Shown in pieces: positions 1 to 60,269 of a stretch of 60,269 nucleotides of DNA. Positions within the stretch are counted from its first letter, which is position 1. Each line of letters starts with the position of its first letter. The notes beneath the pieces were generated by a model that searched no databases, was not told the origin of the DNA, and saw only the letters and a program-made list of their open reading frames with translations. The position numbers were made by a program, and so were the translations under genes. The stretch covers positions 246,015-306,283 of the forward strand of contig JBBDMM010000006.1 in NCBI GenBank assembly GCA_040878325.1. Reading direction: 5' to 3'. The DNA is from Acidimicrobiia bacterium (GTDB taxonomy: Bacteria; Actinomycetota; Acidimicrobiia; Spongiisociales; UBA11373).

Positions 1-88
1 CCAGCCCCTGCCAGAGGGAACAAGGACCAGCCGTGCGACTCCAACTGTCGGTTGCAATTGTGGCATCTACCGAGGGGGTAATCGCCAC

Positions 89-547
89 TCACCGTCGTGA
101 ACTGAAGAACTCCTCCAGGAGTGCCGCCGAATCCTCGCCCAGGACGCCGGCGACGAGTTCGACCCGGTGATTGAGGCGGGCGTCCTGGGGGATGTTGTAC
201 AGGCTCCAGGCACCGCCGGCCCGCAGGTCGGCTGCCCCGTAGACGATCCGCTCCACCCGCGCCCACACCGCCGCCATGGCGCACATCGGGCAGGGTTCGA
301 GGGTCACCACCAGCGTGTGCCCGGTGAGTCGCCAGTCGCCGGCGGCCCGCGACGCCGCCGAAAGAACCAGCATCTCGGCGTGGGCGGAGGCATCACCCAA
401 CTCCTCCCGACGATTGTGATCGGCAGCCACCACCGCCCCGGAGCCTTCGAGCAGCACCGCCCCGATGGGGACATCTCCGTGCTGTAAAGCGAGCCGCGCT
501 TCCCCGAGTGCATGGCGCATGGGGGTGGAATAGTTGGGCAGTGTCAT
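89..547 (-). CDS. tadA: tRNA adenosine(34) deaminase
   Basis: This is a 152-residue cytidine-deaminase-fold enzyme. It matches TadA, which converts A34 to inosine in the anticodon of tRNA-Arg(ACG). The zinc site is visible as HAE near residues 56-58 (His ligand and catalytic Glu) and PCPMC with Cys near 86 and 89. The length is close to E. coli TadA (167 aa). The open frame runs further upstream, but that part translates a tRNA gene and repeats, so I start at the ATG giving MTLPNYSTPM. No strong Shine-Dalgarno is seen. The likely substrate, tRNA-Arg(ACG), is encoded at 9230-9303. Confidence 0.93.
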   Translation of the reverse strand: MTLPNYSTPMRHALGEARLALQHGDVPIGAVLLEGSGAVVAADHNRREELGDASAHAEMLVLSAASRAAGDWRLTGHTLVVTLEPCPMCAMAAVWARVERIVYGAADLRAGGAWSLYNIPQDARLNHRVELVAGVLGEDSAALLEEFFSSRR

Positions 548-575
548 TGCCCAGGCTCCAAGGAGAGGGTCTCCT

Positions 576-634
576 CTGAGCGCCCCCTCCGTCTCGGCCT
601 GCGGCCGATCCACCTCCCCCTTCGGGGGAGGACG
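576..634. repeat. GC-rich double-hairpin repeat, copy 1
   Basis: Two perfect palindromes lie next to each other: TCGGCC/GGCCGA (594-608) and CTCCCCC/GGGGGAG with a TTC loop (614-630). The flanking text CGCCCCCTCCGTC and GAGGACGC recurs in the copies near 18.5, 36.0, 38.6, 41.9 and 55.8 kb. It sits between tadA and the tRNA fragment and has no coding potential. Confidence 0.75.
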
Positions 635-658
635 CGGAGGGAGAGGGATTTGAACCCT
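633..658 (-). repeat. Duplicated 3' end of tRNA-Ser
   Basis: These 26 bases are identical to 792-817, which is the T-arm, 3' acceptor strand and discriminator of the intact tRNA-Ser 159 bp away. No 5' half exists, so this is not a second tRNA. With adjacent bases (up to about 667) it can fold into a hairpin closed by CGCGGAG/CTCCGCG. Confidence 0.85.
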
Positions 659-743
659 TCTCCGCGGTGTCGAGAGGGTCGGGGATCCTCGTTCGCCAGG
701 TCCATGCGGAGCCGGGGAGTGTAGGAGGCGACGCGAGAAGGGG

Positions 744-777
744 CCGGTTTCGCCGCCGGTAAGGCGGCGAAGACCGG
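744..777 (-). terminator. Hairpin downstream of tRNA-Ser
   Basis: A 14-bp stem with one bulged G and a 5-nt loop starts 17 nt past the tRNA-Ser 3' end. It is a candidate terminator or processing signal, although no T-tract follows. Confidence 0.6.
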
Positions 778-793
778 GGAGCGGTGGTTTTCG

Positions 794-884
794 CGGAGGG
801 AGAGGGATTTGAACCCTCGTGGCGGCTTTCGCCGCCAACACGCTTTCCAGGCGTGCGCACTCGGCCGGACTATGCGATCCCTCC
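794..884 (-). tRNA. tRNA-Ser(GGA)
   Basis: This is a 91-nt class II tRNA. It has a 7-bp acceptor stem (GGAGGGA/TCCCTCC), discriminator G and anticodon loop CTGGAAA with anticodon GGA. The long variable arm forms a GGCGGC/GCCGCC hairpin, and the T-loop is TTCAAAT. CCA is not encoded. A copy of its 3' end lies downstream at 633-658. Confidence 0.95.
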
Positions 885-915
885 TGGTGGCCTGGGAGTG
901 TAGGTCGGCCCCGGG

Positions 916-2583
916 TCAGGCCCCGATCCACTCTCCGACGAGGTCAGCGAGAAGGTCGAGGGGAACGGGACCGTTCTCCAGCACCGTGTCGTGATAGTCC
1001 TTGATGTCGAACCGACTGCCCATCGCCTGCTTCGCGTGTTCCCGGAGGCGGAACAACTCGCGCTGGCCGACCTTGTATGCCAGCGCCTGCCCGACGTACC
1101 CGATGTACCGATCCACCTCGTTGACGATGTTGTTGGGCGCTTGGGGGGAGTTCTTCATGAAGTAGTCGATCGCCTGCTGGCGGCTCCACCCAAGGGCGTG
1201 GAGTCCGGTGTCTGCCACCAAGCGCCCCGCCCGCCAGGAATCGAACGACAGGATGCCCATCCGCTCCAGGTCACCCGAGTACAGGCCCATCTCGTCGGAG
1301 AGCCGCTCGGTATACAGACCCCAGCCCTCGGTGTAGACGGTCACGTTGCCGTTGCGCCGGAAGGTGGGCACCCCTTCGAGTTCCTGGGCGATGGCGATCT
1401 GGAGGTGGTGTCCGGGGATGCTCTCGTGGAATGCGAGCGCCTCGGACTCGAACCGGGTGCGCGTCGTCGGCTCGGTGAGATTGATGAAGAAGATCCCCGG
1501 GCGGCTCTGGTCGTCGGCGGGAGGGAAGTAGTACGCCAGCGTGGCGTCGGCCGCCCCGATGTCGGGGATCGGCTGCACCATGCATGGCGCTTCGGGCAGG
1601 CGGCCGAACCACTGAGGGATTGCTTCGCGGGCGCGGGCCAGGGCGTCTTCGGCGGCCTGGTGCACCTGGTCCGCCGTTTTGAAACGGAGGGCGGGGTCGC
1701 TACGCAGTCGGTCATAGATGGTCGGTACGTCGGTGGTGCCGAGGACGGGACCGCCGAGCGCCCGATACTCGTCCTCGAGTGAGGCGACCTCGTCCAATCC
1801 GATCTGGTGCAGGTCGCGCGGGTCGAGTTCGAGAGTGGTGTAGCGCTTGACGGCCCGTCGATAGATCTCTTCGCCGTCGGGCAGCCAGCAAACGCCCGAC
1901 TTCTCCGGCGGCCGGCCGTGGGGGAGGATGTCGGCGGCGATGCCATCGCGGTATCGGGCGAAGGCGGGTCTGACCACCTCGCGCACCTGTTCGATCATCT
2001 CGACGCGCCAGTCGTCGGCGTCCATCTCTTCGGGGAGGGAGATCTGCATGAAGGCATCGGCGGTGAGCGGCGACTCCAGGTACGCGTCGATCTGCTTCAG
2101 CACCTTCTCGATCGCCACCTGCGGTGGGGTCCGTCCGTTGGCTACACCCTCGCGGTGCCGCTGCAGGGCCTGGTCGAATAGGAGGCCGGTCTTCGATGCC
2201 TTCCCCAGGAAGGCATTCGCCTGCTCGGCGTTGTTGGCCCGAAGTTGCGACACGCCCTGGATCACATCCATATGGACTCCGAGCATCGGGTCGACCATGA
2301 ACTCGGGCATCCGGGAACGCAGTCCGTCGGCCTGGGAGGCCGCTTCCGACAGCAGGACGTGCCGGGTGATCCGATCGTTCTTGTCGAGCCCGGTTGGGTC
2401 GACCGCCTTGGCCTGAATGACGATCGAGTCGAGATCGGCGGTGAGCGCCTCCTCGGCGCCGCGGGAGAGGTTCTCCACCTGGTCGTCGAAGCGATGATCG
2501 CCGAGCAGCGAGGCCCACAGGGGGCTGGCCTCCATGACCCGATCCCAGTAGCGGTCGGCCAGTTGCGAGAGCTGCTCGTTCAT
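916..2583 (-). CDS. DUF885 family putative metallopeptidase
   Basis: This 555-residue protein belongs to the DUF885 family, whose members are predicted zinc hydrolases; function is mostly untested. The family signature HESIPGHHLQ is at about residues 386-395, followed by a conserved YTEGWGLYTERL stretch that likely supplies a further Glu ligand. No signal peptide or membrane segment is visible, so it is probably cytoplasmic. The open frame extends 17 codons upstream. I chose the ATG giving MNEQLSQLAD because GGGGAAG precedes it at Shine-Dalgarno distance. It ends 31 bp from the tRNA-Ser gene on the same strand. Confidence 0.88.
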   Translation of the reverse strand: MNEQLSQLADRYWDRVMEASPLWASLLGDHRFDDQVENLSRGAEEALTADLDSIVIQAKAVDPTGLDKNDRITRHVLLSEAASQADGLRSRMPEFMVDPMLGVHMDVIQGVSQLRANNAEQANAFLGKASKTGLLFDQALQRHREGVANGRTPPQVAIEKVLKQIDAYLESPLTADAFMQISLPEEMDADDWRVEMIEQVREVVRPAFARYRDGIAADILPHGRPPEKSGVCWLPDGEEIYRRAVKRYTTLELDPRDLHQIGLDEVASLEDEYRALGGPVLGTTDVPTIYDRLRSDPALRFKTADQVHQAAEDALARAREAIPQWFGRLPEAPCMVQPIPDIGAADATLAYYFPPADDQSRPGIFFINLTEPTTRTRFESEALAFHESIPGHHLQIAIAQELEGVPTFRRNGNVTVYTEGWGLYTERLSDEMGLYSGDLERMGILSFDSWRAGRLVADTGLHALGWSRQQAIDYFMKNSPQAPNNIVNEVDRYIGYVGQALAYKVGQRELFRLREHAKQAMGSRFDIKDYHDTVLENGPVPLDLLADLVGEWIGA

Positions 2584-2828
2584 GCTTCCCCGTTCGTAGG
2601 CCCGCCGAACGATAGGGGGGTGAAGACGAGCCACTGCCGCCGGACCCGGGGATTCCGCCGGACCGGCCAGCGGCCAGCACGCCAGACCCTTCGCCCTCCC
2701 GTCACTGGCTGGGCCGTGGCGTGATGGAGAATCTCATCGGGGGGATTTCTTGGAAACGACTGCCAAACGGCTAACGATGTCCGCCAAAAATGCCGATCTA
2801 CTTGGGGTAGTAGTCCTCTAGCTAGAAG

Positions 2829-3866
2829 GTGCTCATCACGCGAGTTTTCAACGGCTCTACGAGAGTCAACCGAGACAGGCCCAAGGTCGGGCTGGTCGCG
2901 GTCGCAGCAATGACGATTGCCCTGCTCATGGTCCCCTTCATGGCGTGGGCGGCGGAGCCCGTCGGCCTTGGCGTAGCGAACAGCTTCGCCGTTCTCGCCG
3001 GCACCACCATCACCAACACCGGGGGCACGACCATCAACGGTGATGTCGGCCTCCATGATGGAACCGAGACTCCCGGATTCGACGAGGTCACGTTGAACGG
3101 CGAACTCTTTGTGGCCGACGACGAAGCTTTGGCAGCGAAGAACGCGCTCACCTCGGCCTACCTCGACGCCGCGGGACGGACACCTGACAATGCCACCCTC
3201 GGTTCGGAACTCGGTGCAACCACGGTCTTCGGCGGGGTGTACGCGTCCGGCAGCGGAGCATTCGAGATCAATGGGGCCGTGACGCTCGACGCGCAAGGTG
3301 ACCCAGACACCGTGTGGATATTCCAGATGGCCTCGTCGCTCACGACAGGCGCGGGCAGTTCGGTGGTTCTCACCAATGGTGCTCAGGCGTGCAACGTCTA
3401 CTGGCAGGTCGGGAGCTCGGCAGATCTGTTCTCCAACACGACCTTCCGCGGGACCATCCTTGCTCTCACCTCCATCAACCTGCAGAACGGTGTGTCGATC
3501 TCAGGAAGGGCGCTGGCGCGTAACGGCGCGGTGACGATGGACACCAACACGATCACCCAGGTTGGCTGTGCTGCTCCTGTTGAAGCCACTACTACGACGA
3601 CGACGGTGGCCGCCACCACGACGACCACCGCGGCTCCGGCCGCCACGACCAGCACCACCGTGGCACCTGTGACGACCTCGACTACGTCGGGCATCGATGT
3701 GTTGGTGACTCCGACGATCCCGTTCCCAGAAGGCGGGGCGCAGACGGGTGGGAGCCCGACATCGGGCACCCCGGACATGACGCTCGTTGTGGTCGGAGCC
3801 GTATTGCTCGCCTCCGCGGCCGGCGTATTCGGCTGGCGCATGCACTCGATCCGACGCAACTCGTAG
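2829..3866 (+). CDS. Secreted DUF3494 (ice-binding-like) protein with C-terminal anchor
   Basis: This 345-residue protein has an N-terminal signal segment (about residues 20-42, ending AWA) and a DUF3494 domain (about 48-250), the beta-solenoid of bacterial ice-binding proteins. Typical motifs include FAVLAGTTITNTGGTTINGD, GAVTLDAQGDPDTVWIFQ and FRGTILALTSINL. A Thr-rich, low-complexity linker follows, then TGGSPTSG, a hydrophobic segment and a basic tail. That end resembles a sortase sorting signal, and a sortase gene follows 12 nt later. DUF3494 proteins also act as adhesins, so ice binding is not proven. The GTG start is uncertain; an in-frame ATG at 2910 would leave a poor signal peptide. 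A paralogue is at 31339-32238. Confidence 0.85.
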   Translation: MLITRVFNGSTRVNRDRPKVGLVAVAAMTIALLMVPFMAWAAEPVGLGVANSFAVLAGTTITNTGGTTINGDVGLHDGTETPGFDEVTLNGELFVADDEALAAKNALTSAYLDAAGRTPDNATLGSELGATTVFGGVYASGSGAFEINGAVTLDAQGDPDTVWIFQMASSLTTGAGSSVVLTNGAQACNVYWQVGSSADLFSNTTFRGTILALTSINLQNGVSISGRALARNGAVTMDTNTITQVGCAAPVEATTTTTTVAATTTTTAAPAATTSTTVAPVTTSTTSGIDVLVTPTIPFPEGGAQTGGSPTSGTPDMTLVVVGAVLLASAAGVFGWRMHSIRRNS

Positions 3867-3878
3867 ACCGAGCCTCAG

Positions 3879-4622
3879 TTGAAGTCCACCTCGATCGGCT
3901 CCAGCCGCCGCCAGACCTTCATGGCGGCGGCTGCTGCCGTGATGGCTGTGACCGGGGTGATCGCGATCGTGTTGGCGATGCAGACCTCGGAGCACCAGGC
4001 CCCACAACCTCCGGATGACGCGTTCGGAGTCGTCGGGTCGTGGCGGGAGGTCCCGGCGCAGGTTGGGGCGGTCACGACCCCCGATCCGACTTCGGTCACC
4101 AGCACCCCGGTCGTCGCTGAGCCCTATGAGATCCCGTCGTCGCCACCGATCGCTATCGAGATTCCGGCGATCGAGGCCCACTCCACCCTTCAATACCTCG
4201 GCTTGACTCCCGACGGCGCCCTCGAGGTCCCGAAGTCACCGCGGTACCACGAGGCCGCTTGGTACAAGTATTCGTCGGAGCCGGGTTCGCCCGGCCCGGC
4301 GGTGATCCTGGGCCACGTCGACTCGGTCTCGGACGGCCGCTCGATCTTCTACCACCTGGGCGCCGTGCGTCCGGGCGACGAGATCCTCATCACTCGAAGC
4401 GACGGGCTGATAGCGGTCTTCGTCGTCGATGGTGTCCGCAGCTACCCGAAGGACCACTTCCCGACCTTCCTCGTCTACGGCCCCACCGAAGGATCGACGC
4501 TGCGGGTGATCACCTGTGGCGGCCGGTGGGACCGCTACGCGAACAGTTTCGAGGAGAACATCGTGGTGTTCGCCTCATTGACCGGCTTTCGGGAGACCCC
4601 GCTCCACTCCATCGTCAGCTGA
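3879..4622 (+). CDS. Class F sortase
   Basis: This 247-residue membrane-anchored transpeptidase has an N-terminal signal anchor (about residues 14-34 after SSRRQ), a Pro/Thr-rich spacer and a sortase domain. The catalytic His is in VILGHVDS (about 146) and the catalytic Cys in LRVITCGG (about 213); an Arg follows in the same loop. Class F sortases are typical of Actinomycetota. It lies 12 nt after the DUF3494 gene and so probably anchors that protein. The TTG start at 3879 keeps the basic N-terminus; the next ATG (3921) would remove it. The gene at 32251-32889 is a paralogue. Confidence 0.88.
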   Translation: MKSTSIGSSRRQTFMAAAAAVMAVTGVIAIVLAMQTSEHQAPQPPDDAFGVVGSWREVPAQVGAVTTPDPTSVTSTPVVAEPYEIPSSPPIAIEIPAIEAHSTLQYLGLTPDGALEVPKSPRYHEAAWYKYSSEPGSPGPAVILGHVDSVSDGRSIFYHLGAVRPGDEILITRSDGLIAVFVVDGVRSYPKDHFPTFLVYGPTEGSTLRVITCGGRWDRYANSFEENIVVFASLTGFRETPLHSIVS

Positions 4623-4650
4623 GGGGCGGCTTCCACTCACCCCGAACTGG

Positions 4651-5028
4651 TCATTGAGCGTCGGTCGGCAGATCATCCGGAAACAGCGGCCGCGGCCGCC
4701 CCCGGTGCCACCGGTCGGTCGTTTCGCTGTCGCACGCCGGACAAAGGTGAACCGTTCGGATTCCCACGATCGACAGTTGGGTGCCGCGCGATTTCTCGAC
4801 GATCGCCAGAGGCACCGGCTGGAGGTCTCCGCCTCCGCACCGCGAGCAGCGGGGATCGGTCGAACGCTCCCAGGTGATCCCGCAAGTACCCCAGGTGACG
4901 GCGATCGAATCCCCCAAAGGCACACCCTTCAGGTCACTCGTCTCGCCGCATGACGGACATTCGATGTCGATAGCCAAGGGCACCCCGCGCTTGGGCCACT
5001 GAGACTGCCGGTAACCGTAGCCCGCCAC
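4651..5028 (-). CDS. Zinc-ribbon protein of unknown function
   Basis: A 125-residue protein with three CxxC knuckles (CPSC about 24-27, CSRC about 61-64, CPAC about 97-100) and an isolated Cys in GTCGITW. The spacing suggests two structural zinc sites. I do not recognise a named family. The gene lies tail to tail with the sortase gene (28 bp gap). The GTG start at 5028 is uncertain; an in-frame GTG 15 codons later, giving MPLAIDIECPSC, is also possible. Confidence 0.6.
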   Translation of the reverse strand: MAGYGYRQSQWPKRGVPLAIDIECPSCGETSDLKGVPLGDSIAVTWGTCGITWERSTDPRCSRCGGGDLQPVPLAIVEKSRGTQLSIVGIRTVHLCPACDSETTDRWHRGRPRPLFPDDLPTDAQ

Positions 5029-5088
5029 TGATCGGTGATCCGTCTCGATCGGGTTACACGGGCAACGGTGGTGGCGGGCAACCGCTCC

Positions 5089-6660
5089 TCAGAGCCCAAT
5101 GATCGAGTCGAGCACGATGTCCGGATGGTCGCGTCGGGTCACGTTGAGCATATTTTCGCTCGGGAAGAGAGCCAGGAGCGTGCCGTCACGCCTCTCAGCG
5201 ACCTCGACCCCCCTCTGGGCCGAGGCCGCCGCCCGTCCCGCTTCATTGGTGCGGCGAGCCAGCCGGTAGGGCACGGGGTCCAACCTCACCTTCGCTCCGA
5301 ACTCTGCCTCCAAGCGAAACACCGCCACCTCGAACTGCATCTCGCCCACCGCGCCGAGTATCGGTTCTCGTTCCCCGCGGTCCCGGGTGTGCAGCGCCTG
5401 GATCACTCCCTCATCGTCGAGTTGGGCGATTCCCCGACGGAACTGCTTGTAGCGGGAAGTGTCGAGGTTGCGGGCGAGCCGGAAATGCTCGGGGGCGAAG
5501 GTGGGCAAGGTCCTGAATTGCGCCTTTCCGTCGATGCTGAGACTGTCGCCGATCGTGAGGTCGGAGGCGTTTACCAGTCCGACGATGTCACCGGGATATG
5601 CGATGTCCACGGTGTCGCGCTCGCGGCCGAACATCTGATGGGCGTACTTGGTGGTCGTGCTGCGACCGGTTCGATGATTGATGAGCGCGCCGCCTCGTTC
5701 AAAGCGTCCCGAGCACACCCTCATGAATGCAATGCGATCTCGATGGCGCGTGTCGAGGTTCGCCTGGATCTTGAAGATGAATCCGGCAAGGGGGGCGTCG
5801 AGCGAGCGGGCGCGTCCGTCTCGCTCGATCTGAGGCGTCGGTGTCGGGGCCATTTCCGCAATGGCATCGAGCAGCAGGCGCACGCCAAAGTTCCACAGGG
5901 CGGATCCGAAGAACACGGGCGTCGAAACACCGCTGAGGAATCTCTCCCGGTCGTGGTCCGCGCCGACTCCGGCGAGTACCGCCAACTCCTGCTCGGCCTC
6001 GTGCCGGTGCGGCGATCCAGCGATCGCCTCGAGGGTGGTTTGCTCCTCGGCGCCGATGTGAGCACCGCGGGCAGTGCGCTCGAACTGCCAGAACGAACCG
6101 TCACGGCGGTCGACCACGCCCTCGAAATCGGTGCCGTTGCCGACCGGCCAAGTCACCGGCGTCGCCGCCATCCGCAGCTGTCTCTCGATGTCGTCGATCA
6201 ACTCGAGAGGAGCCATCCCAAATCGATCGACCTTGTTGATGAAGGTGATCAGCGGAATTCCCCTCGCTTGAGCCACCTGGAACAGCTTCAGGGTCTGGGA
6301 CTCGACGCCTTTGGCGGCGTCGAGGACAATCACCGCTGCGTCAACGGCGGAGACCACCCGATAGGTGTCCTCCGAGAAGTCCCGGTGGCCGGGGGTGTCG
6401 AGGAGGTTGAACAGCACCCCGTCGTGCTCGAATCGCAACACGGTGGAGCTGATCGAGATACCTCGCTGCCTCTCGAGTTCCATCCAATCGGACGAGACAT
6501 CACGTTGGACCCCGGCGCGTGCTCGAACCGCGCCCGCCTCCACGATCGCCCCGGAGTAGAGGAGCAGTTTCTCGGTCAGCGTGGTCTTGCCGGCGTCGGG
6601 GTGGGAGATGATGGCGAAGGTGCGCCGCCGCGCCGCTTCGGAAGCGATGGCGTCGGTCAT
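5089..6660 (-). CDS. prfC: Peptide chain release factor 3
   Basis: RF3 is a translational GTPase that recycles RF1/RF2 from the ribosome after peptide release. This 523-residue protein has the G1 loop SHPDAGKTT, the switch region QRGISISSTV, G3 DTPGH and G4 NKVD, followed by RF3-type domains II and III. The arrangement (no domain IV) separates it from EF-G. The reading frame begins with a GTG nine codons earlier; I prefer the ATG giving MTDAIASEAARRRTFAI, which matches the family start. It stands alone between unrelated genes. Confidence 0.93.
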   Translation of the reverse strand: MTDAIASEAARRRTFAIISHPDAGKTTLTEKLLLYSGAIVEAGAVRARAGVQRDVSSDWMELERQRGISISSTVLRFEHDGVLFNLLDTPGHRDFSEDTYRVVSAVDAAVIVLDAAKGVESQTLKLFQVAQARGIPLITFINKVDRFGMAPLELIDDIERQLRMAATPVTWPVGNGTDFEGVVDRRDGSFWQFERTARGAHIGAEEQTTLEAIAGSPHRHEAEQELAVLAGVGADHDRERFLSGVSTPVFFGSALWNFGVRLLLDAIAEMAPTPTPQIERDGRARSLDAPLAGFIFKIQANLDTRHRDRIAFMRVCSGRFERGGALINHRTGRSTTTKYAHQMFGRERDTVDIAYPGDIVGLVNASDLTIGDSLSIDGKAQFRTLPTFAPEHFRLARNLDTSRYKQFRRGIAQLDDEGVIQALHTRDRGEREPILGAVGEMQFEVAVFRLEAEFGAKVRLDPVPYRLARRTNEAGRAAASAQRGVEVAERRDGTLLALFPSENMLNVTRRDHPDIVLDSIIGL

Positions 6661-6799
6661 GGCCGCCGTCCGATGGGGCAGTGACACACGACGGGGGAGG
6701 GGTGGGGAAGCGCGATGATCTCGGTCCTGTCTCGAGCGGACCGCTTGGCGGCCGTCAGCCGAATCTACTGCGGTCCGATGGGTTGCCGAACTCGGCCCC

Positions 6800-8977
6800 T
6801 CAATGGGTGGCGTTCGGATTCACGCCACGCCCCTCGAGCCACTGGGTGAGTGCTGGCAGAGCCGCCTCGTAGCCTCGCTGGGAGACGCTGATTGGATCCT
6901 CGAAATCGAGCATCGAGACTCCACTGATGTCGAGCTCGAGGTAGAAGTCGGCAAGGCCCGAAGCGAGCTGGCGGTTCCGCTCCCGCATCGACGCGGTGAT
7001 CATCGAGCGCATCAGCACCGCCGAGATCCGGGGATAGCCGGGACTCTTCTTGCGCAGCTTGGAGCGGAGCGCCGACCAACCCGACACCGAGAGCCCGTAG
7101 TCATGGCGGGCCCTGGGCCCTGCCGGCGGAGCCACGTCGGCCGCGATCACCAGACCCCCCGGTGACATCTCGCGGGCGATGTCGATCGGCATGTTGTTCA
7201 GCACGCCGCCATCGATCAATAGCTGGTCTTCGAACGGGACCGGGGGCATCACCCCGGGAATGGCGGTGGTGGCTCGAATCGCCAACACCACCGATCCACG
7301 GCGGTGGAGGTGGATGCGCGACGCAGTCAGGTTCGTCGACACGCAGAAGTACGTGAGCCACAGGTCCTCGATCTCGCGGTCCCTCCAGGTGTTCTCGGCT
7401 TCGCCGGCAATCCGCTTTCCCTTGACGAGGGATACGAAGGGCAGCGTGTAGTCGAGGACGCGCATGAAGCTCTTGCGAGCCCATTCGGTGGCTTCGTCGG
7501 CTGTGAACCCTTCGGCCACTGTGGCCGCGATCACTCCGCCGATCGAGGTACCGCCCACGATGTCGATGGGGATGCCGAGTTCGTTCATCGCGCGGACCAC
7601 ACCCAGGTGAGCAAACCCCCGGCCACCGCCGCCGCCGAAGACCAGTGCGTTCGCCTTGCCGACAGCGACCCGGGCGACACGAGCGAGATCCTGATCGGAC
7701 CCGTCTTCGACATTGATGACCTGGTCGCCCGAGAACAGGTCGCGGATCTTTGCCGAACCCGTCGGTGGTGAGGCTCGGGACGGCCGCATGACCACGACCG
7801 TGCGATCGAGGCCGGGTCGGCAGCCCGCGAGCAATCGTTCGAGATGCTCCACCTCGGCCGCCGTGGGGTCGTCGGGGGTGATGACGAGCAACCGATCGGC
7901 CATTCCCAGTGCCCGGCGCGACCAGGGGCCGGGCTCGGGGCCCAGTTCGAGGACCAGGTGATCGGTCTCGAGCTCGAAGTCCTGCACCAACCGGGAGACC
8001 CGGATTCCACCGATCTCCCCGCGCGCCGAGTCGAAGATTCCGGGAGTGTCGAGGAGGGCGTCGACACGTTGTGGCCAGAGGCGATAGGTACGGCCGTGAC
8101 GGTCGAGTTCGTGCTTGATGACCTTGACCACAGCTTCGGCGTCGAGCCGTGGCGAGATAGCGAGGGCGAGAACGGTGCTGGGCGGGGCGTCACGGGCAAC
8201 GTCCTCGGCCCGGGCGACAGCGCGGAGACAGAGCTCGAACATCATCCGCGGCTGGCTGGTGACCAGTTGGTTGAACGCCTTTTCGTCCATCCGCGCCACC
8301 ACGGTGTCGCGCGCCGCGGTCAAGGTCGCCCCACGGGGGGTTTGCCCCATGAGGCCGAGTTCCCCGACGAATTCCCCCCGGCCCGCCTCGCCGATGCGAA
8401 CCTCGTTGGGTGCGGTTCCTCTTGTCGCCGTGAGGCGACCTCGTACCACCACGTAGACCGCGTCCGACGCGTCGCCCTCTTTGAAGAGCACTGTTCCCTG
8501 CTCGAGCTTGAGCCATTGGACCGACTGGCAGGTCGACATCAGGGCCTCGTCGTCGTCGATCGCGAAATGGTCTGCGAGGAGCGACGCCAGTTCGGCGTAC
8601 TCGGCACGCTGCACCGCCAGTTCGGCGAGGTGGTGGGAGAGGTCGGGGTTCGCGTCCAGGATCTGCTGGAAGGCGGAGGTCGGGTAGGCGATCAGCTCGG
8701 CGCGGGTTCGGGCGGACACGGTGACCGACCTCACTCCGCCGCCAAAGTGGGCCATCTCGCCGACAACTGCTCCTGGCTCGTCCACGATCGCGAGGAGAGA
8801 CCGGTCGGCGGTCATGGTGCGCGAGACGGTGAGCGACCCTTCGACCAGCACAAACACCGTGTCGGCCGTGTCTCCCCGCCGCATCAGGATCTCACCGGGC
8901 TCGAGGGAGAGGCGAGAGGTGTTGGTGCCCTCCACCTGGGCACCGTCGATCAACACTCGGAGAGAAGGGTTCACCAC
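6800..8977 (-). CDS. cNMP-binding-domain patatin-like phospholipase (NTE family)
   Basis: A 725-residue protein. It has two cyclic-nucleotide-binding domains (about 15-135 and 150-275), a middle region (285-445) and a patatin hydrolase domain (about 447-690). The patatin part shows the oxyanion loop GGGGGRGFAHLG, nucleophile GTSIG (Ser about 478) and DGG (Asp about 589), the Ser/Asp dyad of neuropathy-target-esterase-like enzymes. Mycobacterial Rv2565 is a relative. It likely hydrolyses (lyso)phospholipids at the membrane; control by cAMP is inferred only from the domains. The start is the first of two GTG codons: TAGGTT lies 7 nt upstream, fitting a leaderless transcript. The longer open frame upstream is tRNA sequence. 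Confidence 0.9.
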   Translation of the reverse strand: MVNPSLRVLIDGAQVEGTNTSRLSLEPGEILMRRGDTADTVFVLVEGSLTVSRTMTADRSLLAIVDEPGAVVGEMAHFGGGVRSVTVSARTRAELIAYPTSAFQQILDANPDLSHHLAELAVQRAEYAELASLLADHFAIDDDEALMSTCQSVQWLKLEQGTVLFKEGDASDAVYVVVRGRLTATRGTAPNEVRIGEAGRGEFVGELGLMGQTPRGATLTAARDTVVARMDEKAFNQLVTSQPRMMFELCLRAVARAEDVARDAPPSTVLALAISPRLDAEAVVKVIKHELDRHGRTYRLWPQRVDALLDTPGIFDSARGEIGGIRVSRLVQDFELETDHLVLELGPEPGPWSRRALGMADRLLVITPDDPTAAEVEHLERLLAGCRPGLDRTVVVMRPSRASPPTGSAKIRDLFSGDQVINVEDGSDQDLARVARVAVGKANALVFGGGGGRGFAHLGVVRAMNELGIPIDIVGGTSIGGVIAATVAEGFTADEATEWARKSFMRVLDYTLPFVSLVKGKRIAGEAENTWRDREIEDLWLTYFCVSTNLTASRIHLHRRGSVVLAIRATTAIPGVMPPVPFEDQLLIDGGVLNNMPIDIAREMSPGGLVIAADVAPPAGPRARHDYGLSVSGWSALRSKLRKKSPGYPRISAVLMRSMITASMRERNRQLASGLADFYLELDISGVSMLDFEDPISVSQRGYEAALPALTQWLEGRGVNPNATH

Positions 8978-9001
8978 GCCCGGCAACCTAGCCGAATAGA
9001 C

Positions 9002-9087
9002 GGTCCATGGTCCATGGCCAGAGCGACGACGGCGGGGGCGGCCCGCCGCTTCCTGCCGGTAGCGGGCAGCGGGAAGCGGGTAGCGTC
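9002..9087. repeat. Heptamer tandem arrays GGTCCAT and (T/C/A)AGCGGG
   Basis: Two copies of GGTCCAT (9002-9015) and three copies of NAGCGGG (9060-9080) plus a partial fourth, both with a strict 7-bp period. They lie between the phospholipase promoter and the tRNA-Arg 3'-end copy. Confidence 0.7.
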
Positions 9088-9090
9088 TCG

Positions 9091-9123
9091 GTTGCACGCC
9101 CGGAGGGACTCGAACCCCCAACC
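9091..9123 (-). repeat. Duplicated 3' end of tRNA-Arg
   Basis: A 33-bp exact copy of 9226-9258. It covers the T-arm, the 3' acceptor strand and five flanking bases of tRNA-Arg(ACG), placed 135 bp downstream of that gene. No 5' half is present. Confidence 0.88.
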
Positions 9124-9189
9124 AGTCATTGGGGTGCGGAGCGCTGTGGAGTGGGGTTTCGAGCCCGGTTAGGGGTCGAAACGCTGCGA

Positions 9190-9211
9190 CGGTCGGCCCT
9201 TGGGCCGACTG
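9190..9211 (-). terminator. Hairpin downstream of tRNA-Arg
   Basis: A perfect 8-bp stem GTCGGCCC/GGGCCGAC with a TT loop, extendable by two pairs, begins 19 nt past the tRNA-Arg 3' end. It is a probable terminator and occupies the same relative position as the tRNA-Ser hairpin. Confidence 0.6.
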
Positions 9212-9229
9212 GTGGCCGCGGGGACGTTG

Positions 9230-9303
9230 CACGCCCGGAGGGACTCGAACCCCCAACCTCCTGGTCCGTAGCCAGACGCTCTATCCAATTGAGCTACGGG
9301 CGC
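9230..9303 (-). tRNA. tRNA-Arg(ACG)
   Basis: 74 nt with acceptor stem GCGCCCG/CGGGCGT (one G-U pair), anticodon loop CTACGGA (anticodon ACG), T-loop TTCGAGT and discriminator G. CCA is not encoded. A34 is the expected target of TadA, encoded at 89-547. Confidence 0.96.
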
Positions 9304-9516
9304 ATTCACTCACTTCCAACCGGCCGCCCACTGGGGACCTTCCGGGGCATCGCGAGCAGTCGGCATCGTAGCCGCGGGAGGAGTTCGCATCGGTGGTGAG
9401 TTTGTCGCTCAGGGCGGGTACGGGGCTACGCCGTTCACTCGGTGCGATCGCGGTGGACGCCCCACCCGCGGCGGTCGCGCGCCGGGTAACTTCCCGGCAA
9501 CAGGAGGACATGACCA

Positions 9517-11037
9517 GTGTCGTTCGATGTTCACGACCAGGCTGCTTACGACGCGCTGCAGAAGAAGCTGATCCCGCTCTGGAAGTCGCTCCAGAGCATC
9601 AACACCGACCCGCAGACCATCGTGGTGGTTCCCTCCGCCGAGTTCGACCTAGAGCTCTCGCCCACCGAACTACAGGCGATCGAGGAGCGGTACCTGTTCT
9701 TCCTGCTGCTGCTCCGCCAGCCTCGAGCCCGGCTGATCTACGTGACCGGCCAGTCGATCCACCCCGACATCGTCGACTACTACCTCGACCTGATGCCTGG
9801 AGTGGTTTCGAGCCACGCCCGTAAGCGGCTGTACATGGTCTCCCCGATGGAGGCCACCCCCCGTCCACTCACCGACAAGATCCTCTCCCGGCCCCGGCTG
9901 ATCGAGAGGATCCGCTCGTTGATCATCGACCCGGACCGCGCCCACCTCGTGCCCTACTGGGCGACCTGGAAGGACCGCGAGCTGGCGATGCGGCTGGGCA
10001 TCCCCATGTACGGAGCCGACCCCAAGGACTCCCACCTCGGTACCAAGACCTCGAGCCGGAGGCTGTTCGCGGAATCCGGGGTCAACCATCCCATTGGCCA
10101 CCAGGACCTGCCCGACCGGGAAGCAGTCGCCGATGCGCTGGTTCGGATGCGCCAGGCGAAGCCCGGCATGCGCGCGGTGGTGATCAAGCACAACGAGGGG
10201 GTGTCGGGCTACGGCAACTCGATCCTTGGGCTCGACGGGCTTCCCCCGGCCGGCGACTCTGATGAGGCCCCGGCCATCCATGATCTGCTCGATCGGATCC
10301 CGGTCGAGGCACCAGGTACACCCGAGAAGTACTGGTCGATGTTCGCCCGCGAGGGCGGGATCGTCGAGGAGATGGTCAGCGGAGCCGAGGTGCGCAGCCC
10401 CAGCGCGCAGCTGCGGGTCACCCCCCTGGGCAAGGTGCAGCTGCTCTCGACTCACGACCAGATCCTCGGAGGGGAGAGCGGCCAGATCTTCCTCGGTTCC
10501 CGGTTCCCGGCTGACCCGGCGTATGCGCCGATGATCAGCGTCGACGCCCTCAAGGTGGGTGAGCGCCTCGCCGCCCTGGGGGTGATCGGGCGCTTCGCCC
10601 TCGACTTCGTGGTGACCCGCGACGGGTCGGGACCGTGGTCTTCGTACGCCATCGAGATCAACCTCCGTAAAGGCGGAACCACCCATGGGTTCCTCACCCT
10701 GCAGTTCCTCACGGATGGCCGCTACGACCCCGAGGAGAGCGTGTTCACCGCTCCGAGTGGCAAGCGCAAGTTCTATGTGGCCAGCGACCATCTCGAGGTC
10801 CCGGGGCTGCAGGCATTGACCCCAACCGATGTGTTCGACGTCGCACTGATGCGTGGCCTGCATTTCGACCAGTCGACCCAGGTGGGAGCGGCCTTCCACA
10901 TGCTGTGCTCGGTTCCCGAGCTCGGCCAACTCGGCGCCACCTGTGTGGGCGACTCGCCCGAGGAGGCGCAGGAGCGATTCGAACAGACGGAGAGGGTACT
11001 GGCTGAGGAGGCGGCGTCCGATCAGGGCAGCGGCTGA
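9517..11037 (+). CDS. PGM1-like ATP-grasp peptide ligase
   Basis: A 506-residue ATP-grasp protein resembling the peptide ligase PGM1 of pheganomycin biosynthesis, which joins a nonproteinogenic amino-acid unit to a peptide. The ATP-grasp core spans about residues 150-390: VVIKHNEGVSGYGNS is the ATP-binding Lys/Gly loop, VEEMVSG follows, and YAIEINLRKGGTTHG is the metal-binding stretch. A C-terminal PGM1-type domain follows. The start is certain: AGGAGG lies 9 nt before GTG 9517, while the nearby ATG at 9510 is out of frame. No precursor peptide or amidinotransferase gene is adjacent, so its substrate is unknown. It overlaps the converging Tat/Cys-rich gene by 16 bp. Confidence 0.82.
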   Translation: MSFDVHDQAAYDALQKKLIPLWKSLQSINTDPQTIVVVPSAEFDLELSPTELQAIEERYLFFLLLLRQPRARLIYVTGQSIHPDIVDYYLDLMPGVVSSHARKRLYMVSPMEATPRPLTDKILSRPRLIERIRSLIIDPDRAHLVPYWATWKDRELAMRLGIPMYGADPKDSHLGTKTSSRRLFAESGVNHPIGHQDLPDREAVADALVRMRQAKPGMRAVVIKHNEGVSGYGNSILGLDGLPPAGDSDEAPAIHDLLDRIPVEAPGTPEKYWSMFAREGGIVEEMVSGAEVRSPSAQLRVTPLGKVQLLSTHDQILGGESGQIFLGSRFPADPAYAPMISVDALKVGERLAALGVIGRFALDFVVTRDGSGPWSSYAIEINLRKGGTTHGFLTLQFLTDGRYDPEESVFTAPSGKRKFYVASDHLEVPGLQALTPTDVFDVALMRGLHFDQSTQVGAAFHMLCSVPELGQLGATCVGDSPEEAQERFEQTERVLAEEAASDQGSG

Positions 11038-11491
11038 GGTTCGAGTTCGGGCGCCCCCTCGCATTGCGGGTGCCCACACAAACAGGTGATGCCCGCCCCG
11101 CTCTCCGCCATGCAGGCCTGATCACAGAACCCACCGACGTCGGTGACCTGGCAGGTACACGGTGAGTGGCCGCGGCCGCTTCGGGTTCCCACAGAGCGTC
11201 GCGGGGGATGTGATAACGACCTCCCACCGTCGCCGCCGCCTGGGCCGACATCCGGTCGAGGAAGAAGAGGGTGATTGCGGAGGCGGTCGCCGTCTTCAGA
11301 AACTCCCGGCGGTCGATGCGGAGGCGTCTGGCTGCCCGGTCGCACTGCTGTCGGGCGAGGCGGAGTGCCTCGGTGACCGTGGGCCCGAGCGGCTGGGGAA
11401 GAAACTCGCCGTTCGAGACAGGTCCGGCTTGATCGGAAGGCCTGGGTCCTCCTCCCGCCAGTCCATGCCGCCCCCTCGCGGTCGCCGTCAT
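11022..11491 (-). pseudogene. Frameshifted Tat-signal / Cys-rich protein gene
   Basis: One frame from ATG 11491 encodes a start resembling Tat-exported amidohydrolases: LPQPLGPTVTEALRLAR, then a twin-arginine motif DRREFLKTA, a hydrophobic core, and GGRYHIPRDALWEPEA. Around 11160-11185 the coding character (GC-rich third positions) moves to the -1 frame. That frame encodes a tail with seven Cys in about 31 residues (CTC...CDQAC...CLCGHPQC) and stops at 11022. Either a 1-base indel (mutation or assembly error) or a programmed -1 shift would join them. If joined, the product is an exported Cys-rich protein of roughly 155 residues. I cannot name the tail. Confidence 0.5.
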
Positions 11492-11530
11492 CAATGTAAC
11501 CCGAGGTGGGGGTATCGAAGGGGGAGGCTG

Positions 11531-12439
11531 TTACACCACCAGTTCGAGCAGCCCCGGAAGGTTGGTGAACGTCGCCGGGGTGACACCGACCATCTCTCCA
11601 TCGGCCTCGATCGGCACGGGCCGCTCGGTATGGATGGCGACCTCGCGACCCGACATCTGGATGATCAGATCGTCGGGCAGATGAGTGCCCCGGTAGATCT
11701 TCGGTATCAGGGTGAACGCCTGCCGTTTGGGGCCGATGTTCACCTGGATGTCGAATCGACCGTCGCCTGTATCTGAATGGGGCGAGATCTGCATTCCTCC
11801 ACCGAGGTACCTCCCGTTCGCCACCAGGGCGTTGTGAGCCAGTCCCGTGTATGAGGCATCGCCTGCCGACACCGTCATTTCGACCGGGTCGAAGCCCGCC
11901 AGCGATGGCCAGAAGGCGATCAGGTACCGCGCCTTCCCGAACCAGCGAGGCAACCGCTCGGCTCGCTCGACGGTGGCGGCTGCCATCCCCGCCTCGGCGG
12001 CGTTGACGAAATACCTGATGACCGGCTCGGTTCCAGAGACGGGACTGCAGGCGATCTTCCCCACGTCGAGACGCCGGGTCCGGCCGGCGATCCCGGTCAG
12101 TTCGTGATCGACGTGCTTGGGAAAGCCGAAGCTGCGGGCGAAGTCGGCCCCCGATCCGGCCGCCACCACCCCCAATGAAGCAGACGACACCGGGCGATCT
12201 CGATCGATGAGCCCATTGGCCACCTCGTTGACGGTGCCGTCGCCACCGACGGCGACCACCGTCTCGAATCCGCCCAGCGCAGCCGCCCTGGCGAGGTCGA
12301 CGGCATGCCCCCGGTGGGTGGTCTCGTGTACTTCGACGTCGAGGCCCGCCTCGGCCAGTGTCACGAGCAACCGGGTCAATTCGCGGCCGACTCTCCCGCG
12401 TCCGGCTCTCGGGTTGACCACGAGGGCGATGCGGCGCAT
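11531..12439 (-). CDS. Diacylglycerol kinase-family lipid kinase
   Basis: A 302-residue DagK/YegS-type lipid kinase that would phosphorylate diacylglycerol or a related lipid using ATP. It begins with VVNPRAGRGR, and the nucleotide-binding loop is VAVGGDGTVNEVANGL. The C-terminal beta-sandwich ends with IPIEADGEMVGVTPATF, the family's DGE motif. Length is normal. The ATG is preceded at 6 nt by TAGCCT, a leaderless-type -10 box. It diverges from the GGDEF-EAL gene. Confidence 0.9.
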   Translation of the reverse strand: MRRIALVVNPRAGRGRVGRELTRLLVTLAEAGLDVEVHETTHRGHAVDLARAAALGGFETVVAVGGDGTVNEVANGLIDRDRPVSSASLGVVAAGSGADFARSFGFPKHVDHELTGIAGRTRRLDVGKIACSPVSGTEPVIRYFVNAAEAGMAAATVERAERLPRWFGKARYLIAFWPSLAGFDPVEMTVSAGDASYTGLAHNALVANGRYLGGGMQISPHSDTGDGRFDIQVNIGPKRQAFTLIPKIYRGTHLPDDLIIQMSGREVAIHTERPVPIEADGEMVGVTPATFTNLPGLLELVV

Positions 12440-12559
12440 CGGGCGAGGCTAACTGGTGCCGCGATGGGCCGGATACGGCGGCGTGGCTCGACGATTTGCC
12501 CGAAAGCGGCGCCTCCGTTGGGCTTCAGGCGCCCACTGCTCCGACCGACAACATTGAAG

Positions 12560-15136
12560 ATGAATGAGGAAGCACCCGGGTCGCCGGACGCCCCGGATGG
12601 TCTCGAGAGTCGGCGCATCCACGTGCTCGGCGTGGCCGTCGCAATGGCAGGAGCGGGCGCGCTCCTGTACTTCTTTGCGCTCGTTCCGACCCCCTTCGCG
12701 GCCCCTTTCGAGATACCCATCTGGCTGATCGCGTTGGCGTTCGCGGCCACCGAAGTGTTCAATATTCGACTACACGTCCGTGCCAACGCTCACACCGTGT
12801 CGATGAGCGAGATCCCCCTGATACTCGGCGTGGTTTTTGCCGGCCCGGCAGCACTGATCGTCGGACGCCTGGTCGGCGCGGGTGTGGCGCGGGCCGTTCG
12901 ACGCAAGCAACCCCCCTATCGGATGGCTTTCAACCTCGCCCTCTTCTTTCTGGAGACGGTGGTCGCACTGACGGCATATGGCTTCATTCTCGATGGTCGG
13001 TCGCCGGTATCCATGGCCGGTCTCGGCGTGGGCATGGTCGCGTTGACCACCTCGATGGTCGTCACCGCCGGCTTCGTGACCCTCGCGGTGTGGCTCGACC
13101 GTCCGGGGCGCGCCCTCGGTGCCGTAGCCCGGTCGATGGGCTCGGGGATGGTGATCTCTTTCCTTTCGGCAGTCGTAGGCATCGTCAGCCTTGTCGTCGC
13201 CTGGCGTGACCCCCTCGCCCTGGTGGCAGTGGCGGTGGTCGCCGGCGGCATGTACGGCGCTCTGCGCGTCTACGGCTCCCTCAGCCAGAGGTTCGAGGAC
13301 CTGGAGTCCGTCTATGCCTTCACCAGTTCCGTCGACGCCGCCGTCGACACCGACGAGCTCATCGAGGCGACCCTTAGTCAGACCGTGGAGCTCTTCGATG
13401 CCGAGTTCGCCGAGGTCGTCATGGCGCGGGGGGTCGGATCGACCGCGGTCACTCGTACCGCCGATGGATCGCTGCAGCGGCGACCGGCCCCGCCGGGCGT
13501 GGTCGAGGCCATCACGGCTCACGTCGACGGGACCGCGGTGTTCCGGCTCTCGGAGCTGGATTCGGCAATCGTCGCCCACTACTCGTCCAAGGGGGTGACC
13601 GACGCGATGGCGGCGCTGCTGGCTGGAGGCGGTGGAACCGCCACGATGATCGTCGTCGGTCGCGGCCGCAGGGGAGGCGGGTTCACGTCGGATCAGATGC
13701 GGCTCTTCGACTCCCTCGCCCGACAGGCAAGGCTGTCATTCGAGCGCGGTCGGCTGGTCGACCGGCTGCGGCGTGAAGCCGGCCAGAAGGAGCACCAGGC
13801 GCTCCACGACGCGCTCACCAACCTGCCGAACCGACTCCATTTCTCGATCGTCGTCGAGGATGCCCTGCGCAAGGCCCAGGAACGCGGCGGGCGTCTTGCG
13901 GTCCTCCTCGTCGACCTCGACCGGTTCAAGGAGGTCAACGACACGCTCGGGCATCAGCGCGGGGACGTGCTCCTCCAGGAGATGGCGCTCCGCCTCAGCG
14001 ATGCGTTGGGGGGCGATGAGCACATCGCTCGGCTCGGCGGGGACGAGTTCGGCATCATGCTTCGTGACATCGCCGGCATCAGTGAGGCCGTCGATTGGGC
14101 CCGCAAGATCGGTCGAGCCCTCCACCGACCGTTTCTCAACGAGGGCCTGGCGATTCAGGTGTCGGGGAGCATCGGCATCGCCATGGCACCCGACCACGGA
14201 ACGGACGGCACCACACTCTTACGCCGTGCCGATGTCGCGATGTATGAGGCAAAATCGGTGGGCTCCTCGTTCGAGGTGTACGACCCGCGGCAAGACCAAT
14301 ACAGCACACGCCGACTCGCGATGGCCGCAGAACTTCGTGATGCCCTCGATCAGGGTTCGATCGCCATCGACTATCAGCCGCAGGCACGGCTGCTGGATGG
14401 CGCCCCGGTCGGGGTCGAAGCGCTCGCCCGGTGGTTGCACCCCCGGCACGGTGCCGTCCCCCCCGACGAGTTCATCGAACTGGCCGAGCGAACCGGGCTC
14501 ATCCGCCCGCTCACCGAACACGTTCTGCGCACCGCCTTCCGCGATGTGATGCGGCTGCGGTCCGACGGCCACAAGATCTCGGTTTCGGTGAATATCGCCG
14601 CCGCCTCCCTCACCGACGAGGAGTTCCCCGACCTGGTGGCTCGCCTCATCGGAGAAAACGACGTCGACCCGCAGGCGGTCACCCTGGAGGTCACCGAGAC
14701 CACGATGATGACCGATTCGGCCCGCGCCCGACTGGTGTTGAACGCCCTCGACGAATTGGGTGTAAAGCTGGCGATCGACGACTTCGGCACCGGCTACTCC
14801 TCGCTTGCCTACTTGAGCAACTTGCCGGTCGATGAGGTGAAGATCGACCGCACCTTCGTGATGGACATGGCCGTCGATCAGCGGTTGGCCAAGATCGTTA
14901 CCTCGACCACCAGCCTGGTCCACAGCCTCGGCCTCGTCGTGGTCGCCGAAGGGGTGGAGAACCACGGCACCTGGGATTTGCTCAAGGCAGCTGGATGCGA
15001 TGTGGCCCAGGGCTACTACCTGAGCCGGCCGATGTCGTTCACCGACCTCAGCGCTTGGCTCGCTTCGGGGGCCGTCCCGATGGGGGATGGGGGTCCGCGA
15101 GTCACTTTCGGCGGCATGACCGCCGAGTCGGCGTGA
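12560..15136 (+). CDS. Membrane GAF-GGDEF-EAL cyclic-di-GMP protein
   Basis: An 858-residue protein with several transmembrane helices (about 15-235), a GAF-like sensor region (about 265-405), a diguanylate cyclase domain with intact GGDEF (about 493-497) and an EAL phosphodiesterase domain. In the EAL domain, EAL is at about 620-622, and the metal-binding stretches ETTMM and IDDFGTGYSSL and the terminal VAEGVEN are present. Both active sites look intact, so it could make and degrade c-di-GMP; which activity dominates cannot be told. The start at ATG 12560 (MNEEAPGSP) leaves a normal cytoplasmic N-terminus; the open frame extends upstream into the divergent lipid kinase gene. Confidence 0.9.
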   Translation: MNEEAPGSPDAPDGLESRRIHVLGVAVAMAGAGALLYFFALVPTPFAAPFEIPIWLIALAFAATEVFNIRLHVRANAHTVSMSEIPLILGVVFAGPAALIVGRLVGAGVARAVRRKQPPYRMAFNLALFFLETVVALTAYGFILDGRSPVSMAGLGVGMVALTTSMVVTAGFVTLAVWLDRPGRALGAVARSMGSGMVISFLSAVVGIVSLVVAWRDPLALVAVAVVAGGMYGALRVYGSLSQRFEDLESVYAFTSSVDAAVDTDELIEATLSQTVELFDAEFAEVVMARGVGSTAVTRTADGSLQRRPAPPGVVEAITAHVDGTAVFRLSELDSAIVAHYSSKGVTDAMAALLAGGGGTATMIVVGRGRRGGGFTSDQMRLFDSLARQARLSFERGRLVDRLRREAGQKEHQALHDALTNLPNRLHFSIVVEDALRKAQERGGRLAVLLVDLDRFKEVNDTLGHQRGDVLLQEMALRLSDALGGDEHIARLGGDEFGIMLRDIAGISEAVDWARKIGRALHRPFLNEGLAIQVSGSIGIAMAPDHGTDGTTLLRRADVAMYEAKSVGSSFEVYDPRQDQYSTRRLAMAAELRDALDQGSIAIDYQPQARLLDGAPVGVEALARWLHPRHGAVPPDEFIELAERTGLIRPLTEHVLRTAFRDVMRLRSDGHKISVSVNIAAASLTDEEFPDLVARLIGENDVDPQAVTLEVTETTMMTDSARARLVLNALDELGVKLAIDDFGTGYSSLAYLSNLPVDEVKIDRTFVMDMAVDQRLAKIVTSTTSLVHSLGLVVVAEGVENHGTWDLLKAAGCDVAQGYYLSRPMSFTDLSAWLASGAVPMGDGGPRVTFGGMTAESA

Positions 15137-15345
15137 CTAGTACGACCGTGCCATCGGTCGATTAGTCCTCTTCTTCTCGGCTGTGCGGCCGATACAGGAC
15201 CCATAAGGTCACGATCCACTCCCACTCGACCCCGGCTGCGGCGTTCCCCGCGCTTTGCCCCCACCGGCATGGCAGCTGGACCTGATCGATCTGAATCGTG
15301 ACCGCAGTCGCGGGCCCGCAAGGGCCCCGTGACTCGCGTTCGGGG
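15137..15345. other. Intergenic region without a clear gene
   Basis: 209 bp between two convergent genes. The minus strand holds a protein-like stretch ending VEWEWIVTLWVLYRPHS at 15162, but it has no start codon between the preceding gene's end and the stretch, so it may be a gene remnant. No strong terminator is seen. Confidence 0.35.
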
Positions 15346-16848
15346 TCAGCGGACGGGAGTGATTCGGTAGAGATCCCCTGAGAGCGTGGCCACGTAGAGC
15401 TCACCGTCGGCATCCATCCCGAACGATGTCACGAGGTGGCCGGTGCTCGCGATCCAGGTGGTCAGCTCTTCGGCATCGCCGCCGGCGTGGCGGAACGACT
15501 TGATGAACCCCCGGCAGAAGTCACTGAAGAGGTAGTGGCCGTCGAGTTCGGGCATCCGGTCTCCGCGATACACGTACCCGCCGATCACCGAGCACACCCC
15601 CGTCGAGTGATCTTCCTCATGCACCGGGAGTACGGTGCCGGCAGAACTACAACCACTGGATGGGCTGTGGCAATCGGTTCCTTCGAGGATGGGCCACCCG
15701 TAGTTGAGGCCCCCTGACGAGACCGACGAGACGTTCACTTCCTCGCGTGTGGACTGGCCGACGTCACCGACGTAGATGAGCCCCTGGTCCATCGAGAACC
15801 GCCACGGGTTCCTGAGCCCATAGGCCCAGATCTCATCGGCCCCCGCGCCACCCACGAACGGATTGGTTGCAGGTGAGGCATAGGGAGTGGCTGTATCGAC
15901 GTCGAGGCGAATGATCGTTCCGAGGAGACTCGTGGTGTCCTGGGCCTCGTGGCCTCCGGTGCCGCCGTCGCCGATCGAGGCGTAGAGATAGCCGTCTGCA
16001 CCGAATGCGAGGTTGCCCCCGTTGTGATTGGTGGCGTCGCCGTGTTCGATCTCGATGATGTCCGAGCCGGAATCGGGGTCGATCGGCCAACTGCCATCGT
16101 CCTCGAACTCCTCGATCTTGATGTCTCCGTTTGGCTGGGTGAAGAACACGAAGAAGCGGCCGTTCTCGACGAATGCGGGGTGGAATGCCAGCCCCAGCAC
16201 CCCTTGCTCGCTCCCAGTCGAGATCCGCCCGGTGAGATCCAGCAGCGGCGTGGAGTGGTGTCCTCCCGGTCCGATCTCCCAGATCGGCCCTGATTGGCCC
16301 ACCAGGAAGAGCCGGGGGTCACCCGGGGGCGAGACCGCGACGCCCGCTTGGTGGCCGGGCGGCAGGCTGGCGATGAGGGTCAGGGCAAGTCCCCGCAGGC
16401 ACGAGGAGCGGACTTCCGCCGAGAAGCACTTGTCACGGCTCCGTCCGCCGTGAACCACATCGAATCCGCCGCCGCCGCGGATGACGTCGTTGCCTCTTCC
16501 ACCGAAGATCTCATCCGCGCCTGAACCGCCTCGAATCTGGTCGGCCCCTTTGCCGCCACGAATCTGATCGGATCCGCTGCTCCCGAAGATGATGTCGTGG
16601 CCGGAACCACCGTTGATGATGTCGTCACCGCCACCGCCGCAGATCACGTCGTTACCGCCACGGCCGCGGATGATGTCGTCGCCGGCGGTGCCGACGATCA
16701 CGTCATCCCCCGGGGTTCCGATCGTCGGTATGCCTGACGTCGCGACGATCGTCGCGGGCAGGCCGTTGCACTCGGGCACCCCGGCGGCGGCGCCCGTACC
16801 CGTGAGGGTGGTGGCCGCCATTGCGATGGCCATCACGATGCGTCGCAC
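15346..16848 (-). CDS. Secreted RTX-repeat / glucose-sorbosone dehydrogenase-like protein
   Basis: A 500-residue exported protein. A signal peptide (about 1-22) is followed by about ten nonapeptide RTX calcium-binding repeats (GGxGxDxIx type, about residues 48-135). A six-bladed beta-propeller then follows, as in PQQ-dependent soluble aldose/sorbosone dehydrogenases and HHIP-like proteins (GVLGLAFHPAF, IGDGGTGGHEAQD, YGLRNPWRFS, NYGWPILEG). RTX repeats usually sit at the C-terminus of type I secreted proteins, so an N-terminal block behind a signal peptide is unusual. Sugar-oxidising activity is a family inference only. The start is the second of two GTG codons, with GATACT 6 nt upstream. Confidence 0.85.
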   Translation of the reverse strand: MRRIVMAIAMAATTLTGTGAAAGVPECNGLPATIVATSGIPTIGTPGDDVIVGTAGDDIIRGRGGNDVICGGGGDDIINGGSGHDIIFGSSGSDQIRGGKGADQIRGGSGADEIFGGRGNDVIRGGGGFDVVHGGRSRDKCFSAEVRSSCLRGLALTLIASLPPGHQAGVAVSPPGDPRLFLVGQSGPIWEIGPGGHHSTPLLDLTGRISTGSEQGVLGLAFHPAFVENGRFFVFFTQPNGDIKIEEFEDDGSWPIDPDSGSDIIEIEHGDATNHNGGNLAFGADGYLYASIGDGGTGGHEAQDTTSLLGTIIRLDVDTATPYASPATNPFVGGAGADEIWAYGLRNPWRFSMDQGLIYVGDVGQSTREEVNVSSVSSGGLNYGWPILEGTDCHSPSSGCSSAGTVLPVHEEDHSTGVCSVIGGYVYRGDRMPELDGHYLFSDFCRGFIKSFRHAGGDAEELTTWIASTGHLVTSFGMDADGELYVATLSGDLYRITPVR

Positions 16849-16907
16849 CACCCCAGTATCCCCTGTTCCCGGGTGAAGAATGCCTTCCGAGATGCCGATG
16901 GGGTCGG

Positions 16908-17543
16908 ATGAAAACCCGGAATCGGTGGAGGCGTATCGGCAGGCCGCTGGTGTCGGCCGCCGTCGGCGGCTTGGTCGCGTGGTTTGCGTTCGTGGCCGAT
17001 CGGCCGGTACCGGTGCTCGACTTGTTCGACCTGGGGGTTCACGAGGCGGGGCATTTGCTCGGGGCTTGGCTGCCGAGACTGGCGATGTTTCTCGCCGGGT
17101 CGGTCGCCCAGGTGGCCTTCCCGCTGGTCATGGCCAGCTATTTCTGGGCCCGGGCTCGTGATGCGGCTGCTTCGGGGTTCTGCCTGGCCTGGGCGGGAGC
17201 ATCGGCCTGGGACGTATCGGTGTATGCCGGTGACGCAGTCACCCAATCGTTGCCTCTTGTCGGCGGCGGGGAGCACGACTGGGCCTACATCCTCGGCCCT
17301 CACGGGTTCGATGCCCTCCATATGACAGGGTCGGTGGCAGGGTCTATCGAGTTCTCGGGAGCCGTCATGGCCGTGCTCGGAATCGGCATTGCGCTGAAGT
17401 CCGCCGCAGCCGGAATCTCCCGGACGCCGTCGACGGTCTCTCGGATGCCGCCGCCGGCGCGAAGGTCGGTGGCGACCGCGCCGCACGATGGCGACCCGTG
17501 GCTTCCGGCCGCGGCGCTGCCGGTTCGGCACCCGGCAGACTGA
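16908..17543 (+). CDS. Membrane protein with HEAGH motif
   Basis: A 211-residue integral membrane protein with about four hydrophobic segments. VHEAGHLLGAWLP (about residues 45-57) follows the first membrane helix and matches the HExxH zinc motif of intramembrane or membrane-embedded metallopeptidases. A later Asp-containing membrane segment, ASAWDVSVYAGD, could provide the third ligand. I do not recognise a named family, and peptidase activity is inferred from the motif alone. The tail (about 165-211) is Pro/Arg-rich and likely cytoplasmic. I chose the ATG at 16908 (MKTRNRWRR), which gives a basic N-terminus before the first helix. Confidence 0.65.
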   Translation: MKTRNRWRRIGRPLVSAAVGGLVAWFAFVADRPVPVLDLFDLGVHEAGHLLGAWLPRLAMFLAGSVAQVAFPLVMASYFWARARDAAASGFCLAWAGASAWDVSVYAGDAVTQSLPLVGGGEHDWAYILGPHGFDALHMTGSVAGSIEFSGAVMAVLGIGIALKSAAAGISRTPSTVSRMPPPARRSVATAPHDGDPWLPAAALPVRHPAD

Positions 17544-17677
17544 CAGCTAGAGGTCCTCGCCGGATCGGGCGCGGTGTCGCCGTCACCATCGGATCGGGAG
17601 GTGTCGCGGCCGCCGAGGAGCGCCAGGGGCTTTGGGTCGGTTCGCCATCCTGCCGGTTGCGCCATACCTTCACGCGG

Positions 17678-18505
17678 ATGAGGATCAGAAGTGGCATCAC
17701 CCGGCGGTTCGATTTCTCCTATCGATCGAACCGGTTCGCCGTCGTGGCGACGCTGGGGTCCGGGATCGTTGCCGGCTGCGTCGGTCTGTTGAGTGGCGGT
17801 GGCTGGTGGCCGGCGGTTGCCGACGGCGTTCTCGCCGGTGGTGCCTCCTTCTTGTCGTGGGCGACTGCTCGCGAGCTCGATCCCGACCACCCGGTGAGCG
17901 CCGGAATCGCGGCCGTGTTGGCCCCGGTTCTATTGGTCGCCGGTCCCGCCAACCTGCTCGTCATGACCGTGTTGCTCGTCTCGGTTCGGGTAGTTGGCGG
18001 CACCACCGGGCGTGCAATGAGGCCGATCGACCTGCTCTTCCTCGGCCTGGGGGCGGCGCTGATCTGCCTTCGGGCTGGCGGGGGTGCGGTCGCGACCGTC
18101 GCAGCACTCGCCCCTGCTCTTTCGGCGTGGTGGCATCGACCGGCGCGTCGCCTCCTCTTCGTCGGATCCGTGGCGATACTGCTGGCAGTGGCTGCGCTAT
18201 CTGTCTTCATCGCTGACCCGGGGCCGTGGCTCCAGCCGGAGGGCCTCGAGCGGGGGCTGCTGGTCAGTGGTCTGGCCGCCGGCCTGGTGGCGACATGGGT
18301 GGTGGCACCGCTGCGATCGGCGACCGACAGCCGCCACGGAGGCCGGATTCTCGAGTCACGCATCCGGCTCGCCCGCGTGATGACCGTCGTTGCGTGCGTG
18401 GGCGCGGCGATGTGGTCAGGAGCCGCGGGGGTCCTGGCCGTCGCCCCCGCCTGGGCCGCCCTGGCCACGACCGCGGTGTCATCGATCGCCGCGTTGGCGG
18501 AGTGA
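17678..18505 (+). CDS. Integral membrane protein of unknown function
   Basis: A 275-residue Ala/Val/Leu-rich protein with roughly seven to eight predicted membrane helices and a basic N-terminus (MRIRSGITRRFDF). No catalytic motif or named family is recognised. TACCTT lies 7 nt before the ATG, which fits a leaderless transcript and selects this start over the longer upstream reading frame. It lies downstream of the HEAGH membrane protein on the same strand (134 bp gap), so joint expression is possible but unproven. Confidence 0.65.
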   Translation: MRIRSGITRRFDFSYRSNRFAVVATLGSGIVAGCVGLLSGGGWWPAVADGVLAGGASFLSWATARELDPDHPVSAGIAAVLAPVLLVAGPANLLVMTVLLVSVRVVGGTTGRAMRPIDLLFLGLGAALICLRAGGGAVATVAALAPALSAWWHRPARRLLFVGSVAILLAVAALSVFIADPGPWLQPEGLERGLLVSGLAAGLVATWVVAPLRSATDSRHGGRILESRIRLARVMTVVACVGAAMWSGAAGVLAVAPAWAALATTAVSSIAALAE

Positions 18506-18520
18506 GGGTCTATCGCGTTT

Positions 18521-18582
18521 CCTCCCCCGTAGGGGGAGGTGGCGCCGCCCGAAGGGCGGTGACGGAGGGGCCGTGCGGCGGT
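18521..18582. repeat. GC-rich double-hairpin repeat, copy 2
   Basis: CCTCCCCC-GTA-GGGGGAGG is followed by CCGCCC-GAA-GGGCGG and GACGGAGGGGCCGTGCGG. It is inverted relative to copy 1 and nearly identical to the copy at 55.8 kb. It lies between two convergent genes, where it could terminate transcription from both sides. Confidence 0.8.
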
Positions 18583-18594
18583 ATGACGCGATGG

Positions 18595-19608
18595 CTACCT
18601 GCTCCCTGCCAATTCTTCGTACTCCCGGATCGCGTACCGGTCCGTCATGCCTGATACGTAGTCGATGGCGGCGGTGACCTCGTCGGCGCCGTGGTGGCGG
18701 TATGTATCAGGGACTTCGTCGGGGTGGGCGATGTAGTGGTCGGTGAGGGTGCGGATCACGGTGATGGCTTCATCACGCTGGACGTCGGCCTCGGGGCGCA
18801 GGTAGACCCGGTGGAACATGAAGACGCGCAGTTCGTTCATCGCGTCGAGGGCGGCCTGCTCCATGGTGACCTCCCCTCGCCGGATCGACTCGTCGACCAC
18901 GGCGTCGATCATCGACCGGATCCACTCGCCGCCGGGTTCACCGAACACTTGACGCGGCGTGTCCGGTAGGTCGGCGTAGGCGATCACCCCAGCCCGCACC
19001 GCGTCGTCTACGTCGTGGGTGAGATAGGCGATGCGGTCGGCGAATCGGCAGACCATGCCTTCGGGCGTGGCCGGCGGCGGATCGATCTTCCACGAGTGCG
19101 CCCGGATTCCGTCGCGCACCTCCCAGGTGAGGTTGAGCGGCTCAAGCACCTCGAACACCCGCACGCTCTGAGCGGCGTGGTGCCACTCGCCGGGAACGTA
19201 GGGGGTGAGGGCGTCCTCCCCGATGTGGCCGAACGGAGAGTGGCCGACGTCGTGCCCCAGGCAGATGGCCTCTGCGAGTGATTCGTTGAGCCGCAGGTAG
19301 GTTGCAAGAGCGCGGCCGATCTGGGTCACCTGGAGGGTGTGGGTGAGCCGGGTGACAAAGTGGTCATCGTCGGGGTTGATGAACACCTGGGTCTTGTGCT
19401 TGAGCCGCCGGAAGGCCTTCGAGTGGAGGATGCGGTCGCGATCCCGTTCGAAAGCGGTCCGTCCTGGGTCCGCTTCTTCAGGGATCGAGCGGCCGCGGGA
19501 GTCAGTCGACCGCGTCGCCGACGCAGAGAGCATGGTGCGCTCGTGCTCCTCGGCGTCCTCGCGGGTTCGGCGCCTCAGGAACCGCGGGGAGGGGACCCCA
19601 CCTGCCAT
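18595..19608 (-). CDS. dgt: Deoxyguanosinetriphosphate triphosphohydrolase-like protein
   Basis: A 337-residue HD-domain dNTP triphosphohydrolase of the Dgt family, which splits dNTPs into deoxynucleoside and triphosphate. Family motifs in order: RILHSKAFRRLKHKTQVF, TRLTHTLQV (first metal His), ICLGHDVGHSPFGH (HD pair) and RFADRIAYLTHDVDDA (final metal Asp). The length fits the shorter dGTPase-like proteins. The annotated start is ATG 19608; a Met at residue 26 (MLSASATRSTDSRG) is an alternative. It is followed downstream by repeat copy 2. Confidence 0.92.
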   Translation of the reverse strand: MAGGVPSPRFLRRRTREDAEEHERTMLSASATRSTDSRGRSIPEEADPGRTAFERDRDRILHSKAFRRLKHKTQVFINPDDDHFVTRLTHTLQVTQIGRALATYLRLNESLAEAICLGHDVGHSPFGHIGEDALTPYVPGEWHHAAQSVRVFEVLEPLNLTWEVRDGIRAHSWKIDPPPATPEGMVCRFADRIAYLTHDVDDAVRAGVIAYADLPDTPRQVFGEPGGEWIRSMIDAVVDESIRRGEVTMEQAALDAMNELRVFMFHRVYLRPEADVQRDEAITVIRTLTDHYIAHPDEVPDTYRHHGADEVTAAIDYVSGMTDRYAIREYEELAGSR

Positions 19609-19665
19609 CAGAGTTCGGCTTCCAACCGAGCGTCACTCGAAGACTCGGTTTCTGAGCGCTTGGCT

Positions 19666-20619
19666 TCATCCACGATCGAGGAGGGCTACATCGGTCTGCA
19701 GCTGTACCGCCAGGAAGGTCAGGAATCCGATGACCGCCGCGGCCCCCGCCAGAATGAGGGCCCGCTTCCATATCGGTCCGTTGATGAACTGCGCTACCGG
19801 CCCGGGCTCGCGATGCCCACTGATGAGGCGTCGGCGGATGCGAGCCGAAATGGCATCGACGGCAAGGACCGCCGCAATCGTGAGTACGAGGACGGTGCTG
19901 GCCCGCGAGTAGTTGCGGAACCTCAACTGAGCGATCAACTCGCCGCCGATACCTCCGGCCCCCACCACGCCGAGGACCGCCGATGCTCTGATGTTGATCT
20001 CGAACCGGTAGAGCCAGTAGGCCAGGATGTTGGGCATCACCTGCGGAACCACTCCGAACCGCATCCGGGCGATGGGCCCGCCCCCGACGGCAGCGACTGC
20101 CTCGACGGGGCCATCGTCGATTCCTTCGATCACCTCCGATGACAACTTGCCCAGGGTGCCGATGGAGTGGATGCCGAGGGCGAGGGTTCCGGTCCAGGCT
20201 CCGAGCCCGGTCACCGGGATCAGGATGATCGCCACCAGCAGTTCGGGGATGGCACGGATTCCGTTGAGGAACTGTCGGGTGATATTGCTCACCGCGGCGG
20301 GGCTGACGTTCTTGGCTGCGAGAAAGGCCATCGGGAAGGAGAAGAACGCGCCGATCATCGTGCCGATCCAGGCGATGAAGAACGACTCCATGATCTTGGG
20401 GAGTGCCCGCTGGACGGCATCGGCGCTCAGGTCGGGCACCATCAACTTGCTGAGAATGTTCCAAACGTCGGCGGGAGCGCTCAATAGGCGGTCGAGGGAC
20501 ACATTCAGTCCCATCGCCCCCCAGATTGCGGGGACGATCACGGCAACCGCAACCGCCCAGCGGAACACCCTTGGCCCGATTGGAGCGGCCGGGCGGATCT
20601 GCTGCGGGAGGCTGGTCAT
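19666..20619 (-). CDS. phnE: Phosphonate-type ABC transporter permease (second)
   Basis: A 317-residue permease of the PhnE family with about six membrane helices. The EAA-type cytoplasmic loop that contacts the ATPase is visible (EAVAAVGGGPIARMRFGVVPQVMPN), followed by INIRASAVLGVVGAGGIG, a highly conserved PhnE stretch. Its ATG overlaps the stop of the preceding permease (ATGA), indicating translational coupling. It is the last gene of the phnD-phnC-phnE-phnE operon. The substrate could be phosphonate, phosphite or another small oxyanion; no phosphonate-degrading genes are nearby to decide. Confidence 0.88.
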   Translation of the reverse strand: MTSLPQQIRPAAPIGPRVFRWAVAVAVIVPAIWGAMGLNVSLDRLLSAPADVWNILSKLMVPDLSADAVQRALPKIMESFFIAWIGTMIGAFFSFPMAFLAAKNVSPAAVSNITRQFLNGIRAIPELLVAIILIPVTGLGAWTGTLALGIHSIGTLGKLSSEVIEGIDDGPVEAVAAVGGGPIARMRFGVVPQVMPNILAYWLYRFEINIRASAVLGVVGAGGIGGELIAQLRFRNYSRASTVLVLTIAAVLAVDAISARIRRRLISGHREPGPVAQFINGPIWKRALILAGAAAVIGFLTFLAVQLQTDVALLDRG

Positions 20620-21983
20620 ACGAGCCGCCTGCGGAGGGCGATGCTGATCTGTTCGATGACGAACACCACGACGAAGATCAGCATCACCACTGCCAGCACC
20701 CGGTCGAACCGATAGAAGAGTCTCTGCGCGTCGAGCACCTGTCCGATTCCGCCCGCACCGACTACCCCGAGCACGACCGAGGCCCGGACGTTGATCTCGA
20801 AGACGTAGAGGGCGTACGCCACGTAGTTCGGGAGCACCTGGGGAAGCACGGCCGCTCGGACGGCGGGGAAGTGCCGGGATCCGCTCGTCTTCGCAGCTTC
20901 GAGCGGTCCGGGGTCGGCAGCATCGACCGTTTCGGAGAGCAGCTTCGCCATGATCGCAAGCGAGAAGAAAACCAAGGCGAGCGCCCCGGCAAAAGCGCCG
21001 GACCCGACCGACGTAACGAAGATCATTGCCCAGAAGAGGTCGGGGACTGTCCTGATCAGACTGATGAAACCCTTGTCGATCAGGTAGATCGGTCGGTTCG
21101 GAGCCGTCAGGCTCGAGGCGAGGAATGCGAGCGGAAGAGCGATCGACACGCCGATCGTGGAGGCGATCATCGAGATGCGGAGGGTCTCGACCAAGGGGTT
21201 TCCCCGGTTTGGATTCCCGAATTCCCATGAGGGGAACCACCACCAGTCGCCGCCGCCTATGGCCCACCCGAAGTCGGGCGGCCAGAAGTTGGGGACTTTG
21301 ACGATGTTCCCGATGTTCCGCACGAGGCCGGGAATGGTGAACCCGACCTGCGACGCGGCGTACACGGTCATGAACAGCAAGATGCTGCCGACGGTGAGCG
21401 TCGGGAGCTTGGAGACCACCGCCAGCAATGCGGCCCCTCCAAACATGGCCAACGCCAGCGCCACGATGGCGTAGTCGCCTGCCCCGAAGACCGGATCCTG
21501 ACTGCGCCGCAAGCCTTCGATGGGGTTGGTCACTCCGAACGACACCGCGGCCGGCATTGCCACCGCCGCCCCCGCCAACCAGGAGAGAGCCACGTTGACC
21601 GCCGCCGATGGCGATGACCCCTTGTAGCGGGCAAACCACGCGGCAGCCGCGGCCGCGGGAAGCCAGGCGAGCGTGAACCGCACGCACATCATCACGTCGA
21701 CCGCCTGGGGCGTACCAGGGAGGACGACCGTGGTCAGGACCGTGGAGGCGATGACTCCTGCAGAGAGGATTCCACCCGAGATCGGGGTAAATGCGATGTG
21801 CCCGATGCGCAACGCGAGCAAGAACCCACCCGCGGCAACAACGCCCCAAATTGCGCCCGAAAGGTATGTGCCGAGGAAGCCGCCCCCGACAAAACCGACC
21901 GTTGCCACCAGCAACGGAACGAACATGGTCCGGACGCGCAGCGGGGGATCGGGTCGCAGCTGGACCGGGGCCTCGACCGTCAC
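20616..21983 (-). CDS. phnE: Phosphonate-type ABC transporter permease with N-terminal membrane extension
   Basis: A 455-residue PhnE homologue, much longer than the usual 260-300. Residues from about 190 on form the standard permease, with EAAKTSGSRHFPAVRAAVLPQ as the ATPase-contact loop and VRASVVLGVVGAGGIG. The first about 190 residues add four to five extra hydrophobic helices of unknown role. The gene overlaps phnC upstream and the second phnE downstream by 4 bp each (ATGA), so all three are translationally coupled. The two PhnE proteins presumably form a heterodimeric channel. Confidence 0.88.
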   Translation of the reverse strand: MTVEAPVQLRPDPPLRVRTMFVPLLVATVGFVGGGFLGTYLSGAIWGVVAAGGFLLALRIGHIAFTPISGGILSAGVIASTVLTTVVLPGTPQAVDVMMCVRFTLAWLPAAAAAAWFARYKGSSPSAAVNVALSWLAGAAVAMPAAVSFGVTNPIEGLRRSQDPVFGAGDYAIVALALAMFGGAALLAVVSKLPTLTVGSILLFMTVYAASQVGFTIPGLVRNIGNIVKVPNFWPPDFGWAIGGGDWWWFPSWEFGNPNRGNPLVETLRISMIASTIGVSIALPLAFLASSLTAPNRPIYLIDKGFISLIRTVPDLFWAMIFVTSVGSGAFAGALALVFFSLAIMAKLLSETVDAADPGPLEAAKTSGSRHFPAVRAAVLPQVLPNYVAYALYVFEINVRASVVLGVVGAGGIGQVLDAQRLFYRFDRVLAVVMLIFVVVFVIEQISIALRRRLV

Positions 21984-22753
21984 AGTTCGGCGCCCTCCAG
22001 CAGGTCGTCCGGGGTCACCGATCGGCCGTAGATCTCCCGGAAGGTCGATTCCTGAACGTCGGCGATGTCGCCGTCGTAGACGAGTTCCCCCGCCCTCAGC
22101 CCGATGAGTCGCTTGCCGTAGGCGCGTGCCAGGTCGAGGAAGTGGAGGTTGATGATCGTGGTGATGTTGAGATCCCGGTTGATGCGGCGAAGGTCACGCA
22201 TCACGTGGTGGGAGGTGACTGGGTCGAGGGAAGCCACCGGCTCGTCGGCGAGGATGATCGACGGCTCCTGGGCAAGGGCTCGGGCAATCCCCACTCGCTG
22301 TTGCTGGCCGCCGGAGAGGTCACTAGCCCTGACATATGCTTTCTCGACGATCTCGACTCTCTCCATTGCCTTGAAGGCGACCTCCCGGTCGGCGGCGGGC
22401 CATGCGCCGAGCATCGCCCGCCACCAGCTGACCTTGGCAAGCCGACCCATCAACACGTTGTTGATCACCGAAGTCCGGGTCACCAGGTTGAAAGTCTGGA
22501 AGATCATCCCGATCTCGGACCGGAGTTCGCGGAGGGTGGACGCCGAGGCGCCGCGGACTTCGACGCCGTTCACTTTGACGGAGCCGCCGGTGATCGGGAC
22601 CAGGCCGTTCACCGCCCGGAGGAGCGTCGACTTGCCGGCACCGGACAATCCGACGATCACGACGAGTTCACCCTGCGGGATGGTGAGGCTGACGCCCTTG
22701 AGCGCCTTGAGGCCCCCGCGGTACGTGACTTCGACATTCTCGAACTCGATCAA
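21980..22753 (-). CDS. phnC: Phosphonate-type ABC transporter ATP-binding protein
   Basis: A 257-residue ABC ATPase with Walker A GLSGAGKST, Q-loop MIFQTFNLV, signature LSGGQQQRVGIARAL, Walker B IILADEP and switch His in NLHF. The insert with the VLMGRLAKVSWWRAMLG stretch is typical of PhnC. It energises the two downstream PhnE permeases, with which it overlaps by 4 bp. A strong hairpin separates it from phnD upstream. Confidence 0.92.
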   Translation of the reverse strand: MIEFENVEVTYRGGLKALKGVSLTIPQGELVVIVGLSGAGKSTLLRAVNGLVPITGGSVKVNGVEVRGASASTLRELRSEIGMIFQTFNLVTRTSVINNVLMGRLAKVSWWRAMLGAWPAADREVAFKAMERVEIVEKAYVRASDLSGGQQQRVGIARALAQEPSIILADEPVASLDPVTSHHVMRDLRRINRDLNITTIINLHFLDLARAYGKRLIGLRAGELVYDGDIADVQESTFREIYGRSVTPDDLLEGAEL

Positions 22754-22820
22754 AGGGGGCTCCTCACGCGCTCGAATTCCGAGGCTAGCCGCTCAAGACC
22801 GTTCGACTTCCCGGTATGCA

Positions 22821-22850
22821 AGAGGGGCCGCTCTTGCGAGCGGCCCCTCT
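22821..22850 (-). terminator. phnD-phnC intercistronic hairpin
   Basis: A perfect 13-bp stem (AGAGGGGCCGCTC paired with its complement) and a 4-nt loop lie in the 119-bp gap between phnD and phnC. There is no T-tract. Such hairpins often stabilise or partly terminate the binding-protein message, so that it is made in excess over the transporter. Confidence 0.75.
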
Positions 22851-22872
22851 ACGCATTCGTCCTAGTTCGGGA

Positions 22873-23916
22873 TCAGGTACCGAAGCCGAGACGGTCGATC
22901 GCAGCACCGATTGGCACCAGCGACGCCTCCGTCGTGGCATCCGCGCGGGTGAGCGCGGTCCAGCTGTAGAGGGCATCCATCACCAGGGCGCCTTCCTCGG
23001 TGGCGATGAAGTCGGACAGTGCCTGGAAGATTGCCTCCTTCAGGTCGTCCGGCAGGTCGCCGCGAATGGCGATGACGTCGTTGGCAATCCGGTCGGAGAT
23101 GTTGAAGACAATGATCTTCTCACCGACGTCCGGGAAGTCCTCGCGGATCGCACGGCGGGCATCGTCGAACGACAGCCCGATTTCGGCATCACCGTTGTAG
23201 ACCGCGGTGACCGCCAGGTCGTGGCTGCCGCCGAAGAAAGTCGACTCGTACTGGTCGTCGGTGATCCCGGCATCCTGCAACTGGATGGTCGGGAAGATAT
23301 AGCCGGAGGTCGACTGCTCGCCAGGGAAGGCGATCGTCTTGCCCACGACCACATCGAGCGACACCGGCTCAGGGCAACGCAGACCCGCGGAAGTTTCCGT
23401 GTCACGGGTTCCGTCGCCATTCCAACCCACCTGCAGGGCAGGAGTGTCGGTCGGGCCGACTGCTACGACATTGCCACTGGCGTCGTAGTAGAAGGCACCC
23501 TCGACCGGGTCGGCTCCGCAGATCGACGGATCGTTGGTGTACCACTGGGCGTGGTAGGTCGGATCGCCAAAGCGGACTGACTGGGCCAAGAGCTCCAAAT
23601 TGGAGTAGGTCCGGCTCGCCAGAACGTATCCGGCAGGTCCGAACGCGCCGAGGTCGGCCTGTCCGGTTCCCATCGCGGTACCGAGACCGACATAGTCGGT
23701 GGCTACGAAGCCTTCGACCTCGATATCGAGGGCGTCGGCCAGAATTGCGGCGAGCGTGTCGACATCGTCCTGCAACTCGCCGGCTTCCTGAGATGGCACG
23801 AAGCCGAATACCAGCTTCTCCGGCCACTCACCCTCGTCACCACCATCGTCATCCCCACAGGCGGCTGCTACGAGTCCCAATACCAGGACAAGCGCCGCCC
23901 ACTTACGTGCGCGCAT
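22873..23916 (-). CDS. phnD: Phosphonate-type ABC transporter substrate-binding lipoprotein
   Basis: A 347-residue PhnD-family solute-binding protein. The signal peptide ends in a lipobox, VAAAC, with Cys20 as the lipid anchor, then an acidic GDDDGG linker. Family features include LVFGFVPSQEAGEL, the ADLGAFGPAGYVLA ligand-site region and GKTIAFPGEQSTSGY. The start at 23916 has GGGAG at Shine-Dalgarno distance and gives the basic n-region MRARK; the reading frame is open further upstream. It is the first gene of the operon and delivers the ligand to the PhnC/PhnE complex. The ligand itself is not evident from sequence. Confidence 0.9.
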   Translation of the reverse strand: MRARKWAALVLVLGLVAAACGDDDGGDEGEWPEKLVFGFVPSQEAGELQDDVDTLAAILADALDIEVEGFVATDYVGLGTAMGTGQADLGAFGPAGYVLASRTYSNLELLAQSVRFGDPTYHAQWYTNDPSICGADPVEGAFYYDASGNVVAVGPTDTPALQVGWNGDGTRDTETSAGLRCPEPVSLDVVVGKTIAFPGEQSTSGYIFPTIQLQDAGITDDQYESTFFGGSHDLAVTAVYNGDAEIGLSFDDARRAIREDFPDVGEKIIVFNISDRIANDVIAIRGDLPDDLKEAIFQALSDFIATEEGALVMDALYSWTALTRADATTEASLVPIGAAIDRLGFGT

Positions 23917-24066
23917 GTGATTGCTCCCTTGTGTTTCGTTGCCCAACTGAACGCCGAGTGTCGGGCCCGCAACGGGTCGGGACCCCACTCCAAATCGACC
24001 TCAGCAATTCCGGTGGCACTGATATGAGGCTATCACGGTCGGGGGACAGGAATCTGGGCGGCCCCG

Positions 24067-24128
24067 GCCTTCCGCCCTCCGCCTCCCGCCTCCGCAAGAG
24101 TGTTGCCGGACTGGGGACTGGGGACTGG
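24067..24128. repeat. Heptamer arrays: GCCTTCC-like and GGACTGG
   Basis: Four degenerate units GCCTTCC/GCCCTCC/GCCTCCC/GCCTCCG (24067-24094), then three exact GGACTGG units (24108-24128), both at a 7-bp period. They lie between the SBP terminator and the phnD promoter region. Confidence 0.7.
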
Positions 24129-24141
24129 GTGGGAACCACGC

Positions 24142-24177
24142 GAAAGGGGGGAGGGGCCTGAGCCCCTCCCCCCTTTC
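24142..24177 (-). terminator. Strong terminator of the binding-protein gene
   Basis: A perfect 16-bp stem (GAAAGGGGGGAGGGGC and complement) with a 4-nt loop begins 15 bp after the end of the following lipoprotein gene. Confidence 0.85.
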
Positions 24178-24191
24178 TGATCTTTCTCTTC

Positions 24192-24986
24192 TCAGCCTGA
24201 GTACAGGACGCTGCCGGCGGGGGCCTCGAACCAGGTGTCGTAAATCGCCTGGTAGGTGCCGTCGTCGAACATCTCCTGGAGAACCCGGTTCATCTCCGCG
24301 AGCAGGGTCTCCCGGGCGGGATCCACCCCGAACCCGTAGTCCTCGTCGGTGTCGATCACGGCGACCACCGCGAGATCCGCGCGATTGGCCGATTCCTCGA
24401 CCGCCGAAGGCTCATCGAAGATCACGCCGTCCACCTGTGCGCCTTCGAGGGCGTTGTAGGTGTCGGGCGCACTCGGGTACTCCACGACCTCGACCCCGAG
24501 GGGGGCGAGGTTCTCGGTGGCCCAGGCGGCTCCGGTGGTGCCGCTCTGCACCGCGACACGGTCGCCGTCGCCGAGGTCTTCAACGCTGGTGATGTCGGGG
24601 CGGGCCGCGGTGTTCACCGTCAACGCCTGCTGGGCCTTGTAGTAGGGAACCGTGAAGTTCACCAACTCTGACCGTTCCGGCGTGATTGTCGTCGCTGAGG
24701 CGACCACGTCGAATTGGCCGGTGGCCAATTGGGTGAAGATCGTGTCGAACGGCGTCGCCACCCACTCGGCGGTGAGGTCGAGCCGTGACGCGATCTCGTT
24801 GATCAGGTCGGCGTCGAAGCCGACCACGGTGTCGCCGGCATAGTCCTCGAACGGCGGGAACGGAATGTCCGACCCGACGAGAAGCACCCCGGGGGTCTTT
24901 GTCAGATCGGTCGCATCGTCGTCGCCGCAAGCCGCTGCAAGCAGGGCGAGAACGACGACCAACCACAGCATGCTGCGTAGTCGCAT
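24192..24986 (-). CDS. Family 3 amino-acid-type substrate-binding lipoprotein
   Basis: A 264-residue extracellular solute-binding protein of family 3 (polar amino acid type). The signal peptide ends ALLAAAC with Cys20 lipidated. Ligand-binding motifs include SDIPFPPFEDY, VVGFDADLINEIA and ASATTITPERSELVNFTVPYY. AGGAG lies at Shine-Dalgarno distance from the ATG. No permease or ATPase gene is adjacent: it is a single gene with its own terminator, so it must work with a transporter encoded elsewhere or as a sensor. Ligand unknown. Confidence 0.9.
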   Translation of the reverse strand: MRLRSMLWLVVVLALLAAACGDDDATDLTKTPGVLLVGSDIPFPPFEDYAGDTVVGFDADLINEIASRLDLTAEWVATPFDTIFTQLATGQFDVVASATTITPERSELVNFTVPYYKAQQALTVNTAARPDITSVEDLGDGDRVAVQSGTTGAAWATENLAPLGVEVVEYPSAPDTYNALEGAQVDGVIFDEPSAVEESANRADLAVVAVIDTDEDYGFGVDPARETLLAEMNRVLQEMFDDGTYQAIYDTWFEAPAGSVLYSG

Positions 24987-25066
24987 TTCGATTGCTCCTA
25001 ATTGGTATTCAGGCGCGCAAGCGCGCGTGTAGGAGGTTAGTAAGGACTGGCAACTGGGCAGGCTTC

Positions 25067-25108
25067 GATTGGCGATTGGCGATTGGCGATTGGCGATTGG
25101 CGATTAGG
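25067..25108. repeat. Heptamer array (GATTGGC)5
   Basis: Five perfect GATTGGC units (25067-25101) and a degenerate sixth, GATTAGG. GCGCATT/GCGGATT units follow at 25147-25160, next to the dnaX start. The same unit, on the opposite strand as GCCAATC, forms the arrays at 27.1, 28.9, 50.9 and 55.9 kb. Confidence 0.9.
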
Positions 25109-25209
25109 CAGAACCGTTAGGAGTTCGCTGGTGCCTCCAACGCGTCGCGCATTGCGGATTGCGGAACTGCCCCCTGCTTGTGCTCGTTGGCTCCCGTTAC
25201 CATCAGCGC

Positions 25210-26976
25210 GTGACCCAGTACCGCGCCCTCTATCGCACCCATCGGCCCCAAGGATTCGCCGATGTGGTGGGACAGGGGCACGTGACCGAGACGCTGGCAC
25301 GCGAGGTCGTGGCCGAGAAGCTGGGGCACGCCTATCTCTTTGCCGGGCCACGAGGCACCGGCAAGACCACCACGGCGCGCATCCTCGCCAAGGCCATCAA
25401 CTGCCCCGACCGGCGCGAGGACGGCGAGCCGTGCAACGTGTGCCTGTCCTGTCTCGCCATCACCGAGGGATCGTCGATGGATGTGATCGAATTGGACGCC
25501 GCCTCGCACAACAAGGTCGAGGACGTGCGGGAGATCCGGGCCAACGTCGGTACGGTCGCCAGCGTCGGTGGCGCCAAGCGGGTGTACATCCTCGACGAGG
25601 CTCACATGCTGTCGCGGGCGGCGGCGAACGCGTTGCTCAAGACCCTCGAGGAGCCGCCGGAGCACGCTCTCTTCGTGCTGGCAACGACTGAGCCGTACAA
25701 GCTCCCCGACACCATTCGCAGCCGCACCCAGCGCTTCGATTTCCATCCGATCGGATCGGAGGCACTGATCGCCCACCTGTCACGGGTTGCCGGCGCAGAG
25801 GACATCGAGGCGACCCACGATGCGCTGGCATTGATTGCTCGGCACGCCGGCGGTAGCGCCCGCGATGCGCTCGGGTTGCTCGAACAAGTTGCGGCGCTAG
25901 GTCTCGGAACCGTCGATTCGAAAGGCGTGACCAGAGCCCTCGGCCTGGCCGCGCCAGACGCTTTCGCCCGGCTGATCGGGCTCATCGCCAAGGAGGATGC
26001 CGCCGGGGTCCTCACCCTCGCTGCCCAGATCGCCGCCGAGGGCGCGGATCTGCGGCGGTTTGTGTCCGACGCCCTCGAGCTGTTCCGCGGCCTGTTCCTG
26101 GCGCAGTACGCCCCGAATCTCGCGGAGATCGTCGACGAGCCGACCGAAGTGATAGAGGAGTGGAAGAGTCTCGCCGACAAGCTGGAGCCATCTGATGTCC
26201 TCCGGTGCATCGACCGGCTCGGCGATGCCCTCGTGCAGTTGCGGGAGGGACGCGAGGAGCGCTTGGTCGTGGAGCTCGCCCTGCTCCAGATGACCCGCCC
26301 CGAGACCGCCACCGACCCGGTCTCGCTCGCCGGCCGGCTCGATCGGGTCGAGGAACGGCTCCGCCGGGCGGGGGCGCCCGCTCCCGCCTCGGCGCCGGCG
26401 GAACCGAGCCCCACGGCTCCCGCCCCCGCGCCCTCAGCAGCCGTCGCCTTGCCGATTCCGCCGACGGTGGCGTCGTCTCCTGACACCGCAGCCGGGGTCT
26501 CCGCCTCCGATGCCCCTTTCGCGGTCACGGCGCCGGTTCAGGAGCCCGCGGCGGCTGCAGAGTTGACCCCGTCGGCCGTATTCGACCTGGATGTCGTCGA
26601 CGAGAAGTGGCCGGCGATCGTGGCGCGGATCCGGGACGAGGCCGGGCCCCGGCGTTTTGCATTCTTCCGGGAGGCTCGGCCAGCGGCAGTCGACGGTTCG
26701 ACCCTGGTGCTCGAGATCCCCGAGCAGTTCAAATTCCACCTCGATGCCCTGTCCGAGGACGACCGTTTGAATGCCATCGTGATCTCCGTTCTCGCCGACG
26801 TCCTCGGCGGCTCGGCGCGGGTCGCCTACCGCTCAGGGGCGGTGCAAGTAGAACCCGAGGTCAGTGCCGATCCGGGCCGCGCCCCCGACGAGGCCGACAT
26901 GGACGAAGCCACCGCCGGAGCCATCGACCCCACCGACCTGGTCGTCGACCTACTGGGCGGTGAAGTAGTGGAGTAA
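25210..26976 (+). CDS. dnaX: DNA polymerase III subunit gamma/tau
   Basis: A 588-residue clamp-loader ATPase. The AAA+ module holds Walker A GPRGTGKTT (about 46-54), a Cys4 zinc module ending CNVCLSC, Walker B YILDEAHML and sensor 1 LATTEP. A Pro/Ala-rich linker (about 395-460) leads to a C-terminal tau-like domain. The start is GTG 25210 (MTQYRALYRTHRP), with TACCAT 6 nt upstream as in other apparently leaderless genes here. No frameshift site was recognised. A hairpin follows the stop, and recR lies 220 bp downstream without the usual ybaB/ebfC gene between. Confidence 0.95.
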   Translation: MTQYRALYRTHRPQGFADVVGQGHVTETLAREVVAEKLGHAYLFAGPRGTGKTTTARILAKAINCPDRREDGEPCNVCLSCLAITEGSSMDVIELDAASHNKVEDVREIRANVGTVASVGGAKRVYILDEAHMLSRAAANALLKTLEEPPEHALFVLATTEPYKLPDTIRSRTQRFDFHPIGSEALIAHLSRVAGAEDIEATHDALALIARHAGGSARDALGLLEQVAALGLGTVDSKGVTRALGLAAPDAFARLIGLIAKEDAAGVLTLAAQIAAEGADLRRFVSDALELFRGLFLAQYAPNLAEIVDEPTEVIEEWKSLADKLEPSDVLRCIDRLGDALVQLREGREERLVVELALLQMTRPETATDPVSLAGRLDRVEERLRRAGAPAPASAPAEPSPTAPAPAPSAAVALPIPPTVASSPDTAAGVSASDAPFAVTAPVQEPAAAAELTPSAVFDLDVVDEKWPAIVARIRDEAGPRRFAFFREARPAAVDGSTLVLEIPEQFKFHLDALSEDDRLNAIVISVLADVLGGSARVAYRSGAVQVEPEVSADPGRAPDEADMDEATAGAIDPTDLVVDLLGGEVVE

Positions 26977-26995
26977 GCCGCCCCTTCGGGGCGGC
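26977..26995 (+). terminator. Hairpin directly after dnaX
   Basis: GCCGCCCC-TTC-GGGGCGGC, a perfect 8-bp stem, begins immediately after the dnaX stop codon. No T-run follows. Probable terminator or 3'-end stabiliser. Confidence 0.65.
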
Positions 26996-27093
26996 GTCGA
27001 AAGGCAGATCCGGTGCTCGCGGTGGCGTTCCCGGCGCTGGCATCGCGGGGCTACGCGGGCCGCCGCACGGTGCGAAGGGCGGAACCCGGTAAG

Positions 27094-27182
27094 CGCATTG
27101 CGCATTGCGCATTGCGGCTGAGCGAAGCGAGGCATTTGCGCAAATCGCAAATCGCCAATCGCAGGCCGAGCGAAGCGAGGCC
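27094..27182. repeat. Mixed heptamer arrays plus 20-bp GAGCGAAGCGAGG repeat
   Basis: Three GCGCATT units (27094-27114); a partial 20-bp repeat (GCTGAGCGAAGCGAGG); GCAAATC, GCAAATC, GCCAATC (27140-27160); then AGGCCGAGCGAAGCGAGGCC ending at 27182, 14 nt before recR. The heptamers and the 20-bp repeat alternate in one continuous block. Confidence 0.85.
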
Positions 27183-27196
27183 GTTACCCTCCTGCC

Positions 27197-27790
27197 ATGT
27201 TCGAAGCTCCGGTTCAGCGGTTGATCGATGAGCTGGCGCGTCTGCCCGGGATCGGGCAGAAATCGGCGCAGCGGCTTGCGTTCCATCTGCTCCACATCGA
27301 GGAGGAGGATGCCCGGCGCCTCGCCGAGTCGATCACGACGATGCGCCAGGAGGTGCGTCTCTGCGCCCGTTGCTTCAACGTCACCGACACCGAGCAGTGC
27401 TCGATCTGCCGTGATGTGCGCCGGGATCCATCGGCCGTGTGTGTGGTCGAGCGCGCCCAGGACATCGTGGTCATCGAACGAACCCAGGAATTTCGGGGTC
27501 GGTATCACGTCCTGGGCGGCTCGATCTCGCCGATCGAAGGCATCGGACCCGAGCAACTGCGGATGAGAGAGTTGGTCGCCCGCATCGATGACGAGGGGAT
27601 CAAGGAGGTCATCGCCGCCACCAACCCCACCGTCGAGGGCGACACCACCGCCCTGTACCTCGCCCGCCTTCTGAAGCCTCTCGGCGTCAAGGTCACCAGA
27701 CTTGCCAGCGGTCTCCCGGTGGGTGGCGACCTCGACTACGCCGACGAGATAACTCTTGGTAGAGCTCTAGCGGGGCGTTTAGAGCTGTAG
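27197..27790 (+). CDS. recR: Recombination mediator protein RecR
   Basis: A 197-residue RecR, which with RecF/RecO loads RecA at gaps and stalled forks. It has the helix-hairpin-helix [17 protein letters not shown], a Cys4 zinc finger ([18 protein letters not shown]), a Toprim domain with [12 protein letters not shown], and the C-terminal [20 protein letters not shown]. Length is normal. TACCCT lies 6 nt before the ATG and no Shine-Dalgarno is present, so a leaderless mRNA is likely. Confidence 0.95.
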
Positions 27791-27827
27791 TCGGCCGACT
27801 GCGCCGGCCTCCCCGCTGCCCGCTACC

Positions 27828-28903
27828 TGTACTCGGCCATCAGGTTGGTGACAGTCTGCTGATGGGTGGGAGTCCTCCGAGGGCGCTGTGACGCCGTTGG
27901 TGGTTGTAGTAGCGGAGCCATGGTTGCAGGGCCTGGGTTCGGTGGTGGTTGTTGGTGAAGATCTGCCGGTAGGCCCATTCGGTTTGCAGGGTGCGGTTGA
28001 AGCGTTCCACCTTGCCGTTTTGCCAGGGGCAGTGGGGCCGGATGGTGAGATGTCGGGCTCCTAGGGCTGCGAGGGCCTGGGCGAAAGAACTGCTCTTGGT
28101 GTAGGGCCAGGCGTTGTCGGTCATTACCGCCTCGATGCGGTCGATGCCCTCACCGGTGAAGAATGCGGCGGCCCGGGTGATGAATCCGGCGCAGGTGTCG
28201 GCCTGTTCGTCATCGAGGATCTCGGAGTAGGCGAGCCGGCTGTGGTCATCGACCGCCGAGTGCACGTAGTCGTAGCCGATACGGGCCCGCCGCTCGGCCC
28301 CGGTTCGGCTTCCCAGCCGCCCTCGGGCCAACCAGCCGCCTCCCTCGGGGATACGGCCCAGTTTCTTGACATCGACGTGCACCAGCTCCCCCGGCCGGTC
28401 CCGCTCATAACGCACCGCAGTCGCCTTCGAGGCCCGGATCCGTTCCCCGGTCAAAGGGTCACACTCCGCCAGCCGGGGCAGCCGGTGCCGCATCAAGATC
28501 CGGCTCACCGTCCGCGCCGGGATCCCCAACTCGGCGCCCAGCCAGTCCGCACCACGCCGATGCTGCACCCGGGCGGCCACCACCACCGCCTCCACTTCAG
28601 GAGCCGTCCGAGCCGGCATCCGACGCGGACGCGACGAACGATCCCACAACCCTTCCCGACCCTCGGCAGCAAACCGCGCCACCCACCGGTGAGCACACTG
28701 ACGCGACACCCCCATCGCCGCAGCGACATGCGCCACCGGCATCCCCTGCCCCACCCGGTCGACCAACAAACAACGGCCCTGAAACGTCAAGCGAGCATTA
28801 CGGTGACCCATGAAGACCTCCGGTGGGTTGAAGACAGACATCTCCACTCCACTCGGAGGTCTTCACTCATGTCAAAGTGTCACCAACGTCCTGGCCGAGT
28901 ACA
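27828..28903 (-). mobile_element. Complete IS481-type insertion sequence
   Basis: 1076 bp with imperfect terminal inverted repeats of about 26 bp, both starting TGTACTCGGCCA, and containing one transposase gene. The flanking bases GCTACC (27822-27827 and 28904-28909) are repeated directly, consistent with a 6-bp target duplication. The flanks also belong to a GCTGCCC/GCTACCC heptamer array, which makes the exact duplication length ambiguous. The element looks intact and therefore recently active. Confidence 0.9.
27840..28811 (-). CDS. IS481 family transposase
   Basis: A 323-residue DDE transposase. A helix-turn-helix region (about 15-65, VAHVAAAMGVSRQCAHRWV) precedes an integrase core. The core has HVDVKKLG (first Asp), VMTDNAWPY (second Asp) and a terminal QNGKVERFNRTLQTEWAY block supplying the Glu. 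The C-terminus, YNHQRRHSALGGLPPISRL, is typical of the family. The start at 28811 has GGAGG 6 nt upstream; an ATG 12 codons earlier (28847) also has a possible ribosome site. All catalytic residues are present. Confidence 0.93.
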   Translation of the reverse strand: MGHRNARLTFQGRCLLVDRVGQGMPVAHVAAAMGVSRQCAHRWVARFAAEGREGLWDRSSRPRRMPARTAPEVEAVVVAARVQHRRGADWLGAELGIPARTVSRILMRHRLPRLAECDPLTGERIRASKATAVRYERDRPGELVHVDVKKLGRIPEGGGWLARGRLGSRTGAERRARIGYDYVHSAVDDHSRLAYSEILDDEQADTCAGFITRAAAFFTGEGIDRIEAVMTDNAWPYTKSSSFAQALAALGARHLTIRPHCPWQNGKVERFNRTLQTEWAYRQIFTNNHHRTQALQPWLRYYNHQRRHSALGGLPPISRLSPT

Positions 28904-28984
28904 GCTACCCGCTGCCCGCTACCCGCAAAATCCACGGTCCGGGAATCGCCAATCGCCAATCGCAGGCCGAGCGAAGCGGGGCCT
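28904..28984. repeat. Heptamers and 22-bp repeat flanking the IS
   Basis: GCTACCC/GCTGCCC units flank the IS right end. They are followed by two GCCAATC units (28948-28961) and a variant of the GCAGGCCGAGCGAAGCGAGG repeat that runs into the glpX stop codon. Confidence 0.75.
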
Positions 28985-29972
28985 ACGCCTCGTAGGCCCC
29001 CGTCATCTTCCCGAGGCGGTCGAAGCGGTGTTGGGCGCGGATGAAGCGGACGGTGCCGGTGCGTGACCGCATAACGACGGTGTGGGTCTCGGCGCCGTCG
29101 GGGACGAAGCGCACTCCGTCGAGCAACTCGCCGGTGGTGACGCCGGTGGCGGCAAAGAACACGTTGTCGGAGGAGACCAGGTCGCGGGTGCCGATGATCT
29201 GGTCGAGGTCCAGGCCGGCCTCGGCCGCATAGGCACGCTCGGAGTCATCCCGCGGCCACAGCCGGCACTGGATCTCACCACCGAGGCACAGCATGGCGCA
29301 GGCCGCCGTCACCGCCTCGGGCGACCCACCGATCCCCAGGAGCACGTCGATGGCGCTTTCGGGAACCGCGGTTGCGATCGCTCCCGAGATGTCGCCGTCG
29401 TGGATGAGGTGGATGCGGGCACCGGCCTTGCGTACCGCGTCGACATGAGGCTGGTTGCGGGGGCGGTCGAGGATGATCGCGGTCAGGTCGTCGACGTCCT
29501 TGCCGAGCGCCTGGGCGATTCGTTTGAGGTTGTGTTCGACAGGAGCATCGAGATCGATGACCCCGGCTGCCTGTTCGCCCACCGCGATCTTGTCCATGTA
29601 GACGAGTCTCCCGGGGGCATACATGCTCCCTTGGTCGGCCAGGGCGAGCACGGCGAGCGCTCCCGGACGTCCCTCGGCGGTGAGTCGGGTGCCATCGACC
29701 GGGTCGACGGCGACGTCGACGCGGGGTGGCCGCCCGTTGCCGACCCGCTCGCCGTTGGCGAGCATCGGTGCCGAATCCTTCTCGCCCTCACCGATGACGA
29801 CCACGCCATCCATGTCGATGGTGTCGAGCACCGCTCGCATGGCGTCGACGGCGGCCTGATCCACCGAGTTCTTCTCGCCCCGACCCTGTAGCCGGGCGGC
29901 CGCCATCGCGGCCGCCTCGGTCACCCGCGCCAGATCGAGGGCAAGGTTGTGATCGACTGGCTTGTCGCTCAT
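28983..29972 (-). CDS. glpX: Class II fructose-1,6-bisphosphatase
   Basis: A 329-residue GlpX-type FBPase of gluconeogenesis, the class used by most actinomycetes. Metal and substrate motifs include VVIGEGEKDSAPM, DVAVDPVDGT, the IHDGDISGA stretch and LGIGGSPEAV. The ATG at 29972 overlaps the stop codon of the upstream thiolase gene (ATGA), so the two are translationally coupled, although their pathways are not obviously linked. The longer upstream frame is thiolase shadow. Confidence 0.94.
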   Translation of the reverse strand: MSDKPVDHNLALDLARVTEAAAMAAARLQGRGEKNSVDQAAVDAMRAVLDTIDMDGVVVIGEGEKDSAPMLANGERVGNGRPPRVDVAVDPVDGTRLTAEGRPGALAVLALADQGSMYAPGRLVYMDKIAVGEQAAGVIDLDAPVEHNLKRIAQALGKDVDDLTAIILDRPRNQPHVDAVRKAGARIHLIHDGDISGAIATAVPESAIDVLLGIGGSPEAVTAACAMLCLGGEIQCRLWPRDDSERAYAAEAGLDLDQIIGTRDLVSSDNVFFAATGVTTGELLDGVRFVPDGAETHTVVMRSRTGTVRFIRAQHRFDRLGKMTGAYEA

Positions 29973-31153
29973 CCGGGCACCCGCACCACGATTGCGTCGC
30001 CCTGGCCGCCGCCCCCACACAGGGCGGCGGCGCCGACGCCCCCACCGCGGTGGCGAAGTGCGTTCACCAGGGTCACAACGATGCGCGCCCCGGTTGCCCC
30101 GAGCGGATGGCCGAGAGCGATCGCTCCGCCGTTCACGTTGACGCGGTCATGGGGGATGTCGAGCATTCGCGCCGACCACAGGGCCACCGCGGCGAATGCC
30201 TCATTGATCTCCACCAGGTCGAGGTCGGACGGCGACAGCCGGGTGCGTTTGAGGGCGATCCTGATGGCTTCGGCGGGCCGTTCATGAAGCGTGGCATCGG
30301 GACCGCCCACCTGGCCGTACCCAAGGATCTCGGCGACAATCGGCAAGCCGGCGGCATCGGCGGCGGCTGAGTCGGCCAGCACCACCGCGGCTGCCCCGTC
30401 GGAGATCTGGGAGGCGTTGCCTGCGGTGATGGTCCCGTCCGGTGCGAAGGCGGGTCGCAGCGCGGCGAGTGAGGACTCGGTGGCGTCCGCCCGGACCCCC
30501 TCATCCAGGGTCACTTCGAGCGGGCCGCCCTTCCGCTGGGGCACCGACACCCGGATGTTCTCGTCCTCGAAGGGCCCGCCGGATGCCGCTGCAGCCGCAG
30601 CGCGTCGGTGGCTTTCCGCTGCCCATTCGTCCTGTTCTGCCCGTCCGATTCCGAGCACCGAGTTCTTGGCATCCGACGACTCGCCCATCGTGCACTTGTC
30701 GAAGGCGCACCACAGGCCGTCGTGGGTCAAGGAGTCGACGATTGCGGCGTCGCCCATCCGCGCTCCCCAGCGCCCGGTCGGGAGCAGGTACGGGGCGTTG
30801 GTCATCGACTCCATGCCCCCCGCCAACACGAACGTCGCTTCGCCGAGGCGAATGTCCCTGTCGCCCATCGCGATCGCCGCCATGCCCGAGAGGCATACCT
30901 TGTTGATGGTCGTGGAGGGCACCGTCATGGGTACCCCGCCCAGGACGGCGGCCTGACGCGAGGTGATCTGCCCGGCGCCCGCCTGGAGCACATGCCCGAA
31001 CAGGACCTCGTCGATGCGGGCAGCCTCGAGACCCGACCGCTCCAACGCCCCCTTCATCGCCGCGGCGCCGAGGTCGACTGCTCGCAGCGGTTGGAACACG
31101 CCGCCAAATCGTCCGATCGGCGTTCGAGCGAGGCCAACGATGACGGTGGGCAT
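29969..31153 (-). CDS. Acetyl-CoA C-acyltransferase (thiolase)
   Basis: A 394-residue thiolase that condenses or cleaves acyl-CoA (beta-oxidation or acetoacetyl-CoA formation). Catalytic residues are in place: the acylated Cys in NKVCLSGM (about 88), His in GHPLGATG and Cys in ALCGGGGQG; NEAFA is also present. Length is standard. TACACT lies 6 nt before the ATG at 31153, supporting this start over the longer frame and a leaderless transcript. glpX follows with a 4-bp overlap. Confidence 0.93.
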   Translation of the reverse strand: MPTVIVGLARTPIGRFGGVFQPLRAVDLGAAAMKGALERSGLEAARIDEVLFGHVLQAGAGQITSRQAAVLGGVPMTVPSTTINKVCLSGMAAIAMGDRDIRLGEATFVLAGGMESMTNAPYLLPTGRWGARMGDAAIVDSLTHDGLWCAFDKCTMGESSDAKNSVLGIGRAEQDEWAAESHRRAAAAAASGGPFEDENIRVSVPQRKGGPLEVTLDEGVRADATESSLAALRPAFAPDGTITAGNASQISDGAAAVVLADSAAADAAGLPIVAEILGYGQVGGPDATLHERPAEAIRIALKRTRLSPSDLDLVEINEAFAAVALWSARMLDIPHDRVNVNGGAIALGHPLGATGARIVVTLVNALRHRGGGVGAAALCGGGGQGDAIVVRVPG

Positions 31154-31213
31154 GCCCTGAGTGTACGGAATCACCGAGCCCCCAATGGATCGGTGATCGT
31201 TGCCTTTCACCGG

Positions 31214-31242
31214 CTCCGCGGTGTTGTGGGGGTGCCGCGGAG
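31214..31242. promoter_or_regulatory. Inverted repeat between divergent genes
   Basis: A perfect 8-bp inverted repeat, CTCCGCGG...CCGCGGAG, with a 13-nt spacer lies between the thiolase and ice-binding-like genes. It may be an operator or an RNA hairpin; no regulator can be assigned. Confidence 0.35.
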
Positions 31243-31338
31243 AATCGGGTGCTTTGCTGCTCGCAACCATCGGCCGGTGGGCCTAAGATGCTGGCAGTTT
31301 CAGACACCGGGCCCCCACGCACCATGAGGAAACCAGAT

Positions 31339-32238
31339 ATGGCATCAAATCGTCGACAGAGGTTCCGCTCAAAAGTTGTGGTGATGATCGCGGTGCCCCT
31401 TGTCTTTGGGGCGTTGGCAGCATTTGCTGCCGTGGCCCCCGGCTTGGGTACGGCAGGCGACTTCGCGGTCCTCGCCGGGTCTGCCATCTCCAACACCGGG
31501 CCTACAACCATCACCGGAGACGTGGGCATCCACCCTGGGGACGCGAGTTCGGTGACGGGCTTCGGTTCTGTGACACTGAACGGCGATCTTCACACGGCCG
31601 ACGGTGTGGCCCTGAGCGCAAAGAACGACCTGGTGACCGCCTACAACACCGCTGCGGGAAGCGGGCCAGTGTCGACCATTGGCACCGAGCTGGGTGGTGC
31701 AACGCTCCTCCCCGGCGTGTACGACTCTGCCGACGGCACCTTTGAAATCACCGGGACGCTGATCCTCAATGCCGAAGGTGACCCCGATGCCGTCTTCGTG
31801 TTCCTGACCGAATCCACGTTGAAGTCGGCGACGGGCGCGGTGGTGAGCATCATCAACTCCGGCCAGGCGTGCAACGTCTTCTGGCAGGTCGGAAGCTCGG
31901 CGACGATCGAGGCCGGTACGACTTTCCGCGGAAACATCCTGGCGTTGGAGTCCATCACCCTCGTCACGGGTGCGAGCGTCGAGGGCCGCGTTCTGGCCCG
32001 AAACGGCGCCGTCACGATGGACACCAATACCATCACCCGAGCGGTGTGCCAGTCCGACGACGGGTCCGGCACCACGACCACGACCTCTTTGCCCGACGGG
32101 CCGATCGACACCGGTGGCGGCTCGACTTCGGGTATCGAGAATGGCCCGCTGTTGATCCTCGGCGCGGCGCTTCTCGCAGGCGGGGTCGCGGCGTTCGCGC
32201 TTGGTCGGCGACTTTCGCGCCGCGGCGCAGCGAGCTGA
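31339..32238 (+). CDS. Secreted DUF3494 (ice-binding-like) protein with C-terminal anchor, paralogue 2
   Basis: A 299-residue paralogue of the 2829-3866 product. It has a basic n-region and signal peptide (about 1-35, MASNRRQRFRSK start) and a DUF3494 domain (about 38-240; AGDFAVLAGSAISNTGPTTI, GTLILNAEGDPDAVFVF, RGNILALESITLV). A much shorter Thr-rich linker leads to DTGGGSTSG, a hydrophobic helix and the tail GRRLSRRGAAS. The ATG at 31339 is chosen because AGGA lies 8 nt upstream; another ATG is 5 codons earlier. A class F sortase follows after 12 nt, exactly as in the first module. Confidence 0.87.
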   Translation: MASNRRQRFRSKVVVMIAVPLVFGALAAFAAVAPGLGTAGDFAVLAGSAISNTGPTTITGDVGIHPGDASSVTGFGSVTLNGDLHTADGVALSAKNDLVTAYNTAAGSGPVSTIGTELGGATLLPGVYDSADGTFEITGTLILNAEGDPDAVFVFLTESTLKSATGAVVSIINSGQACNVFWQVGSSATIEAGTTFRGNILALESITLVTGASVEGRVLARNGAVTMDTNTITRAVCQSDDGSGTTTTTSLPDGPIDTGGGSTSGIENGPLLILGAALLAGGVAAFALGRRLSRRGAAS

Positions 32239-32250
32239 CCCGGGGGGTTC

Positions 32251-32889
32251 ATGGCCTCGCGCCCGACTCGCGTCGTCACGGCGATCTCAGTGGCACTGAT
32301 TGTCGGCGGGGTAGCAGCGATCGCGCTGGCGCTTTCGGCACAGCTCAGTCCTCCGCAGCCGCCCCTGGCGGCGGTCGACTCATCCGAGCCCTCGGTGACG
32401 GGAGCCGGTGCGGCCCTTGCCCTTCCTCCTTCGCCACCGCTCACGATCGACATACCCGCGATCGGGGTGCATTCCACCCTGCAGTACCTTGGCCTCACCC
32501 CCGACAATCGGCTGGAAGTCCCCGCGCCAGGACCTCGGTTCGACGAGGCCGCGTGGTACAAGTACTCCGCCACGCCGGGGTCGATCGGTCCCGCCGTGAT
32601 TCTCGGGCACGTCGACTCCGGGGGTTATGGGCCGTCGGTGTTCTTCGATCTCGGGAAGCTGCAACCGGGGGACGAGGTCCGGATCACCCGCGGCGACGGC
32701 ATTGTTGCAATATTCCGGGTGGACGAGGTGCGCCGCTACCGAAAGGTGGAGTTTCCGACGCTGCTCGTCTACGGCCAGACTCCTAACGCCACCTTGCGGC
32801 TGGTGACCTGTGGTGGTGAGTTCGATCGCGACACCGGGCACTACCTCGACAACGTCATCGTGTTTGCGTCGCTTACCGGCCAGGCCTAG
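32251..32889 (+). CDS. Class F sortase, paralogue 2
   Basis: A 212-residue sortase with an N-terminal membrane anchor (about 8-30), a Pro-rich spacer and the catalytic domain: His in VILGHVDS (about 120) and Cys in LRLVTCGG (about 187), with a downstream Arg. IDIPAIGVHSTLQYLGLTPD is nearly the same as in the 3879-4622 sortase, so the two are clear paralogues. GGGGGG precedes the ATG. The gene order implies that it anchors the upstream DUF3494 protein. Confidence 0.9.
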   Translation: MASRPTRVVTAISVALIVGGVAAIALALSAQLSPPQPPLAAVDSSEPSVTGAGAALALPPSPPLTIDIPAIGVHSTLQYLGLTPDNRLEVPAPGPRFDEAAWYKYSATPGSIGPAVILGHVDSGGYGPSVFFDLGKLQPGDEVRITRGDGIVAIFRVDEVRRYRKVEFPTLLVYGQTPNATLRLVTCGGEFDRDTGHYLDNVIVFASLTGQA

Positions 32890-32981
32890 ATCTGTGACGC
32901 GTTGCCGAATCCTCGGGCCGGGAAACGGGAATCGATTCACCGAGCGAACACGGCCAGGTCGCGCCCGTTAGCCTCAAACGA

Positions 32982-33386
32982 GTGCTTCCCCTCAACATCC
33001 ACCACACCGCCGTCGCAGTACGCGACCTCGATGCCGCACTTGCCGACCTTGCTGTGCAGTACGGGGTGACTCCGTCCCACCGCGAGGTGATCGATGAGCA
33101 GGGCGTCGAGGAGGCGATGGTTCCCCTCGGGGGCTCTCACCTGCAGCTACTGATGCCGCTGGGGGATGACACTCCGGTGGGCCGCTTTCTCGCCTCCCGC
33201 GGCGAAGGACTGCATCATGTCGCTTTTCAGGTGGCCGACATCGAGGCGGCCCTGGCCCATCTCGAAGCGTCCGGGGCCCAACTGGTGGACCGAGTACCGC
33301 GGCGCGGCGGGGGAGGGCATCGGATTGCGTTCGTGCACCCGAAGGCTTTCGGGAGCACCCTGATCGAACTTGTGGAGGTGTCGTGA
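32982..33386 (+). CDS. mce: Methylmalonyl-CoA epimerase
   Basis: A 134-residue vicinal-oxygen-chelate fold protein matching methylmalonyl-CoA epimerase, which interconverts the (S) and (R) forms in propionate metabolism. Metal ligands are visible as His in NIHHTAVAV, Gln in HLQLLMP, His in LHHVAFQV and Glu in LIELVEV. The GTG at 32982 is preceded 7 nt upstream by TAGCCT and lacks a Shine-Dalgarno, as in other leaderless-type genes of the window. The stop overlaps the next small gene (GTGA). Confidence 0.9.
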   Translation: MLPLNIHHTAVAVRDLDAALADLAVQYGVTPSHREVIDEQGVEEAMVPLGGSHLQLLMPLGDDTPVGRFLASRGEGLHHVAFQVADIEAALAHLEASGAQLVDRVPRRGGGGHRIAFVHPKAFGSTLIELVEVS

Positions 33387-33652
33387 TCGTCGATGAAGGC
33401 GGGCCGATCGGGCCGCTCGAGACGGCAGCAGTCCTTGCGGTACTGGCGCGGTTCGAGGAGGAGCAAGAGGTACTCAGATCGATCGCCCCCGAGCCGCTGC
33501 GGCAGAGTCGATGGGTGATGGCGGGCAGGCCGCGTCCTGTTGCGACGCCGTCGGTTGCCCGACAGTCTCCGCGGGAGCGGAGTTGGGGGCCGGCCGGCGC
33601 AGACCAAGATGACACGGTCCCCCCGGGCGCGACGCCGTCAGGCGACGGCTGA
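33383..33652 (+). CDS. Small protein, possibly acyl-CoA carboxylase epsilon-like
   Basis: An 89-residue protein whose GTG overlaps the epimerase stop by 4 bp, which argues for real, coupled translation. ETAAVLAVLARFEEEQ near the N-terminus, followed by a single Trp-containing segment and an Arg/Pro-rich tail, resembles the small epsilon subunits of actinobacterial acyl-CoA carboxylases. Linkage to methylmalonyl-CoA metabolism would fit. The match is by eye and weak. The 3' end overlaps the converging histidine kinase gene by 15 bp. Confidence 0.45.
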   Translation: MIVDEGGPIGPLETAAVLAVLARFEEEQEVLRSIAPEPLRQSRWVMAGRPRPVATPSVARQSPRERSWGPAGADQDDTVPPGATPSGDG

Positions 33653-34915
33653 CACTTCCCGCTCGCCACCGACCGCGGCCGGCAGCGTGAAGCAGAAACG
33701 AGCACCGACTGGGAATCCGCTCTCGTACCAGAGCCGTCCGCCCATCGCTTCGACCAGGTTGTGGGACACCGCGAGACCGAGGCCGAACCCGTTCTCCGTC
33801 CGGGTGTTGCCGGTGCTCACCTGCTCGAACGGAGAGAAGATCCGCTCGCGGTCCTCGAGGGGGACGCCAGGACCGTTATCGGCGATGACGATCAGGTAGT
33901 CGCGGTCACGTCGTGTTGCCTCGACCGTGACTTGGTCGCCACCGTACTTGCGGGCGTTCTCGAGGAGGTTCCGCAGCACTTGCTCGACCCGGTTGGGGTC
34001 GGCGAGAAGTTGCACGTTGCCTCCGATCGACACCGAAGCCGACTTCTCCCCGCCGGCGGGGAAGAGCAGGTTGGCGATCTTGTAGGCCGCAGGCCGTAGA
34101 GGGAACTCGGTGACATCCAGGAGCAGACGCCCGGCCTCGAGGCGGGGGATTGCCAGTACGTCGTCGACAAGGTTGGCGAGGTGCTCAGACTCCTCGACGA
34201 TGATCTTCAGAAACTCGTCGACTTCCTCTTCGCCCAGATCGCGCCACGACTCGCGCATCGTGAGGGCGAAGCCGGCGATGTTCGTCAGCGGCGTCCGCAG
34301 CTCGTGGGTGACCATCGACACGAACTCGTTCTTCATCTCGGAGGCGCGTCGCTCGGTGGCAAGAGCGGCCTCCTGGCGGCGGCGACTCGCCTGGAGCACC
34401 CGGCCCGCGGCGGTGAGGGTTAGGCCGAGTGCAACCACATAGACGCCGACTTCGAGCCAGTCAAAGAGCACGCCGGCGGCCGGCACCGATCCAGCTTCGG
34501 TGATGCCTTGCACCGCCGAGCGAGCGACCAGGCCCACTCCGGTCATGCCGGTCACGGCGAGGAGGGTGCGGAGACCGCCAAACGTGAGAGAGGCTGCGAG
34601 GGCGTATGCGCCGAAGGCAACCAGCGGTGCATCGAACATCGCGCCGGCTCCAGCGGCGAATCCGGCGACGACCCCGTCCACGGAGAGGGATCCCAATGGT
34701 CGCCCGGCACGGCGAGACCTGATGAGGGCGTCGGCGACGACGGTCCCGAATGCAACCGCCTTCAGCGCAGAGCCCGGTACTCCGGCGGCGACACCCGCAA
34801 TTGCGAGAACCAGAATGGTGCCCGCCAGAAGGGCGCGCACGCGCTGAAACCCGGCCCTGATGGGCCCGTAGTCGACGGGGGCGCCGGGTTTCGAGGAACG
34901 GAGTTCCGTGGTCAC
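33638..34915 (-). CDS. Membrane sensor histidine kinase
   Basis: A 425-residue orphan histidine kinase. Five to six membrane helices (about 25-180) are followed by a short coiled linker, a HisKA domain with the phospho-acceptor His in SMVTHELRTPLTN, and a HATPase domain. The HATPase has the N-box NLLENARKYGG, G1 DNGPGV, F-box IFSPFEQV and G2 GFGLGLAV. No response regulator is adjacent; the nearest lone receiver protein is at 40008-40376. The GTG start has GATACT 6 nt upstream. Confidence 0.9.
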   Translation of the reverse strand: MTTELRSSKPGAPVDYGPIRAGFQRVRALLAGTILVLAIAGVAAGVPGSALKAVAFGTVVADALIRSRRAGRPLGSLSVDGVVAGFAAGAGAMFDAPLVAFGAYALAASLTFGGLRTLLAVTGMTGVGLVARSAVQGITEAGSVPAAGVLFDWLEVGVYVVALGLTLTAAGRVLQASRRRQEAALATERRASEMKNEFVSMVTHELRTPLTNIAGFALTMRESWRDLGEEEVDEFLKIIVEESEHLANLVDDVLAIPRLEAGRLLLDVTEFPLRPAAYKIANLLFPAGGEKSASVSIGGNVQLLADPNRVEQVLRNLLENARKYGGDQVTVEATRRDRDYLIVIADNGPGVPLEDRERIFSPFEQVSTGNTRTENGFGLGLAVSHNLVEAMGGRLWYESGFPVGARFCFTLPAAVGGEREVSAVA

Positions 34916-35017
34916 CGATTCAGTATCGGCCGCCAGGGACTAGTGCCTTAGTAAGTCGCAGGCCGTAAGACGCATTTCGTAAGACCCCCAAGGCGTAAGA
35001 AACGAGGCGCCGGCGGG

Positions 35018-35854
35018 TCAAGGGCGGCGTTCGGCGAGGCGCTCCAGCGATTCGTCGGGGACGCGGAGGTCACCGCGACCGATGCCTACCTCGATCCCGG
35101 GCTTGTAGGCGCCGTGGTAGTCGCTGCCTCCGGTGGGGACCAGTCCCAGGTCGTCGGCCCACGCCGCCAGGCGGGTGCGGAGATCGGGCTCGTACTCCAC
35201 GTAGTGGCACTCGATGCCGTCGACGCCGAGAGCGGCGACCCCTTCGAACAGTTCCCGGTATCCGTCCACAGACTCGGCGACGGTGTGGGGGTGGGCCACC
35301 GAGGTGACGCCTCCCGAGGCTCGGGCGAGACCGACGGCATCACTGGCGAGGAGGCGCTTTCGCTGCCGATAGACCACCCCACCGGAGCCGAGGTATTGCT
35401 CGAACGCCTCGGCGTTCGTCGCGGTCACCCCGCGGCGGCAAAGGACTGCGGCGATGTGAGGTCGACCCACTACACCGTGCCCCGCTTCCTCGAGCACCTC
35501 CTCCACAGTGATTTCGATACCGAGAGCCTGTAGCGCTTCGATCATCTCGACGTTGCGGGTCCAGCGGCTGTCGCGGATCCCCGCCAAGGCGTCCTGCAAC
35601 GGGCCGGAGTCGTCCTCGACCCAGTAGACCAGGAGGTGCATCGCCCGCCCGTTCCAGTCCACCGACAGCTCGACCCCGGGAATGAAGCTGATGCGGCCCG
35701 CGGCGGCTCCCGCCGCCTCGATCAACCCCTCGAACCCGTCGTGGTCGGTGAGCGCAACCGCGCTGAGCCCCGCCACCACCGCCCGCTCGACGATGTCCGA
35801 GGGCGAAACGGTCCCATCCGAATAGGTGGAATGCGTGTGGAGGTCAATGGGCAT
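35018..35854 (-). CDS. PHP-domain phosphoesterase
   Basis: A 278-residue PHP-family metal hydrolase of the YciV/RNase AM type (nucleoside 3',5'-bisphosphate phosphatase or RNA 5'-trimming). Metal-binding motifs: DLHTHSTYSDG at the N-terminus, LTDHDG, an E in IPGVELS, VAHPH, and a C-terminal GGSDYHG. The ATG at 35854 gives MPIDLHTHS, the normal family start; the frame is open far upstream through repeats. CATACT lies 6 nt upstream. Exact substrate not determinable. Confidence 0.88.
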   Translation of the reverse strand: MPIDLHTHSTYSDGTVSPSDIVERAVVAGLSAVALTDHDGFEGLIEAAGAAAGRISFIPGVELSVDWNGRAMHLLVYWVEDDSGPLQDALAGIRDSRWTRNVEMIEALQALGIEITVEEVLEEAGHGVVGRPHIAAVLCRRGVTATNAEAFEQYLGSGGVVYRQRKRLLASDAVGLARASGGVTSVAHPHTVAESVDGYRELFEGVAALGVDGIECHYVEYEPDLRTRLAAWADDLGLVPTGGSDYHGAYKPGIEVGIGRGDLRVPDESLERLAERRP

Positions 35855-35914
35855 CGGGGGAGTATGGGCTTCCGGTGTGAGCGGGGCGCAATCGCGTTCC
35901 GCCTCCAGCCATCC

Positions 35915-36010
35915 GCCTTCCGCCTTCCGCAGGAGGGGGACCAGGCTCCTAGGACGCGCTTGGTCTGAGCGCCCCCTCCCTCCTTCGGGGTACTCCCCCC
36001 TCCGGGGCGA
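35915..36010. repeat. GCCTTCC heptamers and GC-rich repeat copy 3
   Basis: Two GCCTTCC units at 35915-35928 are followed by 35964-36010, a copy of the GC-rich repeat (GAGCGCCCCCTCC...CCTTCGGGGTACTCCCC). Two more GCCTTCC units lie at 36020-36033. Confidence 0.7.
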
Positions 36011-36084
36011 GAAACAGAAGCCTTCCGCCTTCCGCAAGAGAAGGCCCTGATCTGTGCGCCCGCGAGGTCGCGGTATCGCCGATC

Positions 36085-36106
36085 GCAGGCCGAGCGAAGC
36101 GAGGCC
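36085..36106 (+). repeat. 20-22-bp GAGCGAAGCGAGG repeat upstream of lysC
   Basis: GCAGGCCGAGCGAAGCGAGG followed by CC, identical to the copy ending at 27182. It ends 15 nt before the lysC start, nearly the same spacing as before recR (14 nt). Confidence 0.85.
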
Positions 36107-36121
36107 TCCTACCATTCCCCC

Positions 36122-37333
36122 ATGTCCCTCGTCGTGCAGAAGTACGGCGGCACCTCCGTCGGCGATGCCTCCCGGATTCGCGCCGTCGCCGAGCGGGTGG
36201 CGCGCCGCCATCAGGAGGGCGATTCGGTCGTCGTCATCGTCTCGGCGATGGGTCACACCACGGACGAGTTGATTCGGATCGCCGCCGAGGTGAGCCCGCG
36301 CCACCATCCCCGAGCGATGGACATGCTCCTCACCGCCGGGGAGAGGATTTCGATGGCGCTGCTCGAGATGGCGATTCGCGACCATGGGGTGGAGGCGGTG
36401 AGCCTCACCGGGTCGCAGGCGGGAATCCTCACAGACATGTCACATGGCCAGGCTCGCATCCGCGACATCCGTCCGATTCGCGTGACTGAAAGCTTGGAAG
36501 CGGGCAAGGTGGTCATCGTCGCCGGGTTCCAGGGGGTGAATCCCGACACGAAGGAGATCACCACCCTCGGCCGCGGGGGGTCCGATGCGACCGCAGTGGC
36601 GATGGCGGCGGCGCTGGACGCCGAGTCCTGCGAGATCTACACCGACGTCGATGGGGTGTTCACCGCCGACCCACGCGTCGTGCCCGGGGCGCGCAAACTC
36701 GATGAGATCTCCTACGCCGAAATGCTGGAGATGGCGTCAGCGGGAGCGGGAGTATTGATGGAGAGGTCCGTAGAGTCAGGTATGCGATCCGGGATCCCGA
36801 TCCATGTGCGCTCCTCCTTCCACGAGGGGCCGGGTACCTGGGTGAAGGAGTCGACAATGGAGCAGATGAGTGTCGTCGGGATCGCCCACGACGTCTCCGC
36901 GGGCGAGATCACGGTTCGCTCGGCTCCCTCCGCGCCCGCTTCGCTGTTCGCGGCGCTCGCCGCCGACGGCGTCGCCGTTGGCTCGATCGTGCAGAGCCGG
37001 GCGAAGGATGGGTCCGCCGACCTGTCATTCACCGTGCCGCGCGATCAGATCGGACTCGCCCGCACCGTCACCGAGGCGGCGGTCGCCGGTCTCGGGGCGG
37101 GTGAGGTCGAGGTGGTGGACCGGGTGGGAAGGGTGTCGGTGATCGGTTCGGCCATGTCGTCACATCCCGCCGTGGCCGCCGAGGTGCTGTCGACGCTGGC
37201 CGAGGCGGGGGTCGGCGTGCGGGCCATCTCGACATCGCCGATTCGGATCACCTGCGTCATCGATGAGCAGGACGTGGAGAAGGCGGTGCGTCGACTCCAC
37301 GCAGCCTTCGATCCGCCGACGGTGCACGCGTGA
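36122..37333 (+). CDS. lysC: Aspartate kinase
   Basis: A 403-residue single-chain aspartokinase, the first step of Lys/Thr/Met and diaminopimelate synthesis. The kinase domain has [33 protein letters not shown] and [13 protein letters not shown]. Two ACT domains (about 260-400) would mediate feedback inhibition by lysine/threonine. TACCAT lies 6 nt before the ATG, suggesting a leaderless message. It overlaps asd by 4 bp (GTGA), forming a two-gene operon. Confidence 0.95.
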
Positions 37334-38340
37334 CAGCCCCGGTCGTGGCCGTCGTCGGGGCCACCGGTGCAGTCGGCCGCGAGATGTTGGCGACGCTCGA
37401 ACGCCGCTCTTTCCCGATGGGCTCCGTCCGCTTGATGGCGTCCGAACGCTCTGCGGGTTCGTCGGTGACGACGCCGTGGGGCGAGGTGGTGGTCGAGGAC
37501 CTGGCGACCGCCGACCCGGCGGGAATCGGCATTGCCCTGTTCTCCGCGGGCGGTTCCCGATCGATCGAGCATGCTCCCCGATTCGCCGCGGCGGGGGCGG
37601 TGGTGGTCGACAACTCTTCTGCCTGGCGAATGGATCCGAAGGTTCCGCTCGTTGTCATCGGCGTGAACGACCACGCCACCCGGCTTCACTCCGGGATCAT
37701 CGCCAATCCGAATTGCACGACCATGGTGATGCTCATGGCAGTCGCCCCACTCCATCGGGCAACCGGGTTGCGCGAGATGATCGCCACCTCATATCAGTCG
37801 GTTTCGGGCTCCGGGCACCGTGGGGTACAGACCCTGATCGACGAGGTCGCCCACTTCGGCACCGACCCCGATGCGCTGCGAACCGGCACGTGGACCGAGC
37901 CTGCCCCCGGCTTCTACGTGCGTCCGATCGGGTGGAACGTGATCCCGTTCGCCGGTAGTTCGACGGATTCGGGGTACACCGACGAAGAGATGAAGTTGGT
38001 GAACGAGACCAGGAAGATCCTCGAGGCCGACGCCATCCTCGTCGAGCCCACTTGCGTCCGGGTACCGGTGGTGGCGAGCCATGGGGTCGCGGTCACCGCC
38101 TGGTTCGACCGCGAGATGACCGTCGGGGAAGCCACCGAGCTGATCGCCGCATCCCCCGGCGTCGAGGTGTGGACCGACAAGGTGCCCACCCCGCTCGATG
38201 CTGCCGGCCGCGATGACGTTCTGGTCGGTCGGCTCCGGCCCACCCTAGGCCGGCCCGGAGGAATCTCGTTGTGGGCAGTCGGCGACAACCTCCGCAAAGG
38301 AGCCGCCCTCAACGCGGTGCAGATCGCAGAGCTCGTCTAA
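37330..38340 (+). CDS. asd: Aspartate-semialdehyde dehydrogenase
   Basis: A 336-residue enzyme that reduces aspartyl phosphate to the semialdehyde with NADPH. The N-terminal [13 protein letters not shown] is the nucleotide-binding loop and NPNCTTMVM holds the catalytic Cys; [12 protein letters not shown] and GWNVIPF are family motifs. The His/Arg part, [12 protein letters not shown], is present. The GTG start overlaps the lysC stop, so the two are translationally coupled. Confidence 0.95.
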
Positions 38341-38432
38341 GGGGTGAGCGAACCGCCAAGGGGGACCACAGGGACCCGGGCCTCAGGGGAAGGTTCCAGG
38401 CGTCAGGCGCCCGTTACACTCACTGGACCCGA

Positions 38433-38509
38433 CGGGACGTGGCGCAGCTTGGTAGCGCGCATCGTTCGGGACGATGAGGTCGCCGGTTCAAGTCCGGCCG
38501 TCCCGACCA
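38433..38509 (+). tRNA. tRNA-Pro(CGG)
   Basis: 77 nt with acceptor CGGGACG/CGTCCCG, anticodon stem CATCG/CGATG around loop TTCGGGA (anticodon CGG), T-loop TTCAAGT, discriminator A and an encoded CCA, unlike the two other tRNAs here. No 3'-end duplication is seen beside it. Confidence 0.96.
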
Positions 38510-38511
38510 GA

Positions 38512-38538
38512 AGCCCCGCACCAAGTGCCGGGCTTCGG
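38512..38538 (+). terminator. tRNA-Pro terminator hairpin
   Basis: GAAGCCC...GGGCTTC with an inner GCAC/GTGC extension starts 3 nt after the tRNA CCA end. No T-run follows. Confidence 0.65.
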
Positions 38539-38599
38539 TGATTGCGGGTCGGGCGGTTGGGCGAGGGTTTATTGAAGAGGGCACCCTTGTTGGGCCGCA

Positions 38600-38682
38600 G
38601 GCTGTCTCCGCTGCCCCCTCCGTCACCGCCCTGCGGGCGGTGCCACCTCCCCCGCCGAGGACGGCGAGGGAGGACGCTTCTA
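38600..38682. repeat. GC-rich double-hairpin repeat, copy 4
   Basis: The fullest copy: GCTGTCTCCGCTGCCCCCTC, then CACCGCCC-TGC-GGGCGGTG and CACCTCCCCC, ending GAGGGAGGACGC. It is closely shared with 41882-41936. Confidence 0.8.
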
Positions 38683-38698
38683 GGGGAAGCCCTCCCTG

Positions 38699-39958
38699 CT
38701 ACCTGCCTGCTTCTTCTCTCATGATCCTCACGCTGTCCACCCGGTTGCGGACCATGCGGGCTACCTCGATCGTCACTCCGTTGACGATCACGACGTCGCC
38801 CTCGCGCGGGACCCTTCCGCTCCGGTCGAGGACCAGGCCGGCCACGGTGGTGTACTCCCCTGAGGGAAGATCGATCTGAATGGCCTCGGCCACCTCCTCG
38901 ACGGGGGTGCGCCCGTCGACCAGCCACTCGCCGTCCCCGATCGCCAGCACCGATGGGTCTTCTGTGTCGTACTCGTCCTGCATCTCGCCGACGAGCTGGG
39001 AGATCAGGTCGGTGATCGTGACGATTCCCTCGATCCCGCCGTGCTCATCGGTGACCACGGCCAGCGTGAATCTGTCGCGCCGCATCTCGAGGAGGAGGTC
39101 GAGCACCGACTTCGACTCGGGGACGTAGACCGGCTCGCGTATCACCCGGTGAATGTCGCTGGTGCTGGGTTCGCTCGGCATGCCGATGAGATCCTTCACC
39201 TGGAGGATGCCGATGAGCTCATCGACCGAGTCCTTGATCACCGGGAAGCGGCTGTGGCCTGTGGCGGCGACCGCGGCGCGGACCGCCTCGATCGTGACCG
39301 GAGACTCCAGCGGGTCGAGGTCGGTGCGCGGGGTCATGACATCGCGGACGGTTTGTTCTGCCAGCTCGAAGAGGGAGTGGATGATCTCGCGTTGGGCGGC
39401 GTCGATGTTGCCCACCCGCTCGCCGAGCACCGCCATCGCCCGGATGTCGTCGCCAGTCACCGCGCTGCGATCGTGGCCGGCGCCGATCCGGAAGAGTCGG
39501 AAGAGGCCCCGGGCGATCGCGACGAAGACCCGCGCGATGGGCCGAAGGAACCGGCTGAGTCGCCAGATCGTCGGGGCGACCACAAGCGCGACGCGATCCG
39601 GGAAACGGCTGGCCAGGCTCTTAGGGGTGATCTCGCCAACCACGAGAATCACCGCGGTCACCGCAGCCGTTGCCGCCCACGGTCCCCAGTCGTGGCCGAG
39701 CAGATCGACGAAGAGCACCGTGGCCACCGACGCGCCGAGGATGTTGACGAAGTTGTTGGCTACCAGCAGCGTGCTGAGCATCGCCTCGGGTTCTTCTAGA
39801 AGCGCCCGGAGGTATCTGGCTCGCCGGTCGCTGGCCGCCAGCTGTTCGACCCTCTCCCGGGGCACCGAGACGAGTGCGGTCTCGCTTCCCGAGAAAAAGC
39901 CCGACGCCAGGATGCAGACGCCGAGGATCACCACGTAGACGATCTGCTCGCTGCTCAT
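38699..39958 (-). CDS. CNNM/CorC-type membrane protein (DUF21-CBS-CorC/HlyC)
   Basis: A 419-residue protein of the hemolysin-C/CorC family, linked to Mg2+/Co2+ transport. A DUF21 domain with four membrane segments (about 1-190) is followed by a CBS pair (about 205-325; VMTPRTDLDPLE and VTDEHGGIEGIVTITDL) and a C-terminal CorC_HlyC domain (about 335-415, GEYTTVAGLVLDRSGRVP). Transport versus regulatory role is unresolved for the family. I use ATG 39958 (MSSEQIVYVV), preceded by a G-rich ribosome site. Confidence 0.9.
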   Translation of the reverse strand: MSSEQIVYVVILGVCILASGFFSGSETALVSVPRERVEQLAASDRRARYLRALLEEPEAMLSTLLVANNFVNILGASVATVLFVDLLGHDWGPWAATAAVTAVILVVGEITPKSLASRFPDRVALVVAPTIWRLSRFLRPIARVFVAIARGLFRLFRIGAGHDRSAVTGDDIRAMAVLGERVGNIDAAQREIIHSLFELAEQTVRDVMTPRTDLDPLESPVTIEAVRAAVAATGHSRFPVIKDSVDELIGILQVKDLIGMPSEPSTSDIHRVIREPVYVPESKSVLDLLLEMRRDRFTLAVVTDEHGGIEGIVTITDLISQLVGEMQDEYDTEDPSVLAIGDGEWLVDGRTPVEEVAEAIQIDLPSGEYTTVAGLVLDRSGRVPREGDVVIVNGVTIEVARMVRNRVDSVRIMREEAGR

Positions 39959-40007
39959 TCCCACCCCCGGAGCCGCCTCGTACTGGGAGGCTCACCTCCG
40001 CCGGCAG

Positions 40008-40376
40008 TCATCGGCTCATTGCGTCGGCGAGTGCCGCCCGCAGCTCATGCGACGAGAACGGCTTGCGCACCCAGGAGGTGGCACCCGATCGGCCAGCGAG
40101 GAACGCGTCGGCGTCTCGGTCGAGCAGCAGCACCACCGGCGGTGCGGTCGTGCCGCCGACTGCGGCTTTGTTGCGAACCGCCCGGGTGACGGCCATTCCC
40201 CCCATCGAGCCGACCTGCATGTCGATCAGGACGGCATCTGCTGGGAACTCGTCGAGGCGGTCGGTGACGAGCCGCGGGTTGGAGATCTCGTGGAGGGTGA
40301 AGCGCGGCTCGGACAAGGCGGCTCTCACGTCGTCGAGGACCCATGCTTCGTCGGCCACGACCAGGATGTCGGTCAT
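40008..40376 (-). CDS. Stand-alone response-regulator receiver protein
   Basis: A 122-residue receiver domain without output domain, as in CheY-type proteins. The phospho-acceptor Asp is in VLIDMQVGSMGG (about 52). The acidic pair is ADE near residue 8-10, and the conserved Lys is in VRKPFSS. TAGCCT lies 6 nt before the ATG, so a leaderless transcript is likely. It diverges from the NfeD gene. Its partner kinase is unknown; the orphan kinase at 33638-34915 is a candidate only by proximity. Confidence 0.88.
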   Translation of the reverse strand: MTDILVVADEAWVLDDVRAALSEPRFTLHEISNPRLVTDRLDEFPADAVLIDMQVGSMGGMAVTRAVRNKAAVGGTTAPPVVLLLDRDADAFLAGRSGATSWVRKPFSSHELRAALADAMSR

Positions 40377-40454
40377 TCCCCGAGGCTAGTAGTCGGCCAC
40401 GGGGGCGCGATTTGCGAGACCCGGCTGCAGTCCGGGCATCGTTTCATCGTTCCT

Positions 40455-41771
40455 ATGATCGCCCTCGTGCTCCGCCGACTGCTCATTGTGGTTCCACTCG
40501 CCCTCTTGATGCTTACGCCGGGTATCGGCCTTGGGGGAAGCGCTTCGTCGGTCGACGTGGTGGTGGTGGAGGGAATTCTCGAGGGTCGTGCCGTCGATTT
40601 CGTAAGGGACTCGATCGAAGGATCCTCCGCCTCCCTGGTCGTGATCCAGCTCGACGTCCACGCGGTGCTGTCATCCGGGGCATCAGACCTGGTGGCCCTC
40701 CTCGACGACCCGCCGGTGCCGGTGGCCGTCTGGGTTGGACCCGCCCCCGCGGTGGCCCACGGGATGGCGGCCGCGATTGTCTCGGCGGCACCGATCCGGG
40801 GAGCCGCCCCCAGAGTGCGCATCGGCTGGGCGTTGCCTCTGGTGGCGGGTGGTTCATCCGACGGGGATGCGGGGAGGGCACTGCTCGCCCTCGCTCCAGA
40901 CCTGCCGGCAGAGGCGCACACCGGACGGGTGCTGGTCGGCTCCGAGCCGATCCCGGGACTCGTCGACGTGGTGCAGCCTTCCATCGGGCAGTTCATCGTG
41001 GCGCTCGATGGGACCACGGTGACGGTGCGGGGGGAGGTAAGGACGCTCGTCACTGCACAGCGCGAGGTCGTGAATGGCGAGGAGGTGGTCTCGCCGGTGT
41101 CGGCGACGTTCATCGAGCCCGGATTGGTGGATCGAACCCTTCGTCTCGCGGTGTCACCGGAGGCAGCCTTCTTCTTCTTGGTCATGGGTCTGGCCCTGGT
41201 GGCGTTCGAGTTCTACGCCGCCGGGCCGGGACTCGCCGCCGCCGTCGCCGCAATTTGTCTGCTGTTGGCGGGGTATGGGATCGCTCTCCTCCCCGTCGAT
41301 TGGCTGTCGGTCGCGGCGGTCCTGGCGGGCGTCGGCCTCTACGTCGTCGAGTTTCAGCGAAACGACCTCGGATGGAAGAGCCTTCTCGGCACTGCCCTGC
41401 TCACCGCGGGGGGTCTTCGCCTAGTCGACGGCGCCCCGCAGTTGCGCACCACCTGGTGGGTGGTGGTGCTCGTCGTACTCGGTGCCGCCCTTTTCTTCGG
41501 GTTTGCCCTCACCACGGTGGTCAGGGCGAGGTTTTCGACTCAGACCATCGGCCGGGAGCACCTGGTGGGCCGGGTGGGTATTGCCGCCGGCCGGATCGCG
41601 CCGGAGGGGATCGTGATCGTCGACGGCGCCGAGTGGCGAGCGCGGTCGGCCCGCGCCTCGGGCATCGCCGCCGGGGATCGGGTGAAGGTGGCCGGGGTCT
41701 CAGGCGTGGTGCTCGAGGTGGAGCCAGCACCAGCCTCCAGCAAGGAGGACGAAGACGCCGGCGAAGGCTGA
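40455..41771 (+). CDS. NfeD-family membrane protein with degenerate protease domain
   Basis: A 438-residue protein. A signal or anchor segment (about 5-25) is followed by a ClpP-like domain (about 35-215), four to five membrane helices (about 235-350) and a C-terminal OB-fold NfeD domain (about 365-425, LVGRVGIAAGRIAPEGIVIVDGAEWRARS). Active NfeD proteases carry a Ser in a GARAASAG-like stretch; here the equivalent APAVAHGMAA lacks it, and TPGG is replaced by SSGA. It is therefore probably not a protease and may act as a membrane scaffold. No stomatin/flotillin partner gene is adjacent. Confidence 0.82.
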   Translation: MIALVLRRLLIVVPLALLMLTPGIGLGGSASSVDVVVVEGILEGRAVDFVRDSIEGSSASLVVIQLDVHAVLSSGASDLVALLDDPPVPVAVWVGPAPAVAHGMAAAIVSAAPIRGAAPRVRIGWALPLVAGGSSDGDAGRALLALAPDLPAEAHTGRVLVGSEPIPGLVDVVQPSIGQFIVALDGTTVTVRGEVRTLVTAQREVVNGEEVVSPVSATFIEPGLVDRTLRLAVSPEAAFFFLVMGLALVAFEFYAAGPGLAAAVAAICLLLAGYGIALLPVDWLSVAAVLAGVGLYVVEFQRNDLGWKSLLGTALLTAGGLRLVDGAPQLRTTWWVVVLVVLGAALFFGFALTTVVRARFSTQTIGREHLVGRVGIAAGRIAPEGIVIVDGAEWRARSARASGIAAGDRVKVAGVSGVVLEVEPAPASSKEDEDAGEG

Positions 41772-41781
41772 GTAGAAGTCG

Positions 41782-41936
41782 TCTCCCCCCGGTCTCCGGG
41801 GGGAGTACCCCGAAGGGGGGAGGGGGGCAGCTGACCCTGCGGGCGGGACTGGACCAGTTCCTGAAGAAGTTGCCAGACCGCACGCTGTCTCCGCTGCCCC
41901 CTCCGTCACCGCCGAGGACGGCAGGGGAGGACGCCC
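41782..41936. repeat. GC-rich double-hairpin repeat, copy 5 (two halves)
   Basis: An inverted half (41782-41830, CCCCGGTCTCCGGGGGG and CCCCGAAGGGGG) and a direct half (41882-41936, CGCTGTCTCCGCTGCCCCCT...GAGGACGC) are separated by unrelated sequence. They occupy most of the NfeD-whiB gap. Confidence 0.75.
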
Positions 41937-42014
41937 CTACCATTTCCTCCCTGGCATTTCGAAGGGTCCGCTGGTACCGTCCCGCGCCGCTTGGCGTCTG
42001 GGAGGAGTACCGCT

Positions 42015-42287
42015 GTGTTGGACGTGGCGTCCGTTGATCGTTCCTGGCAGATGAAGGGGCTTTGCCGGGGCAATCATTCGTTTCTGTTCTTTCCACCGAG
42101 TCATGCAGAGCGCAAGGAGGAACGCGAGCGCCGCGAGCACAAGGCGAAGGCCATCTGCTCGGTGTGCCCGGTAGCCGAAGAGTGCCTCGACTTTGCGGTG
42201 GAGATTCGCGAGCCGTACGGGATCTGGGGCGGCTACACCGAGACCGAGCGTCGACACCTGGCTTCGAAGCGCGGCATCACCGTCTGA
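42015..42287 (+). CDS. WhiB-family Fe-S transcriptional regulator
   Basis: A 90-residue WhiB-like protein, a family restricted to Actinomycetota and their phages. Four cluster-binding Cys are present (GLC, then C-SVC and EEC with Cx2Cx5C spacing), as is the GIWGGYTETER turn, followed by a basic C-terminus for DNA contact. The start is GTG 42015 because GGGAGGAG lies 8 nt upstream; the frame is open further. Subclass not assigned. Its 3' end overlaps selB by 11 bp, tail to tail. Confidence 0.92.
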   Translation: MLDVASVDRSWQMKGLCRGNHSFLFFPPSHAERKEERERREHKAKAICSVCPVAEECLDFAVEIREPYGIWGGYTETERRHLASKRGITV

Positions 42288-44043
42288 CGACCCGCCCGTC
42301 GCCGACCCGACGGGTGACTCCGCGATCGTCGAGCCACTCGAGTAGGGGGATGGCGTGCTTGCGGGTGATCGCCATGATGTCGCGAAAGTCGCCCACCGTG
42401 AATCCGTCGGGGAGGGTGGCGACCGTTTCGAGGAGAGAATCGACCGTCTCGGGCAGGTAGGCGAACGGTCCGACCGGTATCAGGTCTCCGGACGCGATCA
42501 GGGCGCGCACAGCATCAGGGTGCAGGCCCAACTCATCGGCCCGGGGTGGTGCCGCGCCGGCGGCGTCGAGGTCGGCTCGGGCGCTTCCCCAGCCAGGATC
42601 GTCGGTCGCTGCCGCCGCCGGCCGATGGTCGGCGAGGCGCACCGCGGCGCCATCCACCACGACGCCGCCGACGGTGGCGATGATCGCGTCGAGGGTGTCG
42701 GCGCCGAGCCCCAGCTCACGGGCGAGCGTGGTGCGGGGCATCCCCGGCTTGAAGGGGTTGGCTTCGTGAAAGGTGCCGATCCGTTCGACGGCACGCTGTG
42801 AAATGGTGCGATTGGTTTCGGGCGAGACGGCCAGCTTGCCCGTGATCACGGCATCGTCTGGCGATCCTCCACCGGTGTCTGCGGCAAGATCGGACACCGC
42901 GGCGATCCCTCGCACCGCCAACAGGCGCGATGCCGCATCGTCGGGTGTCGTGGCGTGTTTGGCGAGATGACCCAGCGTGCTGCGCACCGCCCGAGTTCTT
43001 CCCGTCGGCCGCGGATCGAGCACCCGGCCGCCTCCGGTGACGGCGCCCCTGCCCACCTCACGCAGGATGTAGCGATCGCCCGCCCGCAGCGGAACCTCGC
43101 CGTCGAGGTCGACCAGCACGACCCCGTCGGCAATCGAACGGACGCGGGCCGGCCACGAACCGCTCCCCGCATGGAGGTGGAAGGAGCCCCGGTCCCCCCG
43201 GATCGGCTCGTGACCTCTCATCGGGTCGAGGGTTGCCACCAGCCGCCTCGTCGCTCGCCACTCACCCGGCCTGCCCAGCATCGTTCCCCGCTCGATGAGT
43301 GACCGATCGGCCCCCGACAAGTTGATCGCGGTGCGATTGCCCGGCCCTACCTCATCGACGGATCGTTCGTGCACCTGCAGGCCACGGACCCGCACCGGAG
43401 TCTCGCCCGGGTAAAGGGCGAGGGTGTCACCGACCTTGATCATCCCGTCCACCAGGGTGCCGGTGACCACGGTGCCCGCGCCCTCGACCGTGAAGGCGCG
43501 GTCGATCCAGAGGCGGGGACGATCGCGGTCCGGCGGTTCCAGCCCTGCGACCATCGTGGTCAGGGCGGCGCGGAGTCGATCGAGGCCAACGCCTGTTGGG
43601 GCTGCGGTGGGCACGATCTCCGAGCCCGCAAGCGTCGTGCCGTCGAGGCTCTCGGCCACCGCAACCGCCGCGAGCTCGAGGTGATCGGTATCGACCAGGT
43701 CGGCCCGGGTCAACGCGATCACTCCGGGGGAAGTGCCGAGCAGGTCGAGCACTCCCAGATGCTCCTCGGACTGAGGCTTCCATCCCTCGTCCGCGGCGAC
43801 GACGAACAGCGCCGCATCCGCCCCGTCGACGCCGGCGAGCATGTTCTTGATGAATCGCTCGTGCCCCGGGACATCGACGAACCCGACTTCTCTGTTGCCG
43901 AGCATGGCCCAGGCGAATCCCAGGTCGATGGTCAGCCCCCGCCGCTTCTCCTCCTCCCACCGGTCGGGGTCACGGCCGGTGAGTGCCCGGACAAGGGTCG
44001 ACTTGCCGTGATCGACATGGCCGGCGGTGGCGATCACCGGCAT
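42277..44043 (-). CDS. selB: Selenocysteine-specific elongation factor
   Basis: A 588-residue translational GTPase that carries Sec-tRNA(Sec) to UGA codons marked by a SECIS hairpin. G1 is [11 protein letters not shown], then the T-containing switch DLGFAW, G3 DVPGHERFI and G4 TRAD. EF-Tu-like domains II/III (about 170-335) and the C-terminal winged-helix repeats that bind the SECIS RNA follow. It overlaps selA by 10 bp. The local selenoprotein at 59475-59708 is a natural client. Confidence 0.95.
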
Positions 44044-45356
44044 GCGTTGGTCAGCGCAGCCGCCACCGATCCGTCATCCGCCTCGTCGACCGCGCGCAGA
44101 TCGAGCACCACCTGACCCGCTTCTCTACGGGCGACCACGGGGGGAACGGCGTCGAGAAGGCGTCGCCACCGCTGTTCGGCCCCCAGCACCGCGATGACCG
44201 GCGTGGGGATCCCCTTCCCGGGAACTGTGCCGGCGCCCGGGACCGACTCACCCTCGACCACGGCACCTTCGACGCCGGAGCGGGTGAGCACCTGGCTGCT
44301 GCGCGCTGCGAGGTCGGCGTACGGCGTCGATGCCATTCGCCAAAAGGGGATCTCGGACCCGCGACCGGAGGCGTACTTCTCGAAGGTGGCCGACAGGGCA
44401 GCAAGGGCAGGCCCACCTATACGGACCGCTCGAGCCACCGGATGACTGCGGAGTCGGGCGATGACGCCCGCCGAACCCACGACGATCCCGGCTTGTGGGC
44501 CCCCCAACAGCTTGTCGCCCGAGAAGAGCACGAGGTCGGCTCCGGCTTCGATCACCTGACGCGCCCCGGGCTCACCGGCAAGCCACGCCGGCGGAGGGCC
44601 GTCGAGCCAGGGCACCCGGGCGTCGAGCAGCCCGCTGCCGATGTCGGCCACGAGGGGCACATTGCGCTCGTGGGCTATGGCGGCGACCTCGGCGTAGCCG
44701 GTCTCTTCGGTGAATCCTTCGATGCGGTAGTTGGACGGATGCACCTTGAGCAGCGCGCCGGTGGCAGAGCCGATCGCCTTTGCGTAGTCCTTGGCCCGCG
44801 TGCGATTGGTGGTGCCGACCTCTGTGGCCTTGGCACCGGAGGCGGCGATCAACTCGGGGAGGCGGAAGGCGCCCCCGATCTCGATCTGCTCGCCCCGGGA
44901 GACGACGATCTCGCGACCGGCGCCGAGGGCGGCCATGGCCAGGAACAGCGCTCCGGCGTTGTTGTTCACGACGAGCGCGTCCTCGGCCGCGGTGAGGGTG
45001 GCCGCCAGACGTTCGACGTACTCGCCTCGTCCCCCGCGCTCGCCTGCGGCGAGGTCGAACTCGAGTGCCGAGAATCCGGCCCCAGCCTCGGTCGATGCGG
45101 CTACGGCGTCCGGGTGGAGTGTCGCCCGGCCGAGGTTGGTGTGGAGCAGCACACCAGTAGCGTTGATGACTCGACCAGGGCGGATGCGGAGGAGGCCGGC
45201 GGCGATTCGGCGGGCCTCGGCGAGGGGATCGATGTGCTCGTCGTGTCGCCAGGCCTCGACACCTGCCCGTGCCACTTCGATCAGGAGAGCACGGGGAAGC
45301 GCCCCATCGTCGATCGAGGCGGCCAATGCATCGACCGAGGGGGGACGCAGGGCCAT
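44034..45356 (-). CDS. selA: L-seryl-tRNA(Sec) selenium transferase
   Basis: A 440-residue PLP enzyme that turns Ser-tRNA(Sec) into Sec-tRNA(Sec) with selenophosphate. The PLP Lys is in LVLFSGDKLLGGPQAGI; NATGVLLHTNLGRA and VNNNAGALFLA are family motifs. TAGGCT lies 6 nt before ATG 45356 (MALRPPSVDAL), which I prefer to the GTG two codons upstream. It forms an operon with selB. No selD or tRNA-Sec gene was found in the window. Confidence 0.95.
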   Translation of the reverse strand: MALRPPSVDALAASIDDGALPRALLIEVARAGVEAWRHDEHIDPLAEARRIAAGLLRIRPGRVINATGVLLHTNLGRATLHPDAVAASTEAGAGFSALEFDLAAGERGGRGEYVERLAATLTAAEDALVVNNNAGALFLAMAALGAGREIVVSRGEQIEIGGAFRLPELIAASGAKATEVGTTNRTRAKDYAKAIGSATGALLKVHPSNYRIEGFTEETGYAEVAAIAHERNVPLVADIGSGLLDARVPWLDGPPPAWLAGEPGARQVIEAGADLVLFSGDKLLGGPQAGIVVGSAGVIARLRSHPVARAVRIGGPALAALSATFEKYASGRGSEIPFWRMASTPYADLAARSSQVLTRSGVEGAVVEGESVPGAGTVPGKGIPTPVIAVLGAEQRWRRLLDAVPPVVARREAGQVVLDLRAVDEADDGSVAAALTNACR

Positions 45357-45386
45357 AGGCACAGCCTACAAGCCGACCTATATTCG

Positions 45387-45551
45387 ATGACCGTGGATAC
45401 ACCGGCGTCGGCGGACGTCCCTATTCAGCTTGCGGCGACCGTGCTCGCCCTCTCCCCTCGCGGGAGCGGTTTCGACGTACTCATGGTCCGTCGGGAATCG
45501 GCGTGGCGAGTGCTGTTGCCGGGCGTGGCCGACTTCGAGGCGGCGAGATGA
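45387..45551 (+). pseudogene. Truncated Nudix hydrolase remnant
   Basis: 54 codons starting MTVDTPASADVPIQLAATVL, then VLMVRRESAWRVLLPGV. This matches the first strand-helix part of Nudix proteins up to the point where the Nudix box should begin. The frame then stops (ADFEAAR), so the Nudix box and the rest of the fold are missing. The stop overlaps the MBL gene start (ATGA). It may persist because it couples translation of the downstream gene. Confidence 0.55.
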
Positions 45552-46324
45552 AGGTCGAGCGGATTCTCGCCCCCAACCCGTCGGTGATGACGGGGCCCGG
45601 GACCAACACATGGGTGGTGTCGTCGGCCGGCGAGGCGATCGTCATCGATCCCGGCCCGGTTCTCCCCGATCATCTCGAAGCGATCCATCGGGCGCTGGCG
45701 GGGTTCGAGCCGATTGCCGTGCTCGTGACCCACGCCCATCCCGATCATGCTCCGGCGGCAGACCGACTGGCTGAAGGGTTGGGAGTCCCGTCGATCGGAG
45801 CCGCATCCGGGCCCGACTTCAGCCCCACCCGGATCGTCGCCGATGGAGATGCCGTGGCATTCGGCACCCTTTACGCGGTGGCGGTGGCCACTCCGGGTCA
45901 TACGCCCGACTCGACCTGCTTCCGGATCGGGACCTCGCTGTTCACCGGAGATCACATCATGGGTGGCTCCACCGTCATCGTGGAGGACATGGCCGCCTAC
46001 CTGAACTCCCTCCACGCCCTGCGCGACACCGGGTTGACCATTGTCTATCCCGGTCACGGGGAGGTGATCGAGGAGCCCGACGCGGTCATCAGCGACTACA
46101 TCGCCCATCGACTCGAGCGGGAGGCGCAGATCCTCGCTGCAGTCCGGGCGGGCGCCGCGACCGTCGGACAGGTGGTCGAGAGGGTCTACGCCGATGTTCA
46201 CCCGGCACTCCATCCTGCTGCGGCGCTATCGGTGGCGTCCCACCTTCGCAAACTCGCCGCCGACGGCGAGGTGCGTTTCTCGGCCGCCGGCACCGGATGG
46301 TCGGCGAAGGTGGTGGTGGCATGA
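45548..46324 (+). CDS. Metallo-beta-lactamase-fold hydrolase (LACTB2-like)
   Basis: A 258-residue MBL-fold hydrolase. Zinc ligands are THAHPDH (about 58-64), the His in TPGHTPDS, the Asp in FTGDHIMGG and the His in YPGHGEV; a C-terminal winged-helix part (about 185-255) follows as in LACTB2-like proteins. Substrate is unknown: some relatives are RNases, others thioesterases. It starts at an ATG overlapping the Nudix remnant and ends overlapping the M23 peptidase gene, so it sits in a coupled cluster. Confidence 0.88.
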   Translation: MKVERILAPNPSVMTGPGTNTWVVSSAGEAIVIDPGPVLPDHLEAIHRALAGFEPIAVLVTHAHPDHAPAADRLAEGLGVPSIGAASGPDFSPTRIVADGDAVAFGTLYAVAVATPGHTPDSTCFRIGTSLFTGDHIMGGSTVIVEDMAAYLNSLHALRDTGLTIVYPGHGEVIEEPDAVISDYIAHRLEREAQILAAVRAGAATVGQVVERVYADVHPALHPAAALSVASHLRKLAADGEVRFSAAGTGWSAKVVVA

Positions 46325-47499
46325 CGAGGCGAGTGGCCCTGATCGCCTGGGTGGGGGTGGTGGCACTGGCGTACTCGCTGCTGGCCGCGCTGCCCGCCTC
46401 CGCCGATGTCACCGCGGACGAGGTCGCCGCGGCTCGCGATGCCCTGCGCGAGGTGCAGGCGCGACTCGAGGACCAGGTGGGCCGATACGACGACGTGGTG
46501 GCCGAGGAGGCTCTGCTACGAGACCGCCTCGACCGACTACTGGTCGGTCTCGCCGCCCGGGAGCGCGAGCTGGTGATGGCGCGCCGCTCGGCGCGGGATC
46601 GTGCGGCAGAGATGTACATGACCGCCGGGGCGTCGTCTTCGACCGTGCTGACCGATGACTTCGCCCAGGCACCGGCCCGCTATGTGTACCTCGAGTCGGT
46701 GTCACAGACAGATCGTGATCTCGTCAACCGGCTCGAGGCCTCGCGCCGCGATTACGAGCAGCAGAAGACGCTGGTAGACGATGCGGTGGCGGAACAGGCG
46801 CTGCTCCGCGGGGAGATGGAGACGCTGCTCGAGCAGGTGTATTCGGAGCTCGAGGAGGCGAACGCCGAGTACCAGGCGGTCAGGGACGAGTGGGATGCAC
46901 AGGAGGCCGAGCGCATCCGCCGGGAGGAGGAGGAGCAGCGGCGGCTGGAGTTCCTCGCCACCTCGACCACCCTGCCCCCCGCCCCGACTACGACTGCCGG
47001 CACCGGGACCACCCAGCCTGGGGCGACCTCGACGACCCCGGTGGTGACGACCACCACCCCGCCCCCCGCCCCCACCACGACCGTGCCGCCCCAGCCCCCC
47101 GGAACCAGGGTCTGCCCCATCGATGGGGCCACTTCATTCACCGATTCTTGGGGCGCCCCCCGACCCGGCGGCCGGTCGCACGCCGGGACCGACCTGCTGG
47201 CGGCCCAGGGCACCCCGCTGGTGGCGATCGAAGGCGGTCACATCTGGAGCCCCAATTGGCACAGCGCCGGCGGCCTGGGGCTCTACATCCGGGGTGACAG
47301 CGGAGACCGCTGGTATTACGCCCACCTGAACTCCTATGTCACCGGACTGGTCGACGGGCTTCGAGTGGAGGCGGGTCAGCGAGTCGGTTTCGTGGGGCAG
47401 ACGGGCAACGCCAGCACCCCCCACCTCCATCTCGGTTGGCAGCCCGGGGGAGGGGCATATCAGAACCCCTACAGCGTCGTAAAGGGCCTCTGCGGATGA
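46321..47499 (+). CDS. M23 (LytM) peptidase with coiled-coil, secreted
   Basis: A 392-residue exported protein. Signal peptide (about 1-28), long coiled coil (about 30-215), Thr/Pro-rich linker (about 220-262) and a LytM/M23 domain (about 265-390). Zinc ligands HAGTD, YAHL and HLHLG are all present, so it should cut peptidoglycan cross-bridges. The EnvC-like architecture suggests control by a membrane partner such as FtsX; that is inference. Its ATG overlaps the MBL stop. A related gene follows. Confidence 0.9.
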   Translation: MTRRVALIAWVGVVALAYSLLAALPASADVTADEVAAARDALREVQARLEDQVGRYDDVVAEEALLRDRLDRLLVGLAARERELVMARRSARDRAAEMYMTAGASSSTVLTDDFAQAPARYVYLESVSQTDRDLVNRLEASRRDYEQQKTLVDDAVAEQALLRGEMETLLEQVYSELEEANAEYQAVRDEWDAQEAERIRREEEEQRRLEFLATSTTLPPAPTTTAGTGTTQPGATSTTPVVTTTTPPPAPTTTVPPQPPGTRVCPIDGATSFTDSWGAPRPGGRSHAGTDLLAAQGTPLVAIEGGHIWSPNWHSAGGLGLYIRGDSGDRWYYAHLNSYVTGLVDGLRVEAGQRVGFVGQTGNASTPHLHLGWQPGGGAYQNPYSVVKGLCG

Positions 47500-47566
47500 T
47501 CGGAGGCGGTCGGCGACGGCTGGCGTCGCCTAGGCGGAGGGGACAGTTAGTGTTCCGCCCGAACGA

Positions 47567-48667
47567 ATGGGAGCGATCCTAAGAGTGCGCAGGGTTGTCA
47601 CGGTGCTGGTGGGCGTGCTCCTCGTGGTCACGGCCGGACCGGTCGGCGCGGAAGTGACCCGATCGGAGCTCGAAGAGGCACGCAACAAGGTCAACGAGCA
47701 GTCGTCTGCTCTCGAGGACGAACTCGAGCGGCTCGACGCCATCCTCTCCCAGCAGGCCGACTACGAGGCCCGGATCGGGCGCATCCAGAAGGAGATGGCC
47801 GATCGTGATCGTCAGATCGTGATCGCCGGCTTCGCCGCTCGAGATCGCGCCCGGGAGATGTACATCAGCGCCGGTGGTGGTGTCACGGGGTCGACGGTGT
47901 CCCCCGAAGGCGTGGCCAGGAACGAGACCAAGACCGCCTATCTCGACGTCGTCGTCGACACCGACAACAACGCGGTCAACGAACTGCTCTTCCTTCAAGA
48001 GGACCGGGCCTCTCTCGCCGCCCAGTTCGAGTCGCTCCTCGCCCAGCAGGAGGAGCTCGCCGCCGAAGTGGCCGAGATCACCGAACGCCTCACCGAGCAG
48101 CTCGGGCAGTACAACGACGAGTATCAGGCGCTCTACAGCCAATGGGAGACCGAAGAGGCCGCCCGTCGCCGGGCGGCTGATTTGGCGCGCCAGCGGGCCA
48201 ACGCGGCGGCTGCCGCGGCGGCCGCCCAGAGCTCCGGATTCGCCAGCAGCGCCTTTGTCGATGCTTCGGGCCGCACTTGTCCGGTGGCGGGTGCCAATGC
48301 CTTTCGCGACTCCTGGCTCGAACCCCGCCCCTACCGGGGTGGCTATCACCACGGAACCGACCTGATCGCCGCCCCCGGGACCCCGTTGGTGGCGATAGAG
48401 AATGGCTACATCTACAGCAGGGGCTTTCACTGGGCGGGGGGCAACGGGCTGTACATCCGGGGCGACAGTGGCGACGTGTATTACTACGCCCACTTGCAGG
48501 GCTTTGCCTCGGGCACCACTCCGGGCAGCCGGGTCGTCGTCAAGCAGATCGTCGGTTGGGTGGGGAGCACCGGGGCGACGAGCACCCCCCACCTCCATCT
48601 CGGATTCCAACCGGGCGGCGGCGCGCTCACCAATCCCTATCAGCTGTTGCTCAAGGTCTGCCGGTAG
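47567..48667 (+). CDS. M23 (LytM) peptidase with coiled-coil, second copy
   Basis: A 366-residue paralogue of the preceding gene: signal peptide (about 1-28), coiled coil (about 30-220), Ala-rich linker (no Thr/Pro stretch) and M23 domain with HHGTDL, YAHL and HLHLG intact. The block NGLYIRGDSGD is almost the same as in the first copy. The ATG at 47567 is used; a GTG six codons later is possible. A weak hairpin (47512-47530) lies between the two genes. Confidence 0.9.
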   Translation: MGAILRVRRVVTVLVGVLLVVTAGPVGAEVTRSELEEARNKVNEQSSALEDELERLDAILSQQADYEARIGRIQKEMADRDRQIVIAGFAARDRAREMYISAGGGVTGSTVSPEGVARNETKTAYLDVVVDTDNNAVNELLFLQEDRASLAAQFESLLAQQEELAAEVAEITERLTEQLGQYNDEYQALYSQWETEEAARRRAADLARQRANAAAAAAAAQSSGFASSAFVDASGRTCPVAGANAFRDSWLEPRPYRGGYHHGTDLIAAPGTPLVAIENGYIYSRGFHWAGGNGLYIRGDSGDVYYYAHLQGFASGTTPGSRVVVKQIVGWVGSTGATSTPHLHLGFQPGGGALTNPYQLLLKVCR

Positions 48668-48683
48668 GCGGCGTCGCAGGGTC

Positions 48684-48965
48684 TCAGCGCGGCTCGTCGG
48701 GGGACTTGCCAGGCCGGGGTTTATCACCGGTCTTCGTCTGGTTGCCGCGGGCCTTCTCGGACGAGCGCTCTTCGATCACATGCTCCATCGAGGGTTGGTA
48801 GACCGTCTCGAGGAGCCCGAGCGTCCCGATGCCACGGGGCCGGGGGTTGTGCTTGTTGTAGACCCACCCGCGTTCCCCGGCGATGCGCGAGTTCGACGCC
48901 CACACGACGAACCCGATGAAACCGAAGACCAGGACGATGGCGCCGACGACGAAGAAGCCTGACAT
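48684..48965 (-). CDS. Small single-pass membrane protein
   Basis: A 93-residue protein: MSGFFVVGAIVLVFGFIGFVVWAS forms one membrane helix, followed by a charged, Pro-rich cytoplasmic tail. No known family was recognised. GGCGGAGAA before the ATG is a good ribosome site. It lies 8 bp downstream of another small membrane protein gene and likely shares its transcript. Confidence 0.6.
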   Translation of the reverse strand: MSGFFVVGAIVLVFGFIGFVVWASNSRIAGERGWVYNKHNPRPRGIGTLGLLETVYQPSMEHVIEERSSEKARGNQTKTGDKPRPGKSPDEPR

Positions 48966-48973
48966 TTCTCCGC

Positions 48974-49207
48974 CTACGACCGCTCGCCGACCTGGCGGCG
49001 CACTGCCCACCCGACTGCGAACCCGAAGGCGGCGTTGATGACACCGAGGGCGGCCGCAGTCACGAGGTCAGCCGGCGACGAACCGGACCCCTCGAAGAGG
49101 ACCAGGGTCAGCAGCCAGCCCACCGAGATGCCGGCCACAACCCAACCGGCGCGAGCCGGCCAGAGAATCGCCCCGAGGAATGCGGTCAGCAGGACGGTTG
49201 GAATCAC
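48974..49207 (-). CDS. Small multi-pass membrane protein
   Basis: A 77-residue protein with two to three hydrophobic segments (about 2-20, 22-42, 47-68) and a basic tail WAVRRQVGERS. Function unknown. It sits between mrp and the single-pass protein on the same strand and is probably co-transcribed with them. Confidence 0.55.
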   Translation of the reverse strand: MIPTVLLTAFLGAILWPARAGWVVAGISVGWLLTLVLFEGSGSSPADLVTAAALGVINAAFGFAVGWAVRRQVGERS

Positions 49208-49241
49208 CGGGGCTCCTGAATGTCCCGAAGGCTTCTCCCCG

Positions 49242-50384
49242 TCACGCAGGGCCCTCCAACTGTTCGAGCAGGACGGCGATGCGGGCGGTGCAGGTCTCGT
49301 CTTCGGCGGGGGGAACCAGTTCCACGATGCGGGCAGCCGCGGCGATCAACGCCTGAGCGGAGGGCGCTTCCGGGTGGGCGCTCACCACCGGCTGGCCGTG
49401 GTCGCCTCCGGATACGACCATCGGGTCGAGGGGGATGCTGGCGATTAGGGGCACGCCGAGGTCGTCGGCGAGCGCCTTGCCGCCGCCGGACCCGAACAAT
49501 TCGTAATGGCGACCGTCCTCGGTGGTGAAGCCGGACATGTTCTCGATCACCCCGACCACCGGCATATACGAGCGGCGGGCCATGTCGGCGACGCGTGCCG
49601 CCACCTTCTGGGCGGCTAGCTGCGGGGTCGTCACGACCACCATCTCTGCCTGGGGGAGCAGGCGGGCGAGTGCCATCTGGATGTCGCCGGTGCCGGGTGG
49701 CATGTCGAGCACCAGGTAGTCGAGACCGCGATCCCACGCCACGTCCTGGAGGAACTGCTCGAGTGCCTTTGTGAGCATGAGGCCCCGCCACATGAGGGCC
49801 GTCTCCTCGTCGTCGACCAACAGGCCTGTGGAGACGAGTTGAAGCCCATCGACGTCGATGGGGATGATCTTGCGGTCCTCGTTCGCCTCCAGGCGCTCAC
49901 TCACCCCCAACATCCGCGGCACCGAAAACCCCCAGATGTCGGCGTCGAGAAGCCCTACGGCGAATCCGGCGCGCTGCATCGCGACGGCGAGGTTGACCGC
50001 GATGGACGACTTGCCGACACCCCCCTTGCCGGATCCGACGGCGATCACTCTGGTCAGGGGGCTGACCATGGTGGGGTTGGCGTTCTCCCGGGCCCGCTTG
50101 CGGGCGACAGCCATGAGCTCGGTGCGCTGCCGGCTGGTCATCGCGGTGACTTCCACCTCGGTCTTCTCGATGCCGGGGAGGGCACCCACTTTGCGCCTGA
50201 CGTCGTTTTCGATCTGGTCGCGCATCGGGCATGCCGCGATCGTGAGAGCGATCTTCACGGTCGCCACGCCGTCCATGACCGTGATGCCGCGGATCATCCC
50301 CAACTCGACGACGTCGCCGCCGAGTTCCGGATCGACGACTCCGCGCAACGCGGCTTCGACGTCTGCTGGGGTTGCGGTGGCCAT
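49242..50384 (-). CDS. Mrp/NBP35-type Fe-S carrier P-loop ATPase
   Basis: A 380-residue protein with an N-terminal MIP18/DUF59 domain (about 5-85, VVDPELGGDVVELGMI) and a ParA-like ATPase domain. The deviant Walker A is GSGKGGVGKSS; DADIWGFSVPRMLG and DMPPGTGD follow. Family members bind and transfer Fe-S clusters. The CxxC cluster motif of many homologues is not evident here. The divergent neighbour is an ErpA-type protein, supporting a role in cluster assembly. ATG 50384 is preferred to the TTG four codons earlier. Confidence 0.9.
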   Translation of the reverse strand: MATATPADVEAALRGVVDPELGGDVVELGMIRGITVMDGVATVKIALTIAACPMRDQIENDVRRKVGALPGIEKTEVEVTAMTSRQRTELMAVARKRARENANPTMVSPLTRVIAVGSGKGGVGKSSIAVNLAVAMQRAGFAVGLLDADIWGFSVPRMLGVSERLEANEDRKIIPIDVDGLQLVSTGLLVDDEETALMWRGLMLTKALEQFLQDVAWDRGLDYLVLDMPPGTGDIQMALARLLPQAEMVVVTTPQLAAQKVAARVADMARRSYMPVVGVIENMSGFTTEDGRHYELFGSGGGKALADDLGVPLIASIPLDPMVVSGGDHGQPVVSAHPEAPSAQALIAAAARIVELVPPAEDETCTARIAVLLEQLEGPA

Positions 50385-50447
50385 GTGGGTCTTCAAGGTA
50401 CTGCCTGGTGTCGTGGACTCGTCCGGTGGGAATCAACCCGTTGCCGG

Positions 50448-50453
50448 TATAGT
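50448..50453 (+). promoter_or_regulatory. Possible -10 box (TATAGT) for the ErpA-type gene
   Basis: TATAGT lies 31 nt before the ATG, in the divergent gap to mrp. No convincing -35 is seen at 17 nt. Confidence 0.4.
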
Positions 50454-50484
50454 TAGACAACACGAGACCCGATCAGGAGCTTCC

Positions 50485-50844
50485 ATGCAGGGCCTTTCCA
50501 TTACCCCCCGCGCTTCGGCGCCCAAGGTCACGCTCACTTCGGCCGCCGCCGCCAAGGTTGCCGAACTGATTGAGCGCGAGGATGAGAAAGATCTCGTACT
50601 CCGTATTGGCGTCCGCGCCGGCGGGTGCTCGGGCTTCTCCTACGAGATGTTCTTCGACTCCACGGTCAGCGAGTCCGACTTCATCGCCGAGACCGACGGG
50701 GTGAAGATGGCCGTCGACCCGGAGAGTCTCGAAATGCTCAAGGGGGCGTCGGTGGATTACCGCGACGGCCTCCAGGGCGCCGGATTCCACATCGAGAATC
50801 CGAACGTTTCCCGCTCGTGCGGGTGCGGCAACTCCTTCTCTTAG
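50485..50844 (+). CDS. erpA: HesB/IscA/ErpA-type Fe-S cluster insertion protein
   Basis: A 119-residue A-type carrier. Three conserved Cys are present: GGCSGF and the C-terminal SCGCGNSF. It delivers Fe-S clusters to apoproteins. AGGAG is 5 nt before the ATG. Fe-S clients in the window include WhiB. Confidence 0.92.
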   Translation: MQGLSITPRASAPKVTLTSAAAAKVAELIEREDEKDLVLRIGVRAGGCSGFSYEMFFDSTVSESDFIAETDGVKMAVDPESLEMLKGASVDYRDGLQGAGFHIENPNVSRSCGCGNSFS

Positions 50845-50865
50845 AGGGCTGCCGGCTCTTAAAGG

Positions 50866-50957
50866 GCTGCCCGCTGCCCGCTGCCCGCAAGAAACTAGAA
50901 GACGCGTGGCGGGTTCGATGGACTTTCCTGCCAATCGCCAATCGCCAATCGCCAATC
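50866..50957. repeat. Heptamer arrays (GCTGCCC)3 and (GCCAATC)4
   Basis: Three exact GCTGCCC units (50866-50886), a non-repeated spacer, and four exact GCCAATC units (50930-50957) fill the gap between the ErpA-type gene and the convergent acetyltransferase gene. Confidence 0.9.
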
Positions 50958-50961
50958 GCGG

Positions 50962-51930
50962 TCAAATCTCCCGCAGATAGTGAACATTCCGCGACGCCAC
51001 CTCGAACCCGAGCCGGCGATACACCTCGGTGGCACTGGTGTGGCTGGTCTCGTCCACCTCGAGGGCGGCCGCGCTCAGCCCGCTCTCCCGGGCGCCAGCC
51101 ATCGACCGGGTGAGCAGGTGGGAGGCGATCCGCTGGCGGCGGTGAGTCCTAACCGTGCCAACCCGTTCGACGTAGACCTCCTCGACCCCCTTCTCGGCGT
51201 TCGATTCGGGGTCGACTTCGCACAGGCAGATCGCCACCACTTCCCCGTCGGCCAATGCGAGGAAGGAGAGGTCGGGGCGAAACTGCTCGGACTCGGCGTA
51301 GGCCGTGCGCCACTGCTCGGCGCTGACCGGCAGGCTCCCCCAGTGGTCAGCGAAGGAGTTGTTGTTGGCTACCCGCGCCCCCTCTGCCCATTCTGCCGCC
51401 CACGGGACCACTGAGACCCCGGTGGGGAGGGGAGGGGACTCGGGCAGATCTTCGAGCGGCCGGGTCATCGTCACGAACGACCTGCCGACCTCCAGCCCCG
51501 ACGCCTCGATGACCGCGCGGTGGCGGGCGCGGTGTTCTTCGGTCGGCACGCGGATCGAGCGCGGCAACCCTGCGGCGGTTGCTCCCAGGCCCTCGATGGC
51601 CCTGGCGGTGGCCCACTGGAGCAGAGAGGGTTCCAGCTCGTGATGCCCGGGCCCGGTCTCTGCCCAGACAAAGGCGCGGCCGCCCTGGTCGGTCACCTGT
51701 ATCCACGCTCCGCCGTCGGCCACGATGCGACCCTCGGCATCTACCGCCACCGTCCAATCGGTGGCGGGATCGAATTCGGCCTGCCCCATCAGCCATCGAT
51801 AGAACGAGGGGCCGGGCACGAACTCGAGCCGTTCCGCCTCGTGGATCCTCTTGGTGAGCGCCACGAGCGCGTCGGCATCGTCAGGAGTCGGAGCGCGCCA
51901 GGTCAGACCGGAGGTGGTGGGGAGAGCCAT
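50962..51930 (-). CDS. Tandem-GNAT acetyltransferase, mycothiol-synthase-like
   Basis: A 322-residue protein of two GNAT domains (about 8-150 and 165-320). The C-terminal one has the acetyl-CoA loop RTHRRQRIASHLL. The duplicated arrangement resembles MshD, the last enzyme of mycothiol synthesis, but other two-domain GNATs look alike. No other mycothiol genes are nearby, so substrate is open. Confidence 0.78.
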   Translation of the reverse strand: MALPTTSGLTWRAPTPDDADALVALTKRIHEAERLEFVPGPSFYRWLMGQAEFDPATDWTVAVDAEGRIVADGGAWIQVTDQGGRAFVWAETGPGHHELEPSLLQWATARAIEGLGATAAGLPRSIRVPTEEHRARHRAVIEASGLEVGRSFVTMTRPLEDLPESPPLPTGVSVVPWAAEWAEGARVANNNSFADHWGSLPVSAEQWRTAYAESEQFRPDLSFLALADGEVVAICLCEVDPESNAEKGVEEVYVERVGTVRTHRRQRIASHLLTRSMAGARESGLSAAALEVDETSHTSATEVYRRLGFEVASRNVHYLREI

Positions 51931-51975
51931 GCTCGGCGGGAGAGTACCGGTCGTTTAGCGGGTGCCGTCGGCGCC

Positions 51976-54141
51976 TTACGAGCCATATCGTCTCAGCCGC
52001 AGCGAGTTGCTGACCACGCTGACGCTGGAGAACGCCATGGCCCCGGCGGCGATCATCGGGTTGAGGAGGCCGAGGGCTGCCAGAGGGATCGCGGCGATGT
52101 TGTAGGCGAAGGCCCAGGCCAGGTTCTGCCGGATGACCCGGAAGGTGGCCCCCGCCAGGCCGAGGGCGACTTCGGCGAGGGCGGGGTCACCCGACATGAG
52201 CACCACGTCGCCGGCTTCGATGGCGACGTCGGAGCCAGTGCCGATGGCGATGCCGAGATCAGCGCGGGTGAGGGCGGGGGCATCGTTGACGCCGTCGCCG
52301 ACGAACGCCACCTTGCGGCCTGCGGCCTGAAGGCGGGCGACCTCCTCGGACTTTTCACCAGGGAGCACCTCGGCGATGACCCGGCCGATGCCGACCGTCT
52401 CGGCGATCGCCATCGCGGTACGGCGGTTGTCGCCCGTGATCATGATCACCTCGACCCCCCTGTCCTGGAGGGCGCGCACCGTCGGCTCGGCAGTGGGGCG
52501 CACCGTGTCCGCTACGCCGAGGGCTGCGCGGACCTCCCCATCCCAACCGGCGAGGAAGGCGGTGAGACCGCGTCCCTCCATCGCGACCATCGCCTCCTCG
52601 TACTTCTCCGCGCCGCCAAATCCGGCCTCGGCCATCAGTTTCGGTCTCCCCACGGTCACCGCAATGCCGTCGACGGTTCCGCGCAGCCCCAGCCCGGGCA
52701 GGTTCTCAAAGGTGCTGGGGCGTACCAGGGTCGTGCCGCGCTCTTCGGCTCCCAGGGCCACGGCCCTGCCGATCGGATGCTCGCTGGCCCCCTCGACGGA
52801 TCCGACCAGATGAAGGACCCGGGGTTCCGCCTCGTCGGTCACCAACTCGGCGAGCGTCATCGCGCCGCGGGTGAGGGTTCCGGTCTTGTCGAAGACCACT
52901 GTGTCGATCGATCTGGTGCGTTCGAAGACGTCGGCGTTGCGGAACAGCACGCCCAACTCGGCCCCGCGTCCGCTGCCAACCATGATCGCGGTGGGGGTGG
53001 CCAACCCGAGGGCGCACGGGCACGCGATGATGAGGACCGCCACCGAGGCTCGCAGCGCGGAGACGACCTCCCCATCGATCGCCATCCACGCGACGAAGGT
53101 GCCGGCTGCGATCAACATGACGATCGGCACGAAGATGCCTGAGATACGGTCGGCGAGGTGCTGAATCGGCGCTTTGGTCGCCTGGGCGTCCTCCACCAGA
53201 CGGACGATCTGGGCGAGTGCCGTGTCCGACCCGACCCGGGTCGCCTCGACGACGATGTTCCCCTGCTGATTTATTGTTGCACCGAAAACTTCGTTGCCAG
53301 GTCCCTTGCTGACCGGCATCGACTCACCGGTGAGCATGCTTTCGTCGAATGACGACTCTCCTTCGACGATTCGGGCGTCGGTGGGGACCTTTTCCCCCGG
53401 ACGGACGACCAATCGGTCACCCGGCATCACCTGATCTACGGGGATGGTGACTTCACGGCCGTCACGAATCACCCGCGCCTCCTTGGCGCCCAATTCGAGG
53501 AGCCTGGTGATTGCACTCGAGGCGCGGCCCTTGCTACGCGACTCGAAGAACCGCCCGAGAAGGATCAGAGTGATGATGACGGCGGCCGTCTCGAAGAACA
53601 GGTGTTCTCCGGCGAAGAAGGCCCACACCGAATACCCGTACGCGGCCAGCGTGCCCATCGAGACGAGCGTGTCCATGTTGGCCGAGAAGGAACGGAGGCG
53701 GACAGTGGCGGCCCGATGGAACTGCCACCCGAACACGAACTCGACGGGGGTGGTCAGCGCCCACGCGACTATCCCCACCCACCTGGCTTCCGGCCCGAAC
53801 ATCGACAAGGCCACCACCGGGACTGTCAGCACCGCGGCAGAAATCGCGTTGCGGGCCTGATACCGGGTTTCGGCGTCATACCGGTCGGCGAGGCTCTCCC
53901 GCTCGCTGTCCTTCTCGATCACCGAGGCGCGGTAGCCGATCTTGGATACGGCTTCGCTCAGCGCCGCAAGGTCGACGGTCGGCCCCACCACCAATCGCGC
54001 CTCCTGGCCCGCCAGGGAGACCACCGCCGACTCCACCCCGGGTTGTTTGGACAGGACGCGTTCGACCCGCACCGCGCAGGATGCGCAAGTCATCCCCTCG
54101 ACGTCGAACAGCACCGACGTGCCGTTTTTGGTATCGGTCAT
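51976..54141 (-). CDS. copA: Copper-translocating P1B-type ATPase
   Basis: A 721-residue P1B ATPase exporting Cu+. An N-terminal heavy-metal-associated domain ([12 protein letters not shown]) is followed by eight membrane helices, the transport motif ACPCALG, phosphorylation site [18 protein letters not shown] in the nucleotide domain and [10 protein letters not shown]. All key residues are intact. GAGGA lies 6 nt before the ATG. The small copper chaperone gene is immediately upstream on the same strand. Confidence 0.95.
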
Positions 54142-54182
54142 GTTGGTCCTCAGCCCCAGTCAGGCTCTAGCGGGCAGCGGGC

Positions 54183-54395
54183 TCAGGCCTGTGCCGGGAC
54201 TTCGTATCCCTGGCTTTCGATGGCGCCGACGATGTCGTCGAGCGTCGCCGGGTCGCCGAACGCCACCGAAACGGTGGCCTTGTCGACGTCCACGGTTGCC
54301 CGCTCCACGCCGGGTATGGCGGATACGGCACCCTCGATCGACATCTTGCAGTGGTCGCAGTGGATCTCGGGCACCGAGAGCGTGTTCTCGGTCAT
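54183..54395 (-). CDS. copZ: Copper chaperone (HMA domain)
   Basis: A 70-residue HMA protein. The Cu-binding motif is HCDHCKMS, and the beta-alpha-beta-beta-alpha-beta fold length is complete. GGGAG precedes the ATG at 54395. It would pass Cu+ to CopA, encoded 41 bp downstream. No CsoR-type regulator is present here. Confidence 0.93.
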   Translation of the reverse strand: MTENTLSVPEIHCDHCKMSIEGAVSAIPGVERATVDVDKATVSVAFGDPATLDDIVGAIESQGYEVPAQA

Positions 54396-54489
54396 GGATC
54401 TCCCTCTCGTGTTGTGGTTCGGCGGATGGTGCTGGCACCCGTTACTCATGAAACCACGTTCAGGGCGGGATCATGCCCGAGGGATCGAG

Positions 54490-55818
54490 TCACGAGAGCG
54501 TCTCGCCGTCGACGAGCCCGAGGCGGAATGCGAGCGAGCGGATGGGTTCCACGTCGGCGGCGAGCAGTTCGGGGCGGGCTTCGAGCCCCTCGACGACCAG
54601 CCGGGCCTCGACGCGCAACGGCTCGGCTCGATCGGGGAGTTCCTCGGTTTCCAGGTGGTCGCGGAGTGCGCCGAGGGCCTCGATCAAGGTTTCCGCCACC
54701 GCTGGTTGGGTGGTCGAAGCCACGCGGATCTCCGCAAACGCGTGGCGAACCCAGTCAGAACGGCTCCATGACTGGGGGAGGAAGAGGCGTTCGCCAGAGT
54801 CGGTGTGGAGTACGCGGGGCGGAAGGTCGCGCACCAACACCTCGCGCAGGATCGCCATCAGGTTGAGGATCACCTCGTTGGCGGTCGTCGGATCGTTGAT
54901 TCCGGGAGAGAGGGCACGCAGGGCAATATCGACGAGTTGCCTGATCCCGAACGTGGCGTCGGTCCGGGCCCGCCGCCGTTCGCCCACAGAGAACTGGCGC
55001 CGGAACAGTGCCTCGTCGACGTCGACACCCTCCTCGAGCGGCCAGATGGTGATCAGGGGCGACCCGACGGCGACAAATCCCCCGACGGTGGTGTCGAGGC
55101 GGGCGAATGCGCCGGGTGGGATGGCGAGCAGCAGGTGTTCGGTGCGCACGGCCAGCACCCAGCCGTCGGTGGAGCTCGTGACGGTGACCGACTCGCCCCC
55201 GGGCAGGGGCGTCGGCTCGGAGGCGAGCTCGATCGGCGTACCTCGTTCGGGCATATAGGACCTGACACGGGAAAGCGTCTCATCGGTGGTGCGACGGATG
55301 ATCTCGCCCACTTGCATCACCTGGATGCTGCGGTCGATGAACGCCACGATTGCCAGCACAGACACCAGCGCCAGGACGAGGGCAAGGGTGACGGCGAACG
55401 ATCGGTAGGCGCCGACGGCTTCGGGGCCGGGATCGATGCGGATCCGGCTCAGCACGAGGAGCGTGTAGGTGAACGATCCAACCACGATGCCGATCACCGT
55501 CTGCTGGAACCGGGTTCCGAACACCGTGGGCACCACCCGCGGCGAGAACTGGCTGGAGGCGAGCTGCACCGCAACCACCGTTATGGAGATGACGATTCCT
55601 GCCACGGTGATTGTGGCCGCCGCTGCCGTGGTGAGAATGGCCCGGGCGCTGCCGACGGTCGTCATCAGCAGGAAGGGGGTCCCGTCGATGGTTTCCCGGA
55701 AGTTGGTGTCGATCCACGAGGTGGCGACGGCGAGGAGGATGGCCACGACGATCCCGAACAGCGGCACGTAGAAGAGGCTGTCGCGAATCTTGTCGCCGAT
55801 GCGCAATCGTTCGGCCAT
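54490..55818 (-). CDS. DUF2254 membrane protein
   Basis: A 442-residue protein of the DUF2254 family: four membrane helices (about 15-160) and a cytoplasmic region with LSPGINDPTTANEVILNLMA, the best-conserved family stretch. Function is unknown. TACCCT lies 7 nt before the ATG at 55818, supporting this start over the longer frame and a leaderless message. Confidence 0.85.
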   Translation of the reverse strand: MAERLRIGDKIRDSLFYVPLFGIVVAILLAVATSWIDTNFRETIDGTPFLLMTTVGSARAILTTAAAATITVAGIVISITVVAVQLASSQFSPRVVPTVFGTRFQQTVIGIVVGSFTYTLLVLSRIRIDPGPEAVGAYRSFAVTLALVLALVSVLAIVAFIDRSIQVMQVGEIIRRTTDETLSRVRSYMPERGTPIELASEPTPLPGGESVTVTSSTDGWVLAVRTEHLLLAIPPGAFARLDTTVGGFVAVGSPLITIWPLEEGVDVDEALFRRQFSVGERRRARTDATFGIRQLVDIALRALSPGINDPTTANEVILNLMAILREVLVRDLPPRVLHTDSGERLFLPQSWSRSDWVRHAFAEIRVASTTQPAVAETLIEALGALRDHLETEELPDRAEPLRVEARLVVEGLEARPELLAADVEPIRSLAFRLGLVDGETLS

Positions 55819-55834
55819 CAGAGAAAGGGTAGGC

Positions 55835-55946
55835 GGGGGAGGGGGAGGTGGCGCCGTCCGAAGGGCGGTGACGGAGGGGCCGTGCGGTGGCCCGACGCGC
55901 CCACCCTCGTCGCCAATCGCCAATCGCCAATCGCCAATCGCCAATC
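55835..55946. repeat. GC-rich repeat copy 6 and (GCCAATC)5 array
   Basis: 55835-55889 matches repeat copy 2 almost base for base (GGTGGCGCCGTCCGAAGGGC, GACGGAGGGGCCGTGCGG). Five exact GCCAATC heptamers follow at 55912-55946. Confidence 0.9.
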
Positions 55947-56075
55947 GCCCAATCAGGCTGACGTTGGGGCCGTCAGCGGGTCGTGTCGTGCCGATTTCGG
56001 CCGTTAGGGTCGAACGAAGCGTTACCTCGACCGTTTCCGTATTGCGCATTTGCGCTCTCTCCTAACCTCGGGATC

Positions 56076-57032
56076 GTGCAGATTCACCCCGACATCGTCT
56101 CGGCCATCGGGAACACCCCGCTGGTGCGGCTCTCCCGGTTGCATCCTCCGGGCAATCTCGTCGCCAAGATCGAGTACACCAACCCCGGCGGGTCGATCAA
56201 GGACCGCATCGGGCTGGGCATGATCGAGCGGGCGGAACGGGAGGGAACGCTCCACCCGGGCGACACGATCGTCGAACCGACGAGCGGCAACACCGGGGTC
56301 GGCCTGGCGATGGCGGCGGCGATCAAGGGCTACCGACTGATCGCGGTGATGGCCGACAAGCAGTCGAAGGAGAAGCAGGATCTCCTGCGAGCGTTCGGGG
56401 CGGAGGTGTTGGTGTGCCCCACCGAGGTGGCGCCAGACGATCCCACCTCCTACTACTCGGTGGCCGAACGCCTCGCTTCTCAGCCGGGCCACTTCCGCCC
56501 CGATCAGTATTCGAACCCGGCGAATCCCGAGGCGCACTACCGGGCCACCGGACCGGAGTTGTGGAAGCAGACCGACGGGCAGGTCGGCGTCCTTGTCGTC
56601 GGCGTCGGGACGGGCGGCACGATCACCGGCATGGGGCGGTACTTGAAGGAGCAGAACCCCGGGATCAGGGTGGTGGGAGTCGACCCCGAGGGGTCGATCT
56701 ACACGGCGGCGTCGGAGGACGACGTGACCTCCTACCTGATCGAGGGCGTCGGGGAGGACTTCTGGCCTGAGGCGTTCGACCGCTCCGTGGTCGACGAGTA
56801 CGAGATGGTGGGGGACAAGGATGCGTTTCTGATGGCGCGGCGGGTGGTGCGGGAAGAGGGAGTCTTCGTGGGGGGTTCGGGGGGTATGGCCCTTGTTGGC
56901 GCCCTGCGTTCTGCCGTGAGGTATCCCGACGACCTCGTGGTCGTGGTGATCCCCGACAGCGGCCGCAGCTACATCTCGAAGATCTTCGACGACGAATGGA
57001 TGGCGGCGCGGGGCATGCTGGAGGAATCGTGA
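56076..57032 (+). CDS. Cystathionine beta-synthase / cysteine synthase-like PLP enzyme
   Basis: A 318-residue fold-type II PLP enzyme. The PLP Lys is in NPGGSIKDRIG and the substrate loop is PTSGNTG; the phosphate loop is GTGGTITG. Residues EDDVTSYLIEGVGEDFWP resemble cystathionine beta-synthase more than O-acetylserine sulfhydrylase. The C-terminal CBS regulatory pair is absent. The GTG start has TAACCT 7 nt upstream. It overlaps the next gene by 4 bp; together they convert homocysteine to cysteine (reverse transsulfuration). Confidence 0.9.
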   Translation: MQIHPDIVSAIGNTPLVRLSRLHPPGNLVAKIEYTNPGGSIKDRIGLGMIERAEREGTLHPGDTIVEPTSGNTGVGLAMAAAIKGYRLIAVMADKQSKEKQDLLRAFGAEVLVCPTEVAPDDPTSYYSVAERLASQPGHFRPDQYSNPANPEAHYRATGPELWKQTDGQVGVLVVGVGTGGTITGMGRYLKEQNPGIRVVGVDPEGSIYTAASEDDVTSYLIEGVGEDFWPEAFDRSVVDEYEMVGDKDAFLMARRVVREEGVFVGGSGGMALVGALRSAVRYPDDLVVVVIPDSGRSYISKIFDDEWMAARGMLEES

Positions 57033-58171
57033 AGTTCGAAACCAAGGCGATCCATGCCGGCCAGGAGCCGGAACCGACCACCGGGTCGGTCGTAGTGCCG
57101 ATCTACGCCACCAGCACCTATGCCCAGGATGCGCCTGGCAAGCATTCGGGGTACGAGTACTCCCGAACCGACAACCCCACCCGCTCGGCGCTACAGACCG
57201 CCCTCGCTGCGCTCGAGGGCGTCGACGAAGCCGGCGGAGGGGGATCGGTCGCGACCTCCTCCGGGATGGCCGCTGCCGCGCTCTGCGGCTACCTGATGAA
57301 GTCCACCGACCACGTGCTGCTGCCGGACGACGCGTACGGCGGCACCTTCCGCTTCTTCGCCCGGGTGCTCGGTGACCAGGGCTTCGGGTGGAGCGTGGCT
57401 CGCCCTACCGATCCCGAAGCGGTTGCCGCCGCCATCCGGCCGGACACGCGGATCGTGTGGTTGGAGACCCCGACCAACCCGCTGCTACGGGTCGCCGACA
57501 TCGCGGTGATTGCCGAGATCGCTCACGAGGCCGGGGCTCTGCTGGTGGTCGACAACACCTTTGCGACGCCGTACCTCCAGCGGCCGCTGGAGATGGGGGC
57601 AGACATCGTGCTCCACTCGACCACCAAGTATCTCGGAGGCCACAGCGACGTGGTGGGCGGTGCGCTGGTGACAGCCGACCCCGAGCTGCACGAGCGGCTG
57701 CGCTACCTCCAGAACGCTGCCGGACCGGTGCCGGGTCCGTTCGATGCATGGCTGGTGCTGCGCGGCCTGAAGACCCTGGCGGTGCGGATGGACCGGCACT
57801 GCGAGAACGCGATGGCCATTGCCCGATTCCTCGCCGCCGACGAGCGGGTGGCCGAGGTGATGTACCCCGGACTCGAGGAGCATCCCGACCACGCCCTCGC
57901 CCATCGGCAGATGGACGCTTTCGGAGGGATGATCTCGTTCCGCCCCGCTGGCGGGGTCGAGACCGCCCACCGCTTGGTCGAGGCGACCGAACTGTTCTTC
58001 CTCGCCGAGAGCCTCGGCGGGGTGGAATCACTTATCGAAGTGCCGGCGGCGATGACCCACCTGTCCGTCGTGGGGACCGAGCTCGAAGTTCCTCCTGACC
58101 TGGTGCGGCTCTCGGTGGGAATCGAGCACGTCGACGACCTCATCGAGGACCTCGACAGAGCATTGGGATAG
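57029..58171 (+). CDS. Cystathionine gamma-lyase/synthase family enzyme
   Basis: A 380-residue fold-type I PLP enzyme. [35 protein letters not shown] and the PLP Lys in [16 protein letters not shown] are typical. The pair with the upstream beta-synthase favours a gamma-lyase (cysteine-forming) role, though sequence alone does not exclude gamma-synthase. The GTG overlaps the preceding stop (GTGA). Confidence 0.92.
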
Positions 58172-58188
58172 GAAGCCGGCTTCCGCAA

Positions 58189-58260
58189 GAGAGTCAAGAA
58201 TCAAGAGTCAAGACTGGAGTTCTTGGATTCTTGACTCTTGATTCTTGATTCTTGACTCTC
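58189..58260. terminator. Inverted heptamer array forming a long hairpin
   Basis: The left arm (58189-58213) consists of GAGTCAA/GAATCAA units. The right arm (58229-58260) is its reverse complement plus one extra GATTCTT unit; the loop is 15 nt. It lies between two convergent genes and can serve as a bidirectional terminator. Confidence 0.75.
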
Positions 58261-58261
58261 G

Positions 58262-58951
58262 CTAGATCTTCACCCCCAGCGCGTCGCAGAGGAACTGCAT
58301 GAACGGCTTCGCGGTGCGGCCGAGGGTGGCGTAGTCGGCGAGGAAGGTCGGGCCGGTCACCTGCTTCTTGGTGAGGGTGGTGCCGCCGATGAAGTCCTTT
58401 CGCCGGATGTCGTCCGCAAAAGGGTGGTCGGGGTCGAAGCCCTTCGGAACGCGGACCAGGGTGTCGTCGGTGTTGTGGGCGAAGGCGTCAGCGAATCTCT
58501 TGCCATAGGCCGCCCTCTTCCAGCCGGCCGGGTCGGCAGCGATCGCTGCCCGAATCGCGTACGCGTCGGCGGTGGCCGGTCTCCACAGGCCGACACCGGC
58601 GTACGAGGCCCCCGGCTCGATATGGAGGTACAGGCCGGGGGCATGGACGTCGTCCTTCGACGCGACGTGGCGGAACTGCATCCCGATGTGGGTCTTGTAG
58701 GGCGTCTTGTCTTTGGAGAACCGGGCGTCGCGGTGGATCCGGAAGAGTGATCCACCCACCTTGCGCGGATCGGCGACGAGATGGGGTGAGATCTTCATCA
58801 GAGGCGATGCAAAGTCCTCGATGAAGGCAAGAGCCGGATTCTGCACATGGTCGACGAATCGCTGCTGGTTGGCCTTGAACCAGTCGCGGTCGTTGTTGTC
58901 GGCGAGATCCTCGAGGAACGAGAAGGTGGCGTCGGTGAAGTAGCGGGTCAT
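58262..58951 (-). CDS. DUF2461 / TIGR02453 family protein
   Basis: A 229-residue protein of the TIGR02453 family (function unknown). Motifs include FLEDLADNNDRDWFKANQ at the N-terminus, RIHRDARFSKDKTPYKTHIG and GLYLHIEPGASYAGVG. Length is normal. TACGTT lies 6 nt before the ATG, with no Shine-Dalgarno. Confidence 0.9.
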   Translation of the reverse strand: MTRYFTDATFSFLEDLADNNDRDWFKANQQRFVDHVQNPALAFIEDFASPLMKISPHLVADPRKVGGSLFRIHRDARFSKDKTPYKTHIGMQFRHVASKDDVHAPGLYLHIEPGASYAGVGLWRPATADAYAIRAAIAADPAGWKRAAYGKRFADAFAHNTDDTLVRVPKGFDPDHPFADDIRRKDFIGGTTLTKKQVTGPTFLADYATLGRTAKPFMQFLCDALGVKI

Positions 58952-59003
58952 ACGGTCAACGTACCGTCTAGATGCCTGCGTGGGGAGGGGCTTGTCGGAC
59001 CGC

Positions 59004-59414
59004 TCAGCCGTTCGACGCGATCCTCGTGGGCTCGACGATGATGGTGACCCGGACGTCGCCCGGCTGGAGCCACTCGTACTTTTCGACCCCGAGATACTTC
59101 TGAGCGAGCGCGTCTATGACGTCCACACCGTCGGAGGTCCTCATCTCGATGACCTGTCCCTGGATCGAGTAGTTCGCATACGGCTCGTCCGGCACACTGA
59201 TGGAGATCGCCACCCGCGGATCCACCTGCATGTTCCGCCACTTGCGACGACCCTCGGCCGTGTTGAACACGATGTGGTCGCCGTCGCGCATCACCCACAT
59301 CGCGCTCGCCTGGGGCGATCCGTCGGGGTCCAGCGTCACCAGATGGGCGAAGGTCGGCCCATCCAGAATGTCCTTGAGTCGCGTCGGGAGTTCCACCTTT
59401 GCCTTGTTCTTCAT
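59004..59414 (-). CDS. PPOX-class (F420/FMN) split-barrel protein
   Basis: A 136-residue split beta-barrel flavin- or F420-binding protein of the pyridoxamine-phosphate-oxidase-like class. LVTLDPDGSPQASAMWV and the RRKWRNMQVDPRVAISI cofactor-phosphate region are typical of actinobacterial F420-dependent members. Substrate unknown. TACAGT lies 6 nt before the ATG. It diverges from the selenoprotein gene with a 60-bp gap. Confidence 0.88.
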   Translation of the reverse strand: MKNKAKVELPTRLKDILDGPTFAHLVTLDPDGSPQASAMWVMRDGDHIVFNTAEGRRKWRNMQVDPRVAISISVPDEPYANYSIQGQVIEMRTSDGVDVIDALAQKYLGVEKYEWLQPGDVRVTIIVEPTRIASNG

Positions 59415-59474
59415 GGCCCGACTGTAAAGGAACGCTGGACCAAGTCTGGATCGGCGGTCGCTAACCTCGGACCC

Positions 59475-59708
59475 ATGGACCTTTCGATCGAGTACTGCGC
59501 CGTTTGAGGCTATCGGGACCGTGCCGTGCGCATGGTTGACCAACTGCTCGAGGAGTTCGAGCATGACATCGAGAACTTCACGCTCATCCCTTCCCGCGGA
59601 GGGGTCTTCGAGGTGACCGTCGACGGTGACCTGATCTACAGCAAGAAGGCGACCGGCGAGCACGCCGACTACGAGGACGTCGCTCCGCAGATTCGGTCGC
59701 GTAAGTGA
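59475..59708 (+). CDS. SelW/Rdx-family selenoprotein (in-frame UGA = Sec)
   Basis: A 77-residue thioredoxin-like Rdx protein, if TGA 59505-59507 is read as selenocysteine. The N-terminus is MDLSIEYCAVUGYRDRA, with a CxxU redox motif (Cys8, Sec11) at the position of CxxU in SelW. The rest, including GGVFEVTVDGDLIYSKK, aligns with the SelW core. Without readthrough only a 60-codon fragment from 59526 would be called. TAACCT lies 7 nt before the ATG. A SECIS-like hairpin follows the UGA, and selA/selB are in this window. The stop overlaps the next gene (GTGA). Role: probable thiol redox protein. Confidence 0.93.
59505..59538 (+). promoter_or_regulatory. Putative bacterial SECIS element
   Basis: Ten nt after the UGA, ACCGTGC (59518-59524) pairs with GCATGGT (59530-59536) around a 5-nt loop, CGTGC, that contains the expected GU. 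The loop lies about 18 nt from the UGA, within the 16-37 nt range described for bacterial SECIS hairpins. It lies inside the coding region and does not break the SelW reading frame. Confidence 0.75.
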
Positions 59709-60154
59709 CCCTCGCCGAGCGACTGGGCGCCCGCGTCGGAGAAGACCTCGGGGTCGGTGAGTGGATGGAGATCACCCAGGATCGGGTGGACCGGTTCGCC
59801 GACCTCACCGAGGATCATCAGTGGATCCACCAGGCGGGGGAGCGCGCCGCCGCAGGCCCTTTCGGCGGCCCGATCGCCCACGGGTTTTTGACGCTCTCCC
59901 TGCTCACCCCACTGTCGGGCCCGGTCACCCGGAGCCTCACCGAAGGCTCCCGCATGGTCATCAACTACGGATTCGACCGGGTGCGCTTTGTCTCCCCGGT
60001 GCCGGTGGGTGGCCGGATCCGGGCACGAGGAAGGCTCGCCGAGGTCACCCCGGTCGACGGCGGCGCCCAGGCCAAGACCGATCTCACCATCGAAGTCGAA
60101 GGCACCGACCGCCCCGCAGTAGTGGCGGAGCATTTGATTCGCGTATACGAGTAG
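59705..60154 (+). CDS. MaoC-family (R)-enoyl-CoA hydratase-like protein
   Basis: A 149-residue hot-dog-fold protein. The hydratase motif is visible: DLTEDHQWIHQ (catalytic Asp/His) and PIAHGFLTLSLL. The usual substrate is an enoyl thioester; the exact one is unknown. The GTG overlaps the selenoprotein stop by 4 bp, so its translation is probably coupled to successful UGA readthrough. Confidence 0.88.
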   Translation: MTLAERLGARVGEDLGVGEWMEITQDRVDRFADLTEDHQWIHQAGERAAAGPFGGPIAHGFLTLSLLTPLSGPVTRSLTEGSRMVINYGFDRVRFVSPVPVGGRIRARGRLAEVTPVDGGAQAKTDLTIEVEGTDRPAVVAEHLIRVYE

Positions 60155-60179
60155 GCGCGGAGCGCAGCGATGGGCTATG

Positions 60180-60239
60180 GGCGAAAGGCGAAACCTCACC
60201 CCCAATGAGGGTCGGGCGGTTTCGCCCTTCGCCTTTTGC
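60180..60239 (+). terminator. Terminator after the MaoC gene
   Basis: GGCGAAAGGCGAAACC (60180-60195) pairs with 60218-60233 (one mismatch), followed by TTTTGCTTTT. This is the clearest stem plus T-rich terminator in the window; its arms are built from short GGCGAAA-like heptamers. Confidence 0.75.
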
Positions 60240-60269
60240 TTTTCGCCGGTCGGCCGCCTTAGCGGCCGA

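Follow-up and report, generated by a model that had tools for sequence, protein, structure and literature searches.

The analyzed window, a stretch of 60,269 nt, belongs to a 2.2 Mb assembly (98.9% complete), and, of the named genomes, those closest to it are MAGs of Acidimicrobiia and other Actinomycetota. The window contains a short gene, rdx, with an in-frame TGA, as well as a divergent PPOX-class oxidoreductase gene on one side of it, a MaoC-like dehydratase gene on the other, and the selA and selB genes (Table 1). No second Rdx gene was found in the genome. Read through the UGA, rdx encodes the protein MDLSIEYCAVUGYRDRAVRMVDQLLEEFEHDIENFTLIPSRGGVFEVTVDGDLIYSKKATGEHADYEDVAPQIRSRK. The Rfam search of the window at the gathering threshold yielded three ordinary tRNAs and nothing else.

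Table 1. Features of the rdx locus and Sec decoding genes in the window
Feature	Position	Strand	Remarks
rdx/selW-like selenoprotein CDS	59475..59708	+	77 residues, start ATG 59475, predicted Sec at residue 11, stop TGA 59706-59708
In-frame UGA, predicted Sec	59505..59507	+	codon 11; CAVU motif, residues 8-11; TGA conserved in relatives
Bacterial SECIS hairpin	stem 59517-59524 / 59530-59537, loop CGUGC 59525-59529	+	supported by covariation and published bSECIS constraints
MaoC-like dehydratase gene	59705..60154	+	GTG start overlaps rdx stop by 4 nt (GTGA, 59705-59708)
F420-dependent PPOX-class oxidoreductase gene	59004-59414	-	TIGR03618; divergent from rdx
selA, L-seryl-tRNA(Sec) selenium transferase	44034..45362	-	TIGR00474, 1.2e-122
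selB, Sec-specific elongation factor	42277..44043	-	TIGR00475, 6e-94

The PF10262 (Rdx) profile matches residues 3-74 of the 77-residue protein (E = 2e-21, 76.4 bits with the cut-off of 22.6). The protein also scores above the cut-offs of TIGR02174 for Rdx/SelW-like proteins (62 bits vs 34.2) and of the NCBIfam model CXXU_selWTH (4.8e-17), and it matches the SelTWH_Campy model with a score under that model's own cut-off. Judged by these comparisons, the match to the Rdx family is far beyond chance, with the TGA at the same position in relatives. The initial annotation had claimed that the frame from the ATG forms the CxxU site of SelW with the TGA at codon 11, and that the family continues in this frame after the UGA; both the CAVU motif and the extent of the PF10262 match confirm this, as does the search of the translation against the SelW/Rdx families that it had proposed.

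According to the AlphaFold2 model (pLDDT 96.1, pTM 0.84), the protein is predicted to adopt the thioredoxin-like Rdx fold, with a strand at residues 2-8 and a helix at residues 14-28, the CAVU motif following the first beta strand. The best PDB matches of the model are bacterial Rdx proteins with TM about 0.9, namely 2fa8 (Foldseek E 6e-8, TM 0.92), 2obk, 2oka, 2p0g and 3dex, the latter being SAV_2001 of Streptomyces avermitilis; the same family and fold are shared with 2ojl. Mammalian selenoprotein W (mouse SelW, PDB 2npb), which also carries the CxxU site, has a similar thioredoxin-like fold (TMq 0.70) at about 26% identity. The location of the SECIS element is different, being the 3' UTR in the eukaryotic gene and the coding sequence itself here.

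The in-frame TGA is conserved in relatives. The scan of one collection of 84,980 species genomes yielded 47 relatives with 32-88% identity, each of them with TGA at the CxxU site. They form a biased sample of Rdx, as searching with these query peptides gives preference to the "DGDLIYSK" type. They come from Actinomycetota, Chloroflexi, Planctomycetota, Gemmatimonadota, Acidobacteria and other groups; one MAG labelled as Acidobacteria (JACZWZ010000069.1; L015/L081) is probably mislabelled, as its Rdx protein is identical to that of G003, a genome from the window's own family. Within the same order, Rdx is present in 36 of 59 genomes. All 36 full-length hits (35 genomes) contain exactly one in-frame TGA, no other codon being seen at the CxxU site among them, and the only stop-free hit in the order is a contig-edge fragment lacking this site.

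The distribution of TGA-containing Rdx was compared with that of the Sec machinery. In the order, selB is found above the cut-off in 33 of the 35 genomes with TGA-Rdx, and the remaining two have selA. When only genomes with completeness of 90% or more are considered, Rdx is missing from all five in which selB does not exceed the cut-off (Fisher p 0.009, without correction for kinship); in one of these five, G021, selB is split over two contigs. In the sample of 246 genomes of the phylum, 28 of the 32 genomes with TGA-Rdx have selB, compared to two of the nine with stop-free Rdx (p 4e-4, uncorrected). The residue at the site could be read in nine of ten stop-free hits, and it is Cys in all nine; Cys-Rdx in the wider phylum occurs mostly in genomes lacking selA/selB. 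In particular, six actinobacterial copies from large genomes without selA and selB have CxxC (YCT[QR]C[RK]W) in place of CxxU. The main discordance is formed by four fragmented assemblies from the wider phylum (G068, G127, G234, G298), with TGA-Rdx and neither selA nor selB.

A SECIS-like hairpin with GU in its loop had been predicted about 18 nt past the UGA, and a candidate was located at 59517-59537 (GACCGUGC-CGUGC-GCAUGGUU). It has an 8 bp stem and a 5-nt loop at nucleotides 18-22 after the UGA, with GU in loop positions 2-3, and its MFE, when folded in isolation, is -10.0 kcal/mol. Published constraints on bacterial SECIS elements are a loop of 3-9 nt, a stem of 4-16 bp, G in the first two loop positions, a distance of 16-37 nt from the UGA, and MFE of at most -7.5 (PMC13188914). 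The hairpin agrees with each of them, having G in loop position 2 and the loop start at nucleotide 18. Its folding energy is ordinary when compared to dinucleotide shuffles (z = -0.39) and synonymous-codon shuffles (p 0.46); as energy does not separate the hairpin from shuffled sequence, these tests are not counted as support, and the case is carried by covariation.

In the set of 33 sequences from the order and near it, 89.8% of stem cells are paired, compared to 83.8 +/- 0.9% with shuffled partners (0/500) and 19-46% when the stem is slid. Two synonymous positions, the third bases in codons 15 and 16, covary with the first positions of codons 21 and 20, respectively. Arg codon 16 has U in its third position (CGU; nucleotide 15 after the UGA) in 28/28 sequences with AUG as the partner codon 20, and C (CGC) in 10/10 sequences with G as the partner base. 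In 31 of the 33 sequences, nucleotide 12, in the third position of codon 15, pairs with nucleotide 28, the first base of codon 21, as C-G (26), U-A (4) or U-G (1). On the protein tree, many forks of which are unresolved, the paired double changes are placed on several different branches. Moreover, pS between the window and L013 is 0.11 in codons 12-28 vs 0.51 in codons 29-74, and 0.08 vs 0.54 for L014; the difference is smaller for L017, which is more distant (0.58 vs 0.72). Synonymous change is suppressed in the hairpin region, and sequence evolution gives strong evidence for the hairpin. It provides a clean, covariation-backed bacterial SECIS from a little-studied group of actinobacteria. 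A second hairpin register, with the loop start at nucleotides 22-23, is the best one in most relatives belonging to other phyla.

The decoding machinery is complete, with selA, selB, selC and selD all present in the genome. The presence of selA and selB in the window had been stated correctly; selC and selD, whose absence would have spoken against a selenoprotein, were both found outside it. The Rfam tRNA-Sec search was ambiguous, since long Ser and Leu tRNAs score too, and ARAGORN settled on a single tRNA-Sec with the UCA anticodon (L001). SelD (381 bits) is encoded by the minus-strand ORF 1402-2736 of L009 and has Cys in the catalytic position (SHGAGCACK).

These data allow one to weigh other readings of the interrupted frame. 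The initial annotation noted that the gene may be reported as a 60-codon ORF, and the corresponding start, GTG 59526, is indeed present. The frame is open past the UGA, and this shortened ORF is what a standard table 11 gene caller could report; if it were the real gene, the upstream CxxU segment would be untranslated. However, codons 1-11, comprising the first strand and CxxU, are conserved as protein, with only TGA at the site within the order and pN of 0.00-0.12 in codons 1-10 in comparisons with L012-L014, and the thioredoxin-like fold would lose its first strand and active site. Homologues do not start at 59526; the CxxU segment and its UGA are conserved in relatives. The shortened ORF, whose probability is very low, was rejected given the conservation of codons 1-11 and CxxU. 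Still less probable, and refuted by conservation, is the origin of the TGA by pseudogene decay or a sequencing error: this would explain the interrupted frame and nothing more, whereas the same TGA is observed in dozens of independently assembled genomes, with purifying selection downstream of it. Genome-wide reassignment of UGA to Trp, Gly or Cys, without any Sec, has an equally negligible probability. It would be consistent with one in-frame UGA, but TGA is the stop codon of five of the ten clear genes of the window that were checked (aspartokinase, selA, selB, PALP and PPOX), and of rdx too, and TGG codons occur in all ten, which argues against reassignment; as the tRNA-Sec with the UCA anticodon and the full Sec machinery are present as well, this reading was rejected.

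It is also conceivable, albeit improbable, that the UGA does encode Sec and the gene has a mainly regulatory role rather than a redox one, for example, selenium-dependent translational coupling to the overlapping MaoC-like gene. The overlap of the rdx stop with the MaoC start would fit this, as would the same gene order in L013, L014, L075 and L077. However, MaoC was not found beside rdx in the other relatives searched, the order rdx-MaoC being restricted to close relatives, and the conservation of CxxU and the Rdx fold across phyla implies that the protein has a function of its own. On the other side of rdx, the PPOX-class gene is located upstream in several relatives too.

Hence, with a probability of about 0.97, the gene encodes a SelW-like selenoprotein of the Rdx family, whose UGA codon 11 is decoded as Sec via the downstream SECIS; the initial prediction of a SelW-type selenoprotein was right and is strongly supported, with almost all independent tests in agreement. 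The annotation is thereby corrected for a gene that standard calling with table 11 would shorten or miss. Judging from SelW in general, a selenenylsulfide is expected to form within the CxxU pair, and the protein is expected to be a thiol-disulfide oxidoreductase. During translation, the hairpin just 3' of the UGA would recruit SelB with GTP and Sec-tRNA(Sec), so that the UGA would be read as selenocysteine and not as a stop. In the product, the Cys8-X-X-Sec11 redox pair would be located after the first strand and before the first helix, and this pair is expected to cycle between the selenol/thiol and selenenylsulfide states, with the protein probably acting as a small thiol-disulfide oxidoreductase on a putative partner. 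The overlapping MaoC-like gene is probably co-transcribed with rdx.

SelW-like proteins with Sec form an abundant bacterial family known since 2005-2006, with members in the Sargasso Sea and GOS selenoproteomes (PMC1088965, PMC1794560, PMC2398784). SelW-like CxxU selenoproteins with a bacterial SECIS have already been described (PMC1088965), few or no Cys homologues occur in Sec-using organisms (PMC1794560), and SelW-like proteins are, together with SelD, the most widespread marine selenoproteins (PMC2398784). The Sec form dominates over the Cys form, with 427 Sec vs 56 Cys proteins in GOS (PMC1088965, PMC1794560, PMC2398784). The gene at 59475-59708 is a new representative of these proteins (CxxU, PF10262), having the Rdx domain, CxxU and the SECIS just after the UGA in common with them; only the lineage differs, here a group of uncultured actinobacteria of the Acidimicrobiia type. 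In the 2006 survey, Symbiobacterium, as then classified, was the actinobacterium named as having a SelW-like protein (PMC1794560), and none of the papers searched combines selenoprotein, selenocysteine and Acidimicrobi-.

The selenoproteome of the genome was compiled from targeted searches, and hence the list is partial. An AhpC/TSA-type (Prx-like) gene has TGA at the redox site, RGDWUPYCNGQL (TGA at 1603 of L093; G000:C16:197114-197470). A TlpA/thioredoxin-like gene, also of the AhpC/TSA type, contains AEWUSVCRREL (TGA at 1603 of the reverse strand of L098; G000:C12:238290-238625, minus) and has, downstream of the UGA, the strong SECIS-like hairpin CGACGGG-AGCUC-CCCGUCG (-11.8 kcal/mol, loop start at nucleotide 17 after the UGA). 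These UxxC proteins are likely to be at least two further selenoproteins of the genome. The search for FdhA gave a single hit, a NuoG-like complex I subunit without internal TGA, so Sec-FdhA was not found, and neither was Sec-SelD, as SelD is of the Cys form; the selenoproteome therefore seems to lack both classic selenoproteins. Since FdhA or SelD selenoproteins have been stated to be present in every bacterial selenoproteome (PMC1794560), the genome appears, from these targeted searches, to be an exception to this rule.

We tentatively suggest, at slightly less than even odds, that Rdx in the order effectively has to be of the Sec type (all full-length copies contain TGA, and no Cys copy was seen), and that thiol-redox selenoproteins (Rdx, Prx-like, TlpA-like), not formate dehydrogenase or Sec-SelD, keep the selenocysteine machinery alive. 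If true, the generalisation of 2006 about FdhA and Sec-SelD would have an exception here. With its conserved Sec form, the order is well suited for studying the function of bacterial SelW-like proteins and the reasons why Sec has not given way to Cys. In one other actinobacterial genus, two genomes (G214 and G192; L105 and L106) have selA and selB, yet their Rdx is of the Cys type (YCASCGY), a possible case of a Sec-to-Cys or Cys-to-Sec switch.
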